NCBI RefSeq assembly: GCF_013004065.1 | Contig: NZ_CP053084.1 | Coordinates: 1,984,001-2,048,000, forward strand | Direction of reading: 5' to 3' | Source of the DNA: Limnobacter sp. SAORIC-580 | GTDB taxonomy: Bacteria; Pseudomonadota; Gammaproteobacteria; Burkholderiales; Burkholderiaceae_B | Length of the DNA stretch: 64,000 nt | Shown here: piece by piece, positions 1 to 64,000 of the stretch | Layout: every line of letters begins with the position of its first letter | Position numbering within the stretch: the stretch's first letter is position 1 | Position numbers and translations under genes: made by a program | The notes under the pieces: model-generated | Told to the model about the DNA's origin: nothing | Seen by the model: the letters and a program-made list of their open reading frames with translations, nothing else | Databases searched by the model: none

Positions 1-15
1 TGAACGCTGGACAAA

Positions 16-237
16 CTAGCGGCGGCGACCACCCACCAGCAGCAGGAAAGCGCCGGCGACAATTGCACCCACGCCTGCCCACATGGGAACATTGACCTCT
101 TTTTCCTGATCCACCGTGATCTCGAGTGAACCAATTTTTGCTGCGGTTGACTCTTCGGTGTAGCTAAAGCCCCCGTAGACCAGTCCCAAGGTGCCGGCAA
201 CAATCAACAGAATTCCAATCAGTTTGGTGGCTTGCAT
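16..237 (-). CDS. DUF3185-like small membrane protein
   Basis: A 73-residue protein with two hydrophobic segments: residues about 6-24, and about 51-68 ending in a Gly-Gly-Arg-Arg-Arg tail. A short polar loop lies between them. The layout and the LIGILLIVAGTLGLVYGG start resemble the DUF3185 family of small inner-membrane proteins, whose function is unknown. It lies tail-first at the window edge, so its downstream neighbour cannot be seen. The family call is from memory of the motif and is moderately sure. No function is proposed. Confidence 0.7.
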   Translation of the reverse strand: MQATKLIGILLIVAGTLGLVYGGFSYTEESTAAKIGSLEITVDQEKEVNVPMWAGVGAIVAGAFLLLVGGRRR

Positions 238-358
238 CTTGTTTTCCTGAATGTTGTGAATGAGAGGGTATTAACGGGCTGCGAACAAGAACGGCATACA
301 GAATAATTTGTAAAACGGAACACTCCAAGGGCAGTGTTCCTGCGCAAGCAGCAAGCGG

Positions 359-517
359 CTACTTTTTGGCAATGATATACACGGCGTGAACAATGCCGGG
401 AATGTAGCCGAGCAAAGTCAGAATGATGTTGATCCAGAAATGCTTGCCCAGCCCTTCTTGAAGAAACACGCCCAGTGGAGGCAACAAGATGGCGATCAGT
501 ATGCGAATAAGGTCCAT
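359..517 (-). CDS. YqaE/Pmp3 family membrane protein
   Basis: A 52-residue protein with two membrane helices and the family pattern seen in ILLPPLGVFLQEG and LLGYIPGIVHAVYII. YqaE/Pmp3 proteins are small stress-associated membrane proteins; the eukaryotic homologue Pmp3 affects membrane potential. I chose the ATG at 517 because GGGAGA lies just upstream of it and the family starts here. The same frame stays open upstream, but that part shows no resemblance to the family. It faces the same way as the DUF3185-like gene, about 120 bases before it. Confidence 0.85.
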   Translation of the reverse strand: MDLIRILIAILLPPLGVFLQEGLGKHFWINIILTLLGYIPGIVHAVYIIAKK

Positions 518-634
518 TGATTCTCCCGAAAAATAGTTTGAACAAAAATTGCCAGTGTTTTTTATACACGATAAAGACAAATGTTTGTTATTTTCGGTCG
601 CGTACAACAGCTTGTGTTCTGTCACGGGCAACGA

Positions 635-1042
635 TTAATCCTGGACCTTTCCACGCAGCGCCTTGACCTGCCCCCGAATGCTTTTGCCTTCCAACCTGCG
701 ACGTTTTGAACCCAGGGTGGGTCGGGTTTCACGGCGAACCTTGACAGGTTTGGCAACCTCGACAAGCAGCTCGTTCAAGCGTGCAAGGGCTTCTACCCGA
801 TTTTGTTCTTGACTGCGCGTGGTTTGAGCTTTGATGACAATAACACCGTCTTTGGTCAAACGTTGGTCTTGCAGAGCCAGTAATTTTTCCTTGATGAATT
901 CAGGCAAAGACGATGAACGAATGTCAAAACGCAGATGAATGGCACTGGACACTTTGTTGACATTTTGACCACCTGCGCCTTGGGCGCGAATGGCGGTGAA
1001 TTCGACATCCGATTCAGTCAAGGTGGGTGGCGTGTATGACAT
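635..1042 (-). CDS. arfB: Alternative ribosome-rescue factor ArfB (peptidyl-tRNA hydrolase)
   Basis: A 135-residue class I release-factor-like protein. The GGQ catalytic motif is at residues 24-26 ([11 protein letters not shown]) and hydrolyses the ester bond of peptidyl-tRNA. The basic C-terminal tail ([20 protein letters not shown]) is the part that in ArfB/YaeJ enters the empty mRNA channel of stalled ribosomes. Length matches the family (about 140). It lacks the codon-recognition domains of PrfA/PrfB, which separates it from true release factors. It starts 4 bases after the prpR stop and is in the same orientation, so it may be read from prpR transcripts. Confidence 0.93.
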
Positions 1043-1046
1043 GTTG

Positions 1047-2642
1047 TTAGCTGCCCTTATTTAAACGCCAAACCGTAGACCTGCTAATGCCCAAACCTTC
1101 AGCCACTTTATTGGCCTTGCCACCGACCAGGTTTAATGCCTGACGGACAATGCTTGTGCGCTCCGACATAGGCGCCCTGCTGTAGGCCAAGGCCAAGGCA
1201 TTCATATTGCTCATTGAATCGAGAAAATTGATGTGCTGCAAAGGTGACGTGGTCGAATTCTCCACGCCCACAAGCAGGTCTGGAAACCAGGTGCGCCAGG
1301 ACGACAGATCACTTTCTTGCAACATCAACACAGCCGCCCTGCGACACACATTCTTCAATTGACGGATATTGCCTGGCCAAGGCAAGGATTGAAGAACTGG
1401 CAAAGCCAGTTGAAGAAACTCATCAAATTTCGATTTGCTGACACGCACTGGCGTGGTCCTTAAAAAGTAGCCCGCCAATTCGCCAATGTCTTCGGTACGT
1501 TCTCGCAGTGGTGGGATATGGATCAGCATTTCATTCAGCCGGAAATAAAGGTCTTCGCGAAAGCGCCCTTCTTCAACGGCTTGCTGCAAATTCACGTTGC
1601 TGGCCGCCAGCAAACGAAAATCAACTTTGCGGGATGAGGCAGAACCAATTCGGCGCACTGTGTTGTCCTCGAGAATGCGCAGCAGCCTGGTTTGAAAAGC
1701 CAAAGGCATGTCACCAATTTCATCGAGAAACACGGTGCCCCCCTGTGCGCTTTCAAACATGCCCGCGCGCCCACCTTTCACGGCCCCTGAAAATGCACCC
1801 TCTTCATAACCAAACAGCTCGCTTTCAAGCAAGCTCTCTGTGAGCGATGCACAATTGATTGCGACAAATGGCTTTCCTGCGCGAGGGCTGGCGCTGTGGA
1901 TGGATTGGGCCACCAACTCCTTGCCCACGCCGGTTTCACCCTGAATTAGTACGGAAAAATCGATACTGCCACACAGGCGGATCGTATTGCGCAGCTTTTC
2001 AACTGCCCGGCTATTGCCAATCAGGTCTTGTTCGGTGTGGTACGTATAAGCCTGACTGTTTCGGCGCACTCCGCCTGAAGCTTTGGCACTGGCCAGCCGT
2101 ATGGCTTCCTCAAAGGCTTTGACAACACCTTGCCGGGAATAAATCAGAATGGCTTCCATGCCCATTTCTTGTGCGATTTCGGTGACCAAGCCCGACCCCA
2201 CCACCACCTTCACACCCAGCTGCGCCAATTCCCGCACGGCGCGACGCGCGTCCTCCGGTGTACGATAAGTTCGGGTACTCAAGGGCACATCAAACGCTCG
2301 GGCAAACTGCTCCAGCTCATCAAACGAATGTTCGTAACTGACCAAGCCCACTGCCGCGGACGCTTTTCTGGCTGATGCCAAGGCTTGCATCACATCAAAA
2401 CCGTCCGTACGAATAATGACCAGCGGCGCCTCAAGCTGGTTCTGCAAGAATGCGCCGTTTGAACCCGCGGCGATGAATACATCGGCCGTGTCGGTGTAGT
2501 AACGATGACGTGCATACGCCAAGGCATCTTCATAGGCCTTGGGCACCAATTCAATGTTGGCTGAACCGCTGTAGTCGCGGGCAATCTCCCGCAATGTACC
2601 AGCCAATGCGCTGATGCTGAACACCACAATTCTGGGTTTCAT
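1047..2642 (-). CDS. prpR: Sigma-54-dependent activator of propionate catabolism PrpR
   Basis: A 531-residue enhancer-binding protein. Residues about 8-175 match the PrpR N-terminal sensor domain, which in enteric bacteria responds to 2-methylcitrate. The AAA+ domain has Walker A GETGVGKE at 235-242, a sigma-54 contact loop reading GAFSGA (the usual form is GAFTGA) at 282-287, and Walker B VFLDE at 304-308. A Fis-type helix-turn-helix closes the protein ([19 protein letters not shown]). It is divergent from prpB, and the gap between them contains a sigma-54 promoter for the prp operon and two dyads. The Thr-to-Ser change in GAFTGA is mild and occurs in active family members. Confidence 0.95.
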
Positions 2643-2656
2643 TCAAAACACCTTAA

Positions 2657-2710
2657 GTTTCATTTGAAACACTCAACCGTTTCATTTTATACAAATGTGT
2701 TTCAAAACAC
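2657..2710. promoter_or_regulatory. Candidate PrpR binding dyads
   Basis: Two palindromes lie between prpR and prpB. GTTTCATTTGAAAC at 2657-2670 has 6-base arms, and GTGTTTCAAAACAC at 2697-2710 has 6-base arms. Centres are 40 bases apart, about four helix turns. They sit 80-140 bases upstream of the sigma-54 promoter, the usual distance for an enhancer. Binding by PrpR is inferred from position. Confidence 0.6.
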
Positions 2711-2791
2711 CATAAAATTATTCTTGTAATTACTTGATATTAATACGCCAAATTATTGATCTTATTTGAATAATCTATTATTTTTGTTGAC

Positions 2792-2807
2792 TGGCACGAA
2801 CCCTGCA
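2792..2807 (+). promoter_or_regulatory. Sigma-54 promoter of the prp operon
   Basis: TGGCACGAACCCTGCA matches the -24/-12 consensus TGGCACG-N4-TTGCW at all but one base. It lies 30 bases before the prpB start, and a sigma-54 activator gene stands next to it. Confidence 0.88.
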
Positions 2808-2837
2808 CCACACAGAACATACAACAAGGAGAACACC

Positions 2838-3719
2838 ATGACCCAACATTCCGCAGGCGCCCGTTTTCGCCAGGCAGTGAAAGAAGAACAACCTTTGCAA
2901 GTGATTGGCGCAATCAATGCCAACCACGCATTGCTGGCCAAGCGTGCCGGCTTCAAAGCCATTTACCTGAGCGGCGGCGGCGTGGCGGCTGGTTCACTGG
3001 GTCTGCCCGACCTGGGCATTTCAGGACTGGATGACGTACTGACCGACGTGCGGCGAATTACCGATGTGTGTGACACCCCATTGCTGGTGGATGTCGACAC
3101 TGGCTTTGGCTCATCAGCCTTCAATATCGCTCGTACCACCAAGGCCATGATGAAAGCCGGCGCTGCCGCCATGCACATTGAAGACCAAGTGGGCGCCAAA
3201 CGCTGTGGCCACCGCCCCGGCAAAGCGATTGTGACCCAAGCTGAAATGGTGGACCGCATCAAAGCGGCCGTGGATGCCCGTGGTTCAGACGACTTCGTGA
3301 TCATGGCGCGTACAGATGCATTGGCCGTGGAAGGTTTGCAATCGGCGATTGACCGTGCTTGCGCCTGCGTGGAAGCCGGTGCCGACATGATTTTCCCGGA
3401 AGCAATGACTGAACTGAGCATGTACCAGCAATTTGTGGACGCTGTGAAGGTGCCTGTGTTGGCCAACATCACTGAATTTGGTTCAACCCCACTGTTTACC
3501 ACCGAAGAACTGAAAGGCGTGGGCGTAGGCTTGGTGCTTTACCCCTTGAGCGCCTTCCGCGCCATGAACAAAGCAGCACAGAACGTGTATGAAGCGGTGC
3601 GCCGCGATGGCACCCAGAAGAACGTACTGGACACCATGCAAACCCGCATGGAGCTGTATGACAGCATTGGCTACCACGACTTCGAGCAGAAACTGGACGC
3701 TCTTTTTCAGCAGAAATAA
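2838..3719 (+). CDS. prpB: 2-methylisocitrate lyase
   Basis: A 293-residue enzyme of the isocitrate lyase/PEP mutase superfamily. It cleaves 2-methylisocitrate into pyruvate and succinate, the last step of the methylcitrate cycle. The catalytic motif KRCGHRPGK begins at residue 121, which puts the catalytic Cys at 123. DVDTGFG (85-91) supplies metal-binding acidic residues. The ATG at 2838 is chosen because it has AAGGAG just upstream and matches the family N-terminus; the frame stays open further upstream, but that would run through the sigma-54 promoter. First gene of prpB-prpC-acnD-prpF. Confidence 0.96.
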
Positions 3720-3777
3720 CTTTAATTAAACAATATAAACAATTGTTATAAAAAACTATTTTTAACAGGAGACAGCA

Positions 3778-4938
3778 ATGTCTGAGCAACAAACAACAAC
3801 ACCTGGCTTTAAGCCCAAAAAATCTGTAGCCCTTTCAGGCACCGCCGCTGGAAATACCGCCCTGTGTACAGTGGGCCGTACGGGCAACGATCTGGCTTAC
3901 CGCGGTTACGACATTCTGGACTTGGCCACCACCACCGAATTTGAGGAAATTGCATATTTGCTGGTGCACGGCAAGCTGCCCACCGTGGCTGAACTGGCTG
4001 GCTACAAACTGAAACTGAAAGCTTTGCGCGGCATTCCTGCGGGCGTGAAGCAAGCGCTGGAAGCCCTGCCCCCTTCAGCTCACCCCATGGATGTGATGCG
4101 CACTGGTGTTTCCGTATTGGGTTGCCTGCAACCCGAGAAAGACGACCACAACCACCCCGGTGCTCGGGACATTGCCGACAAACTGATGGCCAGCCTGGGC
4201 AGCATGCTGCTTTACTGGTATCACTACAGCCACAACGGCAAGCGCATTGAAGTGGAAACTGATGATGATTCCATCGGTGGCCACTTCCTGCACCTGCTGC
4301 ACGGCGAAAAGCCGCGCGACAGTTGGGTCAGCGCCATGCACACCTCGTTGATTCTGTACGCAGAGCATGAATTCAATGCATCCACTTTCACCAGCCGCGT
4401 GGTAGCCGGTACAGGTTCCGACATGTATTCCGCCATCTGCGGCGGCATTGGTGCCTTGCGCGGCCCCAAGCATGGTGGCGCCAATGAAGTGGCGTTCGAA
4501 ATTCAAAAGCGTTACGACAACCCGGATGAAGCAGAAGCCGATATTCGTGCACGCGTTGAACGCAAGGAAGTAGTGATTGGCTTTGGCCACCCCGTGTACA
4601 CCGTGAGCGACCCCCGCAATGTGGTGATCAAGAAAGTGGCGGAAGATTTGTCCAAAGAACAGAACAACATGAAGATGTACAACATCGCGGAAAGACTGGA
4701 AAGCGTGATGTGGGAAATCAAGAAAATGTTCCCGAACCTGGACTGGTTCAGCGCCGTGAGCTACCACATGATGGGTGTGCCCACCGCCATGTTCACGCCC
4801 CTGTTCGTGATCGCCCGCACTTCCGGCTGGAGCGCCCATGTGATTGAGCAGCGAATTGACGGCAAGATCATTCGCCCAAGCGCCAACTACACCGGCCCCG
4901 AAGACCAGAAATTTGTACCCATCAAGGATCGCAAATAA
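3778..4938 (+). CDS. prpC: 2-methylcitrate synthase
   Basis: A 386-residue citrate-synthase-family enzyme that condenses propionyl-CoA with oxaloacetate to give 2-methylcitrate. The two active-site His regions are visible as [11 protein letters not shown] and [14 protein letters not shown]. The length and the short N-terminus fit PrpC rather than the longer housekeeping citrate synthase GltA. A good ribosome site (ACAGGAGA) precedes the ATG. It lies 58 bases after prpB, and acnD follows 2 bases after its stop. Confidence 0.95.
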
Positions 4939-4940
4939 GC

Positions 4941-7559
4941 ATGAACACTCAATTCCGTAAAAACCTTCCAGGTACGAAGCTTGATTTCTTCGACACCCAG
5001 TCGGCTGTCGATGCAATCGAACCAGGTGCTTGGGACAAGCTGCCTTACACCAGCAAGGTGCTGGCTGAGCAGCTGGTGCGCCGCTGTGAACCTTCTTCGC
5101 TGACTGACAGCCTGAAGCAATTGATTTACCGTAAGCGCGATCTTGATTTTCCTTGGTATCCAGCCCGCGTGGTCTGCCACGACATTCTTGGTCAAACCGC
5201 TTTGGTGGATTTGGCTGGCCTGCGCAATGCGATTGCGGACCAGGGCGGTGACCCCTCACTGGTGAACCCGGTGGTGCCCACGCAATTGATTGTGGACCAT
5301 TCACTGGCGGTTGAATGTGGCGGTTTTGATCCCGACGCCTTCCAGAAGAACCGCGACATTGAAGAACGCCGTAACGAGGACCGCTTTCACTTCATCAACT
5401 GGACCAAAACCGCGTTCAAGAATGTGGATGTGATTCCAGCGGGCAACGGCATCATGCACCAGATCAACCTGGAGAAAATGTCGCCGGTGGTGCAGGTACG
5501 CGACGGCGTGGCCTTCCCCGACACCTGCGTGGGCACGGACAGCCACACGCCACACGTGGATGCGCTGGGCGTAATCTCGATTGGTGTGGGTGGTCTGGAA
5601 GCTGAAACCGTGATGCTGGGTCGTGCATCGATGATGCGCCTGCCCGATATTGTGGGCGTAGAATTGACTGGCAAACGCCAGCCCGGCATTACTGCAACCG
5701 ATATCGTGCTGGAATTGACTGCGTTTTTGCGCAAGGAACGCGTGGTGGGTGCCTATATCGAATTTTTCGGTGAGGGTGCCAACAGCCTGACCATTGGCGA
5801 CCGTGCGACCATTTCAAACATGACTCCGGAATACGGTGCCACCGCCGCAATGTTCTACATCGACGAGCAAACCATCGATTACCTGAAGCTGACTGGCCGT
5901 GAAGACGAGCAGGTGAAGCTGGTTGAACAATACGCCAAGCACACTGGCTTATGGGCCAACAAAATGACTGGTGCTGAATACGAGCGCGTGTTGACATTCG
6001 ATTTGAGCAAAGTGGTGCGCAGCATGGCTGGCCCGTCGAACCCACACGCCCGCGTGGCCACCACCGATTTGGCAGCCAAAGGCATTGCAGGCAACCTGGA
6101 TGCAGCGCGCGCCCAAGAGGCCGAGGGCCTGATGCCTGATGGTGCCGTGATTATCGCTGCCATTACCAGCTGCACCAACACCAGCAACCCGCGCAACGTA
6201 GTGGCTGCGGCCTTGTTGGCCCGCAAAGCCAATGAGTTGGGCTTGGTACGCAAACCCTGGGTGAAATCTTCTTTCGCCCCAGGTTCCAAAGTGGCCGAGT
6301 TGTATTTGAAAGACTCAGGCCTGTTGCCTGAACTGGAAAAGCTCGGCTTTGGCATTGTGGCCTTTGCCTGCACCACCTGCAACGGCATGAGTGGCGCGCT
6401 TGATCCTAAAATTCAGCAAGAAATTATTGACCGCGATTTGTACGCCACCGCTGTATTGAGCGGCAACCGCAACTTCGATGGCCGCATTCACCCCTACGCC
6501 AAGCAGGCGTTCCTCGCCAGCCCCCCGCTGGTGGTGGCTTACGCCATTGCGGGCACCATTCGCTTTGATATTGAGCGCGATGTACTGGGTATAGTGAACG
6601 GCAAAGAAATTCGCCTGAAAGACCTGTGGCCTTCAGATGAAGAAATAGATGCGATCGTAAATGAATTCGTGAAACCTTCACAGTTCCGCGAAATTTATAT
6701 TCCCATGTTTGACCTGGGTGCCATTGAAGAAGCGAAAAGCCCACTGTACGACTGGCGCCCACAAAGCACCTACATTCGTCGTCCACCCTACTGGGACACG
6801 GAAGGCCAAGGTGCTTTGGCTGCTCGACCACGCACCTTGAAAAACATGCGCCCGCTGGCGGTACTCGGTGACAACATTACGACTGATCACCTCAGCCCAT
6901 CCAACGCGATCATGATGAACAGCGCGGCAGGTGAATACCTGCATAAAATGGGTTTGCCGGAAGAAGACTTCAACAGCTATGCCACGCACCGTGGTGACCA
7001 TTTGACCGCGCAACGTGCCACCTTCGCCAACCCCACCCTGCAAAACGAAATGGTTCGCGATGCAGACGGCAAAGTGAAAAAAGGCTCACTGGCCCGCATT
7101 GAACCGGAAGGCAAGGTAACGCGCATGTGGGAAGCAATTGAAACCTACATGGACCGTGGCCAGCCGCTGATCATCATCGCAGGTGCTGACTACGGTCAGG
7201 GTTCTTCTCGCGACTGGGCAGCCAAAGGTGTTCGTCTGGCCGGAGTAGAAGCAATTGTTGCTGAAGGCTTTGAGCGAATTCACCGCACCAACCTGATCGG
7301 CATGGGCACCCTGCCCTTGGAATTCAAGGCTGGCAACACACGCCACACCTACAACATTGACGGCACGGAAGTGTTTGAAGTGGTGGGCGAGCGCAGCCCA
7401 CGCGCAACCTTGACTGTGGTGATGACCCGCAAGAATGGGGAACGCGTCGAATTCCCTGTGACTTGCCGTTTGGACACTGCTGAAGAGGTTTCGATTTACG
7501 AGGCTGGCGGCGTTTTACAGCGTTTCGCGCAAGACTTCCTTGAAGGAACAGCTGCATGA
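4941..7559 (+). CDS. acnD: Fe/S-dependent 2-methylcitrate dehydratase AcnD
   Basis: An 872-residue aconitase-A-type protein. The three cluster-ligating Cys are at 411 (TSCTNTSNP), 477 and 480 (CTTCNG). In the methylcitrate cycle AcnD replaces the cofactor-free PrpD and dehydrates 2-methylcitrate; it works with PrpF, encoded next. No prpD is present in the window. The gene overlaps prpF by four bases (ATGA), which implies translational coupling. The name AcnD rather than AcnA rests on the operon, and a separate AcnA lies at 21059. Confidence 0.95.
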   Translation: MNTQFRKNLPGTKLDFFDTQSAVDAIEPGAWDKLPYTSKVLAEQLVRRCEPSSLTDSLKQLIYRKRDLDFPWYPARVVCHDILGQTALVDLAGLRNAIADQGGDPSLVNPVVPTQLIVDHSLAVECGGFDPDAFQKNRDIEERRNEDRFHFINWTKTAFKNVDVIPAGNGIMHQINLEKMSPVVQVRDGVAFPDTCVGTDSHTPHVDALGVISIGVGGLEAETVMLGRASMMRLPDIVGVELTGKRQPGITATDIVLELTAFLRKERVVGAYIEFFGEGANSLTIGDRATISNMTPEYGATAAMFYIDEQTIDYLKLTGREDEQVKLVEQYAKHTGLWANKMTGAEYERVLTFDLSKVVRSMAGPSNPHARVATTDLAAKGIAGNLDAARAQEAEGLMPDGAVIIAAITSCTNTSNPRNVVAAALLARKANELGLVRKPWVKSSFAPGSKVAELYLKDSGLLPELEKLGFGIVAFACTTCNGMSGALDPKIQQEIIDRDLYATAVLSGNRNFDGRIHPYAKQAFLASPPLVVAYAIAGTIRFDIERDVLGIVNGKEIRLKDLWPSDEEIDAIVNEFVKPSQFREIYIPMFDLGAIEEAKSPLYDWRPQSTYIRRPPYWDTEGQGALAARPRTLKNMRPLAVLGDNITTDHLSPSNAIMMNSAAGEYLHKMGLPEEDFNSYATHRGDHLTAQRATFANPTLQNEMVRDADGKVKKGSLARIEPEGKVTRMWEAIETYMDRGQPLIIIAGADYGQGSSRDWAAKGVRLAGVEAIVAEGFERIHRTNLIGMGTLPLEFKAGNTRHTYNIDGTEVFEVVGERSPRATLTVVMTRKNGERVEFPVTCRLDTAEEVSIYEAGGVLQRFAQDFLEGTAA

Positions 7560-8755
7560 GCAATCAACACACACAGCAATTGAAAGTACCCGCCACGTAC
7601 ATGCGTGGCGGCACCAGCAAAGGTGTGTTTTTCAGGCTGCAGGATTTGCCCGAAGTTTGCCAGAAACCGGGCGAGGCACGCGACAAACTTTTGTTGCGTG
7701 TAATCGGAAGCCCGGACCCCTATGGCAAGCAAATCGACGGCATGGGTGGTGCTACATCAAGCACCAGCAAAACCGTGATTTTGAGTAAAAGCAGCAAGGC
7801 GGATCACGATGTGGATTATCTGTTCGGACAGGTCAGCATCGACAAAGCCTTTGTGGACTGGAGCGGCAACTGCGGTAATTTGTCCTCTGCGGTGGGTTCA
7901 TTCGCAGTGGCCAGTGGCTTGGTAGAGCCCGCACGCGTGCCACAAAACGGCACTTGTGTGGTGCGTATTTGGCAAGCCAATATTGGCAAAACCATTATTG
8001 CGCATGTGCCAATTACCAACGGGCTTGTTCAAGAAACCGGCGACTTTGAACTGGATGGGGTTACTTTCCCCGCGGCCGAAGTTCAGCTGGAGTTCTTGGA
8101 CCCGGCCGATGAAGGCGAAGATGGTGCTTCAGGCTCCATGTTCCCCACTGGCAACCTGATTGACGACCTCGATGTTCCCGGCGTGGGTACATTGAAAGCC
8201 ACTTTGATCAATGCGGGCATCCCGACCATTTTCGTCAATGCGGACAGGATTGGCTACACCGGCTGCGAACTGCAAGACGACATCAACAGTGACCCCAAGG
8301 CATTGGCGATGTTCGAAACCATCCGCGCCCACGGTGCCCTGAAAATGGGCTTGATCAAACACATTGATGAAGCAGCCAAACGCCAACACACACCCAAAGT
8401 GGCCTTTGTTGCACCACCGAAAACCTACACCAGTTCGAGCGGCAAGGCAGTTGAAGCTGCAAGCATCGATTTGCTGGTACGCGCCATGAGCATGGGTAAA
8501 TTGCACCACGCGATGATGGGTACGGCCGCAGTGGCCATTGGTACAGCGGCGGCTGTGCCTGGCACCCTGGTGAATTTGGCGGCGGGTGGCAGTGAAAGAG
8601 AAGCCGTTCGCTTTGGCCATCCAAGCGGTACTTTGCGTGTGGGTGCACAGGCTGTGCTTGAAAACGGCCAGTGGGCGGTGAAAAAGGCGATTATGAGCCG
8701 CAGCGCACGCGTATTGATGGAAGGTTGGGTTCGCATACCCAACGATACGTTTTAA
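7556..8755 (+). CDS. prpF: 2-methylaconitate cis-trans isomerase PrpF
   Basis: A 399-residue protein of the diaminopimelate-epimerase fold family. The N-terminal signature YMRGGTSKGVFF is typical of PrpF. Known members convert the 2-methyl-trans-aconitate released by AcnD into the cis form that AcnB can hydrate. The start ATG overlaps the acnD stop. It is the last gene of the prp operon, and a 14-bp inverted repeat follows 35 bases later. Confidence 0.95.
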   Translation: MSNQHTQQLKVPATYMRGGTSKGVFFRLQDLPEVCQKPGEARDKLLLRVIGSPDPYGKQIDGMGGATSSTSKTVILSKSSKADHDVDYLFGQVSIDKAFVDWSGNCGNLSSAVGSFAVASGLVEPARVPQNGTCVVRIWQANIGKTIIAHVPITNGLVQETGDFELDGVTFPAAEVQLEFLDPADEGEDGASGSMFPTGNLIDDLDVPGVGTLKATLINAGIPTIFVNADRIGYTGCELQDDINSDPKALAMFETIRAHGALKMGLIKHIDEAAKRQHTPKVAFVAPPKTYTSSSGKAVEAASIDLLVRAMSMGKLHHAMMGTAAVAIGTAAAVPGTLVNLAAGGSEREAVRFGHPSGTLRVGAQAVLENGQWAVKKAIMSRSARVLMEGWVRIPNDTF

Positions 8756-8790
8756 GTAATGGAACCAAGCTGATAAAGCTTGCCACTACA

Positions 8791-8834
8791 TGCACTTCAG
8801 TTTTTTTTGGTGCAATGCCGAAAACTGAAGTGCA
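8791..8834. repeat. Perfect 14-bp inverted repeat after prpF
   Basis: TGCACTTCAGTTTT at 8791-8804 is perfectly complementary to AAAACTGAAGTGCA at 8821-8834, with a 16-base loop. It lies 35 bases after prpF in a 215-base gap that holds no other clear element. It could end prp transcription, but no T-run follows it, so a protective 3' hairpin is as likely. Confidence 0.7.
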
Positions 8835-8970
8835 AGTTTACAATCCCTGAAACTGTAGCTATGGGCAAAAGAGTGAGCAAGTACTCACGTCCCCCCACCC
8901 CTCTTTCTGATTACGTAACTCCACCCAAATTATCCTCGTGGCTCCAAAAAAATAGAACGGAGTCCCCACC

Positions 8971-11706
8971 ATGTTTCGCGCAGTTGCAAGCCACAGCAGT
9001 GCTCAAATCGCTATGTCAGCAGGCAGCAATGCCTTGGGAAGAAGTAGCTCAGGCTCAGCATCCACCAGGATTGTTGGCCCCCTGGCCAGCAAGCTCAAAG
9101 ATATTCGGCAAAATACCCATGCGAATTTAAAGCTTCAATTGCAGAAAAGCTTGCCCCCGCTGAAGTTTGAACAGGCCTGTGAACTGGCTGAACAGATTGA
9201 AACTGCTGAACCTGATTTCAATCAACTTCATGCCCGTGTAGAGGAATTTGTTCAACGTAACAAGAATGACCCCGAGGCAATAGTCAGTGCACTGAAATAC
9301 TTGAATAGCCAACTCATGATATTGAGTACTGCGGAAAGGCAGATGAAGGCCCAAGATGCCCCAATAACGCAATCGCTGATGCGAGGGCTGAAAACCTTGA
9401 TCGACAACTCGGCAAGCCGGGGAGAATCTATTGTTCAAAGACTGTCGAATACCAAAATTTCTCCGGTATTTACTGCCCACCCTACCAATTTCAACAAACC
9501 TCAGGCCAGTGAAATTGTTCTTTCTCAACTCGACAACATTGCCAGCCCCCAAGGCAATGCAAAAGTCTGCCAAGAGCTTTGGGAAATTCAAGGCGTGCGG
9601 GAACTAAAACCCACCGTGCAAGACGAGGCCAATCAGTTCTCTGCCAATATCAGGCACTTGCACAGTTCTGGCCGCACCATTCACGAACAGATCAACCAAC
9701 AACTCTCGGGACTGCCCAATAATTTGAAACTGTCGAAACCCTTGGTTGAAGCTGGCAACTGGGTTGGAGGTGATCGGGATGGCAACCCGAATATTGATGC
9801 AACCGTGTTAAAGGACGTGGTCAAAACCCTGAGCACGGCAGCTTTTGAGTACTTTGAACAAGAAATTGGCAAAGAGAAAAATACCCAAACAGGCAGCCTG
9901 TGCAACCTGCTTTGCAAATCTGGACATTCGGAATCACTTGGTCTGATTCGGGAAAAACTGGCGCGAACCCGAACACATTTGGTGGGCAACAGCCCATTGC
10001 CAATTCAAGGCGATTTGTACCTGAACGCAAATGAACTGGTACATGATCTTGAATCTTTGAGCATTGCCAGTTTGCATACTCAAGAAAAAGCGGCCGTTCA
10101 AGAGAAACTGGATTTGCTGAAACTGGATGCAGACAGCATCGGGTTTCACGGTGCCAGCACCGATATTCGGCAAAACAGCGCCATGAATGAAAAAACAGTT
10201 GGTGAATTGTTGAGAAGGTCTGGCGGCCCAAGCAATTACGAAAGCCTGGGAGAAATTGAAAAGCAGACCTTGTTGACCAACTTGCTGCTCAACAAGCAAA
10301 CTGTACTGAGCGATGCACCCATTGACGGTCAAAGCGAGAATGCCGAATTTGATCGCGAAATAGCATTGATCAAGAGTTACAAAACCATTCACGACAGTTA
10401 CGGGCCGCAGGCACTTAAAAACTGCATTACGGCCAACACAGAAACCATGAGCGACATGCTTGAAGTGATGTTGCTGCTGAAACACGCAGGCCTGGCCGAT
10501 GAGCAAGGCATCAAGATGAATGTTGTCCCCCTGATTGAAACTGTGAATGACCTGCACAACGGCCCGGCCATTTTGAACAGCATGCTGAACAACCCATGGT
10601 ACCGTCAGGCGCTTCAAGCCAGCGGCAATCAGCAACAAATCATGGTGGGCTATTCCGACAGCAATCGATTGGACGGACCACTCGCCTCGAGTTGGGCCGT
10701 GTATGAAGGTACAGCCAAGATGCTTGAAGTAGCTGAGCAGCGCGGCGTGAGTTTGCATGTGTTTCATGGCCGCGGCGGCACAGAAGCCAGGGGTTCAGGC
10801 GATTCTTATGCGCAGGAAATCAAATCAAGCAACGGCGCCAGCTTGCTAACCGGCATGCGTCAAACCGAGCAAGGTGAAGAAGTACCTGCAAAATTCGGCA
10901 CAAAAACAATGTCGCAATCCAACCTGGCAGACATGGTGGGCTCAACGCTTGAGACCATGGCAACCGGCAAAGACCAACAAATTGCAAAATACGCCAGCAC
11001 CATGGAAAAACTTGCTCAACATGCACGCAACCACTATGAAAGCCTGTACTCCAATCCTGAGCTTCCCCATTTTTTTCAAAGCAGTACACCCATTGAATTT
11101 GTCGGTAAATCCAATGCTGGCAGCCGTCCTGCCTCGCGCGCAAACACGGCGGGAGGCGGTCTCAACCTTGACAAACTGCGGGCCATACCTTGGGTGGGTT
11201 CGTGGTATCAATCGGGAAGCGCCATGCCCGCATTTTTTGGCACAGGCAGCGCGCTGAAAAACTTCATCGATCAACCCGCTGGCGCCAACACCACACCCTC
11301 GCAACGAACAGCACAACTGCAAACCATGTATCAGGAATGGCCTTTCTTCAAAAGCTTTATTGACAGAACCGCCACCGCCATGGAAAAAGCGGACATGCAA
11401 ATTGCCCAACAGTATGCAAAATTGGCACCGGTTCAATCGCAAGGCGTGTTTGAGGCGATCAAGAATGAATATGAACTGACAAAAGAAATGATCTTGAGTA
11501 TCAAACAAAGCAACGACTTGATGGATCACAATCCCGCTGATGCAGAAATACTTGCGGTGAAAAAGCCGTTGACACAGGCGGCCCACGCCATGCAAATTGG
11601 ATTACTCAAGGCCCACCAGCAAGCGGGCCCCGAGATTCAAGACAGACTGGTTGAGCCCATTGTCATGTCGATGCAGGCAATCGCCAGTTCCAACCGCTTT
11701 GGTTAA
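8971..11706 (+). CDS. Divergent phosphoenolpyruvate carboxylase family protein
   Basis: A 911-residue homologue of PEP carboxylase, which makes oxaloacetate from PEP and bicarbonate. The family blocks appear in order: TAHPTN at 168-173 (usual form TAHPTE), GGDRDGNP at 266-273, DIRQNS, IETVNDL, GYSDSNRLDG at 560-569, FHGRGGTEARG at about 598-608, and RAIPWVGSW. His170 and Arg601 match catalytic positions. In GYSDSAKDAG of the E. coli enzyme the Lys is catalytic (K546); here the aligned residue is Arg566. The C-terminus ends SSNRFG rather than the usual N-T-G. The first 35 residues are Ser/Ala-rich and have no counterpart. ACGGAGT precedes the ATG. Supply of oxaloacetate to the neighbouring methylcitrate cycle would make sense, but activity is uncertain. 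Confidence 0.8.
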   Translation: MFRAVASHSSAQIAMSAGSNALGRSSSGSASTRIVGPLASKLKDIRQNTHANLKLQLQKSLPPLKFEQACELAEQIETAEPDFNQLHARVEEFVQRNKNDPEAIVSALKYLNSQLMILSTAERQMKAQDAPITQSLMRGLKTLIDNSASRGESIVQRLSNTKISPVFTAHPTNFNKPQASEIVLSQLDNIASPQGNAKVCQELWEIQGVRELKPTVQDEANQFSANIRHLHSSGRTIHEQINQQLSGLPNNLKLSKPLVEAGNWVGGDRDGNPNIDATVLKDVVKTLSTAAFEYFEQEIGKEKNTQTGSLCNLLCKSGHSESLGLIREKLARTRTHLVGNSPLPIQGDLYLNANELVHDLESLSIASLHTQEKAAVQEKLDLLKLDADSIGFHGASTDIRQNSAMNEKTVGELLRRSGGPSNYESLGEIEKQTLLTNLLLNKQTVLSDAPIDGQSENAEFDREIALIKSYKTIHDSYGPQALKNCITANTETMSDMLEVMLLLKHAGLADEQGIKMNVVPLIETVNDLHNGPAILNSMLNNPWYRQALQASGNQQQIMVGYSDSNRLDGPLASSWAVYEGTAKMLEVAEQRGVSLHVFHGRGGTEARGSGDSYAQEIKSSNGASLLTGMRQTEQGEEVPAKFGTKTMSQSNLADMVGSTLETMATGKDQQIAKYASTMEKLAQHARNHYESLYSNPELPHFFQSSTPIEFVGKSNAGSRPASRANTAGGGLNLDKLRAIPWVGSWYQSGSAMPAFFGTGSALKNFIDQPAGANTTPSQRTAQLQTMYQEWPFFKSFIDRTATAMEKADMQIAQQYAKLAPVQSQGVFEAIKNEYELTKEMILSIKQSNDLMDHNPADAEILAVKKPLTQAAHAMQIGLLKAHQQAGPEIQDRLVEPIVMSMQAIASSNRFG

Positions 11707-13208
11707 ACTGAACCGCCCGCGTGAATGGGCGGGCGTTTGCCTGCCCATGGCTTGGCCTGCTCAAGCTGGGCAGCCAGGCTAAGCAACACATTTTCCTCAC
11801 CAAAACGGCCAGTGAACATCATGCCCACCGGAATGCCTTGCGCATTCCAGTGCAATGGCACGCTCATTGAAGGTTGACCCGTGACATTGGCCGGCATGGT
11901 TTGGGAACAGTACTGATACACGCGCCGCCCCGCTTTCAACACAAAATCTTTTTGCTTGGCGATAAAACCAATTGGCAAATAGCTCAGTGCCTTCAATTCA
12001 ATCATTTCTTGCGGGGTTGGGCGAAGGCCTCCAACTGCAATTGGCAATTCGCCCAAGGTACTGGTCAACAGCGCATCGTAGGGTTCGAAAAACGTCATCC
12101 ACTGGCGAGAAAACTGCGCCATGGTCCACACCGCATTGGCCACATCACCACCATTAAAACTGCGACCCAATTTCATCAATGCCCATGTCCGTGCCTCAAA
12201 ATCAGCCGCCTTGCCTTTTCTTCCCAACACGCGCTCACCTTCTTTCAAGGTAGCAGCCATTTCTGAACACACCAACACGGTGTAAGCGTAAATAAATTCT
12301 TCCTTGTGAATGGGCAGGCGAACTTCTTCACAAGTGTGGCCAAGGCTTTCAAGCAACTTGACTGTTTCAAGCACACCTGCCTGACAATCAGCATGCAGGG
12401 TTTCACCCAAGGCGGGGTCCAGTGAATAGGCGATTTTCAATTTCTTGGGCTTTGCTTCAATTGCAGCAGCATACGTTTTTGCCGGCGGCGCAATGCGCAG
12501 CAGTTGGCCGGGGTAGTTGCCCTGCAAGCAGTCCAGCATGTGCGCAGAATCCCGTACAGTGCGCGACACCACATGCTCTGCAATGAAACCAAACCACCCA
12601 TCGGGCAGGTCGGGGCCAGAAGGCACACGCCCGCGCGTGGGCTTCAAACCAAACAAGCCGGTGCACGATGCGGGTACGCGAATTGAACCGCCTCCGTCGC
12701 TTGCGCTGGCCATGGGTACAATGCCAGCCGCCACAGCTGCGGAAGCACCGCCGCTGGAGCCACCAGGGCTGCGCAGTGGATCCCAGGGGTTACGACATGG
12801 CCCGGTCAGCTCAGGTTCAGTGGAGGGGGTAATACCAAATTCCGGCGTGGCAGTTTTACCAAAAATATTCAGACCCGCCCGCTTGAATCGCTTTACATAT
12901 TCTGAATCTTCGGAGGGCACAAAGCCTTTGTAGAAAAGGCTTCCGCTGCTCATCTCGACACCGGCATAACTGGCAATCAGGTCTTTCAACAAAAAGGGAA
13001 CACCTGCAAAGGGCCCCTCGACAGTTTCTTTGGCGCGCGCACGTGCAATGTCGTACATGGGACGAATTACGGCATTAATGCGCGGGTTTACTTTTTCCGT
13101 GCGGGCAATGCTCTCCTCGAGCAATTCAACTGCGCTCACCTCGCCTTTTTTGATTAACCCGGCAAGACCAAGGGCGTCGAACTGGTCATATTCTTTGAAA
13201 CCTGCCAT
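11703..13208 (-). CDS. Amidase signature family protein
   Basis: A 501-residue amidase-signature hydrolase. The Ser-Ser-Lys triad elements are all visible: the Lys in GVPFLLKDL, the cis-Ser in GGSSGGASAAVAAG, and the nucleophile region SDGGGSIRVPAS. The substrate cannot be told from sequence; family members act on amides, and GatA is a paralogue. No gatB/gatC is adjacent and the C-terminal half is unlike GatA, so this is not a tRNA amidotransferase. The ATG at 13208 is preferred over one 33 bases upstream because CGGAGAC precedes it. Its stop overlaps the stop of the convergent PEP carboxylase-like gene in TTAA. Confidence 0.9.
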   Translation of the reverse strand: MAGFKEYDQFDALGLAGLIKKGEVSAVELLEESIARTEKVNPRINAVIRPMYDIARARAKETVEGPFAGVPFLLKDLIASYAGVEMSSGSLFYKGFVPSEDSEYVKRFKRAGLNIFGKTATPEFGITPSTEPELTGPCRNPWDPLRSPGGSSGGASAAVAAGIVPMASASDGGGSIRVPASCTGLFGLKPTRGRVPSGPDLPDGWFGFIAEHVVSRTVRDSAHMLDCLQGNYPGQLLRIAPPAKTYAAAIEAKPKKLKIAYSLDPALGETLHADCQAGVLETVKLLESLGHTCEEVRLPIHKEEFIYAYTVLVCSEMAATLKEGERVLGRKGKAADFEARTWALMKLGRSFNGGDVANAVWTMAQFSRQWMTFFEPYDALLTSTLGELPIAVGGLRPTPQEMIELKALSYLPIGFIAKQKDFVLKAGRRVYQYCSQTMPANVTGQPSMSVPLHWNAQGIPVGMMFTGRFGEENVLLSLAAQLEQAKPWAGKRPPIHAGGSV

Positions 13209-13342
13209 TTTTATTGTGTCTCCGAAAAACTGGGGTAGCAATGTATGTAAGTGAATATCTTACCCCACTCAGGTAATACCCACCCGGATTGGAAAGAGGA
13301 AGAATAAGGCATCCAAAATTTTAATTGCGTTGGCTGCATGAC

Positions 13343-13765
13343 ATGAAACCACTGCTTATCGCCTGTGTAGTATTCAGCGACTACCCCATAAAAACAATGG
13401 CTTACCAACGCTTTCTGAATAGCCTGGGCGAAAAATGTGTCCATTCATTTCGCAGCATTGAGCCAGATTTCAGCGAACTTTCACACGCCAAGCTTGTGAT
13501 TTGTGACATGAATATCATGGAAGAATTTGAAGAAGGCGCATTGAGCAAGCTGGAGAAAACTTTCCCCACTGCCAATATTCTTTTTCTTGAAGAAGACCAC
13601 AGCGACATGTTTGTGAAATTTTCAAATCACAGGGACATTTGCCGCCTGGGCAAGCTTGCTGAAATCAATGTAATTCACTCAACCTTGAAAGAATTGCTTC
13701 TACAGGTCAACCGAAAACCGAAAAAAAACCAGCGTCCCCGAAAAGAGCGGATTGAACACACGTAA
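13343..13765 (+). CDS. Hypothetical protein with possible receiver-like fold
   Basis: A 140-residue protein I do not recognise. Strand-like stretches occur where a response-regulator receiver would have them: PLLIACVVFS, AKLVICDMN with an Asp at the phosphoacceptor-like place, ANILFLEED, and DICRLGKL then a closing helix. There is no DNA-binding domain. The tail is very basic (NRKPKKNQRPRKER). The ATG at 13343 is preferred over a TTG 18 bases upstream; neither has a clear ribosome site. It stands alone between the amidase (divergent) and acnB (convergent) and has its own terminator. The receiver-like idea is only inference. Confidence 0.6.
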   Translation: MKPLLIACVVFSDYPIKTMAYQRFLNSLGEKCVHSFRSIEPDFSELSHAKLVICDMNIMEEFEEGALSKLEKTFPTANILFLEEDHSDMFVKFSNHRDICRLGKLAEINVIHSTLKELLLQVNRKPKKNQRPRKERIEHT

Positions 13766-13791
13766 AAAAGCCACCCGAAGGTGGCTTTTTT
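13764..13791. terminator. Bidirectional intrinsic terminator
   Basis: GCCACC (13770-13775) pairs with GGTGGC (13780-13785) around a CGAA tetraloop, with six A before and six T after. It serves the hypothetical gene on the plus strand and acnB on the minus strand, and it begins inside the stop codon of the former. Confidence 0.92.
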
Positions 13792-13823
13792 ATGACTGTG
13801 TTGTTACAACTTGTTGGGCCTAC

Positions 13824-16406
13824 TTATGCCGCCAATTCAGCCTTGTTTGCAATGTCCACAAATTCCTTGATTTGATCAAAGTTCATGTAACGATAAACTT
13901 CACCAGACACATTGCCCAGCATTTTCACCTGCTCCATGTACTCTTCCACAGTCGGGATCTTGCCCATCAGTGCACACACAGCAGCCAGTTCGGCCGAGCT
14001 GAGGTACACACGGGTGTCAATGCCCAGGCGGTTCGGGAAGTTACGTGTGGAAGTGGATACAGCGGTGGAACCCTTGCGGATTTGCGCCTGGTTACCCATA
14101 CACAGTGAACAACCTGGCAATTCCATGCGCGCGCCAGTGCGGCCCAAGATGCCGTAGTAGCCTTCTTCGGTCAGGATGTGCTGATCCATCTTGGTGGGTG
14201 GTGCAATCCACAAGCGTGTTGGAATGTCGGTTTTACCTTCCAACACCTTGCCGGCTGCGCGGAAGTGGCCAATGTTGGTCATGCAAGAACCGATGAATAC
14301 TTCATCAATCTTGTCGCCAGCCACTTCACTCAAGAACTTCACATCATCAGGGTCGTTCGGGCAAGCCAGAATGGGCTCCTTGATGTCTTTCAGATCGATT
14401 TCGATTACGGCAGCGTATTCCGCATCGGCGTCGCCTTTCAGCAATTCAGGGTTTGCAATCCAGGCTTCCATGGCTTTGATTCGGCGCGTCAGCGTGCGTG
14501 CATCTTGGTAGCCTTGTGCAATCATCCACTTCATCAAAGTGATGTTGGAATTCATGTACTCAATAATTGGCTCTTTGTCCAAATGCACGGTACAACCCGC
14601 AGCTGAACGTTCTGCAGAGGCGTCTGACAATTCAAAAGCCTGCTCAACTTTCAGTTCTGGCAAACCTTCAATTTCCAGAATGCGGCCAGAGAAAATGTTC
14701 TTCTTGCCTTTCTTTTCAACGGTCAGCAAACCTGCCTTAATGGCGTACAAAGGAATTGCATTAACCAGGTCACGCAAAGTAACGCCGGGCTGCATTTCGC
14801 CCTTAAAGCGAACCAGTACGGATTCAGGCATGTCCAAAGGCATGACGCCAGTGGCAGCAGCAAACGCCACCAAGCCAGAGCCGGCCGGGAAAGAAATACC
14901 GATCGGGAAACGGGTGTGTGAGTCGCCACCAGTGCCCACGGTGTCGGGCATCAACAAGCGGTTCAACCAGCTGTGAATAACACCATCACCTGGGCGCAGA
15001 GCCACACCGCCGCGGTTCTCGATGAAGTCGGGCAGTTCATGGTGCATTTTCACGTCCACGGGCTTGGGGTAAGCCGCTGTGTGGCAGAAGGACTGCATCA
15101 CCAAATCAGCAGAGAAGCCCAGACAGGCCAGGTCTTTCAATTCGTCGCGGGTCATGGGACCCGTGGTGTCCTGGGAACCCACAGTGGTCATCTTGGGTTC
15201 GCAGTAAGTACCTGGGCGAACACCTTCCACGCCACATGCCTTGCCCACCATTTTCTGCGCCAGACTGTAGCCCTTGGTTGATGCAGCTTGTGAAGAGGGG
15301 CGACGGAACACTGGGCTTGGGCCCTGGCCCAAAGCAGCGCGTGCGCGGTCTGTAAGGCCACGACCGATAATCAATGGAATACGGCCACCGGCGCGTACTT
15401 CATCGAACAGCACATCAGTTTTCATGCTGAATTCAGCAACCACGGCACCGTTTTTCAAGGCCTTGCCTTCAAATGGGCGCAATTCGATTTCGTCGCCCAT
15501 GTCCATTTGGCTGACATCCAGCTCGATTGGCAAGGCGCCCGCATCTTCCATGGTGTTGAAGAAAATGGGAGCAATTTTGTTGCCCAGGCAGTAGCCGCCG
15601 AAACGCTTGTTGGGAATGAATGGAATGTCATCACCCGTGAACCACAACACACTGTTGGTGGCTGACTTGCGTGATGAACCAGTACCCACAACATCGCCCA
15701 CATAAGCGATTGGGTTGCCTTTGGCGATCAGGGCCTGCAATTGCTTAATGGGGCCAACCTTGCCAGGTTCGTCCGCTTCAATACCTGGGCGTGGGTTTTT
15801 CAACATGGCCAAGGCGTGCAATGGAATGTCGGGACGGCTCCAGGCATCGGGCGCGGGCGACAAATCGTCGGTGTTGGTTTCACCGGTTACCTTGAACACG
15901 GTCAACTTGATGCTTTTTGGCACTTCGGGGCGGCTGGTGAACCACTCGGCGTCGGCCCAGCTTTGCATCACTTTCTTGGCAGTTGCACTGCCCTTGTCGG
16001 CCAGGTCTTTTACGTCGTGAAAATAATCGAACATCAACAGGGTTTTTGACAGGGCTTCAGCTGCAATTTCACCCACTTCGGCATCGTTCAACGCATCAAT
16101 CAATGGTTTGATGTTGAAACCACCCAGCATGGTGCCCAGCAAGAAAGTTGCTTTCTTGCGATCAATCAGCTTGCAGGTGTCCGAGCCGTTCACAATGGCG
16201 GCCAGGAAGGCAGACTTCACCTTGGCGGCATCATCCACGCCAGCGGGCACACGATTGGTAATCAGGTCCAGCAAAAACTCTTCTTCGCCTGCGGGCGGGT
16301 TCTTCAGCAGCTGAACCAGATCAGCAGTTTGCTGGGCAGACAAAGGCAGTGGAGGAATGCCCAACGCTGCGCGCTCGGCAACGTGTTGGCGATAGGACTC
16401 AAGCAT
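13824..16406 (-). CDS. acnB: Bifunctional aconitate hydratase 2 / 2-methylisocitrate dehydratase
   Basis: An 860-residue AcnB-type enzyme, the usual length. It begins with the HEAT-like domain found only in AcnB ([19 protein letters not shown]). The cluster Cys appear as [11 protein letters not shown] and GCSLCMGNQ near the C-terminus, the AcnB domain order (swivel before domains 1-3). It interconverts citrate and isocitrate in the TCA cycle and hydrates 2-methyl-cis-aconitate to 2-methylisocitrate, so it completes the methylcitrate cycle encoded at 2.8-8.8 kb. A 182-base gap lies before it; I see no clear regulatory element there. Confidence 0.96.
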
Positions 16407-16588
16407 GAGATCTCCCTAGATTGGGTGGGGTCAATAGAAACTGTGTAATTTTGAGGCAGTTCGCACGTGCACACAAGTGCTGCGATGCAAAAGTGGCGGG
16501 GGTTCAGTGCCTCTCAAGTCTTATATATGATATAGGACTTTCCCTTATTTTTGAAGAGGGCAAGGTCGATTCGGTCCGCTTTTAGAGC

Positions 16589-17593
16589 CTATTGTCGCTT
16601 TGTACGCTGATATTTGGCCGGGCTTACACCGGTGACCCGTTTAAAAGCGTGGGTAAAAGCGCTTTGATCGTTGTAAGCCAGAAGATTGGCAATGTCCGCC
16701 AGGCTGAGATCACCCGCCTGAAGGCAGTTTTTGGCCATTTCAACCCGCACCTGCTCCAACTCATCTCTAAAACTGGTGCCCTGCTCTTGCAAGCGCCGTT
16801 GCAAGGTACGCGTACTGACACACAAACGGCGGGCCACTTCGCTCAAGCTCGGCAAGCCAGCGCCAACGGACTCTTGCAAGGCCTTCTGAAAACCGGGAAT
16901 TGACTCTTCGCCATTCTTCACCTGCTTCAACAACAACTGCGCCTGCTGGTCGAGCATGCTGCGCATGACATGGTCTGGCGACTTCAATGGCATTTCAAGC
17001 AAACTGACCGGCCACACCACTTCTGTGTAATCGCCTGCAAAACCCACCTTGCATTGAAAAAAAGCATCGAAATCACTTGGGTTTTCAGGCATGGGGTTGA
17101 TGAACTGAACACGGCGTGGGTACACGGGTGTGGCTATCAAATGCTGAGTGAATGCCACCAAGACGCCAATGGCCACTGAATCAACCCAGTGACCCGGGCG
17201 CCCGCGTTCGGCACCCCAACGCAGGATAATTTCATCGCCCTGAAACGCCACATTCAATGCATTGACGCTGTACACCAAATTCTCAAACTGCTGCAAACGG
17301 GCAAATGCTTCGCCCAAGTTGGTGCAGCAACTGGCCACATAACCCAACAGACCCATGTTGGCCGGGCGCACATGGGCGGCAATTTTTAGCGGCATTGCAG
17401 CGTCCTCAAGCGCTTGGTACGTCCAGTCCAGCATGGCCTGCCATTGCGGAATCTCAATTCGGTTCAACTCACCTGCAACCGGCCGTGCGAAGGGCATGCG
17501 GGTGGCCACTTCGGGATGAGCGCTTACCAACCAGTCAAAAAGCAGATTCACGTAACTGGCAGAAATATGTCCGAGATTAGAATGCTGGTTCAT
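16589..17593 (-). CDS. AraC family transcriptional regulator
   Basis: A 334-residue regulator. The C-terminal AraC domain, about residues 235-330, has both helix-turn-helix units; the second shows the signature DLSLADIANLLAYNDQSAFTHAFKRVTGVSPAKYQ. The N-terminal part resembles the arabinose-binding-like (PF12625) domain of OruR/ArgR-type regulators. It is divergent from the lipoprotein hydrolase at 17684, and a perfect 18-bp palindrome lies in the 90-base gap, five bases from its start codon. It probably controls that hydrolase and itself; the effector is unknown. Confidence 0.92.
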   Translation of the reverse strand: MNQHSNLGHISASYVNLLFDWLVSAHPEVATRMPFARPVAGELNRIEIPQWQAMLDWTYQALEDAAMPLKIAAHVRPANMGLLGYVASCCTNLGEAFARLQQFENLVYSVNALNVAFQGDEIILRWGAERGRPGHWVDSVAIGVLVAFTQHLIATPVYPRRVQFINPMPENPSDFDAFFQCKVGFAGDYTEVVWPVSLLEMPLKSPDHVMRSMLDQQAQLLLKQVKNGEESIPGFQKALQESVGAGLPSLSEVARRLCVSTRTLQRRLQEQGTSFRDELEQVRVEMAKNCLQAGDLSLADIANLLAYNDQSAFTHAFKRVTGVSPAKYQRTKRQ

Positions 17594-17597
17594 TATT

Positions 17598-17615
17598 TGA
17601 CAATAAATATTGTCA
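17598..17615. promoter_or_regulatory. 18-bp palindrome, candidate operator
   Basis: TGACAATA-AA-TATTGTCA is a perfect palindrome with 8-base arms, between the AraC-type regulator and the hydrolase. It overlaps a promoter-like TTGTCA (17610-17615) followed after 18 bases by TATGCT (17634-17639), which would read toward the hydrolase. Binding here would block both genes. The binding protein is inferred. Confidence 0.6.
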
Positions 17616-17683
17616 GAAGAGTTTTACCTGTTCTATGCTAGCGCGTATTCAACAATACAACTTCAACAAACAGACACCACAAC

Positions 17684-18655
17684 ATGAAAAAACACAGCAC
17701 CGCAATCAAGCGATTGACAGCCCTTCTTGCAAGCACTGCGCTTGTCGGTCTGAGTGGCTGCAACGTTCAAGCGCCAGAAGGTGAAATTCAGGGTGCAGCG
17801 GGATTGGCCATTGCTGCCGAACGGGCCATTTCCGGACTTGAGCGCAAGGTACTTCAAATTGACGGCTTTGTGGTGCCCTATCTGCAGGGTGGCCAGGGCG
17901 AGCCCTTGGTGTTGATTCACGGTTTTGGTGGCTCAAAAGACAACTTCAATCGGGTGGCTTATTACCTGACCAAGCACTACACCGTTTATTCAATCGACGT
18001 GCCAGGCTTCGGAGCCTCCACCCGCGACTTGAATGCCGACTATGTCATCAACACCCAAATTGACCGGGTACATGAAATTATTGAAAAGCTGGGACTGGAG
18101 AAACCACACATTGGCGGTAACTCCATGGGCGGCTGGATCAGCGGCGCCTATGCGGCAAAATACCCCGGCGATGTAGCCTCCGTATGGTTTTTAGCTCCCG
18201 CAGGCTTGGTGGAGTCCAGAAAATCAGAAGTGATCCAGAAATTCGAGAAGACAGGTGAAATTGTTTTAACTGCAAGCAATCGCGAAGAGTTCGAGAAAAT
18301 TGTGGATGTGGTGATGTATGAGCGCCCTGCTTTCGCACCCGGCTTTGTAGTGGATGCCATGGCTGCGCGCGCTGCCACGGATCAATCTTTGCACAAGCGC
18401 ATTTACAAAGACTTTAAAACCGTGCCCTCTGACCTGGCTGCTGTGCTGCCGGCATCTGCATACAAGGGCCCAGGCCTGATTGTGTGGGGCAAGGAAGACC
18501 GGGTATTGCATGTGGACGGCGCAGCAGAATTGAAAGCCGCGATGCCTGGTTTCGATGTCATTTTGATGGACAAGGTTGGGCACGTTCCCATGATGGAACA
18601 ACCCAAGCAGGTTGCAGCGGACTATGTGAAGTGGCGTGAGATGATTGCGCAGTAA
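17684..18655 (+). CDS. Alpha/beta-hydrolase lipoprotein
   Basis: A 323-residue alpha/beta-hydrolase. It begins with a lipoprotein signal peptide: basic start MKKHSTAIKR, a hydrophobic stretch, and lipobox LSGC with the lipidated Cys at 26. The fold motifs are the oxyanion region LIHGFGG, nucleophile elbow GNSMGG (Ser147), an acid in WGKEDRV, and the His in GHVPMMEQP. It should act on an ester or related bond at the cell envelope; the substrate is unknown. It stands alone facing an AraC-type regulator. The sterol-desaturase-type gene follows 106 bases later. Confidence 0.88.
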   Translation: MKKHSTAIKRLTALLASTALVGLSGCNVQAPEGEIQGAAGLAIAAERAISGLERKVLQIDGFVVPYLQGGQGEPLVLIHGFGGSKDNFNRVAYYLTKHYTVYSIDVPGFGASTRDLNADYVINTQIDRVHEIIEKLGLEKPHIGGNSMGGWISGAYAAKYPGDVASVWFLAPAGLVESRKSEVIQKFEKTGEIVLTASNREEFEKIVDVVMYERPAFAPGFVVDAMAARAATDQSLHKRIYKDFKTVPSDLAAVLPASAYKGPGLIVWGKEDRVLHVDGAAELKAAMPGFDVILMDKVGHVPMMEQPKQVAADYVKWREMIAQ

Positions 18656-18761
18656 AACGCTGGCGCATTTTCACAAAAAACAGGCTTGAACTCACAATAT
18701 TCCTTGCCAATATCCGCGCACAATTCAAGGCATCAAAAAACCAAAACGCGGAGACTCACGC

Positions 18762-19691
18762 ATGGAACAGTTGATCGACCAGGCAATGCCCACATTCAAT
18801 TTGCTGTTCGGGCCGAACCCGGACTGGAAACAGGTGTTTTTAACCTTGCTCACCCCAATTTTTCTGGGCGCAACGCTGGTCGAGTACCTGTATCTGAAAA
18901 AAGAGGGCAAGTCGTTCTTCTTTAAAAAAAATGAAGTCATCACCAATATGCTGTTGGGTGGAAGCTACCAGGCTATGGAGCTGGTGTGGTTTGCGCTGTT
19001 TGTGTCGGCATTCATGGAATGGATCTACTCCTTCCGCATCGCGACCATTGAAGTCACGCCGCTGAGTTTTGCTGGCTTGCTTTTCGGCATTGAGTTTTGT
19101 TATTACTGGTTTCACCGGGGCAGCCACCGGGTACGCTGGTTCTGGTGCGCGCATGTTGTACACCACAGTGGTGAGAACATGACCACCACCACAGCCATGC
19201 GCCAAAGCCTGTTCTATGCAGTGAACCTGCACCAAATTTTTTGGGCGCCCATGTTGATCATTGGCTTCCCCGTGTGGGCAGTACTATTGGCCTATGGCAT
19301 CAACTTGGGTTACCAATATTTTGTTCACACTCAGGCTGTGAACAAGTTTCCAAAATGGTTCGAGTATATTTTCAACACACCCAGCCACCACCGCGTGCAC
19401 CATGGTCGCAACGCCGAATACATCGACAAAAACTACGGCGGCGTATTAATTATCTGGGACCGAATTTTTGGCACCTTCGAGCCCGAAGTTGCGCCGGTGG
19501 ACTACGGCATTGTTCGCCAACCCAGGACCAACAACATCTGGACGCTGAACACCCATGAATGGCGCGACATGTTTTCAGATGCACTCAAGCCTGGCCCAGT
19601 TTGGCAGCGTATCAAGCACATATGGGCACCGCCCGAGTGGGTACGACCAGGCCTGAGCGATCAGTCCAACCTGCGCGACAAAACAATTTAA
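18762..19691 (+). CDS. Sterol desaturase / fatty acid hydroxylase family protein
   Basis: A 309-residue integral membrane di-iron protein. The three His clusters are present: HRGSH (118-122), HVVHH (131-135) and HHRVHH (209-214). Hydrophobic segments lie at about 20-45, 60-90, 100-117 and 150-185. The family inserts oxygen or double bonds into lipids; the exact substrate cannot be told. GGAG precedes the start. It might act on the product of the upstream lipoprotein hydrolase, but the gap is 106 bases and this link is only a guess. Confidence 0.9.
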   Translation: MEQLIDQAMPTFNLLFGPNPDWKQVFLTLLTPIFLGATLVEYLYLKKEGKSFFFKKNEVITNMLLGGSYQAMELVWFALFVSAFMEWIYSFRIATIEVTPLSFAGLLFGIEFCYYWFHRGSHRVRWFWCAHVVHHSGENMTTTTAMRQSLFYAVNLHQIFWAPMLIIGFPVWAVLLAYGINLGYQYFVHTQAVNKFPKWFEYIFNTPSHHRVHHGRNAEYIDKNYGGVLIIWDRIFGTFEPEVAPVDYGIVRQPRTNNIWTLNTHEWRDMFSDALKPGPVWQRIKHIWAPPEWVRPGLSDQSNLRDKTI

Positions 19692-19737
19692 GCAATCTTC
19701 TCGTACTACAATGGGTGGAACCTCAGAAGGACCACCC

Positions 19738-20979
19738 ATGCGCAGAAAACCACTCAACACAGCTTCCCGATCCAAACTGTCCAAGTACGCCAAACCGCTG
19801 GCGAACCTGGCCATTCTGCTTGCAGACGCCGGTAGCCGGCTTGAGCGCCGTTTCTGGAAAAAGAAGCTGTTTGCAGCGTTGGCCCCCATGCTTGAAGGCC
19901 GCAGCGACACGACGCTGATGCAAACTCTTGATCATTTGTACAGTACCAACTACCGTGCCTACGACGAGTTGGCCTTCGCCATCGAAAACACCGTCGAAAG
20001 TCCCGAGCTGGGTCAAGAAGAAGACATTCTGTTGTTGGCCGCGCCAGTACTGGCCTGGTCAACCTACAACATTCCGTCTGGCAAAATTGAAGAGGCCACG
20101 GTGGCTGAGTTCACCAAGCTGCTTCAAAAAAATGTGCTGTCTGATCATGCCCACCTGGTGCTCACCAACATGCTGTTCAGCCCGGATCAACTGCCTGAAA
20201 GTTACACCGCTGCCGCGGAACTGGCGAGGCAATTGGGGCAAGCTGCCATCGATCGCGTGAAAGTTCGCATCGACACCGAGAACCTGCCCGCCACCCAAAG
20301 CTTTTTAAGTGATGTACGTTATTTGATTGGCGCGATTTCCGTGCCCGCGGGCCAACCTGCATTCAAGTGGCAAGTTGAGGCCCACAGCAATGGCACTCTT
20401 CTGAGCAAAGACGAAGTGCTCGCCAACTGGCGACTGACCGGTGGCCAGGCCCTTCAAAAAATAATGCCTGGCTGCCTGCTTGAACTGATGCTGCCAAACG
20501 GCCTTTACAACGCGTGCCGCGAGGCCGAGAAAGAGGCTCGTGCCTATTCAGTACGCGCCTCTGCCGCCTTTCTTGAAAGTGCGCTGGATGTACCCACACA
20601 GAAAATTCATGCCAGTGTTGGCGCATTTGTAGATCGCGGAGAAATTGAAGAATACCGAATCGGCTTTTCTGTGGAAGGCAATAGCGACATTGTGCATGGC
20701 GTGGTGTGGCCACTCATTGGCGAAGAATACGGCAATGAGCCTGACCCGGTGTACGAAAAAGACATCGAAAGCGAACCCGACAACCCCGTTATTCGCTCAA
20801 AAATTGAAGCCTTGTTAAAAGAAGTCGGCATTCGTCAAATCAAGGTGCTGGAAGAACGTTTCCCGCTGGAGTACTGTGAAGATTGCGGATCGCCTTTGTA
20901 CCCCAACCCGGAGGGTGAGTTGCTGCATGCAGAACTCCCGGAAGACTCTGAATTGCCAAACAGCATGCATTTGCATTGA
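19738..20979 (+). CDS. DUF2863 family protein
   Basis: A 413-residue soluble protein that resembles DUF2863, a family largely confined to Betaproteobacteria and of unknown function. No catalytic motif is evident. Near the C-terminus the CEDCGSPLYPNPEGE segment looks like half of a zinc knuckle. The start at 19738 is chosen because AGAAGGA lies 6 bases upstream; a further in-frame ATG 27 bases upstream lacks such a site. The next gene, acnA, follows after 79 bases in the same direction. Confidence 0.85.
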   Translation: MRRKPLNTASRSKLSKYAKPLANLAILLADAGSRLERRFWKKKLFAALAPMLEGRSDTTLMQTLDHLYSTNYRAYDELAFAIENTVESPELGQEEDILLLAAPVLAWSTYNIPSGKIEEATVAEFTKLLQKNVLSDHAHLVLTNMLFSPDQLPESYTAAAELARQLGQAAIDRVKVRIDTENLPATQSFLSDVRYLIGAISVPAGQPAFKWQVEAHSNGTLLSKDEVLANWRLTGGQALQKIMPGCLLELMLPNGLYNACREAEKEARAYSVRASAAFLESALDVPTQKIHASVGAFVDRGEIEEYRIGFSVEGNSDIVHGVVWPLIGEEYGNEPDPVYEKDIESEPDNPVIRSKIEALLKEVGIRQIKVLEERFPLEYCEDCGSPLYPNPEGELLHAELPEDSELPNSMHLH

Positions 20980-21058
20980 AAAGCATCAAACACACCGCTT
21001 GATTTTGTAATACGGTGCCGACATTTTTCGGCACCCTACACGTAAGGGAGAAACAGGT

Positions 21059-23782
21059 ATGTCAACCCTGAAGCATTCAACACTGAGCACCTTCACTTCT
21101 AAAACCGGCCAGAAAGGCCAGTTTTACAGTCTGCCCAAACTGGCTGAACTGGGCTTTCCCAACCTGCACCGCTTGCCAGTATCGATTCGCATTGTGCTTG
21201 AATCGGTGCTGCGCAATTGCGATGGAAAAAAGGTTTCAGAAGAACACATTCAACAGTTGGCCAACTGGCAACCCCAGGCCAAACGAACCGATGAAATTCC
21301 GTTCATCGTGGCGCGTGTGGTACTGCAGGATTTCACCGGCGTGCCCCTTCTAGCCGACTTGGCTGCCATGCGCAATGTGGCAAGGGACATGGGCCAAAAT
21401 CCCAAGAAAATTGAACCGCTTGTGCCAGTGGATTTGGTGGTTGACCATTCTGTGATGATTGACTACTTTGGCACAGCCGATTCACTGCGCAAAAACATGG
21501 AAATTGAGTTTGAGCGCAACGGTGAACGCTACCAATTCATGAAATGGGGCATGCAGGCCTTTGACACTTTCAAGGTGGTGCCACCGGGCATTGGCATTGT
21601 TCACCAGGTCAACCTGGAATACCTGTTCCGCGGCATCCGCAGTGCTGTTAAAACGGGCGAGGAAAATGACAACACGGTGTACTACCCCGATACGCTGGTG
21701 GGCACAGACAGCCACACCACCATGATCAACGGCGTAGGCGTTGTAGGCTGGGGTGTTGGGGGTATTGAAGCCGAGGCCGGTATGCTGGGGCAACCCGTTT
21801 ACTTTTTGACACCCGATGTGGTGGGCGTTGAACTGACCAACGCACTGCGAGAAGGCATTACCGCAACCGACCTTGTGTTGGCGATTACAGAGCTGCTGCG
21901 CAAGAAAAAAGTGGTGGGCAAATTCGTTGAATTCTACGGACCCGGTGCAGCAAGTTTGTCAGTGACCGACCGCGCCACACTGGCCAATATGGCGCCTGAA
22001 TATGGTGCCACCATGGGTTTCTTCCCACCCGATTCAAAAACAGTTGAATTCATGCGCAAAACTGGCCGTACCGCGGCCGAAGCCGATCGATTTGAGGCGT
22101 ACTTTGAGGCACAAGGCCTACTGGGAATGCCAGCCCCAGGTGCAATTGATTATTCCGAAGTGGTGACGCTCGACCTGGACACGGTTGAGCCATCGTTGGC
22201 TGGGCCAAAGCGACCTCAAGACCGCGTGTTGCTCAAGAACATGAAGCAACAATTCAATACCCTTTTTGCCGAACCCATGGCAGCAAACGGCTTTGGCAAA
22301 GACGCAGCCGCCTTGAGCACACGCTACCCCACTGGGCTGGACAAACTCAGTATTGGTCATGGTGATGTATTGCTGGCGGCCATCACAAGCTGTACCAACA
22401 CCTCCAACCCTGGGGTAATGCTGGCTGCCGGTTTGTTGGCCAAGAAAGCAGTTGAAAAAGGCCTGAAAGTTCAGCCGCACATTAAAACTTCACTCGGCCC
22501 CGGTTCGCGCGTGGTGAGCGACTACCTGGCAAAAACAGGCCTGCAACCTTACCTTGACAAGTTGGGATTCAACGTGGCCGCGTACGGCTGCACAACCTGT
22601 ATCGGCAATGCAGGCGATTTGCTACCCGAGATCAACGACACGATTTTGAAAAACGATGTAATCGGTTGTGCGGTGTTGTCGGGCAACCGCAACTTTGAAG
22701 CGCGTATTCACCCGAATTTAAAAGCCAACTTCTTGGCCTCGCCCCCCTTGGTTGTTGCTTACGCGCTAAGCGGCAAAGCCAATATGGACATGACATCCGA
22801 GCCGATTGGCACTGGAAGCGATGGTCAGCCGGTTTACCTGCGCGACATTTGGCCTTCCAATCAAGAGGTTAATGCATTGCTTCCCACCGCCTTGGATGCA
22901 GCAACTTTTGTGCGCCTTTACAGCAACTTCACAGAGGGCCACGACCTGTGGAACAACGTGCCCGCACCGGAAGGTCAGGTTTACCCATGGCCACAATCCA
23001 CCTACATTGCCAAGCCACCCTTCTTTGATGAGTTTGCCATGCAGCCCACCAAGGTGGAAACCATTGCCGGTGCAAAACCTTTGCTGATTCTGGGTGATTC
23101 AGTCACAACGGATCACATTTCACCGGCGGGCTCATTCAAACCCACAACACCCGCAGGAAAATATTTACAACAGCATGGTGTCGAGCAAAAAGATTTCAAC
23201 AGTTATGGGTCACGGCGCGGCAATCATGACGTGATGATTCGCGGCACCTTTGCCAATGTACGCGTGAAAAACCTGATGATTCCTCCCGATGCCAATGGCA
23301 ATCGCATTGAGGGTGGCTTCACCATCAAGGACGGACAACAAACCACGGTGTACGACGCCGCCATGGAATACATGGCGCAAGGCACCCCCACCATTGTGTT
23401 GGCTGGCGAAGAATACGGCACAGGATCATCCCGTGACTGGGCTGCAAAAGGCACGCAGTTGCTGGGTGTGAAGGTTGTGGTTGCAAGAAGTTACGAGCGA
23501 ATTCACCGAAGTAACCTGGTGGGCATGGGCGTGTTGCCTTTGCAGTTTTTGGGCGGTGATTCCATTCAAAACCTGAAGCTCGACGGCAGTGAAACCTACG
23601 ATGTAATCGGTTTGGCTGAAGACACCGCACCGCAAGCCGAACTGGTGCTGCGAATTACGCGTGCCAATGGTGAAGTTCAGGATGTGAAAGTGCTCAGCCG
23701 AATCGACACGCCGATCGAGGTTGAATATTACAAGCACCGGGGAATTCTGCCGTTTGTATTGCGAGAGTTGCTAGGGGCGTAA
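21059..23782 (+). CDS. acnA: Aconitate hydratase A
   Basis: A 907-residue aconitase, matching the 890-910 length of AcnA. The 4Fe-4S cluster ligands are Cys445 ([10 protein letters not shown]), Cys511 and Cys514 (CTTCIGN). [10 protein letters not shown] and the swivel-domain Arg region are intact. It interconverts citrate and isocitrate; AcnA forms are usually the stress-stable aconitase while AcnB is the main growth-phase form. It is the third aconitase-family gene in the window after acnD and acnB. A good AGGGAG site lies before the ATG. Confidence 0.95.
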
Positions 23783-23800
23783 GATGCCTGGCAGTTCACT

Positions 23801-23835
23801 GCGAGAAGCAAGCGCAATTACTTGCTGCTTCTCGC
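23801..23835. terminator. Hairpin at the acnA/permease junction
   Basis: GCGAGAAGC (23801-23809) pairs with GCTTCTCGC (23827-23835). The element lies between two convergent genes and includes the permease stop codon region. There is no T-run, so factor-independent termination is doubtful. Confidence 0.4.
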
Positions 23836-25497
23836 CTGCCTCGCGCCTTGACGAATCAGCAACAAAATCGGCACCAACGCAATCATGACAATCATCAGTG
23901 CTGGCACTGCCGCCTCGGTCAATCGTTCGTCTGAAGCAAACTGATAAGAGACAACCGCCAGGGTGTCAAAATCGAAAGGCCGCAGCACCAAAGTAGCTGG
24001 CAATTCCTTGATCACATCCACAATCACCAACAACATGCCGGTGGCCACAGAGCCCTTCAGCACCGGCAAATGAACATGCCACAAAACTTGCCGTGGTGAG
24101 CGGCCCAAAATTCGGGCCGATTCGTCAATGTGTCGCGTAATTTGCTGCAAACCCGAGTCTACGGACTGCAAAGCTGCTGAAGTGAAGCGCACGTTGTAGG
24201 CATACACCAAGGCCAGCACACTGCCGGTTAACGCCGGCACCTGCCAGCCCATGTCATAAGTGAAACGATCAACCGTGGCCAATGGCAGCAAAATAGCGAT
24301 GGCCAAAATTGCACCTGGTACACCATAGCCCAGCGAAATCAACCGATAAATTGCGGTAACCCACCACACATGCGCCTGTCGTTTTACATAGGCCAGAAAA
24401 ACCGCGAGAACCACCGCAACAAGGGCGGCCATGCCACCCAAGAGGGCTGAATGGTAGGCCCACTGAAAACTGCGCGCCCAATTAATCGAGGTGTCTACAT
24501 CAACCACCAGCGCCAATAAAATCAGCACCGGCAGCACAAATCCCAACACAAACGGCATGGCTGACAAAAACATCACCCACGCCGCCTGTGCACCCTTCAA
24601 ACGTTTTCTTTCAATGGTACTGCCCTTGCCCGACTGCGTATAAAACTGGGCTCGCCCACGCGCCTTGGATTCAAAAACAATCAAGGCCAGCATGACCACC
24701 AGCAACATGACAGCCAACAAAGCTGCACTTTCCCTGTCACCCAGGTTCAGCCAGGTGTTGAATATTGCAGTCGTGAAGGTGCGCACACCAAAGTAAGACA
24801 AGGCGCCATACTCCGCCAGGGTTTCCATGAGTACCAAAGTAAGCCCTACCACCCACGCGGGGCGAGCGACAGGCAAACCCACCTTGAGAAAAGCACTGGT
24901 GGCGCTGTGCCCCAAAGAACGTGCCGCATCCAGCATGGAAGGGCTACGCCCCAAAAATGCAGTTCTCGCCATGATGTAAACATAGGGGTACAACACAAAG
25001 CTGAGCACAAGAATTGCGCCCGAGGTGGAGCGAATTTCCGGAATGCGGAAATCGCTGCCCAGAATTTCCCGCAAGCTGCTGGCCAGCCAACCAGAGTACT
25101 GAAGTGCATCGGTATACGCGTAGGCAATCACGTACGATGGCATGGCCATGGGCAGCAACAACAACCATTCAAGCCACTTGCGCCCGGGAAACTCATGGGC
25201 AGAAACCCACCAGGCTGGCAGCACTCCCATGGTACTGGTCAACACCACAACGCCAAAACACAGGTAAACCGTTTGCCAAACCAGATCGGGAAGAATGGTG
25301 GTGGCCAAATGGGCCAGCACCTGGGGAGCTTGTACCAGGCTAAAAACCGCCAAGCCGAACAGATAGACGAACGGCAACAACAGCAGCAACGCCAGCAGCG
25401 CAACAGAAATGCGACTTCTTAACCCCAGAGTAAACAAACAAACCGCCCAGACATGGCAAAATAGAAGTGAGAACGATTTTACTTTAAGTTCATGCAA
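23818..25497 (-). CDS. Ferric-type ABC transporter permease
   Basis: A 559-residue permease with about twelve membrane helices arranged as two copies of a six-helix unit, the layout of FbpB/SfuB. Each half carries the loop that contacts the ATPase: AARSLGHSATSAFLKVGLPVARP and ARILGRSPRQVLWHVHLPVLKGS. It should import iron(III) or a chelate through the inner membrane. It is transcribed away from its likely partner ATPase at 25554, with only 56 bases between them. A periplasmic binding protein is missing nearby, so the substrate is inferred from family alone. Confidence 0.88.
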   Translation of the reverse strand: MHELKVKSFSLLFCHVWAVCLFTLGLRSRISVALLALLLLLPFVYLFGLAVFSLVQAPQVLAHLATTILPDLVWQTVYLCFGVVVLTSTMGVLPAWWVSAHEFPGRKWLEWLLLLPMAMPSYVIAYAYTDALQYSGWLASSLREILGSDFRIPEIRSTSGAILVLSFVLYPYVYIMARTAFLGRSPSMLDAARSLGHSATSAFLKVGLPVARPAWVVGLTLVLMETLAEYGALSYFGVRTFTTAIFNTWLNLGDRESAALLAVMLLVVMLALIVFESKARGRAQFYTQSGKGSTIERKRLKGAQAAWVMFLSAMPFVLGFVLPVLILLALVVDVDTSINWARSFQWAYHSALLGGMAALVAVVLAVFLAYVKRQAHVWWVTAIYRLISLGYGVPGAILAIAILLPLATVDRFTYDMGWQVPALTGSVLALVYAYNVRFTSAALQSVDSGLQQITRHIDESARILGRSPRQVLWHVHLPVLKGSVATGMLLVIVDVIKELPATLVLRPFDFDTLAVVSYQFASDERLTEAAVPALMIVMIALVPILLLIRQGARQARSSK

Positions 25498-25553
25498 CTC
25501 ACCCGAAGCAAAGGTGAACTGCGTAGCAAACAGACCACGGTGCCCCCGAAATA

Positions 25554-26606
25554 ATGAAACAAGCTCCCGCCCTAAGCATCACTGAACTGAGTATTCTGTA
25601 CCCGGGCAGCAATGCACCTGCTGTTCGCAACGTGAGTTTCGAGTTGGCACAGGGTGAAATTGCCTGTTTGCTGGGACCCTCTGGCTGCGGCAAAACAACC
25701 TTGTTGCGTGCAATCGCAGGTTTTCTCATGCCCACACAGGGCCATATTTTGCTGAAAGGTGAAAAAGCCAGCGAACCGGGCAAGGTACGCAGCCCTGAGA
25801 ACCGCAATGTCGGTGTGGTTTTTCAAGACTATGCCCTGTTCCCCCACCTCACAGTTCGAAAAAACATTGAGTTCGGTTTACACAAACGCAGTGAACATGA
25901 AAAACGCAACCGCAGTGGTGAATTATTGGCGCTAATCGGGCTTGAGGCCTTGGCCGACCGGTACCCCCACGAATTGTCAGGTGGCCAGCAACAACGGGTG
26001 GCACTGGCGCGTGCACTGGCTCCCAAACCCACGCTGATTTTGCTGGACGAGCCATTTTCCAACCTGGACGTTGAACTGAAAGAGCGACTCACTTTTGAAG
26101 TTCGGGAAATTTTAAAAGCCGAAAACATGAGTGCCATTCTTGTCACGCACGATCAACATGAGGCGTTCAGCATGGCCGACCGAATCGGGGTGATGCACGC
26201 GGGTGAGTTACAACAATGGGGATCATCCTACAGTCTCTACCATCAGCCGAATTCACGGATGGTGGCCGACTTTATTGGTCAAGGTGTGTTTTTGCCAGGT
26301 AAAAAAACCGAGCAAGGTTTGCAAATTGAATTGGCTCACCTGCGGCTAACCGAGGATCAATTGCCAGCAAGCAATGAATTTGATGTACTGATTCGCCCGG
26401 ACGATATTATTCACGACGACGCCAGTCCCATGCAGGCCAAGGTGGTGAGAAAGTCGTTTCGAGGTGCCGATTTCCTGTACACACTTGAACTGGAGAGTGG
26501 AGTACATGTGCTGGCCTTGGTACCAAGCCATCACAACCATGCCATCGGCGAGCCAATCGGAATCAAACTTGAACTCGACCACGTCATTACGTTCGATCGG
26601 GTTTGA
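25554..26606 (+). CDS. Ferric-type ABC transporter ATP-binding protein
   Basis: A 350-residue ATPase of the FbpC/PotA group. Walker A GPSGCGKTT is at 41-49, the signature LSGGQQQR at about 142, and Walker B LILLDEP at about 161. A C-terminal TOBE-like region (about 270-350) follows. It would drive the divergent permease at 23818. The arrangement is unusual because such pairs are normally co-directional. It ends 11 bases from the stop of the convergent Ser-rich protein gene. Confidence 0.9.
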   Translation: MKQAPALSITELSILYPGSNAPAVRNVSFELAQGEIACLLGPSGCGKTTLLRAIAGFLMPTQGHILLKGEKASEPGKVRSPENRNVGVVFQDYALFPHLTVRKNIEFGLHKRSEHEKRNRSGELLALIGLEALADRYPHELSGGQQQRVALARALAPKPTLILLDEPFSNLDVELKERLTFEVREILKAENMSAILVTHDQHEAFSMADRIGVMHAGELQQWGSSYSLYHQPNSRMVADFIGQGVFLPGKKTEQGLQIELAHLRLTEDQLPASNEFDVLIRPDDIIHDDASPMQAKVVRKSFRGADFLYTLELESGVHVLALVPSHHNHAIGEPIGIKLELDHVITFDRV

Positions 26607-26617
26607 TCAAGCCAGAA

Positions 26618-27451
26618 TCAGCTCAGGTCACTTGAACCAGCAGCACCCGAGGACAAACCACTGTCGGTATCGGAACTGGAAGCGGTAGAACTGATTGACG
26701 AAGTACCGCCAGCAGAGGCAAAAAGCTCGGACGCTTCCTGAATACTGTTGGGACTGGAGAAATCCAGCGTCAAGGGGAAAGCTTCAGGAGAGGTAAACAA
26801 ACCGTCCAGCGTTGCTGCAAAAGCCAGCGAATGAGCGTTGCCCGCCAATTCTGGCTGCGCAAACAGGCCCGAGTCAATTTGCATCGATGCCAGCAATGAA
26901 TCGGTATCAAACTCAGCCACCTCGTGCACCGCATTACCAACTTCACTGGATAGCTCGCCAAACATGTCTTGACTTAATGCATTCAAGTCGAGCACCTGGG
27001 CTTGAATATCGGCAATCAGCTGAGTCAACTCGGAGTAACTAAGTTCACCACCCAAGGCGTGCTTCACGCGGGGCATTGCACTCAAAAGCTCAGCGTTCAA
27101 GGCTTCAAATGAGGCTTGTTCATTCATGGTATTCAGAATTCCTGCAGTGTCTGCGTTGGCAAGCAATGCCGGGTCAACACTGGCAAGGCTTGAAGAACTC
27201 TCGAAAACGCTGACGTCACTGACGCAAGCCTGAGAAATGCACCGCAATTCACCAAAGCCGAGAGAGGGTGCACTTGAAAATTCTTTGGGATCGAGACCGT
27301 CAAACGAAGAAAAAGCAATATTTGATGAACCAGAGGATGACTCAAAAGTGTCAAAAAACTCGATTGTCGCCCTGCTTATGGGTGCGAGCAGCCCACCAGC
27401 GGCATCGCTGTGATCGGTCTGCACTGACAATTGAATGACGGAATTTGACAT
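26618..27451 (-). CDS. Ser/Asp-rich protein, candidate type I secretion substrate
   Basis: A protein of about 277 residues that I do not recognise. It is acidic, poor in Lys/Arg, and lacks a signal peptide. The last 45 residues are almost all Ser, Ala, Gly, Thr and Asp, with SSSDTDSGLSSG near the end; the larger protein encoded just upstream has a matching tail (SSSESDSGLLDSLSSG). It is the last gene of the minus-strand run that encodes a complete type I exporter, so export is the simplest reading. Start is uncertain: ATG at 27451 or 27481, neither with a good ribosome site. A hairpin with a T-run separates it from the upstream gene. Confidence 0.7.
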   Translation of the reverse strand: MSNSVIQLSVQTDHSDAAGGLLAPISRATIEFFDTFESSSGSSNIAFSSFDGLDPKEFSSAPSLGFGELRCISQACVSDVSVFESSSSLASVDPALLANADTAGILNTMNEQASFEALNAELLSAMPRVKHALGGELSYSELTQLIADIQAQVLDLNALSQDMFGELSSEVGNAVHEVAEFDTDSLLASMQIDSGLFAQPELAGNAHSLAFAATLDGLFTSPEAFPLTLDFSSPNSIQEASELFASAGGTSSISSTASSSDTDSGLSSGAAGSSDLS

Positions 27452-27510
27452 AAACCCAATTTTTTCGTGACGTACTACCATTTTATACGATAGGCCACTC
27501 AAATTGGATT

Positions 27511-27540
27511 CAAAACACCCCCCTATCAAAAAAGGGGGTG
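27511..27540 (-). terminator. Hairpin with T-run between the two candidate substrate genes
   Basis: On the minus strand CACCCCC pairs with GGGGGTG (27534-27540 with 27516-27522) around an 11-base loop, and TTTTG follows. It starts 4 bases past the stop of the repeat protein. It may end or reduce transcription into the next gene. Confidence 0.65.
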
Positions 27541-27544
27541 AGTT

Positions 27545-28933
27545 TTATTTGTTTTGGTCCAGAGAACCCAACAAGCCATCCAGTGCACCACCTTCTGAGC
27601 CTGCACTGGAGGAAATCCCGCTGCTGAGCGAATCCAGCAAACCTGAATCGGATTCGCTTGAAGAACTGCTTAAACCAGACAGCAAGCCACCACCGCCGGT
27701 GATGGGGTCAAGAATAGGCTCCAACAAGGGATCAGTGATATCGGTCACTGGATCAAGAATCGGATCCACAATTGGATCAACCACTGGGTCTGTGACATCG
27801 GTAATCACATCCACGATTGGATCAACCACTGGGTCTGTGACATCGGTAATTACATCCACAATTGGATCAACCACTGGGTCTGTGACATCGGTAATCACAT
27901 CCACAATTGGATCAACCACTGGGTCGGTGATACCTCCAACCACATCATCAACGATATCTGTGACTGGGTCGGTGATACCGCCAATGCCGTCAGTGATGCC
28001 ACCCACAATGTCGGTAACAGGGTCCGTCACTGGCGACAAATCCAGATCAGGCAAGGAGCCCACCAAAGAAGCAATGTCATCAAACGTTGAATCCAGATTC
28101 AACAGACTGTCCAACTGCGGGTTGGCACCTACGTTGATCGTACCCAACAGGTCGGTCAGTACCGTGGAAACCTCGCCAGCGTCTTCAAAAATACTCAAAC
28201 CCAAATCACTGCTGGGCAGACCATTTTGCGCCGCAAACTGGTTCTGGACATCGCCACTCAGGTTGTCAAATACAGGCTCAAAAGTGGTGTTCAGCAAATT
28301 GATTTGATCAAGTACGGCATCGATGGCAGTTTGCAGGCTCTCGGGACTGGGGTTTTGGCCCAAACTGCCGATCAGGCTGTTCAATGCATCGTCGGGGTTT
28401 ATTCCGCCACCACCTTCCAGCATGGCCATAAGCTGAGCAAACTCTGCAGAGACCGGCACCAATGAACCATCGGGATTGGCGACAGGCTTGAGCAAAGTGA
28501 AATCTGAAACCTTTGAAAGATCAGTGGGCTGTGACAAAGCCTTGTTGCCCAAACCGGCCAAACTTGCAGACTCACCCACGGTGGTTTTACCAAAAGTAAC
28601 CGGGGCTGCGCTGGCCACTTGAGCCGCCATGCCCATGGCACTGGATGCACCACTTAAATCGGCTGCTGCCACTGCACCCAAAAGGCCTGCACCTGAATAC
28701 GCGGGGGACAATCCCGAAAAACCGCCACCAGATGGGTTCGATTGATGCAATTGACTTTTCGCCGCACTGCCAGGAAAACCGGAGTTGGCGCTTAAACCGT
28801 CGAATTCGGATGTGTTCAGGGTGGATTGCAAAAACTGCATGTTCAGAGCAGACGGATCAGCAAGTTGCTGTTCAGCACGCTCTACAGCCCGATCTTCGGC
28901 CGTGCTCTTCATGTTTTGAATGTCATCGCCCAT
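27545..28933 (-). CDS. Repeat protein, candidate type I secretion substrate
   Basis: A protein of about 462 residues with no family I can name. The N-terminal third is Gly/Ser/Ala-rich with short helices, the middle is acidic, and residues about 320-415 are built from D-P-V-x-D-P-I-x-D units; one 15-residue unit (DPVVDPIVDVITDVT) is repeated three times almost exactly. A Ser/Asp/Gly/Leu-rich tail closes the protein. No Cys, no N-terminal signal peptide and no GGxGxD calcium repeats are visible. The ATG at 28933 has AAAGGA 9 bases upstream; other in-frame ATGs lie at 28942 and 28966. It follows the tolC-type gene of a complete type I exporter on the same strand, so export is likely but inferred. 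Confidence 0.75.
   Translation of the reverse strand: MGDDIQNMKSTAEDRAVERAEQQLADPSALNMQFLQSTLNTSEFDGLSANSGFPGSAAKSQLHQSNPSGGGFSGLSPAYSGAGLLGAVAAADLSGASSAMGMAAQVASAAPVTFGKTTVGESASLAGLGNKALSQPTDLSKVSDFTLLKPVANPDGSLVPVSAEFAQLMAMLEGGGGINPDDALNSLIGSLGQNPSPESLQTAIDAVLDQINLLNTTFEPVFDNLSGDVQNQFAAQNGLPSSDLGLSIFEDAGEVSTVLTDLLGTINVGANPQLDSLLNLDSTFDDIASLVGSLPDLDLSPVTDPVTDIVGGITDGIGGITDPVTDIVDDVVGGITDPVVDPIVDVITDVTDPVVDPIVDVITDVTDPVVDPIVDVITDVTDPVVDPIVDPILDPVTDITDPLLEPILDPITGGGGLLSGLSSSSSESDSGLLDSLSSGISSSAGSEGGALDGLLGSLDQNK
27778..27930. repeat. 45-bp direct tandem repeats
   Basis: Three nearly identical 45-bp units at 27778-27822, 27823-27867 and 27868-27912, plus about 18 bases of a fourth. The units differ by only one or two bases. 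They encode the DPVVDPIVDVITDVT repeat of the protein above, in frame. Confidence 0.93.
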
Positions 28934-29066
28934 TTTTGTCATTCCTTTGGGAATCGCCCCACTCATGCCAGTTTCTCAGGGTTCGAGCCCTGCGAATGGA
29001 TGAATTAAGGCAGTAAAATGCCCCTGTTTGACCAGTGTGAGCACTTTACTGACAAAAATCAAGACT

Positions 29067-30758
29067 TTACCGATAAAACCTGGGATCGAGAACAGGCGCT
29101 GGTTTCAGGGTTGGCCGCAGTTCTTTTTCAGTCGTACTGCCCTGCACGCGGCTGCGTTCCGAGCTTTTCTCAACCTCAAGCCGCTGCGCCGGGGTCAGTA
29201 CAAATCCAGCTGCCTTCTCCACTTCGGTCTGGCTAACATCCAGGCCAAGCTTTTCCGCAATTTTTTGATCAGCCGGGCTGCTGGCAATGTCGGCCGTATC
29301 TTTCAAGCTACTCTCCAGGCGCTCGCGCTCGGGAGTTTTCGAGAAAAACAACTCAAACCAATCGCCCTCTGCACCGGGGGTTGGCATCATCAAGCCCATG
29401 GCATGCATCAAGCGGAAACTCGCATCCCGTGCATCAAACACTGCGTTAATGTATGCAATCAAAACGTTGAAGTACTCAACTTGGGCATCCAGCATCACGA
29501 TCACGGTTTCACGGCCAAAATCACGAAGCCTTTTGCGGTTTTTGAATACCTGCAAAGAATCGGCATAAGCGCCGCGCAAGGTCACCGATCGCGACTGCCC
29601 GGCTGACCATTTGCCCCACTGAAAGCGGACACTTTCCTCGACCCGCAATCGGGCTGCGGCCAGTTGGGCACGCCGGGTATCAATCGTGGCTGCCGCCTGA
29701 TTCACTCGAGCGACCTGTTCGCCGCCTGAAAAAGCGCTGTACTGCAAACGCAGGTTCACGGAGCTGTCGGTTCTGTCACCAGTAAAGGGGTCGGGTTCAC
29801 CAAAAAATTGCTGAATACCCACCAGGTTCAAAGACGGGTACAGGCTTGCATCCTCAGCCGTGTAGTTGTGTCGCGCTTTCACGATCTGGCTTTCAGCTAC
29901 ACGAATTTCCGGGTTGGAAAACAGCGCTTTCGTGACCGCTTCATCTACCAGCTGGGGCAACATGTTGCGCTGAATTTCCAGTTCCGGCACGTTGTAGCCC
30001 TCGGGATAAACACCGAAGTAACGGAAGTAAGTGGCACGGGCCTCTTCAAACTGTCCTTCAAAATTCACCAGCCGGTCACGGGTGACCGCCAAACGGGCTT
30101 TCGCAAATTGTGCATCGGTAACGCCGCTTCCGCCCAACTCAACCCGACGCTCCTCAAGGGCCAGCAATTGGGCGACGGCTGCCTCTGCGGCTCGGGAGGC
30201 TTCCACCAACAAAGCATTGCGCGACAAAGTACTGCTGGCCAAAAAGCCTTCGAGCACCACGTCTTGAATTGTTTTTACAAATTGCCCATCTGCGATAGTC
30301 CCATCGGTTTCAGCCGCTTTTACTCTCGCAGTAATTCGACCCGCGGTGTACAGGGGCTGGGTCACCGTAATGTCGGTCGATTGCCGGTTGGTCACTGTTG
30401 AACTAGAACTGGCATTGGCACCCACAGTAATTCTGGGGTAATAGGCAGCGCGGGCACCATCTTCAATAAATTGCGAGGCATTCACATTGATGCGTGAAGT
30501 CACAATTTCAGGGTTGGTGCGCAACATGTTCAGGAAGCGAATTTTGGTGAGCTCTTCCTTGCTCATTTTTGCTGCCTCTGCCGGAGCTATGCGTCGGGCA
30601 CGAAACTCGTTGTTGTCGTTGCCTACATTGGCAGAAGGCTGGTCGCTCGCGGGCAGATCTTGCGCACCCACGGGAAATGCAAGAAGGCCCGCAATCAGCA
30701 CACACAGTGCTTTGCGAGCCCATACGCCCCCCTGGGTCATGTCCAATTGTGTTGTCAT
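29067..30758 (-). CDS. TolC-type outer membrane factor
   Basis: A 563-residue outer membrane efflux protein. A signal peptide is visible at about 11-32 (ARKALCVLIAGLLAFPVGAQ). Two OEP repeats follow, with the conserved QPLYTAGRI early in the first and YSAFSGGEQVARV in the second. It should form the trimeric channel of a type I secretion system with the HlyD-type adaptor and ABC protein encoded 8 and about 1400 bases upstream. Residues after about 450 form a longer polar tail than in E. coli TolC, with a TPAQRLEVEKSSER segment. Confidence 0.9.
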   Translation of the reverse strand: MTTQLDMTQGGVWARKALCVLIAGLLAFPVGAQDLPASDQPSANVGNDNNEFRARRIAPAEAAKMSKEELTKIRFLNMLRTNPEIVTSRINVNASQFIEDGARAAYYPRITVGANASSSSTVTNRQSTDITVTQPLYTAGRITARVKAAETDGTIADGQFVKTIQDVVLEGFLASSTLSRNALLVEASRAAEAAVAQLLALEERRVELGGSGVTDAQFAKARLAVTRDRLVNFEGQFEEARATYFRYFGVYPEGYNVPELEIQRNMLPQLVDEAVTKALFSNPEIRVAESQIVKARHNYTAEDASLYPSLNLVGIQQFFGEPDPFTGDRTDSSVNLRLQYSAFSGGEQVARVNQAAATIDTRRAQLAAARLRVEESVRFQWGKWSAGQSRSVTLRGAYADSLQVFKNRKRLRDFGRETVIVMLDAQVEYFNVLIAYINAVFDARDASFRLMHAMGLMMPTPGAEGDWFELFFSKTPERERLESSLKDTADIASSPADQKIAEKLGLDVSQTEVEKAAGFVLTPAQRLEVEKSSERSRVQGSTTEKELRPTLKPAPVLDPRFYR

Positions 30759-30766
30759 GTGTTGCT

Positions 30767-32125
30767 TTATGGTTCTCTGAAGGCTTCTTGCTTCAGCTTC
30801 AATACAGGTTTTAACAAATAATAAATAAAGGGTTGCGAACCCACGTTAATGTCAACTTCAGCGGTCATGCCCGGTGAAATGCGCAGCGGTGCATCGGGCG
30901 TGCCAAAAAATGCCTTGTCTGTGCTCACAATCAAGCGGTAATAGGGGCCGGTTTCTTCCGTACCAGGGTCAGTGTCCGCTGCAATTTGGGTCACCTTGCC
31001 GGGCAAAGTGCCATAGCGCAAAAAGTCATAGGCAGACACCTTCACTTCCGAAGGTTGATCCATGCTCACATAACCGCGGTCTGCGGGTGAAAGTCGGGTT
31101 TCAACCACCAACACCTCATCGACTGGCACCACTTCCATGATGGGCTCACCCTGGCGAACCACGTTGCCCACGGCCTGTAACTTCAAGTTTTTCACCACGC
31201 CATCGATGGGTGACCGAATCACGGCACGGTCGCGCTGATCGCTGGCTCGATCAATTTCATCTTTCAAACTGGCCAACTGGCGTTCAAGCGTTGTTAATTC
31301 ATCCGCAGCCCTGCGGCGGAACTTGCCATCTTCTTCCACTCGGCGAGCACGGCTTTGCCCAACAGTGGCCTGGGCTGATGCAATGGTTTGCCGCATCGAG
31401 GCAATTTCAGCGGTCAAACTGTCGTAATCACGTTTCTTGGTCAAATATTCAAGCTGAGACACAAGGCGTTCGCGAACCAGTTCTCGGGTAATTTCCAGTT
31501 CACGCAGGGTAGTCACTGCGCGATTCTCCAAGCCTTCAAGCTTGGCTTGCAATTCGCCCACCTTACCCTGGTTGCCCAGCATCTGGCTGTCATTCACGCC
31601 CAGAATACCGTTCAATTCAGTAATGCGGGCAATGTAGGTGGACTGCTCGGTGCGATACAAATCGGGATAGTCTGCAATAATTTCTGCGGGATATTCTGGT
31701 GCCTTGCCCGAAGCCTCGCCCAGCAAACGCGCACGGCTCATCTCCAATGCGGCACGCCGGCTTTTCAATTCTTCAATGTTGATGCCCGAAGTGGCCAGGT
31801 TCAGTTGAACCAACATGGACCCTTCTTTCACCAGATCACCCTCTTTCACAGCCAGGTCCTGAACAATACCGCCTTCCAGGTGCTGAATACTTTTGACCCG
31901 GGTCGATGGAATCACCTTGCCCGGCGCAGTAACCACCTGGTCAACGCGGATGAACAAGGATGCGAACAAAGACAGCGCAATCAAACCCAGCGCAAACCTG
32001 CTTTTGGTGTCGAACCCACCACCATTGGGTTTGTAAAGGGCGGGGACCTCATAGGGCTTCAGATCATTTTTGCCGACTTCGGCCAATGCATTGTTCGACT
32101 TCATGATTTCTCGACCTTCGCTCAT
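30767..32125 (-). CDS. HlyD family type I secretion periplasmic adaptor
   Basis: A 452-residue membrane-fusion protein. A short cytoplasmic N-terminus is followed by one membrane helix (about 45-63), the lipoyl-type half motif HLEGGIVQDLAVKEGD, a long coiled-coil hairpin (about 120-290) and the second half motif RSPIDGVVKNLKLQAVGNVVRQGEP. The C-terminal block includes the HlyD signature ISPGMTAEVDI. The ATG at 32125 shares its A with the TGA of the ABC gene (TGATG), so translation is coupled; a GTG lies one codon earlier. It links the inner-membrane ABC protein to the TolC-type channel. Confidence 0.93.
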   Translation of the reverse strand: MSEGREIMKSNNALAEVGKNDLKPYEVPALYKPNGGGFDTKSRFALGLIALSLFASLFIRVDQVVTAPGKVIPSTRVKSIQHLEGGIVQDLAVKEGDLVKEGSMLVQLNLATSGINIEELKSRRAALEMSRARLLGEASGKAPEYPAEIIADYPDLYRTEQSTYIARITELNGILGVNDSQMLGNQGKVGELQAKLEGLENRAVTTLRELEITRELVRERLVSQLEYLTKKRDYDSLTAEIASMRQTIASAQATVGQSRARRVEEDGKFRRRAADELTTLERQLASLKDEIDRASDQRDRAVIRSPIDGVVKNLKLQAVGNVVRQGEPIMEVVPVDEVLVVETRLSPADRGYVSMDQPSEVKVSAYDFLRYGTLPGKVTQIAADTDPGTEETGPYYRLIVSTDKAFFGTPDAPLRISPGMTAEVDINVGSQPFIYYLLKPVLKLKQEAFREP

Positions 32126-34053
32126 CACGCTTGAGCGGCCTTGCCGCCCGCATCCGTATTTGCCTGTCCTTCAGCGCCATTGGCCCCCAGCGTCTGCTTG
32201 GCAGCCTCGGAAGTCACTTGCGACGCAGCTTTGGGCGCGGCTGGCACGGGCTTCGGTACAGAAATGCCATACAACAATTTCAGCATTTCCGGTGTCGCAC
32301 CAACGTGCAACTTTGAAGCCTTGTCCAGATAAATGATCTTGTCGCAAATCGACATTAAACGCACTGAATGCGTCACCATGATGATGGTCTTCACGGTGGC
32401 CAAGCTTTTAAACACGGCCATCAAGTGGGTTTCTGCCGCAAAATCCAGGTCGTTCGTGGGTTCATCCAGCAACAACACGGGCGCGTCCGACAAAAACGCC
32501 TGGGTAATGGCAACCCTTCGGCGTTGCCCACCCGACAAGCGGTTACCCCCCTCGCCCACTTGCGTCATGTAGCCATCTGGCATTTTTGCAATGAACTCAT
32601 GCGCACCAGAACGCTTGGCAGCCAACAAAATTTGCTCGTCACTGGCATCGGGGTTGGACCGGCGCAGGTTCTCAACAATCGTGCCTTCAAACAATTGCGA
32701 TGTTTGGGGCAAAAAGCCAATCCACTTGGCAAGTTCCTGCCGAGAGAACTGTGACAAATCGTATTCGTCCAGCAACACACGGCCGCTTTGAGGCTCATAA
32801 AGACCACGCAGCAATTTCAACAAAGTTGATTTGCCCGCGCCGTTGTCACCTGCCAAGCCGTAAATGCCACGGGGGCCAATTTGAGCCGAAACCGACTTGA
32901 CCACTTCCTTTTGTGCACCAACGTGCTGATAACTTACATTTTCAAGGCGCAAAGCGCCCGAAGGCATGGGCAGGTTCAAACCAGTGTGTTGCTTCTCCTC
33001 ATCTGCGGCAAACACTTTGTTCAAGCGGTCTGTGGCTTCACGGGAATGTGCAATCGAGCGCCAGTGACCAGTCAATGCAGCCAACGGGCCAATCGCCTTG
33101 GCAGCCAGCATGTTCGAGGCAATCAGTCCACCCACCGTCATCCATTGGTTAATCACTGCGTAGGCGCCCACAGCCGTAATGGCCACGTTCACACACAGCA
33201 TGATGGAGACCGACAACTCGCGCTGGTCTTCCATTTCACCATTTTTCTGAAATGATTCCTGAACCCAGGAGTTGTAGCTTGACACCCAGGCCCGCTTGGC
33301 AGAATCGTCCTGCACCAAGCTTTTAATCGCTTCACGGCCCCGGCAAACCTCGGCCAGCACTTCATCCCGGCGGCGAGCGCGCGAAAATTCCTCCACTCGG
33401 CGCTTGCGGAATTCACCCGAGCTGTACCAAGACAAGGCGGCCAAACACACCAAGCCAATCAGCACCACGGGCAATACAGGCATAGCGATAGTGGCGATCA
33501 ATCCAATGGCCAGAATGGCAAATGGCAGATCAAGAATGGTCATGGCAACCGCGCCACTCCAGACCACGCGCACGGTGTCCACATCTTTAAACAGGGAATA
33601 CCAAGCCGCAGTTGAACGGGCCTCCAACTGTCGCAATGGGATCGACAGAATCTTGTTCATCAATTTGCTGGCGATTTGCCCGTCAATTTTTACCGCAGCC
33701 ACACGCAGAACTCGAGCCCGGAACGAACGCAAAATCAGATCTGCTGCAAGCAAAATACCCATGCCGATCAACAAAGCGGTCAGTGTATTCAGGCCCGAGC
33801 GGTAAATAACCCGGTCATATACCTGCAAGGAAAATACCGCAGGGAATAAGGCCACCAGATTCACGAAAATCGACAACAACGCCGCACGCTTTAGCAAAGG
33901 CAAGGCGCTGCGAATGACCCCCTCAACTGTTTTTGAGTTGGATGCGTCGACCGCATTATTCCCATCGGCGGCGGCATCTCCCGATTTTTCCGGCTTCAAG
34001 CCGAAATTCCAGAGCGCTTCGAGTCTTTCTTTGAACAAATATTTAACCGACAT
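32125..34053 (-). CDS. Type I secretion ABC transporter (permease fused to ATPase)
   Basis: A 642-residue exporter half-transporter. The membrane domain is at about 65-330. The ATPase has Walker A GDNGAGKST (about 400-408), signature LSGGQRRRV (about 507) and Walker B VLLLDEPTNDLD (about 529). There is no N-terminal C39 peptidase domain, so the substrate would not be processed at a double-Gly leader. It resembles PrtD/LapB-type exporters. The C-terminal extension after residue 600 is Ala/Pro-rich. Co-directional with the anti-sigma-like gene (14 bases) and the adaptor (overlap). Confidence 0.92.
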   Translation of the reverse strand: MSVKYLFKERLEALWNFGLKPEKSGDAAADGNNAVDASNSKTVEGVIRSALPLLKRAALLSIFVNLVALFPAVFSLQVYDRVIYRSGLNTLTALLIGMGILLAADLILRSFRARVLRVAAVKIDGQIASKLMNKILSIPLRQLEARSTAAWYSLFKDVDTVRVVWSGAVAMTILDLPFAILAIGLIATIAMPVLPVVLIGLVCLAALSWYSSGEFRKRRVEEFSRARRRDEVLAEVCRGREAIKSLVQDDSAKRAWVSSYNSWVQESFQKNGEMEDQRELSVSIMLCVNVAITAVGAYAVINQWMTVGGLIASNMLAAKAIGPLAALTGHWRSIAHSREATDRLNKVFAADEEKQHTGLNLPMPSGALRLENVSYQHVGAQKEVVKSVSAQIGPRGIYGLAGDNGAGKSTLLKLLRGLYEPQSGRVLLDEYDLSQFSRQELAKWIGFLPQTSQLFEGTIVENLRRSNPDASDEQILLAAKRSGAHEFIAKMPDGYMTQVGEGGNRLSGGQRRRVAITQAFLSDAPVLLLDEPTNDLDFAAETHLMAVFKSLATVKTIIMVTHSVRLMSICDKIIYLDKASKLHVGATPEMLKLLYGISVPKPVPAAPKAASQVTSEAAKQTLGANGAEGQANTDAGGKAAQA

Positions 34054-34067
34054 TGCGAGTCCCTAGG

Positions 34068-34484
34068 TTACACAGCGCCTGCCGAACCAGCCATGCGCAA
34101 CTGCTGCGCCTTGAGTCGTTCAAGCAATACCAGGTACGAGGCGATCAAACGGACAACAGCAGGGCGCATGCCGGCCAACTGTTCGCGAGTCAACTTGGCC
34201 AACGGGTTTTCCAAGCGGGTATGGGCATCGGGCTGCGCATCGATTGCACGGCATACCCGCTCAAATACATTGCTAAGCGCGGCGTCCACTTCAGCTTCAG
34301 TCATCGCGGAATACAACACTTGTGGCTTGGCATCAATCAAACTCAAACGCTCTTGCCAGTTCAGTACCGATTTGGCCAACACGGGGTCCAATCTCAACTG
34401 TCCTTCAAATGCGGTGCGCTCGGCTCCACGCATCACGCCAAGTACGTAGTCGGCAGCCAACCAGTTTTTGTCGTCGTCAGTCAT
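34068..34484 (-). CDS. Anti-sigma-factor-like protein, soluble
   Basis: A 138-residue protein. Residues about 8-35 (WLAADYVLGVMRGAERTAFEGQL) match the start of RskA/ChrR-type anti-sigma domains. Unlike most RskA proteins it has no membrane helix and no periplasmic domain, so any signal would have to be sensed in the cytoplasm. The usual His/Cys zinc residues are not seen. It lies 9 bases after the ECF sigma gene, the standard place for its antagonist. The role is inferred from this placement and the N-terminal motif. Confidence 0.75.
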   Translation of the reverse strand: MTDDDKNWLAADYVLGVMRGAERTAFEGQLRLDPVLAKSVLNWQERLSLIDAKPQVLYSAMTEAEVDAALSNVFERVCRAIDAQPDAHTRLENPLAKLTREQLAGMRPAVVRLIASYLVLLERLKAQQLRMAGSAGAV

Positions 34485-34493
34485 GCGGCCCCC

Positions 34494-35129
34494 TTATGCC
34501 ATGTATCCGGATTGTTCAGCGTCCTGGCGACGCGAATTGTTCGCAGCCATGGTTGCCAAGCCTTCGGACTGAAATTCGTCATATACGGTTTTCAACTCGA
34601 TCAAGCCCCTGCGAACCCAGGTTTTAACGGTGCCCAATGGCACGTCCAGGTGCTCTGATATCTCTGCATGGCTCATGCCGTGGGTATAAGCCAAAGTAAG
34701 CACCTGGCGATATTTGCCTTCAAGGCGTTGCACGCAGGCCTGCATTACCCGGCTGGTTTCCTTGTCATCGCTGCTCGTTGAATGAGCTTCAAACACCAAT
34801 TCATTGGGTTCGTCGTCCTGGTCAGAAAACTGGTCCAGGGAAATTGAATTCACGGTGTGGCTTTGCTGGGCGATTAGGTCAAGTGCCCTGTTTCTCACCA
34901 CTTGGTGCAACCAGGTTTCGGGTGCAGACAACTTGTTGTTGAAAGTGTGGGCGTATCGCCAAAGCCGGATATAGGCGTCCTGAAGCACGTCTTGAGCCAT
35001 GCCGGGCTCCCGAACTATGCGCAACGCAACAGCAAACATCTTTCTAGACGTGAGTTGATACAACTCCTCAAACGCCTTTCGATCGCGATTTGCAATTCGT
35101 TCAATTAAAGAAGCGAGCTCTTCTCTCAA
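34494..35129 (-). CDS. ECF RNA polymerase sigma factor
   Basis: A 211-residue group IV sigma factor. Region 2 covers residues about 17-85 (RKAFEELYQLTSRKMFAVALRI, then QDVLQDAYIRLWR), and region 4 covers about 130-185 with the helix-turn-helix SHAEISEHLDVPLGTVKTW. It is SigK-like. The start is a TTG at 35129, with GGGG upstream; no ATG gives a full region 2, and the next in-frame ATG would cut it. First gene of the minus-strand run that includes the anti-sigma-like protein and the type I exporter, so it probably controls that export system. Confidence 0.92.
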   Translation of the reverse strand: MREELASLIERIANRDRKAFEELYQLTSRKMFAVALRIVREPGMAQDVLQDAYIRLWRYAHTFNNKLSAPETWLHQVVRNRALDLIAQQSHTVNSISLDQFSDQDDEPNELVFEAHSTSSDDKETSRVMQACVQRLEGKYRQVLTLAYTHGMSHAEISEHLDVPLGTVKTWVRRGLIELKTVYDEFQSEGLATMAANNSRRQDAEQSGYMA

Positions 35130-35285
35130 CCTGGCTGTCCCCGAGATGAAGTCATCTGTGTGTGTTTGATACGTCCTGTCACTGTTAATTTACAGTCGAG
35201 CCAGACTTTGGTTTTGTCAAAAAGGCCAAGTTTTACTGCTCAAACCACTGAATAGGGCCACCCAACACGGGGGATGTAACTCCTA

Positions 35286-35309
35286 AGTATCCCCTAGCTA
35301 AGGGATACT
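35286..35309. promoter_or_regulatory. 24-bp dyad between sigma factor and LuxR-type gene
   Basis: AGTATCCC (35286-35293) and GGGATACT (35302-35309) are perfect complements, with the self-complementary TAGCTA at the centre and a single mismatched pair. It lies in the 368-base gap between the divergent sigma and LuxR-type genes. A second, shorter dyad, ACTGT-N6-ACAGT, is at 35181-35196. The rest of the gap shows no gene. A two-fold site fits a dimeric regulator of the NarL/LuxR type. Confidence 0.6.
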
Positions 35310-35497
35310 AGCAAAAGTTCCGATTCCAGAACAGTACTTGCATTGTCTATTTGCTTACATAGTAGGTCGAAATGCAATCCCCCCCAAAGTAATTAACCCG
35401 CTTGAAATTACCTACGGAGCATTGAATCCAAAATTTATCACCTGAAGTACAAATCGAATAAGCAGCAACCCAAACAAATCCAAAAGCGGGGCAAACG

Positions 35498-36232
35498 ATG
35501 ACCTTAATACCGAGCTGGCCGAGCCAGCCACACATGGGTGGGACTATGAAGAATGAAAAGGGCTTGGCAGGTCGACCACTAACGCCCCGAGAAACGGGCA
35601 TTCAAAATACCCCACCGGGCAGGACCATCAGCCTTCAGCCCATGTTCGTCACCAACCGGACAACCCTTGAAGAAATCGACAACCACCTGGCCAGCGCTGA
35701 AACGCGAATCGTGGTGATTACCATTGAAAAAGGCAACAGGCATGGCGAGGCCGTGGTTCAACACATTGGTGCAAGCTATTCCGATGTTCGAGTTGTATTG
35801 GTGTGCGAAGGCAATGCGCAAGACATTCTGGCGATGGCATTCAAACCTGGCGTGTGGGCTTGTGTAGGCCGCCAATCGTCAGTAGAAACGCTTCGCGAGG
35901 CAATAGACACCGTTGCCGCAGGCGCCCGTTATGTGGCCCCTGAACTGGTGAATAACAAAACAACCCCTTCTTACGGCTCTTCCGAGCAGCAAAACCTGGG
36001 GGGCCAAATTAATCCACTGGCCGACCAAGACGAAGGCGCCCAATTGACCCGCCGTGAACGTCAAGTGCTTACCTTGATTGCTCAAGGCCGTCCTCGCCGT
36101 GAAATCGCAGAATTGCTGAAGGTTTCACCGCGCACTATCGACGCTTACCGCGCGCGTTTGCTGCAAAAGTTGAATCTGGATTCCAGTGTTCAACTGGTGA
36201 AGTACGCAATTTCCGCGGGCATGGCCAGCTAA
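35498..36232 (+). CDS. LuxR family regulator with degenerate receiver domain
   Basis: A protein of up to 244 residues. The C-terminal LuxR helix-turn-helix is intact (LTRRERQVLTLIAQGRPRREIAELLKVSPRTIDAYRARLLQKL, about 180-222). The N-terminal domain has the shape of a response-regulator receiver, but the strand that should carry the phosphoacceptor Asp reads RIVVITIE with Thr at that place, and the conserved Lys is replaced by Arg in CVGRQSS. Phosphorylation control is therefore unlikely. In-frame ATGs at 35498, 35531 and 35546 leave the start unsure. It is divergent from the sigma/export operon and may regulate it. Confidence 0.85.
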   Translation: MTLIPSWPSQPHMGGTMKNEKGLAGRPLTPRETGIQNTPPGRTISLQPMFVTNRTTLEEIDNHLASAETRIVVITIEKGNRHGEAVVQHIGASYSDVRVVLVCEGNAQDILAMAFKPGVWACVGRQSSVETLREAIDTVAAGARYVAPELVNNKTTPSYGSSEQQNLGGQINPLADQDEGAQLTRRERQVLTLIAQGRPRREIAELLKVSPRTIDAYRARLLQKLNLDSSVQLVKYAISAGMAS

Positions 36233-36266
36233 ATGTAAGTTGGGCAAACCTCAATAACAGCAGATT

Positions 36267-36294
36267 AAAACCCCGCAACGCTGCGGGGTTTTTT
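36267..36294 (+). terminator. Intrinsic terminator after the LuxR-type gene
   Basis: ACCCCGCA pairs with TGCGGGGT around ACGC, with four A before and six T after. It lies 35 bases past the stop. Confidence 0.93.
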
Positions 36295-36344
36295 ATTTGT
36301 GCGGCTAAAATAGGGGTTTAGCGCAACTAAACCCTCCCCCAAAC

Positions 36345-37049
36345 ATGAACAAAAAAGCTCTGGTGCTGTTTTCAGGTGGACAGGACAGCACTGTTTGCCT
36401 GGCCTGGGCACTGTCCAAATTCGACCATGTTGAGACAATTGGTTTTGATTATGGGCAACGCCACCGCATTGAACTGGAATGCCGTCTGACTGTATTGGAC
36501 AGAATCCGTGAGCAGTTTCCCGAATGGGCGCACAAACTTGGCGAAGACAGAGTGATTGACCTGAGCTGGCTGGGACAGATTTCCGATTGTGCACTGACGG
36601 AAGAGCGTGAGATCGAACTGAACGAGACAGGCTTGCCCAACACCTTTGTGCCGGGCCGCAATCTGGTGTTCTTTTTGATTTCATCGGCTGTGGCTTACCG
36701 CAGAGGTTTGTCTACCCTTGTAGGCGGCATGTGTCAAACCGATTTTTCGGGTTATCCCGATTGCCGTGAGGACACGCTGAAAGCCCTGCAAGTAGCCACC
36801 AACCTTGGCATGGCAAGCTCGTTCCGGTTTGAAACACCACTGATGTGGATCGACAAGACCGAAACTTTTCAGCTGGGCGAGCAGCTGGGCGGCAAAAAAT
36901 TGCTGGAAATTATTGTTCGCGACACCCACACCTGCTACACGGGCGACAGAAGCCACGAACATGAATGGGGGTTCGGTTGTGGTGAATGCCCGGCCTGCGA
37001 TTTGCGCAAACGTGGCTGGAAAAACTACATTTCACAACAGAATCAATAG
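36345..37049 (+). CDS. queC: 7-cyano-7-deazaguanine synthase QueC
   Basis: A 234-residue ATP-pyrophosphatase. The P-loop FSGGQDST is at about 9-16. The family motif [14 protein letters not shown] and the C-terminal zinc site [13 protein letters not shown] are present. QueC makes preQ0 for queuosine tRNA modification from 7-carboxy-7-deazaguanine. The length is normal. It stands alone; no other queuosine genes are next to it. A terminator before it and the tRNA promoter after it isolate its transcription. Confidence 0.95.
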
Positions 37050-37151
37050 CTTGAAACAGAAAAGGGCAACACCGCCGAAAGCCGCAACAGGCTTGGGTTT
37101 GCACAACTTTTAAGCAAGCTGAAAATAAATGAAATTATTTTGCAAAAACGT

Positions 37152-37179
37152 TTGACACAAAAATTTTTCTTGCTATAAT
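37152..37179 (+). promoter_or_regulatory. Sigma-70 promoter of the tRNA cluster
   Basis: A perfect TTGACA (37152-37157) and TATAAT (37174-37179) with a 16-base spacer lie 34 bases upstream of tRNA-Gly. Both hexamers match consensus, as expected for stable-RNA genes. Confidence 0.85.
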
Positions 37180-37212
37180 TTCGTTCTCTCAACGACGTCA
37201 AGTTGTTGAAAT

Positions 37213-37288
<76 letters not shown>

Positions 37289-37295
37289 AATTCCT

Positions 37296-37326
37296 AAGGG
37301 GAAGTGATACACTTCCCCTTTTCTTT
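37296..37326 (+). terminator. Hairpin between tRNA-Gly and tRNA-Cys
   Basis: AAGGGGAAGTG (37296-37306) pairs perfectly with CACTTCCCCTT (37310-37320) around ATA, with TTCTTT after. An 11-bp stem with a mixed T-run; it may be a partial terminator or a processing signal. Confidence 0.6.
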
Positions 37327-37354
37327 GCCCGCCATATTTTGGTGGAACACCCTT

Positions 37355-37428
37355 GGCGGGGTGGCAGAGTGGTCATGCAGCGGACTGCAACTCCGTGTAC
37401 GCCGGTTCGATTCCGACCCCCGCCTCCA
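37355..37428 (+). tRNA. tRNA-Cys (GCA)
   Basis: A 74-base cloverleaf with encoded CCA. The acceptor GGCGGGG pairs with CCCCGCC, and the anticodon is GCA in CTGCAAC. Confidence 0.96.
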
Positions 37429-37444
37429 AGTTTTCAAGCCATCA

Positions 37445-37537
37445 GCCCGGGTGGTGAAATTGGTAGACACAACGGACTTAAAATCCGTCGCTTACCGTAA
37501 AAGGGGCGTACCGGTTCGATTCCGGTCCCGGGCACCA
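37445..37537 (+). tRNA. tRNA-Leu (TAA)
   Basis: A 93-base class II tRNA with encoded CCA. The acceptor GCCCGGG pairs with CCCGGGC. The anticodon is TAA in CTTAAAA, and a long variable arm follows, as expected for Leu. Confidence 0.97.
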
Positions 37538-37613
37538 CAGGCAACACTCTTCACACAAACAATCGCGCGTACAATAGCGCATTGCGTCTAGAACTACCTC
37601 AAAGAACAACACC

Positions 37614-39689
37614 GTGACTCGCCGAATTCTTGTTACCTCTGCCTTGCCGTATGCCAACGGTGCCATTCACCTGGGCCACTTGGTCGAATACATTCAGACC
37701 GATATCTGGGTTCGGTTCCAGAAAATGCAAAGCAACGAGGTGTACTACGTGTGTGCCGATGACACCCACGGCACTCCAGTCATGTTGCGTGCGCAAGCCG
37801 AGGGCATCAGCCCCGAAGAATTGATTGCTCGAGTCAGCACAGAACACCAACGCGACTTTGCCAGCTTCCATGTGGGCTTTGACAACTACTATTCCACCAA
37901 CGCACCCGAGAACAAAGCCCATTGCGAGACCATTTACACGCGCTTGCGTGATGCGGGTTTGATCCAAACCCGTTCGGTTGAACAGTTCTACGATCCAGTC
38001 AAGGAAATGTTTTTGCCCGATCGCTTTATCAAGGGCGAGTGTCCAAAGTGCGGTGCGAAAGACCAATACGGTGATTCATGCGAGGTGTGCGGTGCCACCT
38101 ATCAGCCCACTGAGCTGAAAAACGCCTACTCCACAGTGTCTGGTGCTGCCCCTGTGCGCAAAAGCTCCGACCATTACTTCTTCAAGCTTTCAGACCCGCG
38201 CTGTGAAAATTTCCTTCGCCAATGGACTCAAAGCGAAGGCCGCCTGCAGGTGGAAGCCAGCCGCAAAATGCAGGAATGGTTGGGTGAAGAAGGCAGCGGC
38301 AAACTGGCCGACTGGGACATTTCCCGCGACGCACCCTACTTCGGTTTCGAAATTCCAGATGCGCCCGGCAAATATTTCTACGTGTGGCTGGATGCACCTG
38401 TAGGCTATTTCGCCAGCTTCCAGAATCTGTGTGAACGAATCGGCTTGGACTATCAGGAATTTCTGAAAGCAGACACCAACACCGAGATGATTCACTTCAT
38501 CGGCAAAGACATTCTGTATTTCCACGCCCTGTTTTGGCCAGCGATGCTTCAGTTTGCCGGTTTGCGCACGCCCACCAAGGTGAATGCACACGGCTTTTTG
38601 ACAGTCGATGGCGCAAAAATGAGCAAAAGCCGCGGCACGTTTATTACCGCCGAAAGCTTCATTCAACAGGGCTTGAACCCGGAATGGCTGCGCTACTACT
38701 TTGCGGCCAAACTCAATTCCACCATGGAAGACCTGGACCTGAGTTTTTCAGATTTCACCGCCCGCGTGAACAGTGACCTGGTCGGCAAATACATCAATAT
38801 CGCAAGCCGAAGCGCGGGTTTTCTGGTGAAAAACTTCGAAGGCCGCGTACTTGATTCCGCCATGCAACACCCGCTGCTTGCAGACATTCGCGCACAGGCT
38901 GCCGCAATTGCTGCACATTACGACGAACGTGAATATGGCAAAGCCATTCGCGAAGTCATGGCCTGCGCCGACAAAGTGAATGCCTACGTGGATCAGGAAA
39001 AGCCATGGGAATTGGCCAAGAACCCGGACAAGCAAGCTGAATTGCAAACCGCTTGTTCGATTTGTCTTGAAGCGTTCCGCTTGCTGACACTTTATTTGAA
39101 ACCAGTGCTGCCAGTACTGGCCGGCAACGCCGAGAATATTTTGGGTGTCGCGCCAATGACCTGGGCCGATGTGAATACTCCGTTGAGCAGCGCGACACCT
39201 GTGCAGGCATTCAAACACCTGATGCAGCGCGTGGATCAAAAGCAAATCGACGCTTTGATAGACGCCAACAAACAATCTTTGGCGCCTACCTCAGCATCCC
39301 CTGTGAAAACCGCCGCCAAAAAATCTGCCACGTCAGTTGCAAGCACCGCGTCAGGCGAATACATCAGTATTGATGACTTCACCAAGATTGACCTACGAAT
39401 TGGTTTGGTGAAAGAGTGCAAGGCAGTGGAAGGCTCCACGAAATTACTTCAACTCACGGTCGATCTGGGCGAAGAAAAACCACGCAATATTTTTTCGGGT
39501 ATCGCTGCGCACTATCAGGCAGAGCAACTGACAGGGCAGTACGTTGTGGTGGTGGCCAACCTGGCACCACGCAAAATGAAATTTGGACTTTCTGAAGGCA
39601 TGGTGTTGTGTGCGGCATCGGATGACGACACCGCATTAAGCACCCTGACAGCGTTGGGCAAACTTACGCCAGGAATGAAAATCAGCTAA
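37614..39689 (+). CDS. metG: Methionyl-tRNA synthetase
   Basis: A 691-residue class I synthetase. HLGH is at 19-22 and KMSKS at about 334-338. The zinc knuckle [18 protein letters not shown] at about 143-160 has four Cys. The C-terminal tRNA-binding domain (about 590-691, [15 protein letters not shown]) also acts in dimerisation. A linker of about 20 residues rich in Ala, Ser, Thr and Lys precedes it. The start is GTG. It follows the tRNA cluster by 76 bases, and a SulP transporter follows 9 bases later. Confidence 0.97.
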
Positions 39690-39698
39690 AAGGAAAAC

Positions 39699-41405
39699 AT
39701 GGCCACCCCCCAGTTTCTGAAAACGCTCAAGCCATTCAAACCACGTATTGTGGACAGCTTGCAGGGATACAACTCCCAGCGTTTTTTGAAAGACCTGGGG
39801 GCAGGCATTACCGTAGGGGTAGTTGCGCTGCCGTTGGCCATGGCCTTCGCAATTGCCAGCGGGCTTGAGCCACAAACCGGCCTTTTCACCGCCATTGTGG
39901 CGGGCTTCATCATCTCCGCCTTTGGCGGATCCAGCGTTCAAATTGGCGGCCCTGCCGGTGCATTTATCGTGGTGGTGCTCGGCATCGTCAACCAATATGG
40001 CGTAGCCAACCTGATCGTTTGCACACTGATGGCTGGGGGGCTACTGTTCCTCATGGGCTTGACTGGCCTAGGAAGCCTGGTGCGACTCATACCGGTCAGC
40101 ATTGTGATCGGCTTTACCAACGGCATCGCGGTATTAATTGCACTGTCTCAAATCAAAGATTTCTTTGGTTTGAACATTGATGTGACCCAAGGCAATTTTT
40201 TTGAAAAGAACTGGGCCTTGCTGCAGGCTATTCCTGGCCTCAATTGGTCTGCATTCGCGCTTGCCAGCATAAGCCTCGCGTTCCTTTTCCTATGGCCCAA
40301 ATTGTTTGCTGTGCTCAGCAAAGAACACTCTGAAGGCACGTTTCCGAAAATTCTTCAAAGTGTTCCCGGCTCTGTGATATTGCTGGTTGCTGGCACCCTA
40401 GCTGCCTACATTCTTGGACTTGACATTGAAACCATCGGCAGCAAATTTGGCGAAATTCCACGCAGCCTTCCAACGTTGACCCTGCCGTCCATCGAGTTGG
40501 CCAGCGTTCAAACGCTAATTGGCCCCACCTTGACCATTGCATTTCTGTGCGCCATCGAATCGCTGTTGTGCGCGCGTGTGGCCGACGGCATTACCCATGA
40601 GAAACACGACCCCAACCAGGAATTGATGGCCCAAGGTTTGGCCAATATCGCCTCGCCCCTGTTCGGCGGCATGCCGGCCACGGGCACCATCGCCCGCACA
40701 GTCACCAATATCCGTTCAGGTGGAAACTCCCCTGTGGCCGGAATCATTCACGCATTGGTGCTGTTGATCATTATGCTGGTCGCCGCACCACTGGCGTTTC
40801 ACATTCCATTGGCAGTGCTCTCGGCCGTTTTGATGTTCGTGGCCTACAACATGGGTGAATGGCGTGAATTCCCAAAATTAAAGCAGTACACCACCGTGTA
40901 CAGGGTCATCATGTTGGCCACTTTCCTTCTCACAGTGATTGTCGACCTTACGGTTGCAGTTCAGGTGGGCTTGGTATTGGCAGGCGTATTTTTTATCTAC
41001 CGGGTTTCAACTCTCACAGAATTCATTCCGGTTTACCTGAAAGACGAAGACAGGGCACGAGGAATTGCGGCCTATAAAATTTATGGCTCCCTGTTTTTTG
41101 CAGTGGTGGGGAAAATTGAAAACCTGATTCTGAACACCGGAAAATCGACCAAAATATTGATTCTCGACCTTCACCAAACCATTTCAATTGACACCACCGC
41201 GCTGGAATGCCTAGAGGAATTAAATTCGGAACTGCAGCGTGCGGGCCATACACTGATATTTTGCGGCCTGAACAGTCAAGCCTTGTCCCTGTTCAAACGC
41301 AGTGGTTTTGCGGCCCAGCTCCAAACTTGGCAAATACAGGATGACTTTTCCGCGGCAATGGCACACGCCCAAGCAATTTCCGTCGAGGATCAGGCTGGCG
41401 CCTGA
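39699..41405 (+). CDS. SulP family anion transporter
   Basis: A 568-residue transporter with about 10-14 membrane helices (residues 25-430) and a C-terminal STAS domain (about 440-550, ILDLHQTISIDTTALECLEEL). The SulP signature LPLAMAFAIASGLEPQTGLFTAIVAGF is near the N-terminus. Substrates in the family are sulfate, bicarbonate or dicarboxylates; sequence does not decide here. AAAGGAAAA precedes the ATG. It may be read together with metG. Confidence 0.92.
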   Translation: MATPQFLKTLKPFKPRIVDSLQGYNSQRFLKDLGAGITVGVVALPLAMAFAIASGLEPQTGLFTAIVAGFIISAFGGSSVQIGGPAGAFIVVVLGIVNQYGVANLIVCTLMAGGLLFLMGLTGLGSLVRLIPVSIVIGFTNGIAVLIALSQIKDFFGLNIDVTQGNFFEKNWALLQAIPGLNWSAFALASISLAFLFLWPKLFAVLSKEHSEGTFPKILQSVPGSVILLVAGTLAAYILGLDIETIGSKFGEIPRSLPTLTLPSIELASVQTLIGPTLTIAFLCAIESLLCARVADGITHEKHDPNQELMAQGLANIASPLFGGMPATGTIARTVTNIRSGGNSPVAGIIHALVLLIIMLVAAPLAFHIPLAVLSAVLMFVAYNMGEWREFPKLKQYTTVYRVIMLATFLLTVIVDLTVAVQVGLVLAGVFFIYRVSTLTEFIPVYLKDEDRARGIAAYKIYGSLFFAVVGKIENLILNTGKSTKILILDLHQTISIDTTALECLEELNSELQRAGHTLIFCGLNSQALSLFKRSGFAAQLQTWQIQDDFSAAMAHAQAISVEDQAGA

Positions 41406-41449
41406 TAAAATAGAAAATATCCTTTTAAACCATTTATTGGCAAACCACC

Positions 41450-41632
41450 ATGCAATACGAATCTGAAGCCACCCAGTTTCTGGCTCAACTCAAAAATGAG
41501 CGCCCTCACCTGGAAAATGAGCAGCAAAAAGGCCGAGCTCTGTTGTGGGACAAACAACTGGACAAGAGGCTTCAAGAAGGCTTTAAGGAAGCCAAGGTTG
41601 CACAAAAACCCTATGTGTATCAAAGCAAATAA
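41450..41632 (+). CDS. DUF3460 family protein
   Basis: A 60-residue protein rich in Glu, Lys and Gln, mostly helical. The pattern ESEATQFLAQLKNERPHLENEQQKGRALLWDK and the PYVYQS end are those of DUF3460, a betaproteobacterial family often encoded just before scpA. Function is unknown. It lies 12 bases before the scpA start, so the two are probably co-transcribed. Confidence 0.88.
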   Translation: MQYESEATQFLAQLKNERPHLENEQQKGRALLWDKQLDKRLQEGFKEAKVAQKPYVYQSK

Positions 41633-41644
41633 AGTGCAGCCACT

Positions 41645-42523
41645 TTGAGCAGCGAACTCGACGACATCAGCGTACTAAACCCCAACGACAGCACCCCCAA
41701 CACGGTGGATGGTGTGGGTTTGGCCCGTCTGTATGGCGCACCGCTGTTCAACATGCCCAAAGACCTGTACATACCACCAGACGCACTGGAGGTGTTTCTG
41801 GAGGCTTTTGAAGGCCCGCTGGATTTGCTGCTTTACCTGATCCGCAAGCAAAACTTCAATATTCTAGACATTCCCATGGCGGAACTGACCCGCCAGTACC
41901 TCACCTACATTGAAGAAATTCGTACCCGCAACCTTGAGTTGGCTGCTGAATACCTGCTCATGGCCGCCATGCTGATCGAGATCAAATCTCGAATGCTGTT
42001 GCCCGTGATTCCCAAAGACGGTGAAGAAGAAGCGGAAGACCCGCGCGCCGAGCTGGCTCGCCGGCTGATTGAATACGAACAAATGAAGCTGGCAGCCCAG
42101 GAGCTCGACAAGGTGCCTTTGGTGGGCCGGGATTTCTGGATTGCTCACGCCTTCCACGACCCAAATACTGTTGAACGTTTTCCTGATGTAAACCCAGAAG
42201 AACTGCGTGATGCCTGGCAGGCAATTTTGCGTCGCGCATCCCTGGTGAAGGCGCACACAATCTCTCGAGAAGAATTGTCGGTGCGTGAGCACATGACCAT
42301 GATTTTGCGTCGTCTTCAAACCCAAAAGTTCGTTGAGTTTTTCGACATGTTCGACATTGAACGTGGCGTACCTGTGGTGGTGGTCAACTTCATCGCCATG
42401 CTGGAGTTGACGCGCGAAGGCCTGGTGAAAGTAACTCAAGCAGAGCCATTTGCACCAATCTACGTGCGACTGGGTTACGAAGCAACGGGCGGCACTGGGG
42501 CAGACAGCATCGTTCCGGCATAG
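41645..42523 (+). CDS. scpA: Segregation and condensation protein A
   Basis: A 292-residue kleisin. The N-terminal Smc-binding block LEAFEGPLDLLLYLIRKQNFNILDIP is intact, as is the C-terminal winged-helix region. With Smc and ScpB it condenses and segregates the chromosome. The start is TTG at 41645; the first ATG in frame would lose residues that betaproteobacterial homologues keep (TVDGVGLARLYGAPLF). No scpB is next to it. A long inverted-repeat element follows. Confidence 0.93.
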   Translation: MSSELDDISVLNPNDSTPNTVDGVGLARLYGAPLFNMPKDLYIPPDALEVFLEAFEGPLDLLLYLIRKQNFNILDIPMAELTRQYLTYIEEIRTRNLELAAEYLLMAAMLIEIKSRMLLPVIPKDGEEEAEDPRAELARRLIEYEQMKLAAQELDKVPLVGRDFWIAHAFHDPNTVERFPDVNPEELRDAWQAILRRASLVKAHTISREELSVREHMTMILRRLQTQKFVEFFDMFDIERGVPVVVVNFIAMLELTREGLVKVTQAEPFAPIYVRLGYEATGGTGADSIVPA

Positions 42524-42551
42524 GTCATCGGACAATATTTGTATGCTGAGC

Positions 42552-42790
42552 GACTTGCGAGCCTTAGCTGCGAGCAATGTGAGGTTTGGGTACTACACAG
42601 CCTTGCCGGCTTTGCAATACTTCCCGGCGGCTTCGCAGCGCGGGGCGGTTCCGCCAGGAACCGATGCGAAGATGCTTAAGCGTTTCGCATGTCCCAAGCC
42701 AGAGGCATCAAGCCGGATTGAGAAGTATTGCTGAGGCAAGGTGGTGTAGCACCGAAACCGCAAAGATCACTAGCCGCAAGCCAAATCAAA
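42552..42790. repeat. Long imperfect inverted-repeat element
   Basis: The 275-base gap between convergent scpA and dnaJ holds a large folded element. On the left, CTACAC (42593-42598), CCTTGCC (42601-42607) and GCAATACTTC (42614-42623) match on the right GTGTAG (42744-42749), GGCAAGG (42735-42741) and GAAGTATTGC (42722-42731), in the order of one long stem. Within the loop CGGTTCC-GCCA-GGAACCG (42646-42663) forms a perfect hairpin. TGCGAA at 42665-42670 can pair either with TTCGCA at 42632-42637 or with TTCGCA at 42684-42689, so two forms compete. I do not recognise a family. A miniature transposable element and a structured RNA are the two main readings. Confidence 0.75.
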
Positions 42791-42798
42791 CGGCTGGC

Positions 42799-43926
42799 TT
42801 AGCCGAAAAAGTCCTTTACCTTGTCCATCCAGCCCTTAGCCCTTGGTGAGTGCTTGTCACCATCGGCTGTACAAGACTGCTCAAACTCTTTCAGCAGTTC
42901 TTTTTGACGCTCAGACAAACGCACCGGTGTTTCCACCACAATGTGGCAGAACAAATCACCCGGGTAGGATGAACGCACACCCTTGATGCCCTTGCCACGC
43001 AAACGGAATGTTTTACCTGTTTGCGTACCTTCAGGAATATCAAATGACGCTTTACCTCCCAAAGTGGGCACCTCAATGGTGCCGCCCAACGCAGCAGCAG
43101 CAAATGAAACCGGCATCTCGCAATGCAAGTCATCACCATCACGCTGGAAAACTGCATGCTCTTTCAGGTGTACTTCCACGTACAAATCACCAGCGGGGCC
43201 ACCATTCACACCAGGCTCGCCCTTGCCACTCAAGCGAATGCGCATGCCATCGTCGATACCGGCGGGCACCTTCACTTCCAGGGTTTTATTGGTCTTCTTG
43301 CGACCCAAACCTTCACAGTCGTGGCATGGGTGCGGAATCATCTTGCCGGTGCCATGGCACTTCGGGCAGGTTTGCTGCACGCTGAAAAAACCCTGGGTCA
43401 TGCGCACAGCACCCGATCCACCACAGGTAGAACAGGTTTCAGGCTTGGTGCCCGGCTTGGCACCACTTCCAGAGCAAGTACCGCAGTTGTCCCACACCGG
43501 CACGCGGATTTGGGTATCAAAACCCTTGGCCGCCTGCTCCAGCGTAATTTCCATGTTGTATTTCAGGTCTGAACCACGGTACATCTGCGACTGGCGAGAA
43601 GCACCACCGCCTGCGCGGCCACCAAAAATATCACCAAAAATATCGCCGAAGGCATCTGAGAAATCCGAGAAGCCACCTGCACCGCCGCCACCCATATTGG
43701 GGTCCACACCCGCATGGCCGTGTCTGTCATAGGCCGCACGTTTCTTGGGGTCAGTCAACATCTCATAGGCTTCTTTGGCCTCCTTGAACTTGGCCTCCGC
43801 ATCCTTGCTGTCTGGGTTGCGGTCGGGGTGATACTTCATGGCCATTTTTCGATAGGCTTTTTTCAGCTCATCGTCCGTGGCATTTTTTTGTACACCCAAA
43901 ATCTCGTAGAAGTCCCGTTTTGCCAT
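42799..43926 (-). CDS. dnaJ: Chaperone DnaJ
   Basis: A 375-residue type I Hsp40. The J domain has HPD at 33-35. A Gly/Phe-rich stretch follows ([20 protein letters not shown]). The zinc region has four CxxCxGxG repeats ([32 protein letters not shown]). It delivers unfolded clients to DnaK and stimulates ATP hydrolysis. It is downstream of dnaK with a 145-base gap that contains a GCGAGGC/GCCTCGC hairpin (44038-44063) without a T-run. Confidence 0.97.
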
Positions 43927-44071
43927 GTCAGTCTCAATTCATGCAGCCGTTCGCGAAACACTGCTTTTATTCGTACAAAAAGGGCTTCACTGAAAAACCG
44001 CAACATATGCAGCCAGCCAGTGTGCCCTTGGTTTTTGGCGAGGCACCCACAAAGGCGCCTCGCTGCCAACA

Positions 44072-46024
44072 TTACTTGTCTTTCACTTCCTTGAAGTCTG
44101 CATCTACTACATCGTCAGCATCGTCTTTCTTGGAAGAGGCCTGCTGCTCAGCACCACCTGGGTTTGCACCTGCCGCGGCTCCTTCTGCAGCTTGTTGGGC
44201 CTGCATGTCTGCGTACATCTTCTCGCCCAATTTCTGGGCTGACTCGGCCAATTCTTTGGTGCGTGCATCAATGGCGTCTTTGTCTTCGCCCTTGGCAGCT
44301 TCTTCCAAAGCCTTGCATGCCGCTTCAATCTTTTCTTTTTCACCAGCTTCCAGTTTGTCGCCATACTCGCCCAGCGACTTGCGGGTGCTATGCACCAGTG
44401 CATCTGCCTGGTTCTTGGCCTCCGCCAACTCACGGCGCTTGGCGTCATCGGCCGCATTGGCCTCGGCATCTTTCACCATTTTCTGGATCTCATCTTCACT
44501 CAAACCAGAGTTGGCCTTAATCACAATCTTGTTCTCTTTGCCGGTGCCTTTGTCTTTTGCAGACACATGCAAAATACCGTTGGCATCAATGTCAAAGGTC
44601 ACTTCAATCTGCGGCACGCCACGTGGCGCGGGTGGAATACCTTCCAGGTTAAATTCACCCAAACTCTTGTTGTCGTTGGCCATCTGGCGCTCACCTTGGA
44701 ACACCTTGATCGTTACGGCAGGCTGGTTGTCATCCGCGGTTGAAAACACTTGGCTGAACTTGGTCGGGATGGTCGTGTTTTTCTCGATCATCTTGGTCAT
44801 CACGCCGCCCATGGTTTCAATACCCAAAGACAACGGTGACACGTCCAGCAACAACACGTCTTTGCGATCACCACTCAATACGGAACCCTGAATTGCAGCA
44901 CCAGCAGCCACGGCCTCATCGGGGTTTACGTCTTTGCGAGGCTCTTTGCCAAAGAAGTTTTTAACCGCTTCCTGTACTTTGGGCATGCGGGTCATACCGC
45001 CGACCAAAATAATGTCGTCAATTTGTGAAGTGGACACACCTGCATCTTTCAAGGCCATTTTCATGGGCTCAACTGTGCGGGCAATCAGGTCTTCAACCAG
45101 CGCTTCCAGCTTGGAGCGGCTCAGCTTGGTGGTCAGGTGCACGGGTGCGCCGTTGGCCATCGCAATGTAGGGCTCGTTGATTTCAGTTTGCTGCGAGGAA
45201 GACAATTCAATTTTCGCACGCTCGGCGGCAGCCTTGATACGCTGCAAAGCGATTGGGTCTTTCGACAAATCAACGCCATTGTTCTTTTTGAACTCGTCGA
45301 TGATGTGGTCAATAATGCGCTGGTCAAAATCTTCACCGCCCAGGAAAGTGTCACCGTTGGTAGAGAGCACTTCAAACTGCTTCTCGCCGTCGATGTCGGC
45401 AATTTCAATGATCGACACGTCGAAGGTACCACCACCCAAGTCGTACACTGCAATTTTGCGGTCGCCCTTCTCGGCCTTGTCCATGCCAAAAGCCAAAGCG
45501 GCTGCGGTAGGTTCGTTAATGATGCGCTTTACGTCCAGGCCGGCAATACGGCCAGCGTCTTTCGTCGCCTGGCGCTGGCTGTCATTGAAATAAGCCGGCA
45601 CTGTAATCACGGCCTCGGTTACTTCTTCACCCAGATAGTCTTCCGCAGTTTTTTTCATCTTGCGCAACACTTCGGCAGAAACCTGAGGTGGTGCCAGCTT
45701 CTGGTCACGCACACCCACCCATGCATCGCCGTTGTCAGCTTTCATGATGGTGAATGGCATCATGTCGATGTCTTTCTGCACTTCGGCGTCTTCAAACTTG
45801 CGGCCAATCAAACGCTTTACCGCGTACAAGGTGTTCTTGGGGTTGGTCACAGCCTGGCGCTTGGCGGGTGCACCCACCAGAATTTCGCCATCTTCCATGT
45901 AGGCGATGATGGAAGGGGTTGTACGCGCACCTTCCGAGTTTTCGATCACTTTGTAACCACCGCCTTCAAATACCGCAACACAAGAATTGGTGGTACCCAA
46001 GTCAATGCCAATAATCTTTCCCAT
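44072..46024 (-). CDS. dnaK: Chaperone DnaK (Hsp70)
   Basis: A 650-residue Hsp70. The nucleotide-binding domain opens with [13 protein letters not shown] and includes [16 protein letters not shown]. The linker [16 protein letters not shown] leads into the peptide-binding domain. The C-terminal tail is Gly/Ala-rich and ends [16 protein letters not shown]. It sits between grpE and dnaJ on the minus strand and has its own heat-shock-type promoter in the 112-base gap after grpE. Confidence 0.98.
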
Positions 46025-46070
46025 GAATTTCTCCGTGATTTCTAAATTCAGTAATATTCGGTTAAAGCTG

Positions 46071-46098
46071 ATATGGGGCTAAAGCCCTTCAGTTCAAG
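46071..46098 (-). promoter_or_regulatory. Sigma-32-type promoter of dnaK
   Basis: On the minus strand CTTGAA (46093-46098) is followed after 14 bases by CCCCATAT (46071-46078), a full match to the heat-shock consensus -10. It lies about 47 bases before the dnaK start. Confidence 0.85.
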
Positions 46099-46136
46099 GG
46101 GTTTTTCAACCCAGCTTCAAAAATTTATTGCGCCGC

Positions 46137-46736
46137 CTATTGTGCAACTGAGACCAAAGCGGGTCGCAACACACGGTCATTGATCAAATAACCCTTTTGC
46201 AACACCGCCACCACATGGTTGGGCGCAACAGCGGGCTCAACAGAGTCTCCCGGCACCATGGCCACCGCCTGGTGCTGGTTGGGATTAAACTTTTCGCCCA
46301 CGGGGTTAAGCACCATCACCCTGCCACGCTCAAATGCGGCTTCCAGCTGACGAAGGGTTGCAGCAACGCCGTCTTTCAATGCTTCCGGGGTCTGGTTTTC
46401 TACCGCCAGTGCCATTTCAAGACTGTCGCGAACCGGCACCAAGGATTCAGCAAACGATTCAATGGCGTACTTGTGTGCCTTGGCCACGTCTTCTTGCGTG
46501 CGACGACGAAGGTTTTCCATGTCAGCCGCCAGGCGCAAGTACACCTCCTTGGATTTCTCTACCTCATGGTGTGCATTTTCCAATGCCGCCTTCAGCACAG
46601 AGATTTCGTCTTGGGGCGCTTCTTGCTGAACAGCCTGTTCGGTCTCATTTTGGGTCTGCGCGCCTTGCTGCTGACCTTCTGGTGCCTGGGCAGACGTTTG
46701 TTCGTCCGTGGCCGGCTTTCCAGTGGGTTCTGACAT
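46137..46736 (-). CDS. grpE: Nucleotide exchange factor GrpE
   Basis: A 199-residue DnaK exchange factor. A disordered Gln/Glu-rich start (about 1-40) precedes the long coiled coil (about 45-95, [20 protein letters not shown]) and the beta domain with the signature [12 protein letters not shown]. It releases ADP from DnaK. The ATG at 46736 has GGAGGA 7 bases upstream and is preferred to an ATG 24 bases earlier. It has its own heat-shock-type promoter. Confidence 0.96.
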
Positions 46737-46802
46737 GTCTTTTCCTCCATTAAAATTCAAAAGAGGCGACAGGCCTTTACCGGTCGCCCCTACTCTTGGC
46801 GG

Positions 46803-46834
46803 TAAATGAGGGCTTGAACGCGAAATTCAAGCCC
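46803..46834 (-). promoter_or_regulatory. Sigma-32-type promoter of grpE within a hairpin
   Basis: On the minus strand CTTGAA (46826-46831) is followed after 13 bases by CCCTCATTTA (46803-46812), close to the heat-shock consensus. The same bases form a perfect 9-bp stem, GGGCTTGAA with TTCAAGCCC (46810-46834), which could also end hemH transcription. Confidence 0.7.
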
Positions 46835-46879
46835 ACAAAGTAAAAATACGCAGAATTACGCTGAATTGTTGGCAGAAAC

Positions 46880-47986
46880 TTATTGCGCGCCCATTTCAAG
46901 CGCCAATTTTCGACTCTCGGCAAGTTCCTGTGCCATGGATTCTTCGTAACCCATGTCAACTGGCCAGCCCTGCATGTGCTGCGCAGTAATTTCAGACAGC
47001 ATGGCTGCCGCCAGTTCACTGTCATTCAGGCAAGGAATATAGTGAAACTCGCCTCCCCCCGCATGCTGAAAGTCTTCCCGGCCTTCCTGATTAATTTCCT
47101 CCAGCGTTTCAAGGCAATCGGCCATAAAACCTGGGCACATCACATCAATACGCTTGGTACCAGCTTGCCCTAAGGCTTCCAGGGTTTTATCGGTGTATGG
47201 TTCCAGCCATTTGGCTTTGCCGAACCGGCTTTGGAAAGTAACCCTGTAATTGCCCTTTTGAAGCCCCAGTTCTTCGCCCAGTAAGCGCGCAGTTTTGTAA
47301 CACTCGCAATGGTAAGGGTCGCCCTTGAGCAAGGTCATTTCAGGCACACCGTGAAAACTGAACAACAGCACATCACCCTGATCAAAATTCGGGCGCCCAT
47401 TGACTTGCCAGTGTTTGCGCACGCTCTCAGCCAGGGCATGGATATAAGCCGGGTGATCGTGATAGTGCTTCACCAAACGCAATTCGGGAATGTTGCGCAC
47501 CGGCTTGGCCCAGTCAAACACCGCATCAAACACCGACGCAGTAGTAGCCGCCGCATATTGAGGATACAGAGGGAACACCAGCACACGGTCATAACCATCT
47601 TTGCGAAGCTGATCCATTCGACTGGCCACCGAGGGGTTGCCATAACGCATCGCCAAATCAACACGAACATCCCAGCGCCGGGCCTTGAAAGCCTCGCTAA
47701 GCACCTTGACCTGCCTTTTACCAATGGCCAATAGAGGCGAGCCCTCGTCAGTCCACACCGTGGCGTATTTGGCTGCGGATTTTTTGGGGCGAATCTGCAA
47801 AATAATACAGTTCAAAATGATCCACCACACCAGCTTGGGAATTTCAACCACACGTGGGTCAGACAAAAATTCCTTCAAATAACGCCGAAGCGATGGTGTG
47901 TCTGCATTGTCTGGAGTGCCAAGGTTAACGAGTAAGACCGCGGTTTTCTGGGGCGTGCCGTGACGAAATGGAGCTTCGGTGCGCAT
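46880..47986 (-). CDS. hemH: Ferrochelatase
   Basis: A 368-residue enzyme that inserts ferrous iron into protoporphyrin IX, the last step of heme synthesis. Family motifs LLVNLGTPD near the start, the active-site FSFHGVPE and a C-terminal CPGFMADCLETLEEI are present. It lies between hrcA and grpE on the minus strand, an arrangement seen in many Betaproteobacteria. The gap from hrcA is 65 bases. Confidence 0.96.
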   Translation of the reverse strand: MRTEAPFRHGTPQKTAVLLVNLGTPDNADTPSLRRYLKEFLSDPRVVEIPKLVWWIILNCIILQIRPKKSAAKYATVWTDEGSPLLAIGKRQVKVLSEAFKARRWDVRVDLAMRYGNPSVASRMDQLRKDGYDRVLVFPLYPQYAAATTASVFDAVFDWAKPVRNIPELRLVKHYHDHPAYIHALAESVRKHWQVNGRPNFDQGDVLLFSFHGVPEMTLLKGDPYHCECYKTARLLGEELGLQKGNYRVTFQSRFGKAKWLEPYTDKTLEALGQAGTKRIDVMCPGFMADCLETLEEINQEGREDFQHAGGGEFHYIPCLNDSELAAAMLSEITAQHMQGWPVDMGYEESMAQELAESRKLALEMGAQ

Positions 47987-48051
47987 GGATACTACCTAAT
48001 GAACATCAAGGCTGAAAGTATACCCAAAGCTGACTGCCGGGGTGGCTTACC

Positions 48052-49071
48052 CTACTCCGGATCCGACAAAGCCGAAGAAACCAGCTTCGATGTGATGTCC
48101 ACAATCGGAATCAACCGCTCGTAGGCCATGCGTGTGGGGCCAATCACGCCCAAAGTGCCAACCACCTCACCGTTCACATGGTAAGGCGCCGAGATCACGC
48201 TCATCTCCTCCATGGGCACCAAGCTGGAATCACCACCGATGAAAATTTGCACACCTTCGGCCCTGTTGGAGCTTTCAAGCAGGCGCAACAACGCAGTGCG
48301 TTGTTCAAACACGCCAAACATCTTTTTCAGGCGCTCCATGTCCGTCGACAAATCCGATACATCCAGCAGCTTTCGCTCTCCCGACAGCAACACACCATCG
48401 GCCTGGCTTTCCTCAGATTCTGTACCCGCATTCACGGCAGCTTGCATCAACTTGCTGATGTCCTGGCTGATTTGGTGCAATTCCTCCGACAACCTTTGTT
48501 TGGCCTGCTGAAAACTCAAACCTGCAAAATGCTGGTTGAAGAAATTCGCCGCCATGGTCAATTCACTTTGTGTGTAAGGCTTCTCGACAATCAATATTCT
48601 GTTTTGCACATCACCATCGGGCGTCACGATAATCAGCAACACCTTTCGATCCGACAAACTTAAAAATTCCACGTGTCGAAACAAAGCCGCCTTTTTCGGC
48701 GCTGTAATCACCCCGGCAAAAGAGGACAAACTGGAAAGCAGGTTCACCGCCTTGTTTAAAACACGGTTGGGGTCCTCACGCAGAATTCCTCCGCTTAGGG
48801 CGGATTGCACATCGATTGCCAAAGGTTTTACGGTAAGCAGGGAGTCAACAAACATGCGGTACCCCTGAGGCGTGGGCACTCGACCCGCCGAAGTGTGGGG
48901 CGATACCACCAGGCGCAGTTCTTCAAGGTCCGCCATCACGTTTCGAATAGTGGCCGGGCTTAAATCGAGCGTCGAATACTTGGACAAAGCCCTCGAACCC
49001 ACCGGGTTACCCTCAGTGATGTACCTTTCAACCAATGTTTTCAATATGGAACGGGCGCGTTCGTCTATCAT
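48052..49071 (-). CDS. hrcA: Heat-inducible transcription repressor HrcA
   Basis: A 339-residue repressor. It has an N-terminal winged helix ([26 protein letters not shown], then [19 protein letters not shown]). The HrcA signature [10 protein letters not shown] follows, then a GAF-like domain. HrcA binds CIRCE elements (TTAGCACTC-N9-GAGTGCTAA) and depends on GroEL. No CIRCE is seen at the heat-shock genes in this window, so its targets are probably elsewhere. The ATG at 49071 is chosen to match the family length; the frame stays open 54 bases upstream. It is divergent from NAD kinase. Confidence 0.94.
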
Positions 49072-49159
49072 CAATGTCACTTCAAATGCGGGTTGCGATA
49101 CGATTGGGCTTAGGATTAAAACCAAGGCTTCACTTTACGACAAAAACAGGGAATCAAGA

Positions 49160-50113
49160 ATGCCGAAACAGAAAGGGATGTGCATTGCTGTGTTTGCCAA
49201 ACATGGCGCCTCCCCAAAACAGGCCATTTGGCGAAGTGTGGTTGACCTGCTGGCTGCCAACGCCTTCCAAGTGCTGGTGTGCGATTCCATGTTGAACAGC
49301 GGTTCTTCCAGAAAATCAAAACCTGAATGTGATGAAGCCAACTTCGAATTTGCCAATTTGGCCCTGATCAAGAAAAAGGCGAAAATTGCGGTCATCATTG
49401 GTGGCGACGGCACTTTTCTGGGCACAGCCCGAGAATTGGCCGACTGCAACATTCCCTTGATCGGCATTAATCAGGGCCGTCTGGGATTTCTCACCGACAT
49501 TCGCCTCGACGACATCAACCCCACCCTGATCGACACCATCAACGGTCAATCGGTCTCGGAAAACCGGGCTTACCTTGAAGGTCAAATTTTGCGACAAGGC
49601 AAAGTGGTGGAAAATCACATTGCTTTAAATGACATTGTGATCAGCCGCGGTATCGTGGGCGGCATGGTCGAACTTCGCGTAGAGGTTGATGGTACGTTTA
49701 TGTACGACCTGCGCGCAGACGGCCTTATTATTTCGACACCAACTGGTTCCACAGCCTATGCCTTGTCGGCCGATGGCCCAATTTTGCACCCAAGTCTGGC
49801 CGGCTTGCTTATCGTACCGGTAGCGCCGCATGCGCTTACCAACCGGCCAATTGCGTTGCCCCAACACAGCACCATCGATATTCATGTCACCGGCGGCAAG
49901 CAAACCGGCGTGCACTTTGACATGCAGTTCAATGGCCGCGCCAAAGTGGGTGACCAAATACGGATCAAGGTGTCACCACACCCAATCCAGCTTTTGCATC
50001 CGGAACGCTATGATTACTTCGCCATGCTGAGGCAAAAACTGCACTGGAGTGCAAGCCCCACAGAAGCCCCCCACAAAACTCGAGGACTCAGAGACAGCGG
50101 CCATGCTAAGTAG
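49160..50113 (+). CDS. ppnK: NAD kinase
   Basis: A 317-residue kinase that phosphorylates NAD to NADP. The GGDGT motif is at 81-85, NQGRLGFLTDI follows, and the Gly-rich DGLIISTPTGSTAYALSADGPI block is intact. The start at 49160 has an AGGGA site and matches the family; the open frame further upstream overlaps hrcA and is not coding. The 3' end overlaps recN by 11 bases. The gene is also known as nadK. Confidence 0.95.
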   Translation: MPKQKGMCIAVFAKHGASPKQAIWRSVVDLLAANAFQVLVCDSMLNSGSSRKSKPECDEANFEFANLALIKKKAKIAVIIGGDGTFLGTARELADCNIPLIGINQGRLGFLTDIRLDDINPTLIDTINGQSVSENRAYLEGQILRQGKVVENHIALNDIVISRGIVGGMVELRVEVDGTFMYDLRADGLIISTPTGSTAYALSADGPILHPSLAGLLIVPVAPHALTNRPIALPQHSTIDIHVTGGKQTGVHFDMQFNGRAKVGDQIRIKVSPHPIQLLHPERYDYFAMLRQKLHWSASPTEAPHKTRGLRDSGHAK

Positions 50114-51758
50114 TTTGACCATTCAAGATTTTGTTATTGTCGACAAGCTCGACTTGCATTTCGCCCCAGGCATGTCGGTGTTGTCCGGCGAAACTGGCGC
50201 GGGCAAGTCCATTTTGATTGATGCGCTGTCGCTGTGCCTCGGTGCGCGCGCAGACGCCTCGCAGGTTCGGGAAGGTTGTGAACGCGCCAATATCACCGCG
50301 GTATTCGAGTTAAACCCTGCGGCCAAAGCCATTCTCGATGAACAATCCATCGACTGTAGCGAGGGCGAAATGCACCTTCGCCGGGCCATTGAATCGAATG
50401 GCAGGTCAAAGGCCTACATCAACGGGACGCCGGTGCCTGCCAGCACGCTGAAAGAATTGTCTGAAACCTTGATCGACATTCACGGGCAACACGCGTTTCA
50501 AACGCTTGCAAAGCCTGGGGAACAACTGCGCTTGCTGGACGACTTCGGCCAACACGGCGACCTGGTCCAGGCCACTACCCAAACTTATTCCCGATTGAAA
50601 ACTGCGGAAAAAACCCTGAAACAGGCCCAAAGCAGCCAGGAAGACCGAGCAGCGCGCCTTGAAAATTTGCAATGGAAACTGGACTCACTGAGCAAAGTGG
50701 CACCGAAGGCCGGCGAATGGGAAACACTCAGCAGTGACTTTGATCGGTTGAGCCATGGCGCCGAATTGATCGAGGGCACGCAACACGCAAGCGATGTGCT
50801 GTCGCAAAATGAAAATGCCCTGCTCGATCAACTTACCCAAGTCATCGAAAAGCTTAGCCACTTAAGCACCCGCGACCCGGCTCTGGAAGGCGTGGTCAAA
50901 ACACTGTCTGAAGGCGAAATATTGATTCGGGAAGCCAGCTACGATTTGGGCAATTACCTGAAACACAGCGACCTGGACCCAGACACACTGGCTGAAGTGG
51001 AAGCACGCATGTCGCTTTGGCATGAAACCGCCCGCAAACTGCGCATTCAGCCGGAAACCCTTCACACGGAAATGGAAAGCGTACAAGCCGAAATCAAGGG
51101 GCTTGAGGAAGGTTTCGATGTAGAAAAGCTGCAGAAGGAACTGACTGCCGCGCGGCAAGCTTATGAAACACAAGCCGATCTGCTTAGTACAGCGCGCAAA
51201 AAAGCTGCTCTGGCTTTGTCAAAACGCGTGACTGAATCCATGCAAACACTCAGCATGCAAGGTGGCGTTTTCGTAGTTGATGTGGCCAAAGGTGAGCCCT
51301 CTGCCAAAGGCAGCGACAACATTGAATTCCGCGTGGCCGGGCACCCGGGCGTTACACCCCAAGCCATTCAGAAAGTGGCCTCAGGTGGCGAACTTGCGCG
51401 TATCAGCCTGGCGATTACGGTGAATACCGTTGAAAGTACACCTGTACCCACCCTGATCTTCGATGAGGTGGACAGCGGCATTGGTGGCGCCGTTGCAGAA
51501 ACCGTAGGGCGTTACCTTCGCCTGTTGGCCTCGAACAAACAAGTGCTTTGCGTAACCCACCTGCCTCAGGTGGCCGCACAGGGCCACAACCATTTTCAGG
51601 TCAGCAAAGACATTTCAGCGCAAACCACGCGCTCAAAGATTGTGCAACTTGAGGCCAAAGCCCGGGTGGAAGAAATCGCAAGAATGCTGGGCGGACAAGT
51701 GATCACCGAGGCCACGCGCACTGCGGCGCATGAAATGATTGCCTCGGCCAACGGTTAA
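50103..51758 (+). CDS. recN: DNA repair protein RecN
   Basis: A 551-residue SMC-like ATPase for double-strand-break repair. Walker A GETGAGKS is at 29-36. Two coiled-coil arms span about 150-380 around a central region. The C-terminal half has the ABC signature VASGGELARISLAI and Walker B TLIFDEVDSGIGG. The ATG at 50103 is chosen because the family begins MLxxLxIxDFVIVD; it overlaps the end of NAD kinase by 11 bases, so translation may be coupled. Confidence 0.95.
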   Translation: MLSSLTIQDFVIVDKLDLHFAPGMSVLSGETGAGKSILIDALSLCLGARADASQVREGCERANITAVFELNPAAKAILDEQSIDCSEGEMHLRRAIESNGRSKAYINGTPVPASTLKELSETLIDIHGQHAFQTLAKPGEQLRLLDDFGQHGDLVQATTQTYSRLKTAEKTLKQAQSSQEDRAARLENLQWKLDSLSKVAPKAGEWETLSSDFDRLSHGAELIEGTQHASDVLSQNENALLDQLTQVIEKLSHLSTRDPALEGVVKTLSEGEILIREASYDLGNYLKHSDLDPDTLAEVEARMSLWHETARKLRIQPETLHTEMESVQAEIKGLEEGFDVEKLQKELTAARQAYETQADLLSTARKKAALALSKRVTESMQTLSMQGGVFVVDVAKGEPSAKGSDNIEFRVAGHPGVTPQAIQKVASGGELARISLAITVNTVESTPVPTLIFDEVDSGIGGAVAETVGRYLRLLASNKQVLCVTHLPQVAAQGHNHFQVSKDISAQTTRSKIVQLEAKARVEEIARMLGGQVITEATRTAAHEMIASANG

Positions 51759-51791
51759 CTTCACTGGCGGGTGTGCTTTACCAAGACCTGA

Positions 51792-52220
51792 TTATTTGCG
51801 CCTGTTCTCACAATCTTTCTTGGTACATGAACCGTAAAGGGAAAGTGCATGATCGTGAAGTTCAAACCCGCGGTCTTTGGCAATCATCTTTTGGCGACGC
51901 TCAATTTCTTCGTCAAAAAACTCTACAACTTTGCCGCACTGCACGCACACCAAATGGTCGTGGTGAGCGCCTTCATTCAGCTCAAACACCGACTTGCCCG
52001 TCTCAAAATGCTGGCGAGCCAGTAAACCTGCCTGTTCAAACTGCGTTAAAACCCGGTAAACGGTGGCCAGACCAATATCCAGGTCTTCTTGCAGCAGCAA
52101 TTTGTAAACGTCTTCAGCACTCAGGTGACGATGCTGCCCGCTCTGGAACAATTCCAGAATTTTCATTCGTGGCAGCGTTGCCTTTAAACCAATGCTTTTG
52201 AGATCCGTTGCTGTAGTCAT
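51792..52220 (-). CDS. fur: Ferric uptake regulator Fur
   Basis: A 142-residue metalloregulator. The winged helix (about 10-80) contains [31 protein letters not shown]. The metal-binding half has [16 protein letters not shown] and a second Cys pair in [13 protein letters not shown]. It represses iron-uptake genes when Fe(II) is present. The ATG at 52220 gives the standard length; the frame is open for 63 codons upstream but that part is not family-like. It is divergent from bamE, as in many Betaproteobacteria. Confidence 0.95.
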
Positions 52221-52342
52221 GAGTTTGGTACCATTCTGAGGCTTAATCGAGTTCAAGTAGCTTATGATAACGCCTTTGCAGGATATGTTAGCGCACCGAA
52301 TAAGGTACTCTGTTCCCACTTCACATGCGAATTCACAAAACA

Positions 52343-52834
52343 ATGCGTATTTTACGACTGAATTTGATTCTTTGCTCGGCCATGGCCCTAGGGGTTTCCG
52401 CGTGTTCAATCATTCCGGACAACTACGTCCCCTCTTTCGTCAAACCCTACAAGTTTGATATTCAGCAGGGTAACTTCATTACCCAGCAAGACGTGGCCAA
52501 GCTGCAAGTGGGCATGACCAAAGAGCAGGTGCGCTTTATTCTGGGCACACCCTTGTTGAATGACGCCTTCCACGCCAACCGCTGGGACTACGTTTACCGT
52601 TTGTTGCGCGCTGATGGGCAAACCACACAGTCGCGTTACACCGTGATTTTCGAGAATGAACGCGTGGCCCGCCATGGGGGTGAAAACCTGCCTGTCAGCC
52701 CAACCGATTTGTTGGGCCCAGACAGCACAACCAAAGTGCCAACAGAACCCTTGCCCTCAGAAAAACCGGCCGATGACATCAAGGATTCTGAATCTGCGGT
52801 GGGCGGCACAGAACGCGCACCCGTACTTAAATAA
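52343..52834 (+). CDS. bamE: Outer membrane assembly lipoprotein BamE
   Basis: A lipoprotein of about 163 residues. The signal peptide ends at the lipobox VSAC. The BamE core has [46 protein letters not shown]. It is part of the Bam complex that inserts beta-barrel proteins. The C-terminal 45 residues are a Pro/Ser/Glu-rich tail beyond the core. A second ATG lies 18 bases upstream; either could be the start. dapB follows 6 bases later. Confidence 0.92.
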
Positions 52835-52840
52835 ATAGCC

Positions 52841-53659
52841 ATGACCAAGCCAATTCAAATTGCAATTGCCGGCGCCAGTGGGCGCATGGGCAAAACATTG
52901 ATAGAAGCCATTCTGAACCACCCCGGCTGCGAACTCGCAGGCGCTTTTGATCAAACTGGTTCACCCAGCATTGGTCGCGATGCTGGCGACTTCATGGGTA
53001 TTTCATCGGGAGTGCTGGTTACTGACAACACAGACAGCGCCTTGGCCAATGCCGATGTTTTAATCGACTTCACCCGCCCCGAGGGCACTTTGCACCACCT
53101 GGCCTTGTGCGAGAAACACGCCGTGAAGGCCGTGATTGGCACCACAGGGTTCGAACCGAAACAACTGGAAGCGCTGAAAAAAGCATCCAAGAAAGTGGCC
53201 ATGGTGTGGTCTCCCAACATGGCTGTTGGCGTGAACGCCACATTCAAACTGCTGGAAGTGGCTGCAAAAATTTTGTCACAAGGCTACGACATCGAAGTGA
53301 TTGAAGCCCACCACAGCAAAAAAGTAGATGCCCCTTCGGGCACTGCCTTGCGCATGGGCGAAGTGCTTGCCAAGGGCCTGGGGGTTGATCTTCAAGACGT
53401 AGGCGTTTTCGCCCGGGAAGGCATTACCGGCGAGCGCAAGGCTGGCACCATCGGCTTCTCGACCATTCGTGGTGGCGATATTGTGGGCGACCACACTGTA
53501 CTATTTGCCGGCATTGGCGAGCGTATTGAAATTACGCACAAATCTTCAAGCCGCATGACTTATGCACAAGGCTCAATTCGGGCAGCCCAGTTTTTGATTG
53601 GTCATGAAAAAGGTTTGTTTGACATGCAAGACGTGTTGGGCTTGAAAACTTTGTTTTAA
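52841..53659 (+). CDS. dapB: 4-hydroxy-tetrahydrodipicolinate reductase
   Basis: A 272-residue reductase of lysine and diaminopimelate synthesis. The NAD(P)-binding motif GASGRMGK is at 11-18. The catalytic [15 protein letters not shown] and the C-terminal [14 protein letters not shown] are intact. Length is normal. It is probably read together with bamE. Confidence 0.96.
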
Positions 53660-53764
53660 CCTAAAGCGAAACTGTAGTAGATTGCCGTAAGCAACTGTAT
53701 AGTCTAGTTAAAATACCAACAACAGCAACCCTCGGGAATTATTACCCGAAGATGGAGCCAGCCA

Positions 53765-53992
53765 ATGACGCAATCACTGCTTGCGAAACTCGACGAACTT
53801 CAAGTCAAAGTGTCCAGCCTGGCCAAAGCCCTTGATCAAAGCCGCCTGGACAACAAGTCCGCCAGGGAACAAATTGAAGCCCTGCGCCGGGAAAATGAAT
53901 TGCTTCACAAAAAAGTGAATCATGCACAAGGTCAAATCAACCAAATGCTGAATCAATGGTTCCCTGAACTTGAATTGAACTCGGAGGAATAA
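53765..53992 (+). CDS. ZapB-like coiled-coil protein
   Basis: A 75-residue protein that is one continuous coiled coil (heptads from about 5 to 62), ending in a short acidic tail. Its place directly before zapA, with the zapA start 1 base past its stop, fits the TIGR02449/ZapB-like proteins seen before zapA in many Proteobacteria. A role in Z-ring assembly is inferred from this context. Confidence 0.82.
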   Translation: MTQSLLAKLDELQVKVSSLAKALDQSRLDNKSAREQIEALRRENELLHKKVNHAQGQINQMLNQWFPELELNSEE

Positions 53993-54328
53993 TTGGAAGC
54001 ACTTGACGTGAAAATCATGGGCCGGGAATTCCGCATTGCCTGCAAGCCCGAAGAACGTGCAGCCTTGCAGCAAGCTGTCAATATTGTAGAAACAAAAATG
54101 TCCAGCATCCGCAACACCGGCAAGGTGGTGGGGCTTGATAAAATCGCAGTCATGGCGGCCTTACAAATCGCGCATGAATCGCTCGTTGGTAGTAACCCTT
54201 CCAACCCTGTTTTAGGACTGGACATTGAGACGATTGAGCGTAAAATCGAGGCTATCGAACAAATGGTTGATGGCAGCCTGAACAATGCGGCTGCTGGCAA
54301 GCCCAAGAATGCCGATTTGTTCGAATAA
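53993..54328 (+). CDS. zapA: Cell division protein ZapA
   Basis: A 111-residue Z-ring-associated protein. The start VKIMGREFRIACKPEERAALQQAVN is the ZapA globular head, followed by the coiled coil IAVMAALQIAHE. It cross-links FtsZ filaments. The start is TTG at 53993; it has a strong GGAGGA 6 bases upstream, and the next ATG would cut the first strand. 6S RNA follows directly. Confidence 0.93.
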   Translation: MEALDVKIMGREFRIACKPEERAALQQAVNIVETKMSSIRNTGKVVGLDKIAVMAALQIAHESLVGSNPSNPVLGLDIETIERKIEAIEQMVDGSLNNAAAGKPKNADLFE

Positions 54329-54340
54329 AGAATTTTGTTT

Positions 54341-54518
54341 TATCTCTGCCGTGTCTGTATTGGTCAGTATTCCGTGAACCAATATCTGTGATCCCGGTTG
54401 CGGACTTTTCAGGGTTGGTGTGATTCCCTCTTTGTCAGGGAAACCTAAAGACCCTAACACTGCGACCCACTTGAACCTTAGGTTCAGGGATCGGGCCAGT
54501 ATGGCATCGGCAGAGACC
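54341..54518 (+). ncRNA. ssrS: 6S RNA
   Basis: About 178 bases just after zapA, the usual place in Proteobacteria. The closing stem TCTCTGCCG (54343-54351) pairs with CGGCAGAGA (54508-54516). The conserved block AACACTGCGACCCACTTGAA and its neighbour GGTTCAGGGATCGGGCC resemble E. coli 6S. It mimics an open promoter and binds sigma-70 RNA polymerase. The ends are approximate. Confidence 0.9.
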
Positions 54519-54528
54519 CCCACACCGG

Positions 54529-54563
54529 GGCGATTGAACCTACGTTCAGTCGCCTCTTTTTTT
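54529..54563 (+). terminator. Intrinsic terminator after 6S RNA
   Basis: GGCGATTGAAC pairs with GTTCAGTCGCC around a CTAC loop (one T-G pair), followed by TCTTTTTTT. Confidence 0.93.
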
Positions 54564-54601
54564 ATCCTGTCCAGATTCAAACCAAAAAAAATTTAATCAC
54601 C

Positions 54602-55414
54602 ATGTTCGATCCGGTTTTTATAGTTTCACTGCTTGTTTTGGGTGTAGTCAGCGGCGTGTTGGCTGGCTTGTTGGGCATTGGTGGCGGCATGCTGCTGGTG
54701 CCCTTTCTCACTTTCCTGATGGTTAGCCAGGGCGTTCCCGTCGAACATGTGGTGCACTCCTCCATTGCCACCTCACTGGCCATCATCATGTTTACCAGTA
54801 TTTCGAGCATGCGTGCTCACCACAAGGCTGGCGCGGTGCGATGGGACATCGTGAAGTTCCTCACCCCAGGTATTCTCATCGGTGGGTTTATTGGATCAAA
54901 AGTGGTGTCTTATTTGCCCACCAAAGAACTGGCATTCGTATTCGGTGCTTTTGTTATTTTTTCCGCTTACCAAATGTATGCCGACAAGAAACCCAAACCA
55001 AGCCGCACTTTGCCGGGGAAAGCAGGTCTTGCGGCTGTGGGTGGCGTAATTGGGGCAGCCTCGGCAATTGTAGGCGCCGGGGGTGGGTTTCTGTCGGTGC
55101 CCTTTATGGTGTGGAGCAACATCAACCTGCGCAATGCTGTGGCAACATCCGCTGCCTTGGGTTTCCCGATTGCCGTGTTTTCAAGTGCCGCTTACGTAAT
55201 CAACGGGCAACATTTGCAAGGCATGCCAGCCGGGTCACTGGGCTATGTTTATTTGCCCGCTGTGGCCTGCGTGGCAGCGATGAGCGTGCTATTTGCCCCT
55301 TATGGTGCAAAACTGGCGCACACCCTGCCTGTCAAAAAGATCAAGCGCATTTTTGCACTGCTGCTGGCTTTCATTGCCATGTCCATGATTTACAAGGCAG
55401 TTACCGGCTTTTAA
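54602..55414 (+). CDS. TauE/SafE (TSUP) family transporter
   Basis: A 270-residue membrane protein with about eight helices in two repeats. The family blocks VLAGLLGIGGGMLLVPFL and GAASAIVGAGGGFLSVPFM mark the two halves. Members export sulfite, sulfonates or related anions; the substrate here is unknown. It lies alone after the 6S terminator. Its stop is 7 bases from the stop of convergent lgt. Confidence 0.9.
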   Translation: MFDPVFIVSLLVLGVVSGVLAGLLGIGGGMLLVPFLTFLMVSQGVPVEHVVHSSIATSLAIIMFTSISSMRAHHKAGAVRWDIVKFLTPGILIGGFIGSKVVSYLPTKELAFVFGAFVIFSAYQMYADKKPKPSRTLPGKAGLAAVGGVIGAASAIVGAGGGFLSVPFMVWSNINLRNAVATSAALGFPIAVFSSAAYVINGQHLQGMPAGSLGYVYLPAVACVAAMSVLFAPYGAKLAHTLPVKKIKRIFALLLAFIAMSMIYKAVTGF

Positions 55415-55421
55415 TTCAATA

Positions 55422-56270
55422 TCACTTGCTGCGTTTGCTGCCCTTGCCTGCTTTTGCCTGGGCAGCTTCCAACGCAGTCATGGTTTCAAGCCCTGTGGGC
55501 TTGTTTCTTGACCAGGCCAACAAGGCGAACCCACCCAGAATCATGGGCACACACAACCATTGCCCCATCGACAATCCCAGAGAAAGCGTACCCAAAAAGC
55601 GGTCTGGCTCACGGGCATACTCCACCACAAAACGGGCGGCACCATAGCCAATCAAAAACCAGGCTGACACTGCCGCACGCGGGCGTGGCTTGCTGGCAAA
55701 CCACCAAAGCCCAATGAACAAGGCAATACCTTCCAAACTCATTTGGTAAAGCTGTGATGGGTGGCGTGCAATTGCATCGCCCGCCTGCGGAAACACAACC
55801 CCCCACCAGCCATCGGTCGGGCGCCCCCACAACTCACCATTGATAAAGTTGCCAAGACGACCCAAGGCCAATCCGATTGGCACAGCGGGCGCCACAAAAT
55901 CCATCACATCAAAAAACTTCCAGTCTTTGTACCTGCCGTAAATAAAACACACCAGCAACACGCCGAGAAACCCACCATGAAAAGACATTCCGCCTTCCCA
56001 AATTGCGAGAATTTCGCCAGGGTTGGCCATGTAGTAGTCAGGCTTGTAAAAAAACACATAGCCCAATCGACCACCCAGAATGACACCCAAAACCGCCCAG
56101 GTCAGCATATTGTCCACATCGGACATTTTGATGGCCGGGAACAAATGCAAGCGGCGCTTGGCGAGCATGATGAAGGCAACAAAAGCCAACAAATACATCA
56201 AACCGTACCAGCGAATGGCCACAGGGCCGATCGAAATGGCAATGGGATCGAATTCAGGATGTACAAACAT
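55422..56270 (-). CDS. lgt: Prolipoprotein diacylglyceryl transferase
   Basis: A 282-residue integral membrane enzyme that attaches diacylglycerol to the lipobox Cys, the first step of lipoprotein maturation. The catalytic region [11 protein letters not shown] and the signature [18 protein letters not shown] are intact, with about seven helices. The ATG at 56270 is chosen to match the family; a TTG 30 bases upstream is the only alternative. It is divergent from ilvD. Confidence 0.95.
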
Positions 56271-56414
56271 GGAAAACCCGGAATGTGAAAAACCGTTCAA
56301 TTGTACTGCCCTAGGGACTACCCTTTGATGAATGAACGTCTTCCTGCGCCCAGCGGAGCATCATAAAATGGTAAATTCTCGTTTTGAATCCAATTCCACC
56401 TGCGAGCTTTTGCA

Positions 56415-58103
56415 ATGAGCATCAATCGACGTTCCAAGAACATCACCCAGGGCGTGGCCCGTTCGCCCAACCGCGCGATGTACTTCGCCATGGGTTACAA
56501 AGACGAAGACTTCAACAACCCCATGATTGGTATTGCCAACGGTCATTCCACGATCACGCCTTGCAACAGTGGCCTGCAGCCATTGGCCGATGCAGCGGTG
56601 AAAGCAGTGAAAGAAGCTGGCGGCAACCCGCAAATTTTCGGAACCCCAACCATCTCCGATGGCATGAGCATGGGCACCGAGGGCATGAAGTATTCACTGG
56701 TCAGCCGTGAAGTGATTGCTGACTGTATCGAAACTGCGGTGCAAGGCCAGTGGATGGATGGGGTTCTGGTCATCGGTGGCTGCGACAAGAACATGCCTGG
56801 TGGCATGATCGGCATGGCCCGCATGAATGTGCCCGGCATTTATGTTTATGGCGGCACCATCAAGCCTGGGCGTTACAAAGGCAAAGACCTGACAATTGTG
56901 TCTGCCTTCGAAGCGGTGGGTGAATTCACTGCTGGCCGCATGAGCGAAGAAGATTTCAAGGGCATCGAGAAGAATGCATGCCCAAGTTCTGGTTCTTGTG
57001 GCGGCATGTACACAGCCAACACCATGAGCTCGGCATTCGAGGCATTGGGCATGAGCCTGCCCTACTCCAGCACCATGTCAAATATCGATGCGGAAAAGGT
57101 CACTTCGACTGAAGAATCAGCTCGCGTGCTGATCGAAGCGGTGCGCAACGACCTGAAGCCCCGCGACATCATTACCAAAAAGTCGATTGAAAATGCAGTG
57201 GCTGTGCTGATGGCCACTGGCGGATCGACCAATGCTGTGCTGCACTTCCTGGCCATCGCCAAGGCAGCGGATGTGGCCTGGAGCTACGAGGACTTCGAAC
57301 GCGTGCGCCTGCGTACCCCCGTCATTTGCAATTTGAAGCCTTCTGGTCAGTATGTTGCAACCGACCTGCACGACGCGGGTGGTATTCCACAAGTCATGAA
57401 GATTTTGCTGGACGCCGGCCTGCTGCACGGCGATTGCATCACGATTACCGGCAAAACGATTGCTGAAACACTGGCAGATATTCCGTCGGTGCCCCGTGCA
57501 GATCAAAACGTGATCATGCCCATCGAGAAAGCCCTGTACAAGCAAGGTCACCTGGCGATTTTGAAAGGCAACCTGGCGCCCGAAGGTGCTGTGGCCAAGA
57601 TTACCGGCTTGAAGAACCCTGTGATTACCGGCCCAGCCAAGGTATTTGACGACGAACAAAGCGCGATGGACGCAATTTTGGGCGACAAAATCAAAGACGG
57701 CGATGTGATTATTCTTCGCTATCTGGGCCCCAAAGGCGGCCCAGGCATGCCCGAAATGCTTGCCCCAACCTCGGCAATTATTGGCAAAGGTCTCGGCGAA
57801 ACAGTAGGCCTGATTACCGACGGTCGTTTCTCGGGCGGTACCTGGGGTATGGTGGTAGGCCACGTGGCACCGGAGGCTTACGTTGGTGGCCCAATTGCAC
57901 TGATCAAGGAAGGCGATTCCATCACTATGGATGCGCACCAGAAATTGTTGCAGATCAATGTTAGCGACGAAGAATTGGCGAAGCGCCGTGAAAGCTGGGT
58001 AAAACCCAAACCACGTTACACCACGGGTGTACTGGCCAAATTCGCAGCCTTGGCCAGCAGCGCCAGCAAAGGTGCCGTCACCGATGGTGATCTCGACCTG
58101 TAA
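56415..58103 (+). CDS. ilvD: Dihydroxy-acid dehydratase
   Basis: A 562-residue Fe-S dehydratase of the valine and isoleucine pathway. Cluster Cys are in CDKNMPG and [16 protein letters not shown]. The length is that of the shorter IlvD group. It stands alone and is followed by a strong terminator. Confidence 0.97.
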
Positions 58104-58115
58104 ACTTGCAAACGC

Positions 58116-58367
58116 TTACCTAAAAGGAAAACCCCGGCGCTGGCGTCGGGGTTTTTTGTTTTGAAAATGTCGAATGCGTGCCTCTAGCTGGCGCTTTCTA
58201 AACTGCTGTCGGCGAACATCCAGACCAAGCCAGGGTTCAAAAAGTTCAAACCAGCAAATGGCCATGAGGAAGGGCAAAGCAATGGAGAACCACTCCCAAT
58301 TGCTTACGGGATGAACACCGCCTAGTTTCATTGTGAGCAAAAGGATGCCCAGAAGGATAAAAATCAT
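58116..58367 (-). CDS. Small Trp-rich protein (TIGR04438-like)
   Basis: An 83-residue protein with two hydrophobic segments: about 1-16 and about 24-43, the second with WEWFSIALPFLMAICWF. A very basic tail follows (RRQQFRKRQLEARIRHFQ, then KKPRRQRRG). It fits the betaproteobacterial small Trp-rich membrane proteins, function unknown. Its last 14 codons run through the ilvD terminator on the other strand, so the true end of this protein deserves checking. Confidence 0.7.
   Translation of the reverse strand: MIFILLGILLLTMKLGGVHPVSNWEWFSIALPFLMAICWFELFEPWLGLDVRRQQFRKRQLEARIRHFQNKKPRRQRRGFPFR
58128..58157 (+). terminator. Intrinsic terminator after ilvD
   Basis: AAAACCCCGGCGC pairs with GCGTCGGGGTTTT around TG (one G-T pair), with extra T following. 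It is 24 bases past the ilvD stop and lies inside the C-terminal codons of the opposite small gene. Confidence 0.9.
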
Positions 58368-58459
58368 GCTGTTTCACATGACAAACAACTGCGTTGTCTG
58401 CCAAAATGACGCCCGAGACGTTATTAATGTGATAACTGTAACAAAGTGAGGAGTTCAGT

Positions 58460-58768
58460 ATGATCAAGCAAATGGGTGTCTTGGCGATTGCAGCCACCAT
58501 GGTTGCTCTACCGTTGTCAGCCAGCGCCGACGAAGCATTGGCCAAGAGCAAAGCCTGCTTGGCCTGCCATCAGGTTCAGAAAAAAGTAGTTGGTCCGGCT
58601 TTTAAAGACGTTGCCGCCAAGTACAAAGGTCAAGCAGGTGCAGAAGCAATGCTGGCCGGCAAAATCAAGAACGGTACCAAAGGCGTTTGGGGTCCTGTTC
58701 CCATGCCTGCTCAAAACGTGACCGAAGACGAAGCCAAGAAATTGGCCGCCTGGGTACTGGCGCTGTAA
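58460..58768 (+). CDS. Class I cytochrome c (c551/c552-type)
   Basis: A 102-residue periplasmic cytochrome. A signal peptide is cleaved after about residue 23 (ASA). The heme site CLACH is at 33-37 and the Met ligand is at 82 (PVPMPAQ). The mature size of about 80 residues fits small electron carriers for oxidases or nitrite reductase. Its partner cannot be told from context. GTGAGGAG precedes the ATG. Confidence 0.93.
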   Translation: MIKQMGVLAIAATMVALPLSASADEALAKSKACLACHQVQKKVVGPAFKDVAAKYKGQAGAEAMLAGKIKNGTKGVWGPVPMPAQNVTEDEAKKLAAWVLAL

Positions 58769-58786
58769 TTAGTTTGCAAGCAATTC

Positions 58787-58819
58787 AAAAAGCCAAGGTG
58801 TTGCGCCTTGGCTTTTTTT
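58787..58819. terminator. Terminator between cytochrome c and Bug-type gene
   Basis: GCCAAGG (58792-58798) pairs with CCTTGGC (58806-58812), with five A before and seven T after. It can work in both directions between these convergent genes. Confidence 0.9.
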
Positions 58820-58835
58820 CATTCCAGATTAACCA

Positions 58836-59819
58836 TCAAGACCCGTCAAACTGAATGTTCTGCTTTTTCACCAAAGCGTGCATTCGTTCCATTTCCTGCC
58901 TGATTTCAGCAGCATGTTGAGCAGGTGTGTTTCCCACAGGCTCTGCACCGCTGGCCCGCAGGCGTTCCTGAACTTCAGGTAGCTTGAGAACTTTCACTGT
59001 GGCGGCGTTCAACTTTTGAACAATGGAATCGGGAGTGGCAGCAGGTGCAACCAACCCATACCAAACTGGTTCATTCACTGCCGTTAATCCCAACTCTTTA
59101 AAGGTGGGTACATTCGGAAGTGATTCAAGCCGGTTAGGCCAGGCCACAGCCAAGGCGCGCAAGCGATCTGCCTTGATGTGCGACATGGATGAAGGCAGAT
59201 TGTCGAACATCATGTCCACAGACCCGCCCAGCAGGTCATTCAGTGCAGGGCCGGCACCGCGATACGGCACATGCAAAATATCAGTGCCTGTTTCAACCTT
59301 GAACTGCTCACCCACCATTTGCTGAATACTGCACTGCCCTGATGTTGCAAAACTCAACTTGCCCGGGTTCTTTTTCACATGCGTCAAAAACTGTTTGAAG
59401 TCTTGCGCGGGAAACTTTGGATTCACGGTTAAAACATTTGGAGAACCCGCCATATTGGTAATGGCCTTGAAGTCTTTGACCGGGTTGTAGGGCACTTTCG
59501 GGTTGCAGGCCGAGATTACCGCATGTGTTGACAGTGTAGACACACCCAAGGTGTACCCATCGGGTGCTGCCTTGGCCACCAGGCCAGCACCAATGCTGCC
59601 ACCGCCGCCACCGCGGTTGTCGACGATCACAGATTGTCCCAGTTCTTTACCCAACTTGTCCGCCACAATTCTGGCAACAATGTCAGTAGTTCCTCCCGCC
59701 GCAAACGGCACTACCAGTGTGATAGTTTTGCTGGGGTAATTGTCAGCGATGGCTGAGCCTGTTGCACAGGTCAGCAGCATTGCAGTGAATAGTGTTTTTT
59801 TGATACCGCAGAAAATCAT
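58836..59819 (-). CDS. Bug family (TctC-like) substrate-binding protein
   Basis: A 327-residue periplasmic binding protein. It has an N-terminal signal peptide (about 1-25) and the Bug signatures YPSKTITLVVPFAAGGTTDIVAR and VDNRGGGGGSIGAGLVAKAAPDGYT. Bug proteins bind carboxylates for TctAB transporters. No tctA or tctB is nearby, so it is one of the orphans common in Burkholderiales. The ligand is unknown. Confidence 0.92.
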   Translation of the reverse strand: MIFCGIKKTLFTAMLLTCATGSAIADNYPSKTITLVVPFAAGGTTDIVARIVADKLGKELGQSVIVDNRGGGGGSIGAGLVAKAAPDGYTLGVSTLSTHAVISACNPKVPYNPVKDFKAITNMAGSPNVLTVNPKFPAQDFKQFLTHVKKNPGKLSFATSGQCSIQQMVGEQFKVETGTDILHVPYRGAGPALNDLLGGSVDMMFDNLPSSMSHIKADRLRALAVAWPNRLESLPNVPTFKELGLTAVNEPVWYGLVAPAATPDSIVQKLNAATVKVLKLPEVQERLRASGAEPVGNTPAQHAAEIRQEMERMHALVKKQNIQFDGS

Positions 59820-59974
59820 TCATCATCTCCACTTGTTATTGGCCACAACCTGAGGCGGTTGTGGCTCAACACTTAAGTGGTGGATGATCAACAGAAGTTC
59901 GTGACTGTTAAAAATTAGTACTGATTAAATTTACAAAATAAAAATGTATCCCCCATCGGTCCAACGCTGCTGGA

Positions 59975-61129
59975 TTAATTCACAACCTTGACCGGAAACT
60001 TTCCTTGAGGGCCATAAGAATTCAATGTCACCGCAGCATTCAGCACATCACCGACTTCATCAAATGCAATAGTCCCGATCACTCCCTCGTGCCGAATCTC
60101 TTTCAACTTCGGAAGATACTTCTTGGGGTCTGCTGACTTTGCATTTTTCATGGCCATGCCCATGGTCATGACTGCATCGTATACAAAAGGCGCATAAACC
60201 TGAATGTCCGCCTTGAACTGGGCTTTGAATCGTTTCTCGAATGCGGGTCCGCCCGGCATTTTGCTCAAGGCCATACCGCCCTCGGCGCAAAGCACATTCG
60301 AGCCCACATTGTCTCCGCCCAAACGCATTAATTCGGTTGTACAAATACCATCACCGCCAATCAGCTTTGCCTTGATACCCAATTGCTTCATCTGGCGCAG
60401 CATTGGGCCTGCCTGTGCGTCCATACCCCCGTAAAACACCAGGTCAGGATTCACACGCTTGACCGAGGTCAAGATGGCCGCAAAGTCAGTGGCCTTGTCA
60501 TTGGTGTAGTGGCGCTCCAGCACCTTCACGCCTTTGGCTTCAAGCTGCTTCGTAAAAATATCAGCCAATGGCTGTCCATAACCGGTGCGGTCATCAATGA
60601 CCACCACCCGCTTCACTTTCATTTCGTCGACTGCATACTTGGCCAAGGCAACGCCCAACACGCCATCGTGCGCAATCACTCTGAACACCGACTCAAACCC
60701 TTGCTTTGTTACTTTGGGTGTGGTGGCTGAAGGTGTAATTTGGGGAATTCCGCAGTCATAATAAATACGGGATGCGGGAATGGTGGTGCCGCTGTTCAAG
60801 TGCCCTACAATGCCGTTTACTTTCATGTCACACAATTTTTGCGCCACGATCGCACCAGTTTTTGGGTCAGCGGCATCGTCTTCTGCAACCAGCTGAAACT
60901 TGGCGGTGCCACCATCCACCTGAATTTTCATTTTATTCAAATCGTCGATCGCCAACCTGGCGCCCGATTCATTGTCTTTGCCGTAGTGGGCCTGTGGTCC
61001 CGAGAGCGGGGCAATGTGCCCTATCTTGACCAACACGTCCTTGGCGTGGACAGCACCGCCTGCCAAAGTCATCAACACCGGTACGCACAACAATGAATGT
61101 TTTAAATACCGGAAACGGGAAAGGTTCAT
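59975..61129 (-). CDS. Branched-chain amino acid ABC transporter binding protein
   Basis: A 384-residue LivJ/LivK-type periplasmic protein. It begins with a signal peptide (about 1-30). The fold motifs IGHIAPLSGPQAHYGKDNESGARLAIDDLN and GIVGHLNSGTTIPAS are present. The ATG at 61129 is chosen because AGAGGTG precedes it; a GTG two codons upstream overlaps that site. It is divergent from livH-livM-livG, about 170 bases away, and should feed that system. Confidence 0.93.
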   Translation of the reverse strand: MNLSRFRYLKHSLLCVPVLMTLAGGAVHAKDVLVKIGHIAPLSGPQAHYGKDNESGARLAIDDLNKMKIQVDGGTAKFQLVAEDDAADPKTGAIVAQKLCDMKVNGIVGHLNSGTTIPASRIYYDCGIPQITPSATTPKVTKQGFESVFRVIAHDGVLGVALAKYAVDEMKVKRVVVIDDRTGYGQPLADIFTKQLEAKGVKVLERHYTNDKATDFAAILTSVKRVNPDLVFYGGMDAQAGPMLRQMKQLGIKAKLIGGDGICTTELMRLGGDNVGSNVLCAEGGMALSKMPGGPAFEKRFKAQFKADIQVYAPFVYDAVMTMGMAMKNAKSADPKKYLPKLKEIRHEGVIGTIAFDEVGDVLNAAVTLNSYGPQGKFPVKVVN

Positions 61130-61297
61130 GGCCACCTCTAACTTGTTTTTATGATTAATTCCATCAATGTAGCATCTAAACCGGGAATGGGTTCAGCTGT
61201 CAATTAACTGACTTCTTTCTGAAGAAATACGCGAAACCCAAACCCAATTTGCTCTATTCTTTTTCCGACAACCCTTATCTCAATCGCATTGGCGTAC

Positions 61298-62263
61298 ATG
61301 GATATATTTGCTCAACAACTGATCAACGGCTTGGTACTTGGCAGTATTTATGCCTTGGTGGCGCTCGGGTACACGATGGTGTATGGCGTGTTGGGTTTGA
61401 TCAATTTCGCCCATGGCGAAGTGGTTATGATCGGTGCCATGGTGGCCTTTAGCGCCATCACTTTGTTTATGGGTGTTTTCCCGGAAACTCCGGGCTGGAT
61501 TCTTTTCCTGGTGGGTGTGCTGTGCGCTGTGCCTGTGTGCATGCTGGTCAGTTTCTCAATTGAACGCTTGGCCTATCGCCCCTTGCGAAATGCACCCCGG
61601 CTTGCACCCTTGATTTCGGCTATCGGCGTTTCAATCATTTTGCAAACCTTGGCCATGATCATTTGGGGGCGCAATTACCTCATCTTTCCGGCCACCTTGC
61701 CCACAGACCCGATTGTGTTGTACACCTTTGCCCCAGTCCTCGATAACGACTACGAAAGAATTGTATCCATCACACCGGTACAACTTCTAATTGTGGTGGT
61801 ATCGGCTGCACTCATGTTTGGCCTTACTTACACAGTGAACAAAACCCGCTTGGGAAAAGCCATGCGCGCCACCTCTGAAAATCCCCAATTGGCAGGTCTC
61901 ATGGGTATCAATGCCAATTCAGTGATCGCCGCTACATTTGTGATCGGAGCGGCTTTGGCCGGAGTGGCCGGGGTCATGGTGGCCGCCAACTATTCAGTGG
62001 CCCATTTTTACATGGGCTTTTTACCCGGTTTGAAAGCCTTTACTGCCGCCGTACTTGGCGGTATCGGCAACATTTACGGTGCCATGTTGGGCGGCCTGCT
62101 TTTAGGCGTTGTCGAAAGCCTGGGGGCTGGTTATCTGGGCCAATTGACCGGTGGTTTTTTGGGCTCGCACTATCAGGATATTTTTGCCTTCGCCGTATTG
62201 ATTTTGGTGCTTACTCTTCGGCCATCTGGTCTGTTGGGTGAAAGGGTGTCGGACCGCGCATGA
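61298..62263 (+). CDS. livH: Branched-chain amino acid ABC permease LivH
   Basis: A 321-residue permease with about eight helices. Typical blocks are INGLVLGSIYALVALGYTMVYGV near the start, and GLKAFTAAVLGGIGNIYGAMLGG, which contacts the ATPase. The ATG at 61298 is preferred to a TTG three codons earlier. The stop overlaps the livM start (ATGA). Confidence 0.94.
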   Translation: MDIFAQQLINGLVLGSIYALVALGYTMVYGVLGLINFAHGEVVMIGAMVAFSAITLFMGVFPETPGWILFLVGVLCAVPVCMLVSFSIERLAYRPLRNAPRLAPLISAIGVSIILQTLAMIIWGRNYLIFPATLPTDPIVLYTFAPVLDNDYERIVSITPVQLLIVVVSAALMFGLTYTVNKTRLGKAMRATSENPQLAGLMGINANSVIAATFVIGAALAGVAGVMVAANYSVAHFYMGFLPGLKAFTAAVLGGIGNIYGAMLGGLLLGVVESLGAGYLGQLTGGFLGSHYQDIFAFAVLILVLTLRPSGLLGERVSDRA

Positions 62264-63333
62264 ACAAACTTGCCAACCGCCATCAACAAATTATCGGTTT
62301 CCTGCTGGTTGCTGTCGCATTGGCTGCCCTTCCCTGGGTTGCAGGCTTGATTGGCAACAGCTGGGTTCGAATTTTGAACATCGCCTTGCTGTACGTCATG
62401 CTTGCGCTGGGGCTCAATATTGTCGTGGGTTTCGCCGGTTTACTCGATCTGGGTTACATCGCCTTTTACGCGGTGGGCGCTTATGTTTATGGTTTGTTGG
62501 CATCGCCACACTTAACGGACAATTTTGAAACCATCGCAGCCCTGTTCCCCGATGGCCTGCATCTTTCAATTTGGTTAATGATTCCACTGGGAGCACTAAC
62601 CGCTGCGCTATTCGGCGTGTTGCTGGGTGCACCCACCCTTCGGCTACGGGGCGACTATCTCGCCATTGTTACCCTGGGTTTCGGTGAAATCATTCGCCTG
62701 TTTTTAAACAATCTGAATGCACCAGTCAATATCACCAACGGCCCCCAAGGCATCAACATGATTGAGCCCGTTCAAATTGCGGGGGTTCGTTTTTCACGCA
62801 CTGTCGATTTGTTCGGCATCGAGGTGCCTGCGCTCCACCTTTACTACTATTTGTTTCTGGCGCTTACCCTGCTTATCATCTTGGTGTGTATGCGCCTGCA
62901 AAACAGCCGAATCGGCCGCGCATGGACTGCAATACGTGACGACGAAATTGCGGCAAAATCCATGGGAATCAACACCCGCAACATGAAACTGCTGGCCTTT
63001 GCCCTGGGTGCCTCTTTTGGCGGCGTAGCAGGTGCCATGTTCTCTGCATTTCAGGGCTTTGTCAGCCCAGAGTCCTTCGGCCTGATGGAATCAATCATCG
63101 TACTTTGCATGGTGGTACTAGGGGGCATGGGTCACATTCCCGGCGTCATTTTGGGCGCACTTTTACTGGCAGGTTTTCCGGAAATGCTGCGGCAAGTGGT
63201 TACACCCGTTCAAGAGTTTTTATTTGGTACTGTGCTGGTGGATGCAGAAATACTTCGCTCCCTCATCTACGGACTCACCATGGTGCTGGTGATGCTGTAT
63301 CGCCCCAATGGGCTTTGGCCACAACGCAAATGA
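62260..63333 (+). CDS. livM: Branched-chain amino acid ABC permease LivM
   Basis: A 357-residue permease with about ten helices. LGLNIVVGFAGLLDLGYIAFYAVGAY and the ATPase-contact block MVVLGGMGHIPGVILGA are typical. It pairs with LivH. It overlaps livH and livG by four bases each, so all three are translated together. Confidence 0.94.
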   Translation: MNKLANRHQQIIGFLLVAVALAALPWVAGLIGNSWVRILNIALLYVMLALGLNIVVGFAGLLDLGYIAFYAVGAYVYGLLASPHLTDNFETIAALFPDGLHLSIWLMIPLGALTAALFGVLLGAPTLRLRGDYLAIVTLGFGEIIRLFLNNLNAPVNITNGPQGINMIEPVQIAGVRFSRTVDLFGIEVPALHLYYYLFLALTLLIILVCMRLQNSRIGRAWTAIRDDEIAAKSMGINTRNMKLLAFALGASFGGVAGAMFSAFQGFVSPESFGLMESIIVLCMVVLGGMGHIPGVILGALLLAGFPEMLRQVVTPVQEFLFGTVLVDAEILRSLIYGLTMVLVMLYRPNGLWPQRK

Positions 63334-64000
63334 ACGCTCCCTTGTTTAGCGCCTCCAACCTGAGAAAAAGCTTCGGCGGTATTGCTGCCGTGGATGATGT
63401 CAGCCTGTGTATTCAGGCTGGGCAGGTGATCGGGCTGATTGGCCCGAATGGCGCAGGCAAAACCACCTGTTTTAATTTGATCACCGGTTTGTACACACCC
63501 GATGCCGGGCAACTCGCATTCAAGGGCAAGCCCTACAAACCTGCTTCGCCCCACCATGTTGCGCAAATGGGTTTGGCCCGCACCTTTCAAAATATTCGTT
63601 TGTTCAAAAGTATGACAGCGCTTGAAAATGTGGCAGTGGGCATGCACGCCAAAACCAGTCAGGGTGTATTGGGCGCCATACTTCGTACCCCAGCACAACG
63701 CCGCGAGGAAATAAAGGTTCAGAAGCAAGCCATGCATTGGTTACATTACGTGGGCATTGGCGCCTACAGCAATCACCTGGCCGGGCAGCTTTCCTATGGC
63801 GATCAGCGACGCCTTGAAATAGCACGCGCCCTGGCCAGCGAACCCGCCCTGCTTGCCCTGGACGAACCCGCTGCCGGCATGAATGCCACCGAAAAATTAA
63901 AGCTGCGCGAGTTGCTGCTTCAAATTCGACATGATGGCAAATCAATACTGCTGATTGAACACGATGTCAAACTGGTGATGGGTATTTGTGACGAGGTTAC
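63330..64000 (+). CDS. livG: Branched-chain amino acid ABC ATPase LivG (cut by window end)
   Basis: The first 223 residues of an ATPase that normally has about 255. Walker A GPNGAGKTT is at 38-46, the LivG-type GLARTFQNIRLF follows, then signature LSYGDQRRLEIARAL and Walker B LLALDEPAAGMN. The start overlaps the livM stop (ATGA). The 3' end, and a likely livF, lie beyond the window. Confidence 0.93.
   Translation, partial: MNAPLFSASNLRKSFGGIAAVDDVSLCIQAGQVIGLIGPNGAGKTTCFNLITGLYTPDAGQLAFKGKPYKPASPHHVAQMGLARTFQNIRLFKSMTALENVAVGMHAKTSQGVLGAILRTPAQRREEIKVQKQAMHWLHYVGIGAYSNHLAGQLSYGDQRRLEIARALASEPALLALDEPAAGMNATEKLKLRELLLQIRHDGKSILLIEHDVKLVMGICDEV

Follow-up and report, generated by a model that had tools for sequence, protein, structure and literature searches.

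In Pseudomonas, the ECF sigma pair PrtI/PrtR affects a type I-exported protease (Apr exporter), and the anti-sigma factor of this pair is membrane-bound. In Serratia marcescens, an ECF sigma factor and an anti-sigma factor are clustered with parts of a type I exporter and its cargo in the has operon (hasI-hasS-hasR-hasA-hasD-hasE-hasB); its sigma factor HasI is not autoregulated, HasI and HasS are FecI/FecR-like, and the TonB-dependent receptor HasR is the sensor (PMC9249621). The N-terminal part of RskA, the inhibitor of SigK in Mycobacterium tuberculosis and Gram-negative relatives, inhibits SigK by itself and is also able to activate it (PMC7509140), and about 35% of class I anti-sigma factors are predicted to be soluble (PMC7406223). 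An earlier note on the Limnobacter locus described here had taken the combination of a sigma factor, an anti-sigma factor without a membrane helix, a type I exporter and its cargo for an arrangement with no described precedent. This view is not supported in that form, because the has operon precedes it as a cluster and soluble anti-sigma factors are predicted for a sizeable part of class I. The text of a Sinorhizobium ECF paper (PMC6180224) contains none of four exporter words, and the literature search found no paper joining Limnobacter with type I secretion; a broader search listed none on Limnobacter either, which says little.

In the window, the 64,000-nucleotide stretch of DNA from the freshwater bacterium Limnobacter sp. 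SAORIC-580 that was analysed, seven genes lie on the same strand in the order sigma factor, anti-sigma factor, ABC, HlyD, TolC and two candidate cargo proteins, c1 and c2 (Table 1), as the earlier note had read them. The tight spacing that it described up to TolC also held: the junctions are 9 nt (sigma to anti-sigma), 14 nt (anti-sigma to ABC) and 8 nt (HlyD to TolC), and HlyD starts within the ABC stop. The gap between TolC and c1 is 100 nt; it is nearly equal in close relatives and larger in distant ones. The order from sigma to TolC was intact in 13 of 15 related loci, and the remaining two (L020 and L022), contigs of a single MAG, jointly hold all five genes, which argues that the order did not arise by chance. 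Downstream of TolC, c1 is present in 13 loci and c2 in 12, and the other loci stop at contig ends. The sigma gene was found in 14 of the 15 loci, the exception (L022) being a contig that begins inside the ABC gene, and the nearest start, chosen by script, was TTG in all 14. Co-conservation of sigma and exporter, which had been proposed as a check, thus holds within the genus, among both the related loci and the genus genomes. Judged by gene content, order and conservation, which like the promoter-like element and the genes behind it are read from the sequences themselves, the seven-gene arrangement is real and conserved in Limnobacter. Elsewhere in the order, a search of 200 genomes with the ABC profile (six candidates scored per genome) gave matches at E <= 1e-90 in three genomes, of which two are Limnobacter. 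The remaining match (39% identity) was rejected as the same cluster; a different protein lies upstream, and neither a sigma nor an anti-sigma factor was matched in the 4.7 kb fetched.

Table 1. Features of the locus, with positions in the window.
Feature	Position	Strand	Basis or remark
LuxR/GerE-type regulator, 244 aa	35498..36232	+	PF00196 64.5 bits; element 45 nt upstream
Promoter-like element TTGAATCC-N17-GTACAA of divergent LuxR-type gene	35422..35452	+	element scan
Conserved AACTTTTGCTAGTATC-type stretch upstream of sigma	35305..35320	-	footprint alignment; not kept in L021 and L023
ECF sigma factor, 211 aa, TTG start, SigK-like	34494..35129	-	PF04542/PF08281
Short anti-sigma factor, 138 aa: RskA-type anti-sigma domain and conserved C-terminal helix	34068..34484	-	probably soluble
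Type I secretion ABC transporter, 642 aa	32125..34053	-	PF00664 77.3 bits, PF00005 110 bits
HlyD-type periplasmic adaptor, 453 aa	30767..32128	-	TIGR01843 344 bits, cut-off 208.65
TolC-type outer-membrane channel, 563 aa	29067..30758	-	PF02321 135.7 bits, over cut-off
c1, 473 aa, candidate cargo; Cys-free, pI 4.05, with DPVVDPIVDVITDVT repeats	27545..28966	-	orthologues in 13 loci
c1 C-terminal motif SGISSSA, residues 449-455	27602..27622	-	13-sequence alignment
Terminator-like hairpin between c1 and c2	27516..27540	-	9 pairs, 6 G-C, then TTTTG
Promoter-like element TTGAATCC-N17-GTATAA before c2	27483..27513	-	sequence scan, alignment
c2, candidate cargo, 277 aa, Ser 19%, pI 4.05	26618..27451	-	12 loci, alignments, composition
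c2 C-terminal motif SSISSTA, residues 251-257	26681..26701	-	36-sequence alignment

The ABC transporter, adaptor and outer-membrane channel of a type I secretion system occur together at the locus. The ABC protein scored 427 bits against TIGR03375, under the cut-off of 693, over profile positions 134-681 of 696, and the initial ~130 positions of the LssB model have no counterpart in it; TolC scored 177.5 bits against TIGR01844, below the cut-off of 225. Regions 2 and 4 are the only sigma regions in the sigma protein (PF04542, 55.1 bits; PF08281, 59.9 bits; both over cut-off), as expected of an ECF member, and its closest solved chain is SigK (4nqw_A, E 7e-22). The AACTTTTGCTAGTATC-type stretch upstream of it is a possible extended -10.

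The model of the 138-aa partner has the fold of the class I anti-sigma N-terminal domain (helices H1-H3 plus H4), with RskA as its second structural match. It has no Pfam match, and it shows neither a clear transmembrane helix nor the periplasmic PF10099 domain of RskA-type proteins; the hydropathy maximum (KD19 1.59) lies within a helix bearing charged residues. The structural model and hydropathy suggest that the protein is an RskA-type anti-sigma factor and probably soluble, in line with the earlier note, which had seen no membrane helix. The PF10099 relatives among the matches listed are longer, at 215-253 aa. The Limnobacter protein carries a strongly conserved extra C-terminal helix at the place where the membrane anchor would be expected. 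The short form was found in 14 of 16 Limnobacter genomes, the two misses being assemblies of 85% and 65% completeness. Among 300 genomes, near full-length matches to its profile occurred only in two Limnobacter, the other matches being to its N-terminal part in longer proteins. In RskA, the N-terminal portion is also capable of activating SigK (PMC7509140), so inhibition of the sigma factor by the 138-aa protein is not certain. The Limnobacter pair is SigK/RskA-type with a probably soluble anti-sigma factor, unlike the FecI/FecR-like pair of has, and the run contains no gene for a has-type TonB-dependent receptor sensor; it differs from SigK-RskA in its linkage to a type I exporter, and from PrtI/PrtR, which it resembles in joining an ECF pair with candidate type I cargo, in its probably membrane-free anti-sigma factor.

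No family matched c1 or c2 over its cut-off, which agrees with the earlier note, and from their sequences its proposal of both as candidate exporter substrates is plausible. For c2, the TTG start at 27529 given there was replaced with an ATG at 27451, conserved in close relatives. Both proteins are acidic, have 0-2 Cys, lack an N-terminal hydrophobic stretch, contain no GGxGxD (RTX) repeats, show no match to the retention module (NF033682) at E <= 1, and diverge fast beside a conserved exporter. Near the C-terminus of c1, S449, I451, S452, S453 and A455 are invariant in 13 of 13 sequences; in c2 (36 sequences), I253 and A257 are invariant and S252, S254 and S255 are each kept in at least 90%. 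The strict C-terminal motif, S-x-I-S-S-x-A, was present in two of 86 ORFs, c1 and c2. As an uncleaved export signal, the common motif is only suggestive. The c1-c2 profile score was 38.5, whereas 40 column shuffles reached at most 25.8 and the reversed control 18.6. This points to a moderate kinship, and the two are probably distant paralogues; the hhalign probability of only 44% counts against it. The predicted structure of c2 (mean pLDDT 51.3) was unusable.

Between c1 and c2 stand a terminator-like hairpin and a promoter-like element. The hairpin, by eye, is not kept in L017, L018, L019 and L021, and the hairpin scan alone is weak, since 17 hairpins were found region-wide versus 12.9 in shuffles. 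This layout makes a separate c2 promoter, TTGAATCC-N17/18-GTANAA, probable. The element of the LuxR-type gene has the core TGAATCC in 15 of 15 aligned rows, the window included, and this gene is likely a regulon member. The element thus lies at both cluster ends, with two matches in the window versus 0.01 expected from shuffles. Genus-wide, 52 matches were found in 14 of 16 Limnobacter genomes, and the reversed-pattern control gave 0. In the family (151 genomes), there were 28 matches in seven Limnobacter and 32 in the 144 others, where the control gave 16; the density is about 3 sites per Limnobacter genome versus about 0.2 in the others. Manual reading of the 52 sites placed 12 before c2, nine before luxR, nine before RM1, five before RM2-like genes, six before a lipoprotein hydrolase, four before a subtilase, one each before a DUF4214/RTX-like protein and a di-haem lipoprotein, two upstream of yaaA and three inside coding frames. 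The majority precede c2, luxR or genes for predicted secreted or surface proteins. The subtilase and the lipoprotein would not use the exporter, given their Sec-type N-termini (by eye). No element was found before the exporter operon (best 10 of 14 positions) or before c1 (best 9 of 14). The earlier note had regarded the sigma factor as dedicated to exporter and cargo alike; since its probable promoter element lies before c2, the LuxR-type gene and unlinked surface-protein genes and not before the exporter operon, the sigma factor seems dedicated to cargo rather than exporter.

We lean towards a reading in which an anti-sigma-gated sigma factor drives the element promoters and c1 and c2 are exported to form a surface coat or adhesin. 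The sigma factor and its membrane-free RskA-type partner would be made in one operon with the complete exporter and c1. Release from the soluble anti-sigma factor would free the sigma factor to direct RNA polymerase to the element promoters, which would drive c2, the neighbouring LuxR-type gene and, at unlinked places, genes whose products are predicted to be exported or surface-located. Without a signal peptide, c1 and c2 would pass through the linked ABC-HlyD-TolC by means of their common C-terminal signal and would remain on or near the cell surface. We infer that this sigma factor reads the element, that c1 and c2 take the linked exporter and that their role is at the surface; a surface layer or adhesive coat made of them is plausible.

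The genome holds two further type I systems, one adjoining an RTX protein, and it is conceivable, if rather unlikely, that the linked exporter serves c1 (perhaps c2) only, that retention-like proteins exit via the system at L128, and that the C-terminal likeness is low-complexity convergence, which comes easily to Ser/Gly-rich tails. L128 encodes another type I ABC protein of 712 aa, which scored 453 bits against TIGR03375 without reaching the cut-off, and an HlyD protein (347 bits against TIGR01843), and two element-preceded proteins with a retention-module-like N-terminus, RM1 and RM2, have differing tails without the strict motif; however, both strict motifs among the 86 ORFs lie at this locus, and the tails of the unlinked proteins L126 and L130, which have the motif and lack the element, resemble, by eye, the c1 tail outside the motif as well. 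The sole protein known to combine element and strict motif is c2. The retention-like N-termini of the unlinked regulon and tail-motif proteins are mutually related and recall LapA/LapB-type adhesin systems, whereas the NF033682 score is sub-cut-off (L131, 28.2 bits against 50; the other retention-like proteins had no match), the linked ABC lacks the LssB N-terminal part, and the genome has no match to LapG (PF06035; control set positive in 1 of 14, Caulobacter), so that Lap-type release of these proteins was rejected. Four retention-like genes (L125, L126, L130 and L131) were rejected as element-preceded, with 9-11 of 14 positions.

Another sigma factor or the LuxR-type protein might instead own the element, which would flank the cluster by coincidence while this sigma factor acts on other promoters. 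Sigma region 2 was matched at 13 places in the genome, this sigma factor among them, and, because many ECF sigma factors are autoregulated, the lack of the element before the sigma operon counts for such a factor. We nevertheless consider it unlikely: HasI, too, is not autoregulated (PMC9249621), the two boxes, 17-18 nt apart and in most cases no more than 60 nt from a start, are promoter-like and not a LuxR palindrome, and the element brackets the sigma operon, its enrichment tracking the sigma-bearing genus. That c1 and c2 are not exported and instead act in the cytoplasm or at the envelope as accessories to the exporter or sigma pathway would suit their lack of GGxGxD repeats and of a known family, but is improbable given their position after TolC, their acidic, Cys-poor composition without a signal-peptide-like stretch and their rapid divergence next to a conserved exporter.

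What is new here is the c2/luxR element and its Limnobacter-enriched set of surface-protein genes; an operon of ECF sigma factor, type I exporter and cargo was already known from Serratia has. On the favoured reading, a sigma factor, an RskA-type inhibitor that naturally has no anchor, an exporter and its cargo are open to joint study in one compact setting found across the genus, and both the promoter sequence and the target genes are specified for testing. The short C-terminal motif in two divergent cargo candidates may help in approaching type I substrates that are not RTX proteins. FlgM leaves the cell through the flagellum. It is a long shot that the soluble anti-sigma factor senses the state of the exporter, unexported cargo or its own export via the linked type I machine freeing the sigma factor; sigma factor, inhibitor, exporter and c1 in one operon-like run, no membrane sensor, and a conserved C-terminal helix replacing the anchor would fit. 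If true, expression of cargo and surface genes would depend on a working exporter, as a type I counterpart of export-coupled gene control.

The sigma factor that opens the seven-gene cluster lies on a single-contig genome of 3.3 Mb (99.8% complete; window, C1:1984001-2048000), and the gaps from the sigma gene to c2 are, in order, 9 nt, 14 nt, an overlap, 8, 100, and 93 nt. Three tRNA genes (Gly, Cys, and Leu; window 37213-37537) are situated between queC-like and metG-like genes.

Features of the cluster (window positions) and of unlinked loci in the same genome
Feature	Position	Strand	Remark
sigma	34494-35129	-	Pfam/NCBIfam support
anti-sigma	34068-34484	-	
ABC	32125-34053	-	Pfam/NCBIfam support
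HlyD	30767-32128	-	Pfam/NCBIfam support
TolC	29067-30758	-	Pfam/NCBIfam support
c1	27545-28966	-	no Pfam or NCBIfam family over cut-off
c2	26618-27451	-	no Pfam or NCBIfam family over cut-off
LuxR-type gene	35498-36232		divergent from sigma
RM2	L195:57-3122 (2881 kb)		1021 aa, own element reading CTGAATCC
RM1	L190:237-1076 (2884 kb)		279 aa, own element
subtilase	L191:1190-3190	-	PF00082, 140.7 bits; element upstream
second type I system	L127:7751-17001		PrtD-type ABC, 620.7 bits, over cut-off
third type I system	L128:8817-12317	-	712-aa ABC, LssB-like under cut-off, and HlyD

A scan of genome contigs using the ABC protein as the query found 21 loci, of which 15 (L009-L023) were close relatives; the six others (26-31% identity) were excluded from the synteny table. 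The earlier note had proposed a sigma factor dedicated to the exporter and its cargo. A lack of co-conservation was looked for and not found: the order sigma, anti-sigma, ABC, HlyD, and TolC was kept in 13 of the 15 loci, and L020 and L022, two contigs of one MAG, jointly carry the same genes. The candidate cargo genes c1 and c2 were found in 13 and 12 of the 15 loci, respectively, and their absences coincide with contig ends. The anti-sigma was present in 14 of 16 genomes of the genus (the two without it are only 85% and 65% complete) and, at near full length, in 2 of 300 genomes of the order, both Limnobacter. A close ABC was found in 3 of 200 genomes (six candidates scored per genome); two are Limnobacter, and the flank in the third, a non-Limnobacter genome, showed no sigma or anti-sigma match. 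In L023, labelled no further than Burkholderiales, the ABC open frame stops after 398 codons and may be broken. With this locus, the cluster may extend just outside Limnobacter.

Alignment of the intergenic regions across loci revealed a promoter-like element before c2 (TTGAATCC, 17 nt, GTATAA) and one of the same layout, with GTACAA, before the divergent LuxR-type gene (luxR). The core TGAATCC was present in 15 of 15 aligned rows on the luxR side and TGAATC in 13 of 13 on the c2 side, the window counted; when the -10 half and a spacing of 16-19 nt were also required, 11/14 luxR-side and 11/12 c2-side loci matched. The window contains two matches vs 0.01 expected. The element was absent before both the exporter operon and c1. 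Upstream of sigma lies a conserved stretch of the AACTTTTGCTAGTATC type, possibly an ordinary extended -10 promoter.

A looser pattern matched seven sites in the whole genome (control, 0): those of luxR, c2, RM1, and RM2 (the last two encoding proteins with a retention-module-like N-terminus), the genes for a subtilase and a lipoprotein, and a site within a 337-aa coding frame, hemB-like by eye. Genus-wide, 14 of 16 genomes carried TTGAATCCN{16,18}GTANAA, at 52 sites in all (control, 0). In the family sample, seven Limnobacter carried 28 matches, and 26 of 144 non-Limnobacter genomes carried 32 (control, 16). The 52 sites belonged mainly to c2 (12), luxR (9), RM1 (9), a lipoprotein hydrolase (6), RM2-like genes (5), and the subtilase (4), with one each at a DUF4214 protein that weakly matches RTX and a di-haem oxidoreductase lipoprotein, two upstream of yaaA (named by eye), and three within coding frames; one yaaA-upstream site also falls in a 341-aa open frame. 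BLASTP bore out the grouping of the RM1, RM2, subtilase, and hydrolase sites, and family scans of these four used own-genome members only. The two yaaA-upstream elements lie 146 and 205 nt before the gene in two distant Limnobacter genomes (L196 and L197). Among 45 distinct sites (three coding ones excluded), the spacer was 17 nt in 36 and 18 nt in 9; since the pattern itself was used to pick the sites, the conservation of its fixed letters is built in. We consider it likely that the element is read by this sigma factor.

Sequence comparison makes a distant paralogy of c1 and c2 probable. Their profiles scored 38.5 across 78 columns (c1 193-270, c2 124-201), against at most 25.8 in 40 column shuffles and 18.6 for the reversed control, and the hhalign probability was just 44%. 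Both carry S-x-I-S-S-x-A, ending 18-20 residues from the C-terminus and kept within each family; a check of 86 non-overlapping ORFs (at least 150 aa, stop to stop), taken from the window plus three further stretches of this genome, found it within the last 50 residues of c1 and c2 alone. The DPVVDPIVDVITDVT-type repeats of c1 (window 27700-28010) differ between species, and complete copies are about 421-509 aa long with script-chosen starts. A protein labelled Mycobacterium tub(erculosis) (P0146) shows 93% identity to 17% of c2 and is probably a contaminated or chimeric record.

Like the retention-like proteins, c1 and c2 have 0-2 Cys and a pI of about 4, and their N-termini lack a hydrophobic stretch. 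The strict tail also occurs in the unlinked retention-like proteins of L126 and L130, and looser forms in those of L131 (PISSGAS) and L125 (PISTDG). Neither form was detected in RM1 (PIGSAP) or RM2; therefore, among the proteins checked, the element and strict-tail sets share c2 alone. A phmmer comparison links the retention-like N-domains to one another, in some pairs only weakly; only that of L131 matched the retention-module model NF033682, under cut-off, and a search for the protease LapG found none. The RM1 and RM2 genes are neighbours (about 2881-2885 kb). A long Ser-Asp repeat in RM2 matches staphylococcal Sdr/Clf models far under cut-off, and the subtilase tail is Gly-rich, hydrophobic, and sorting-signal-like by eye. 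The subtilase could process surface proteins. The genome has two further type I ABC-HlyD sets; a large RTX protein (HemolysinCabind, 211 bits) lies near that of L127, and the fetched stretch around that of L128 held no obvious cargo. Export of c1 and c2 by the linked machine seems probable.

The view that a combination of sigma factor, type I exporter, and cargo was undescribed finds no support: the Serratia has operon likewise unites an ECF sigma, an anti-sigma, a type I exporter, and cargo (PMC9249621). Its sensor logic is a different one, relying on a TonB-dependent receptor together with an anti-sigma of the FecR kind. Titles and abstract openings in the literature searched contained no report of the Limnobacter combination.

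Most likely, the sigma factor is held by the cytoplasmic anti-sigma and activates c2 and luxR along with a dispersed set of genes for surface and secreted proteins. The exporter and c1 would be expressed from the sigma operon's own promoter, and the linked exporter would carry out c1 and c2. We lean moderately towards this mechanism as a whole, and c1 and c2 may, more tentatively, serve as a coat or adhesin.
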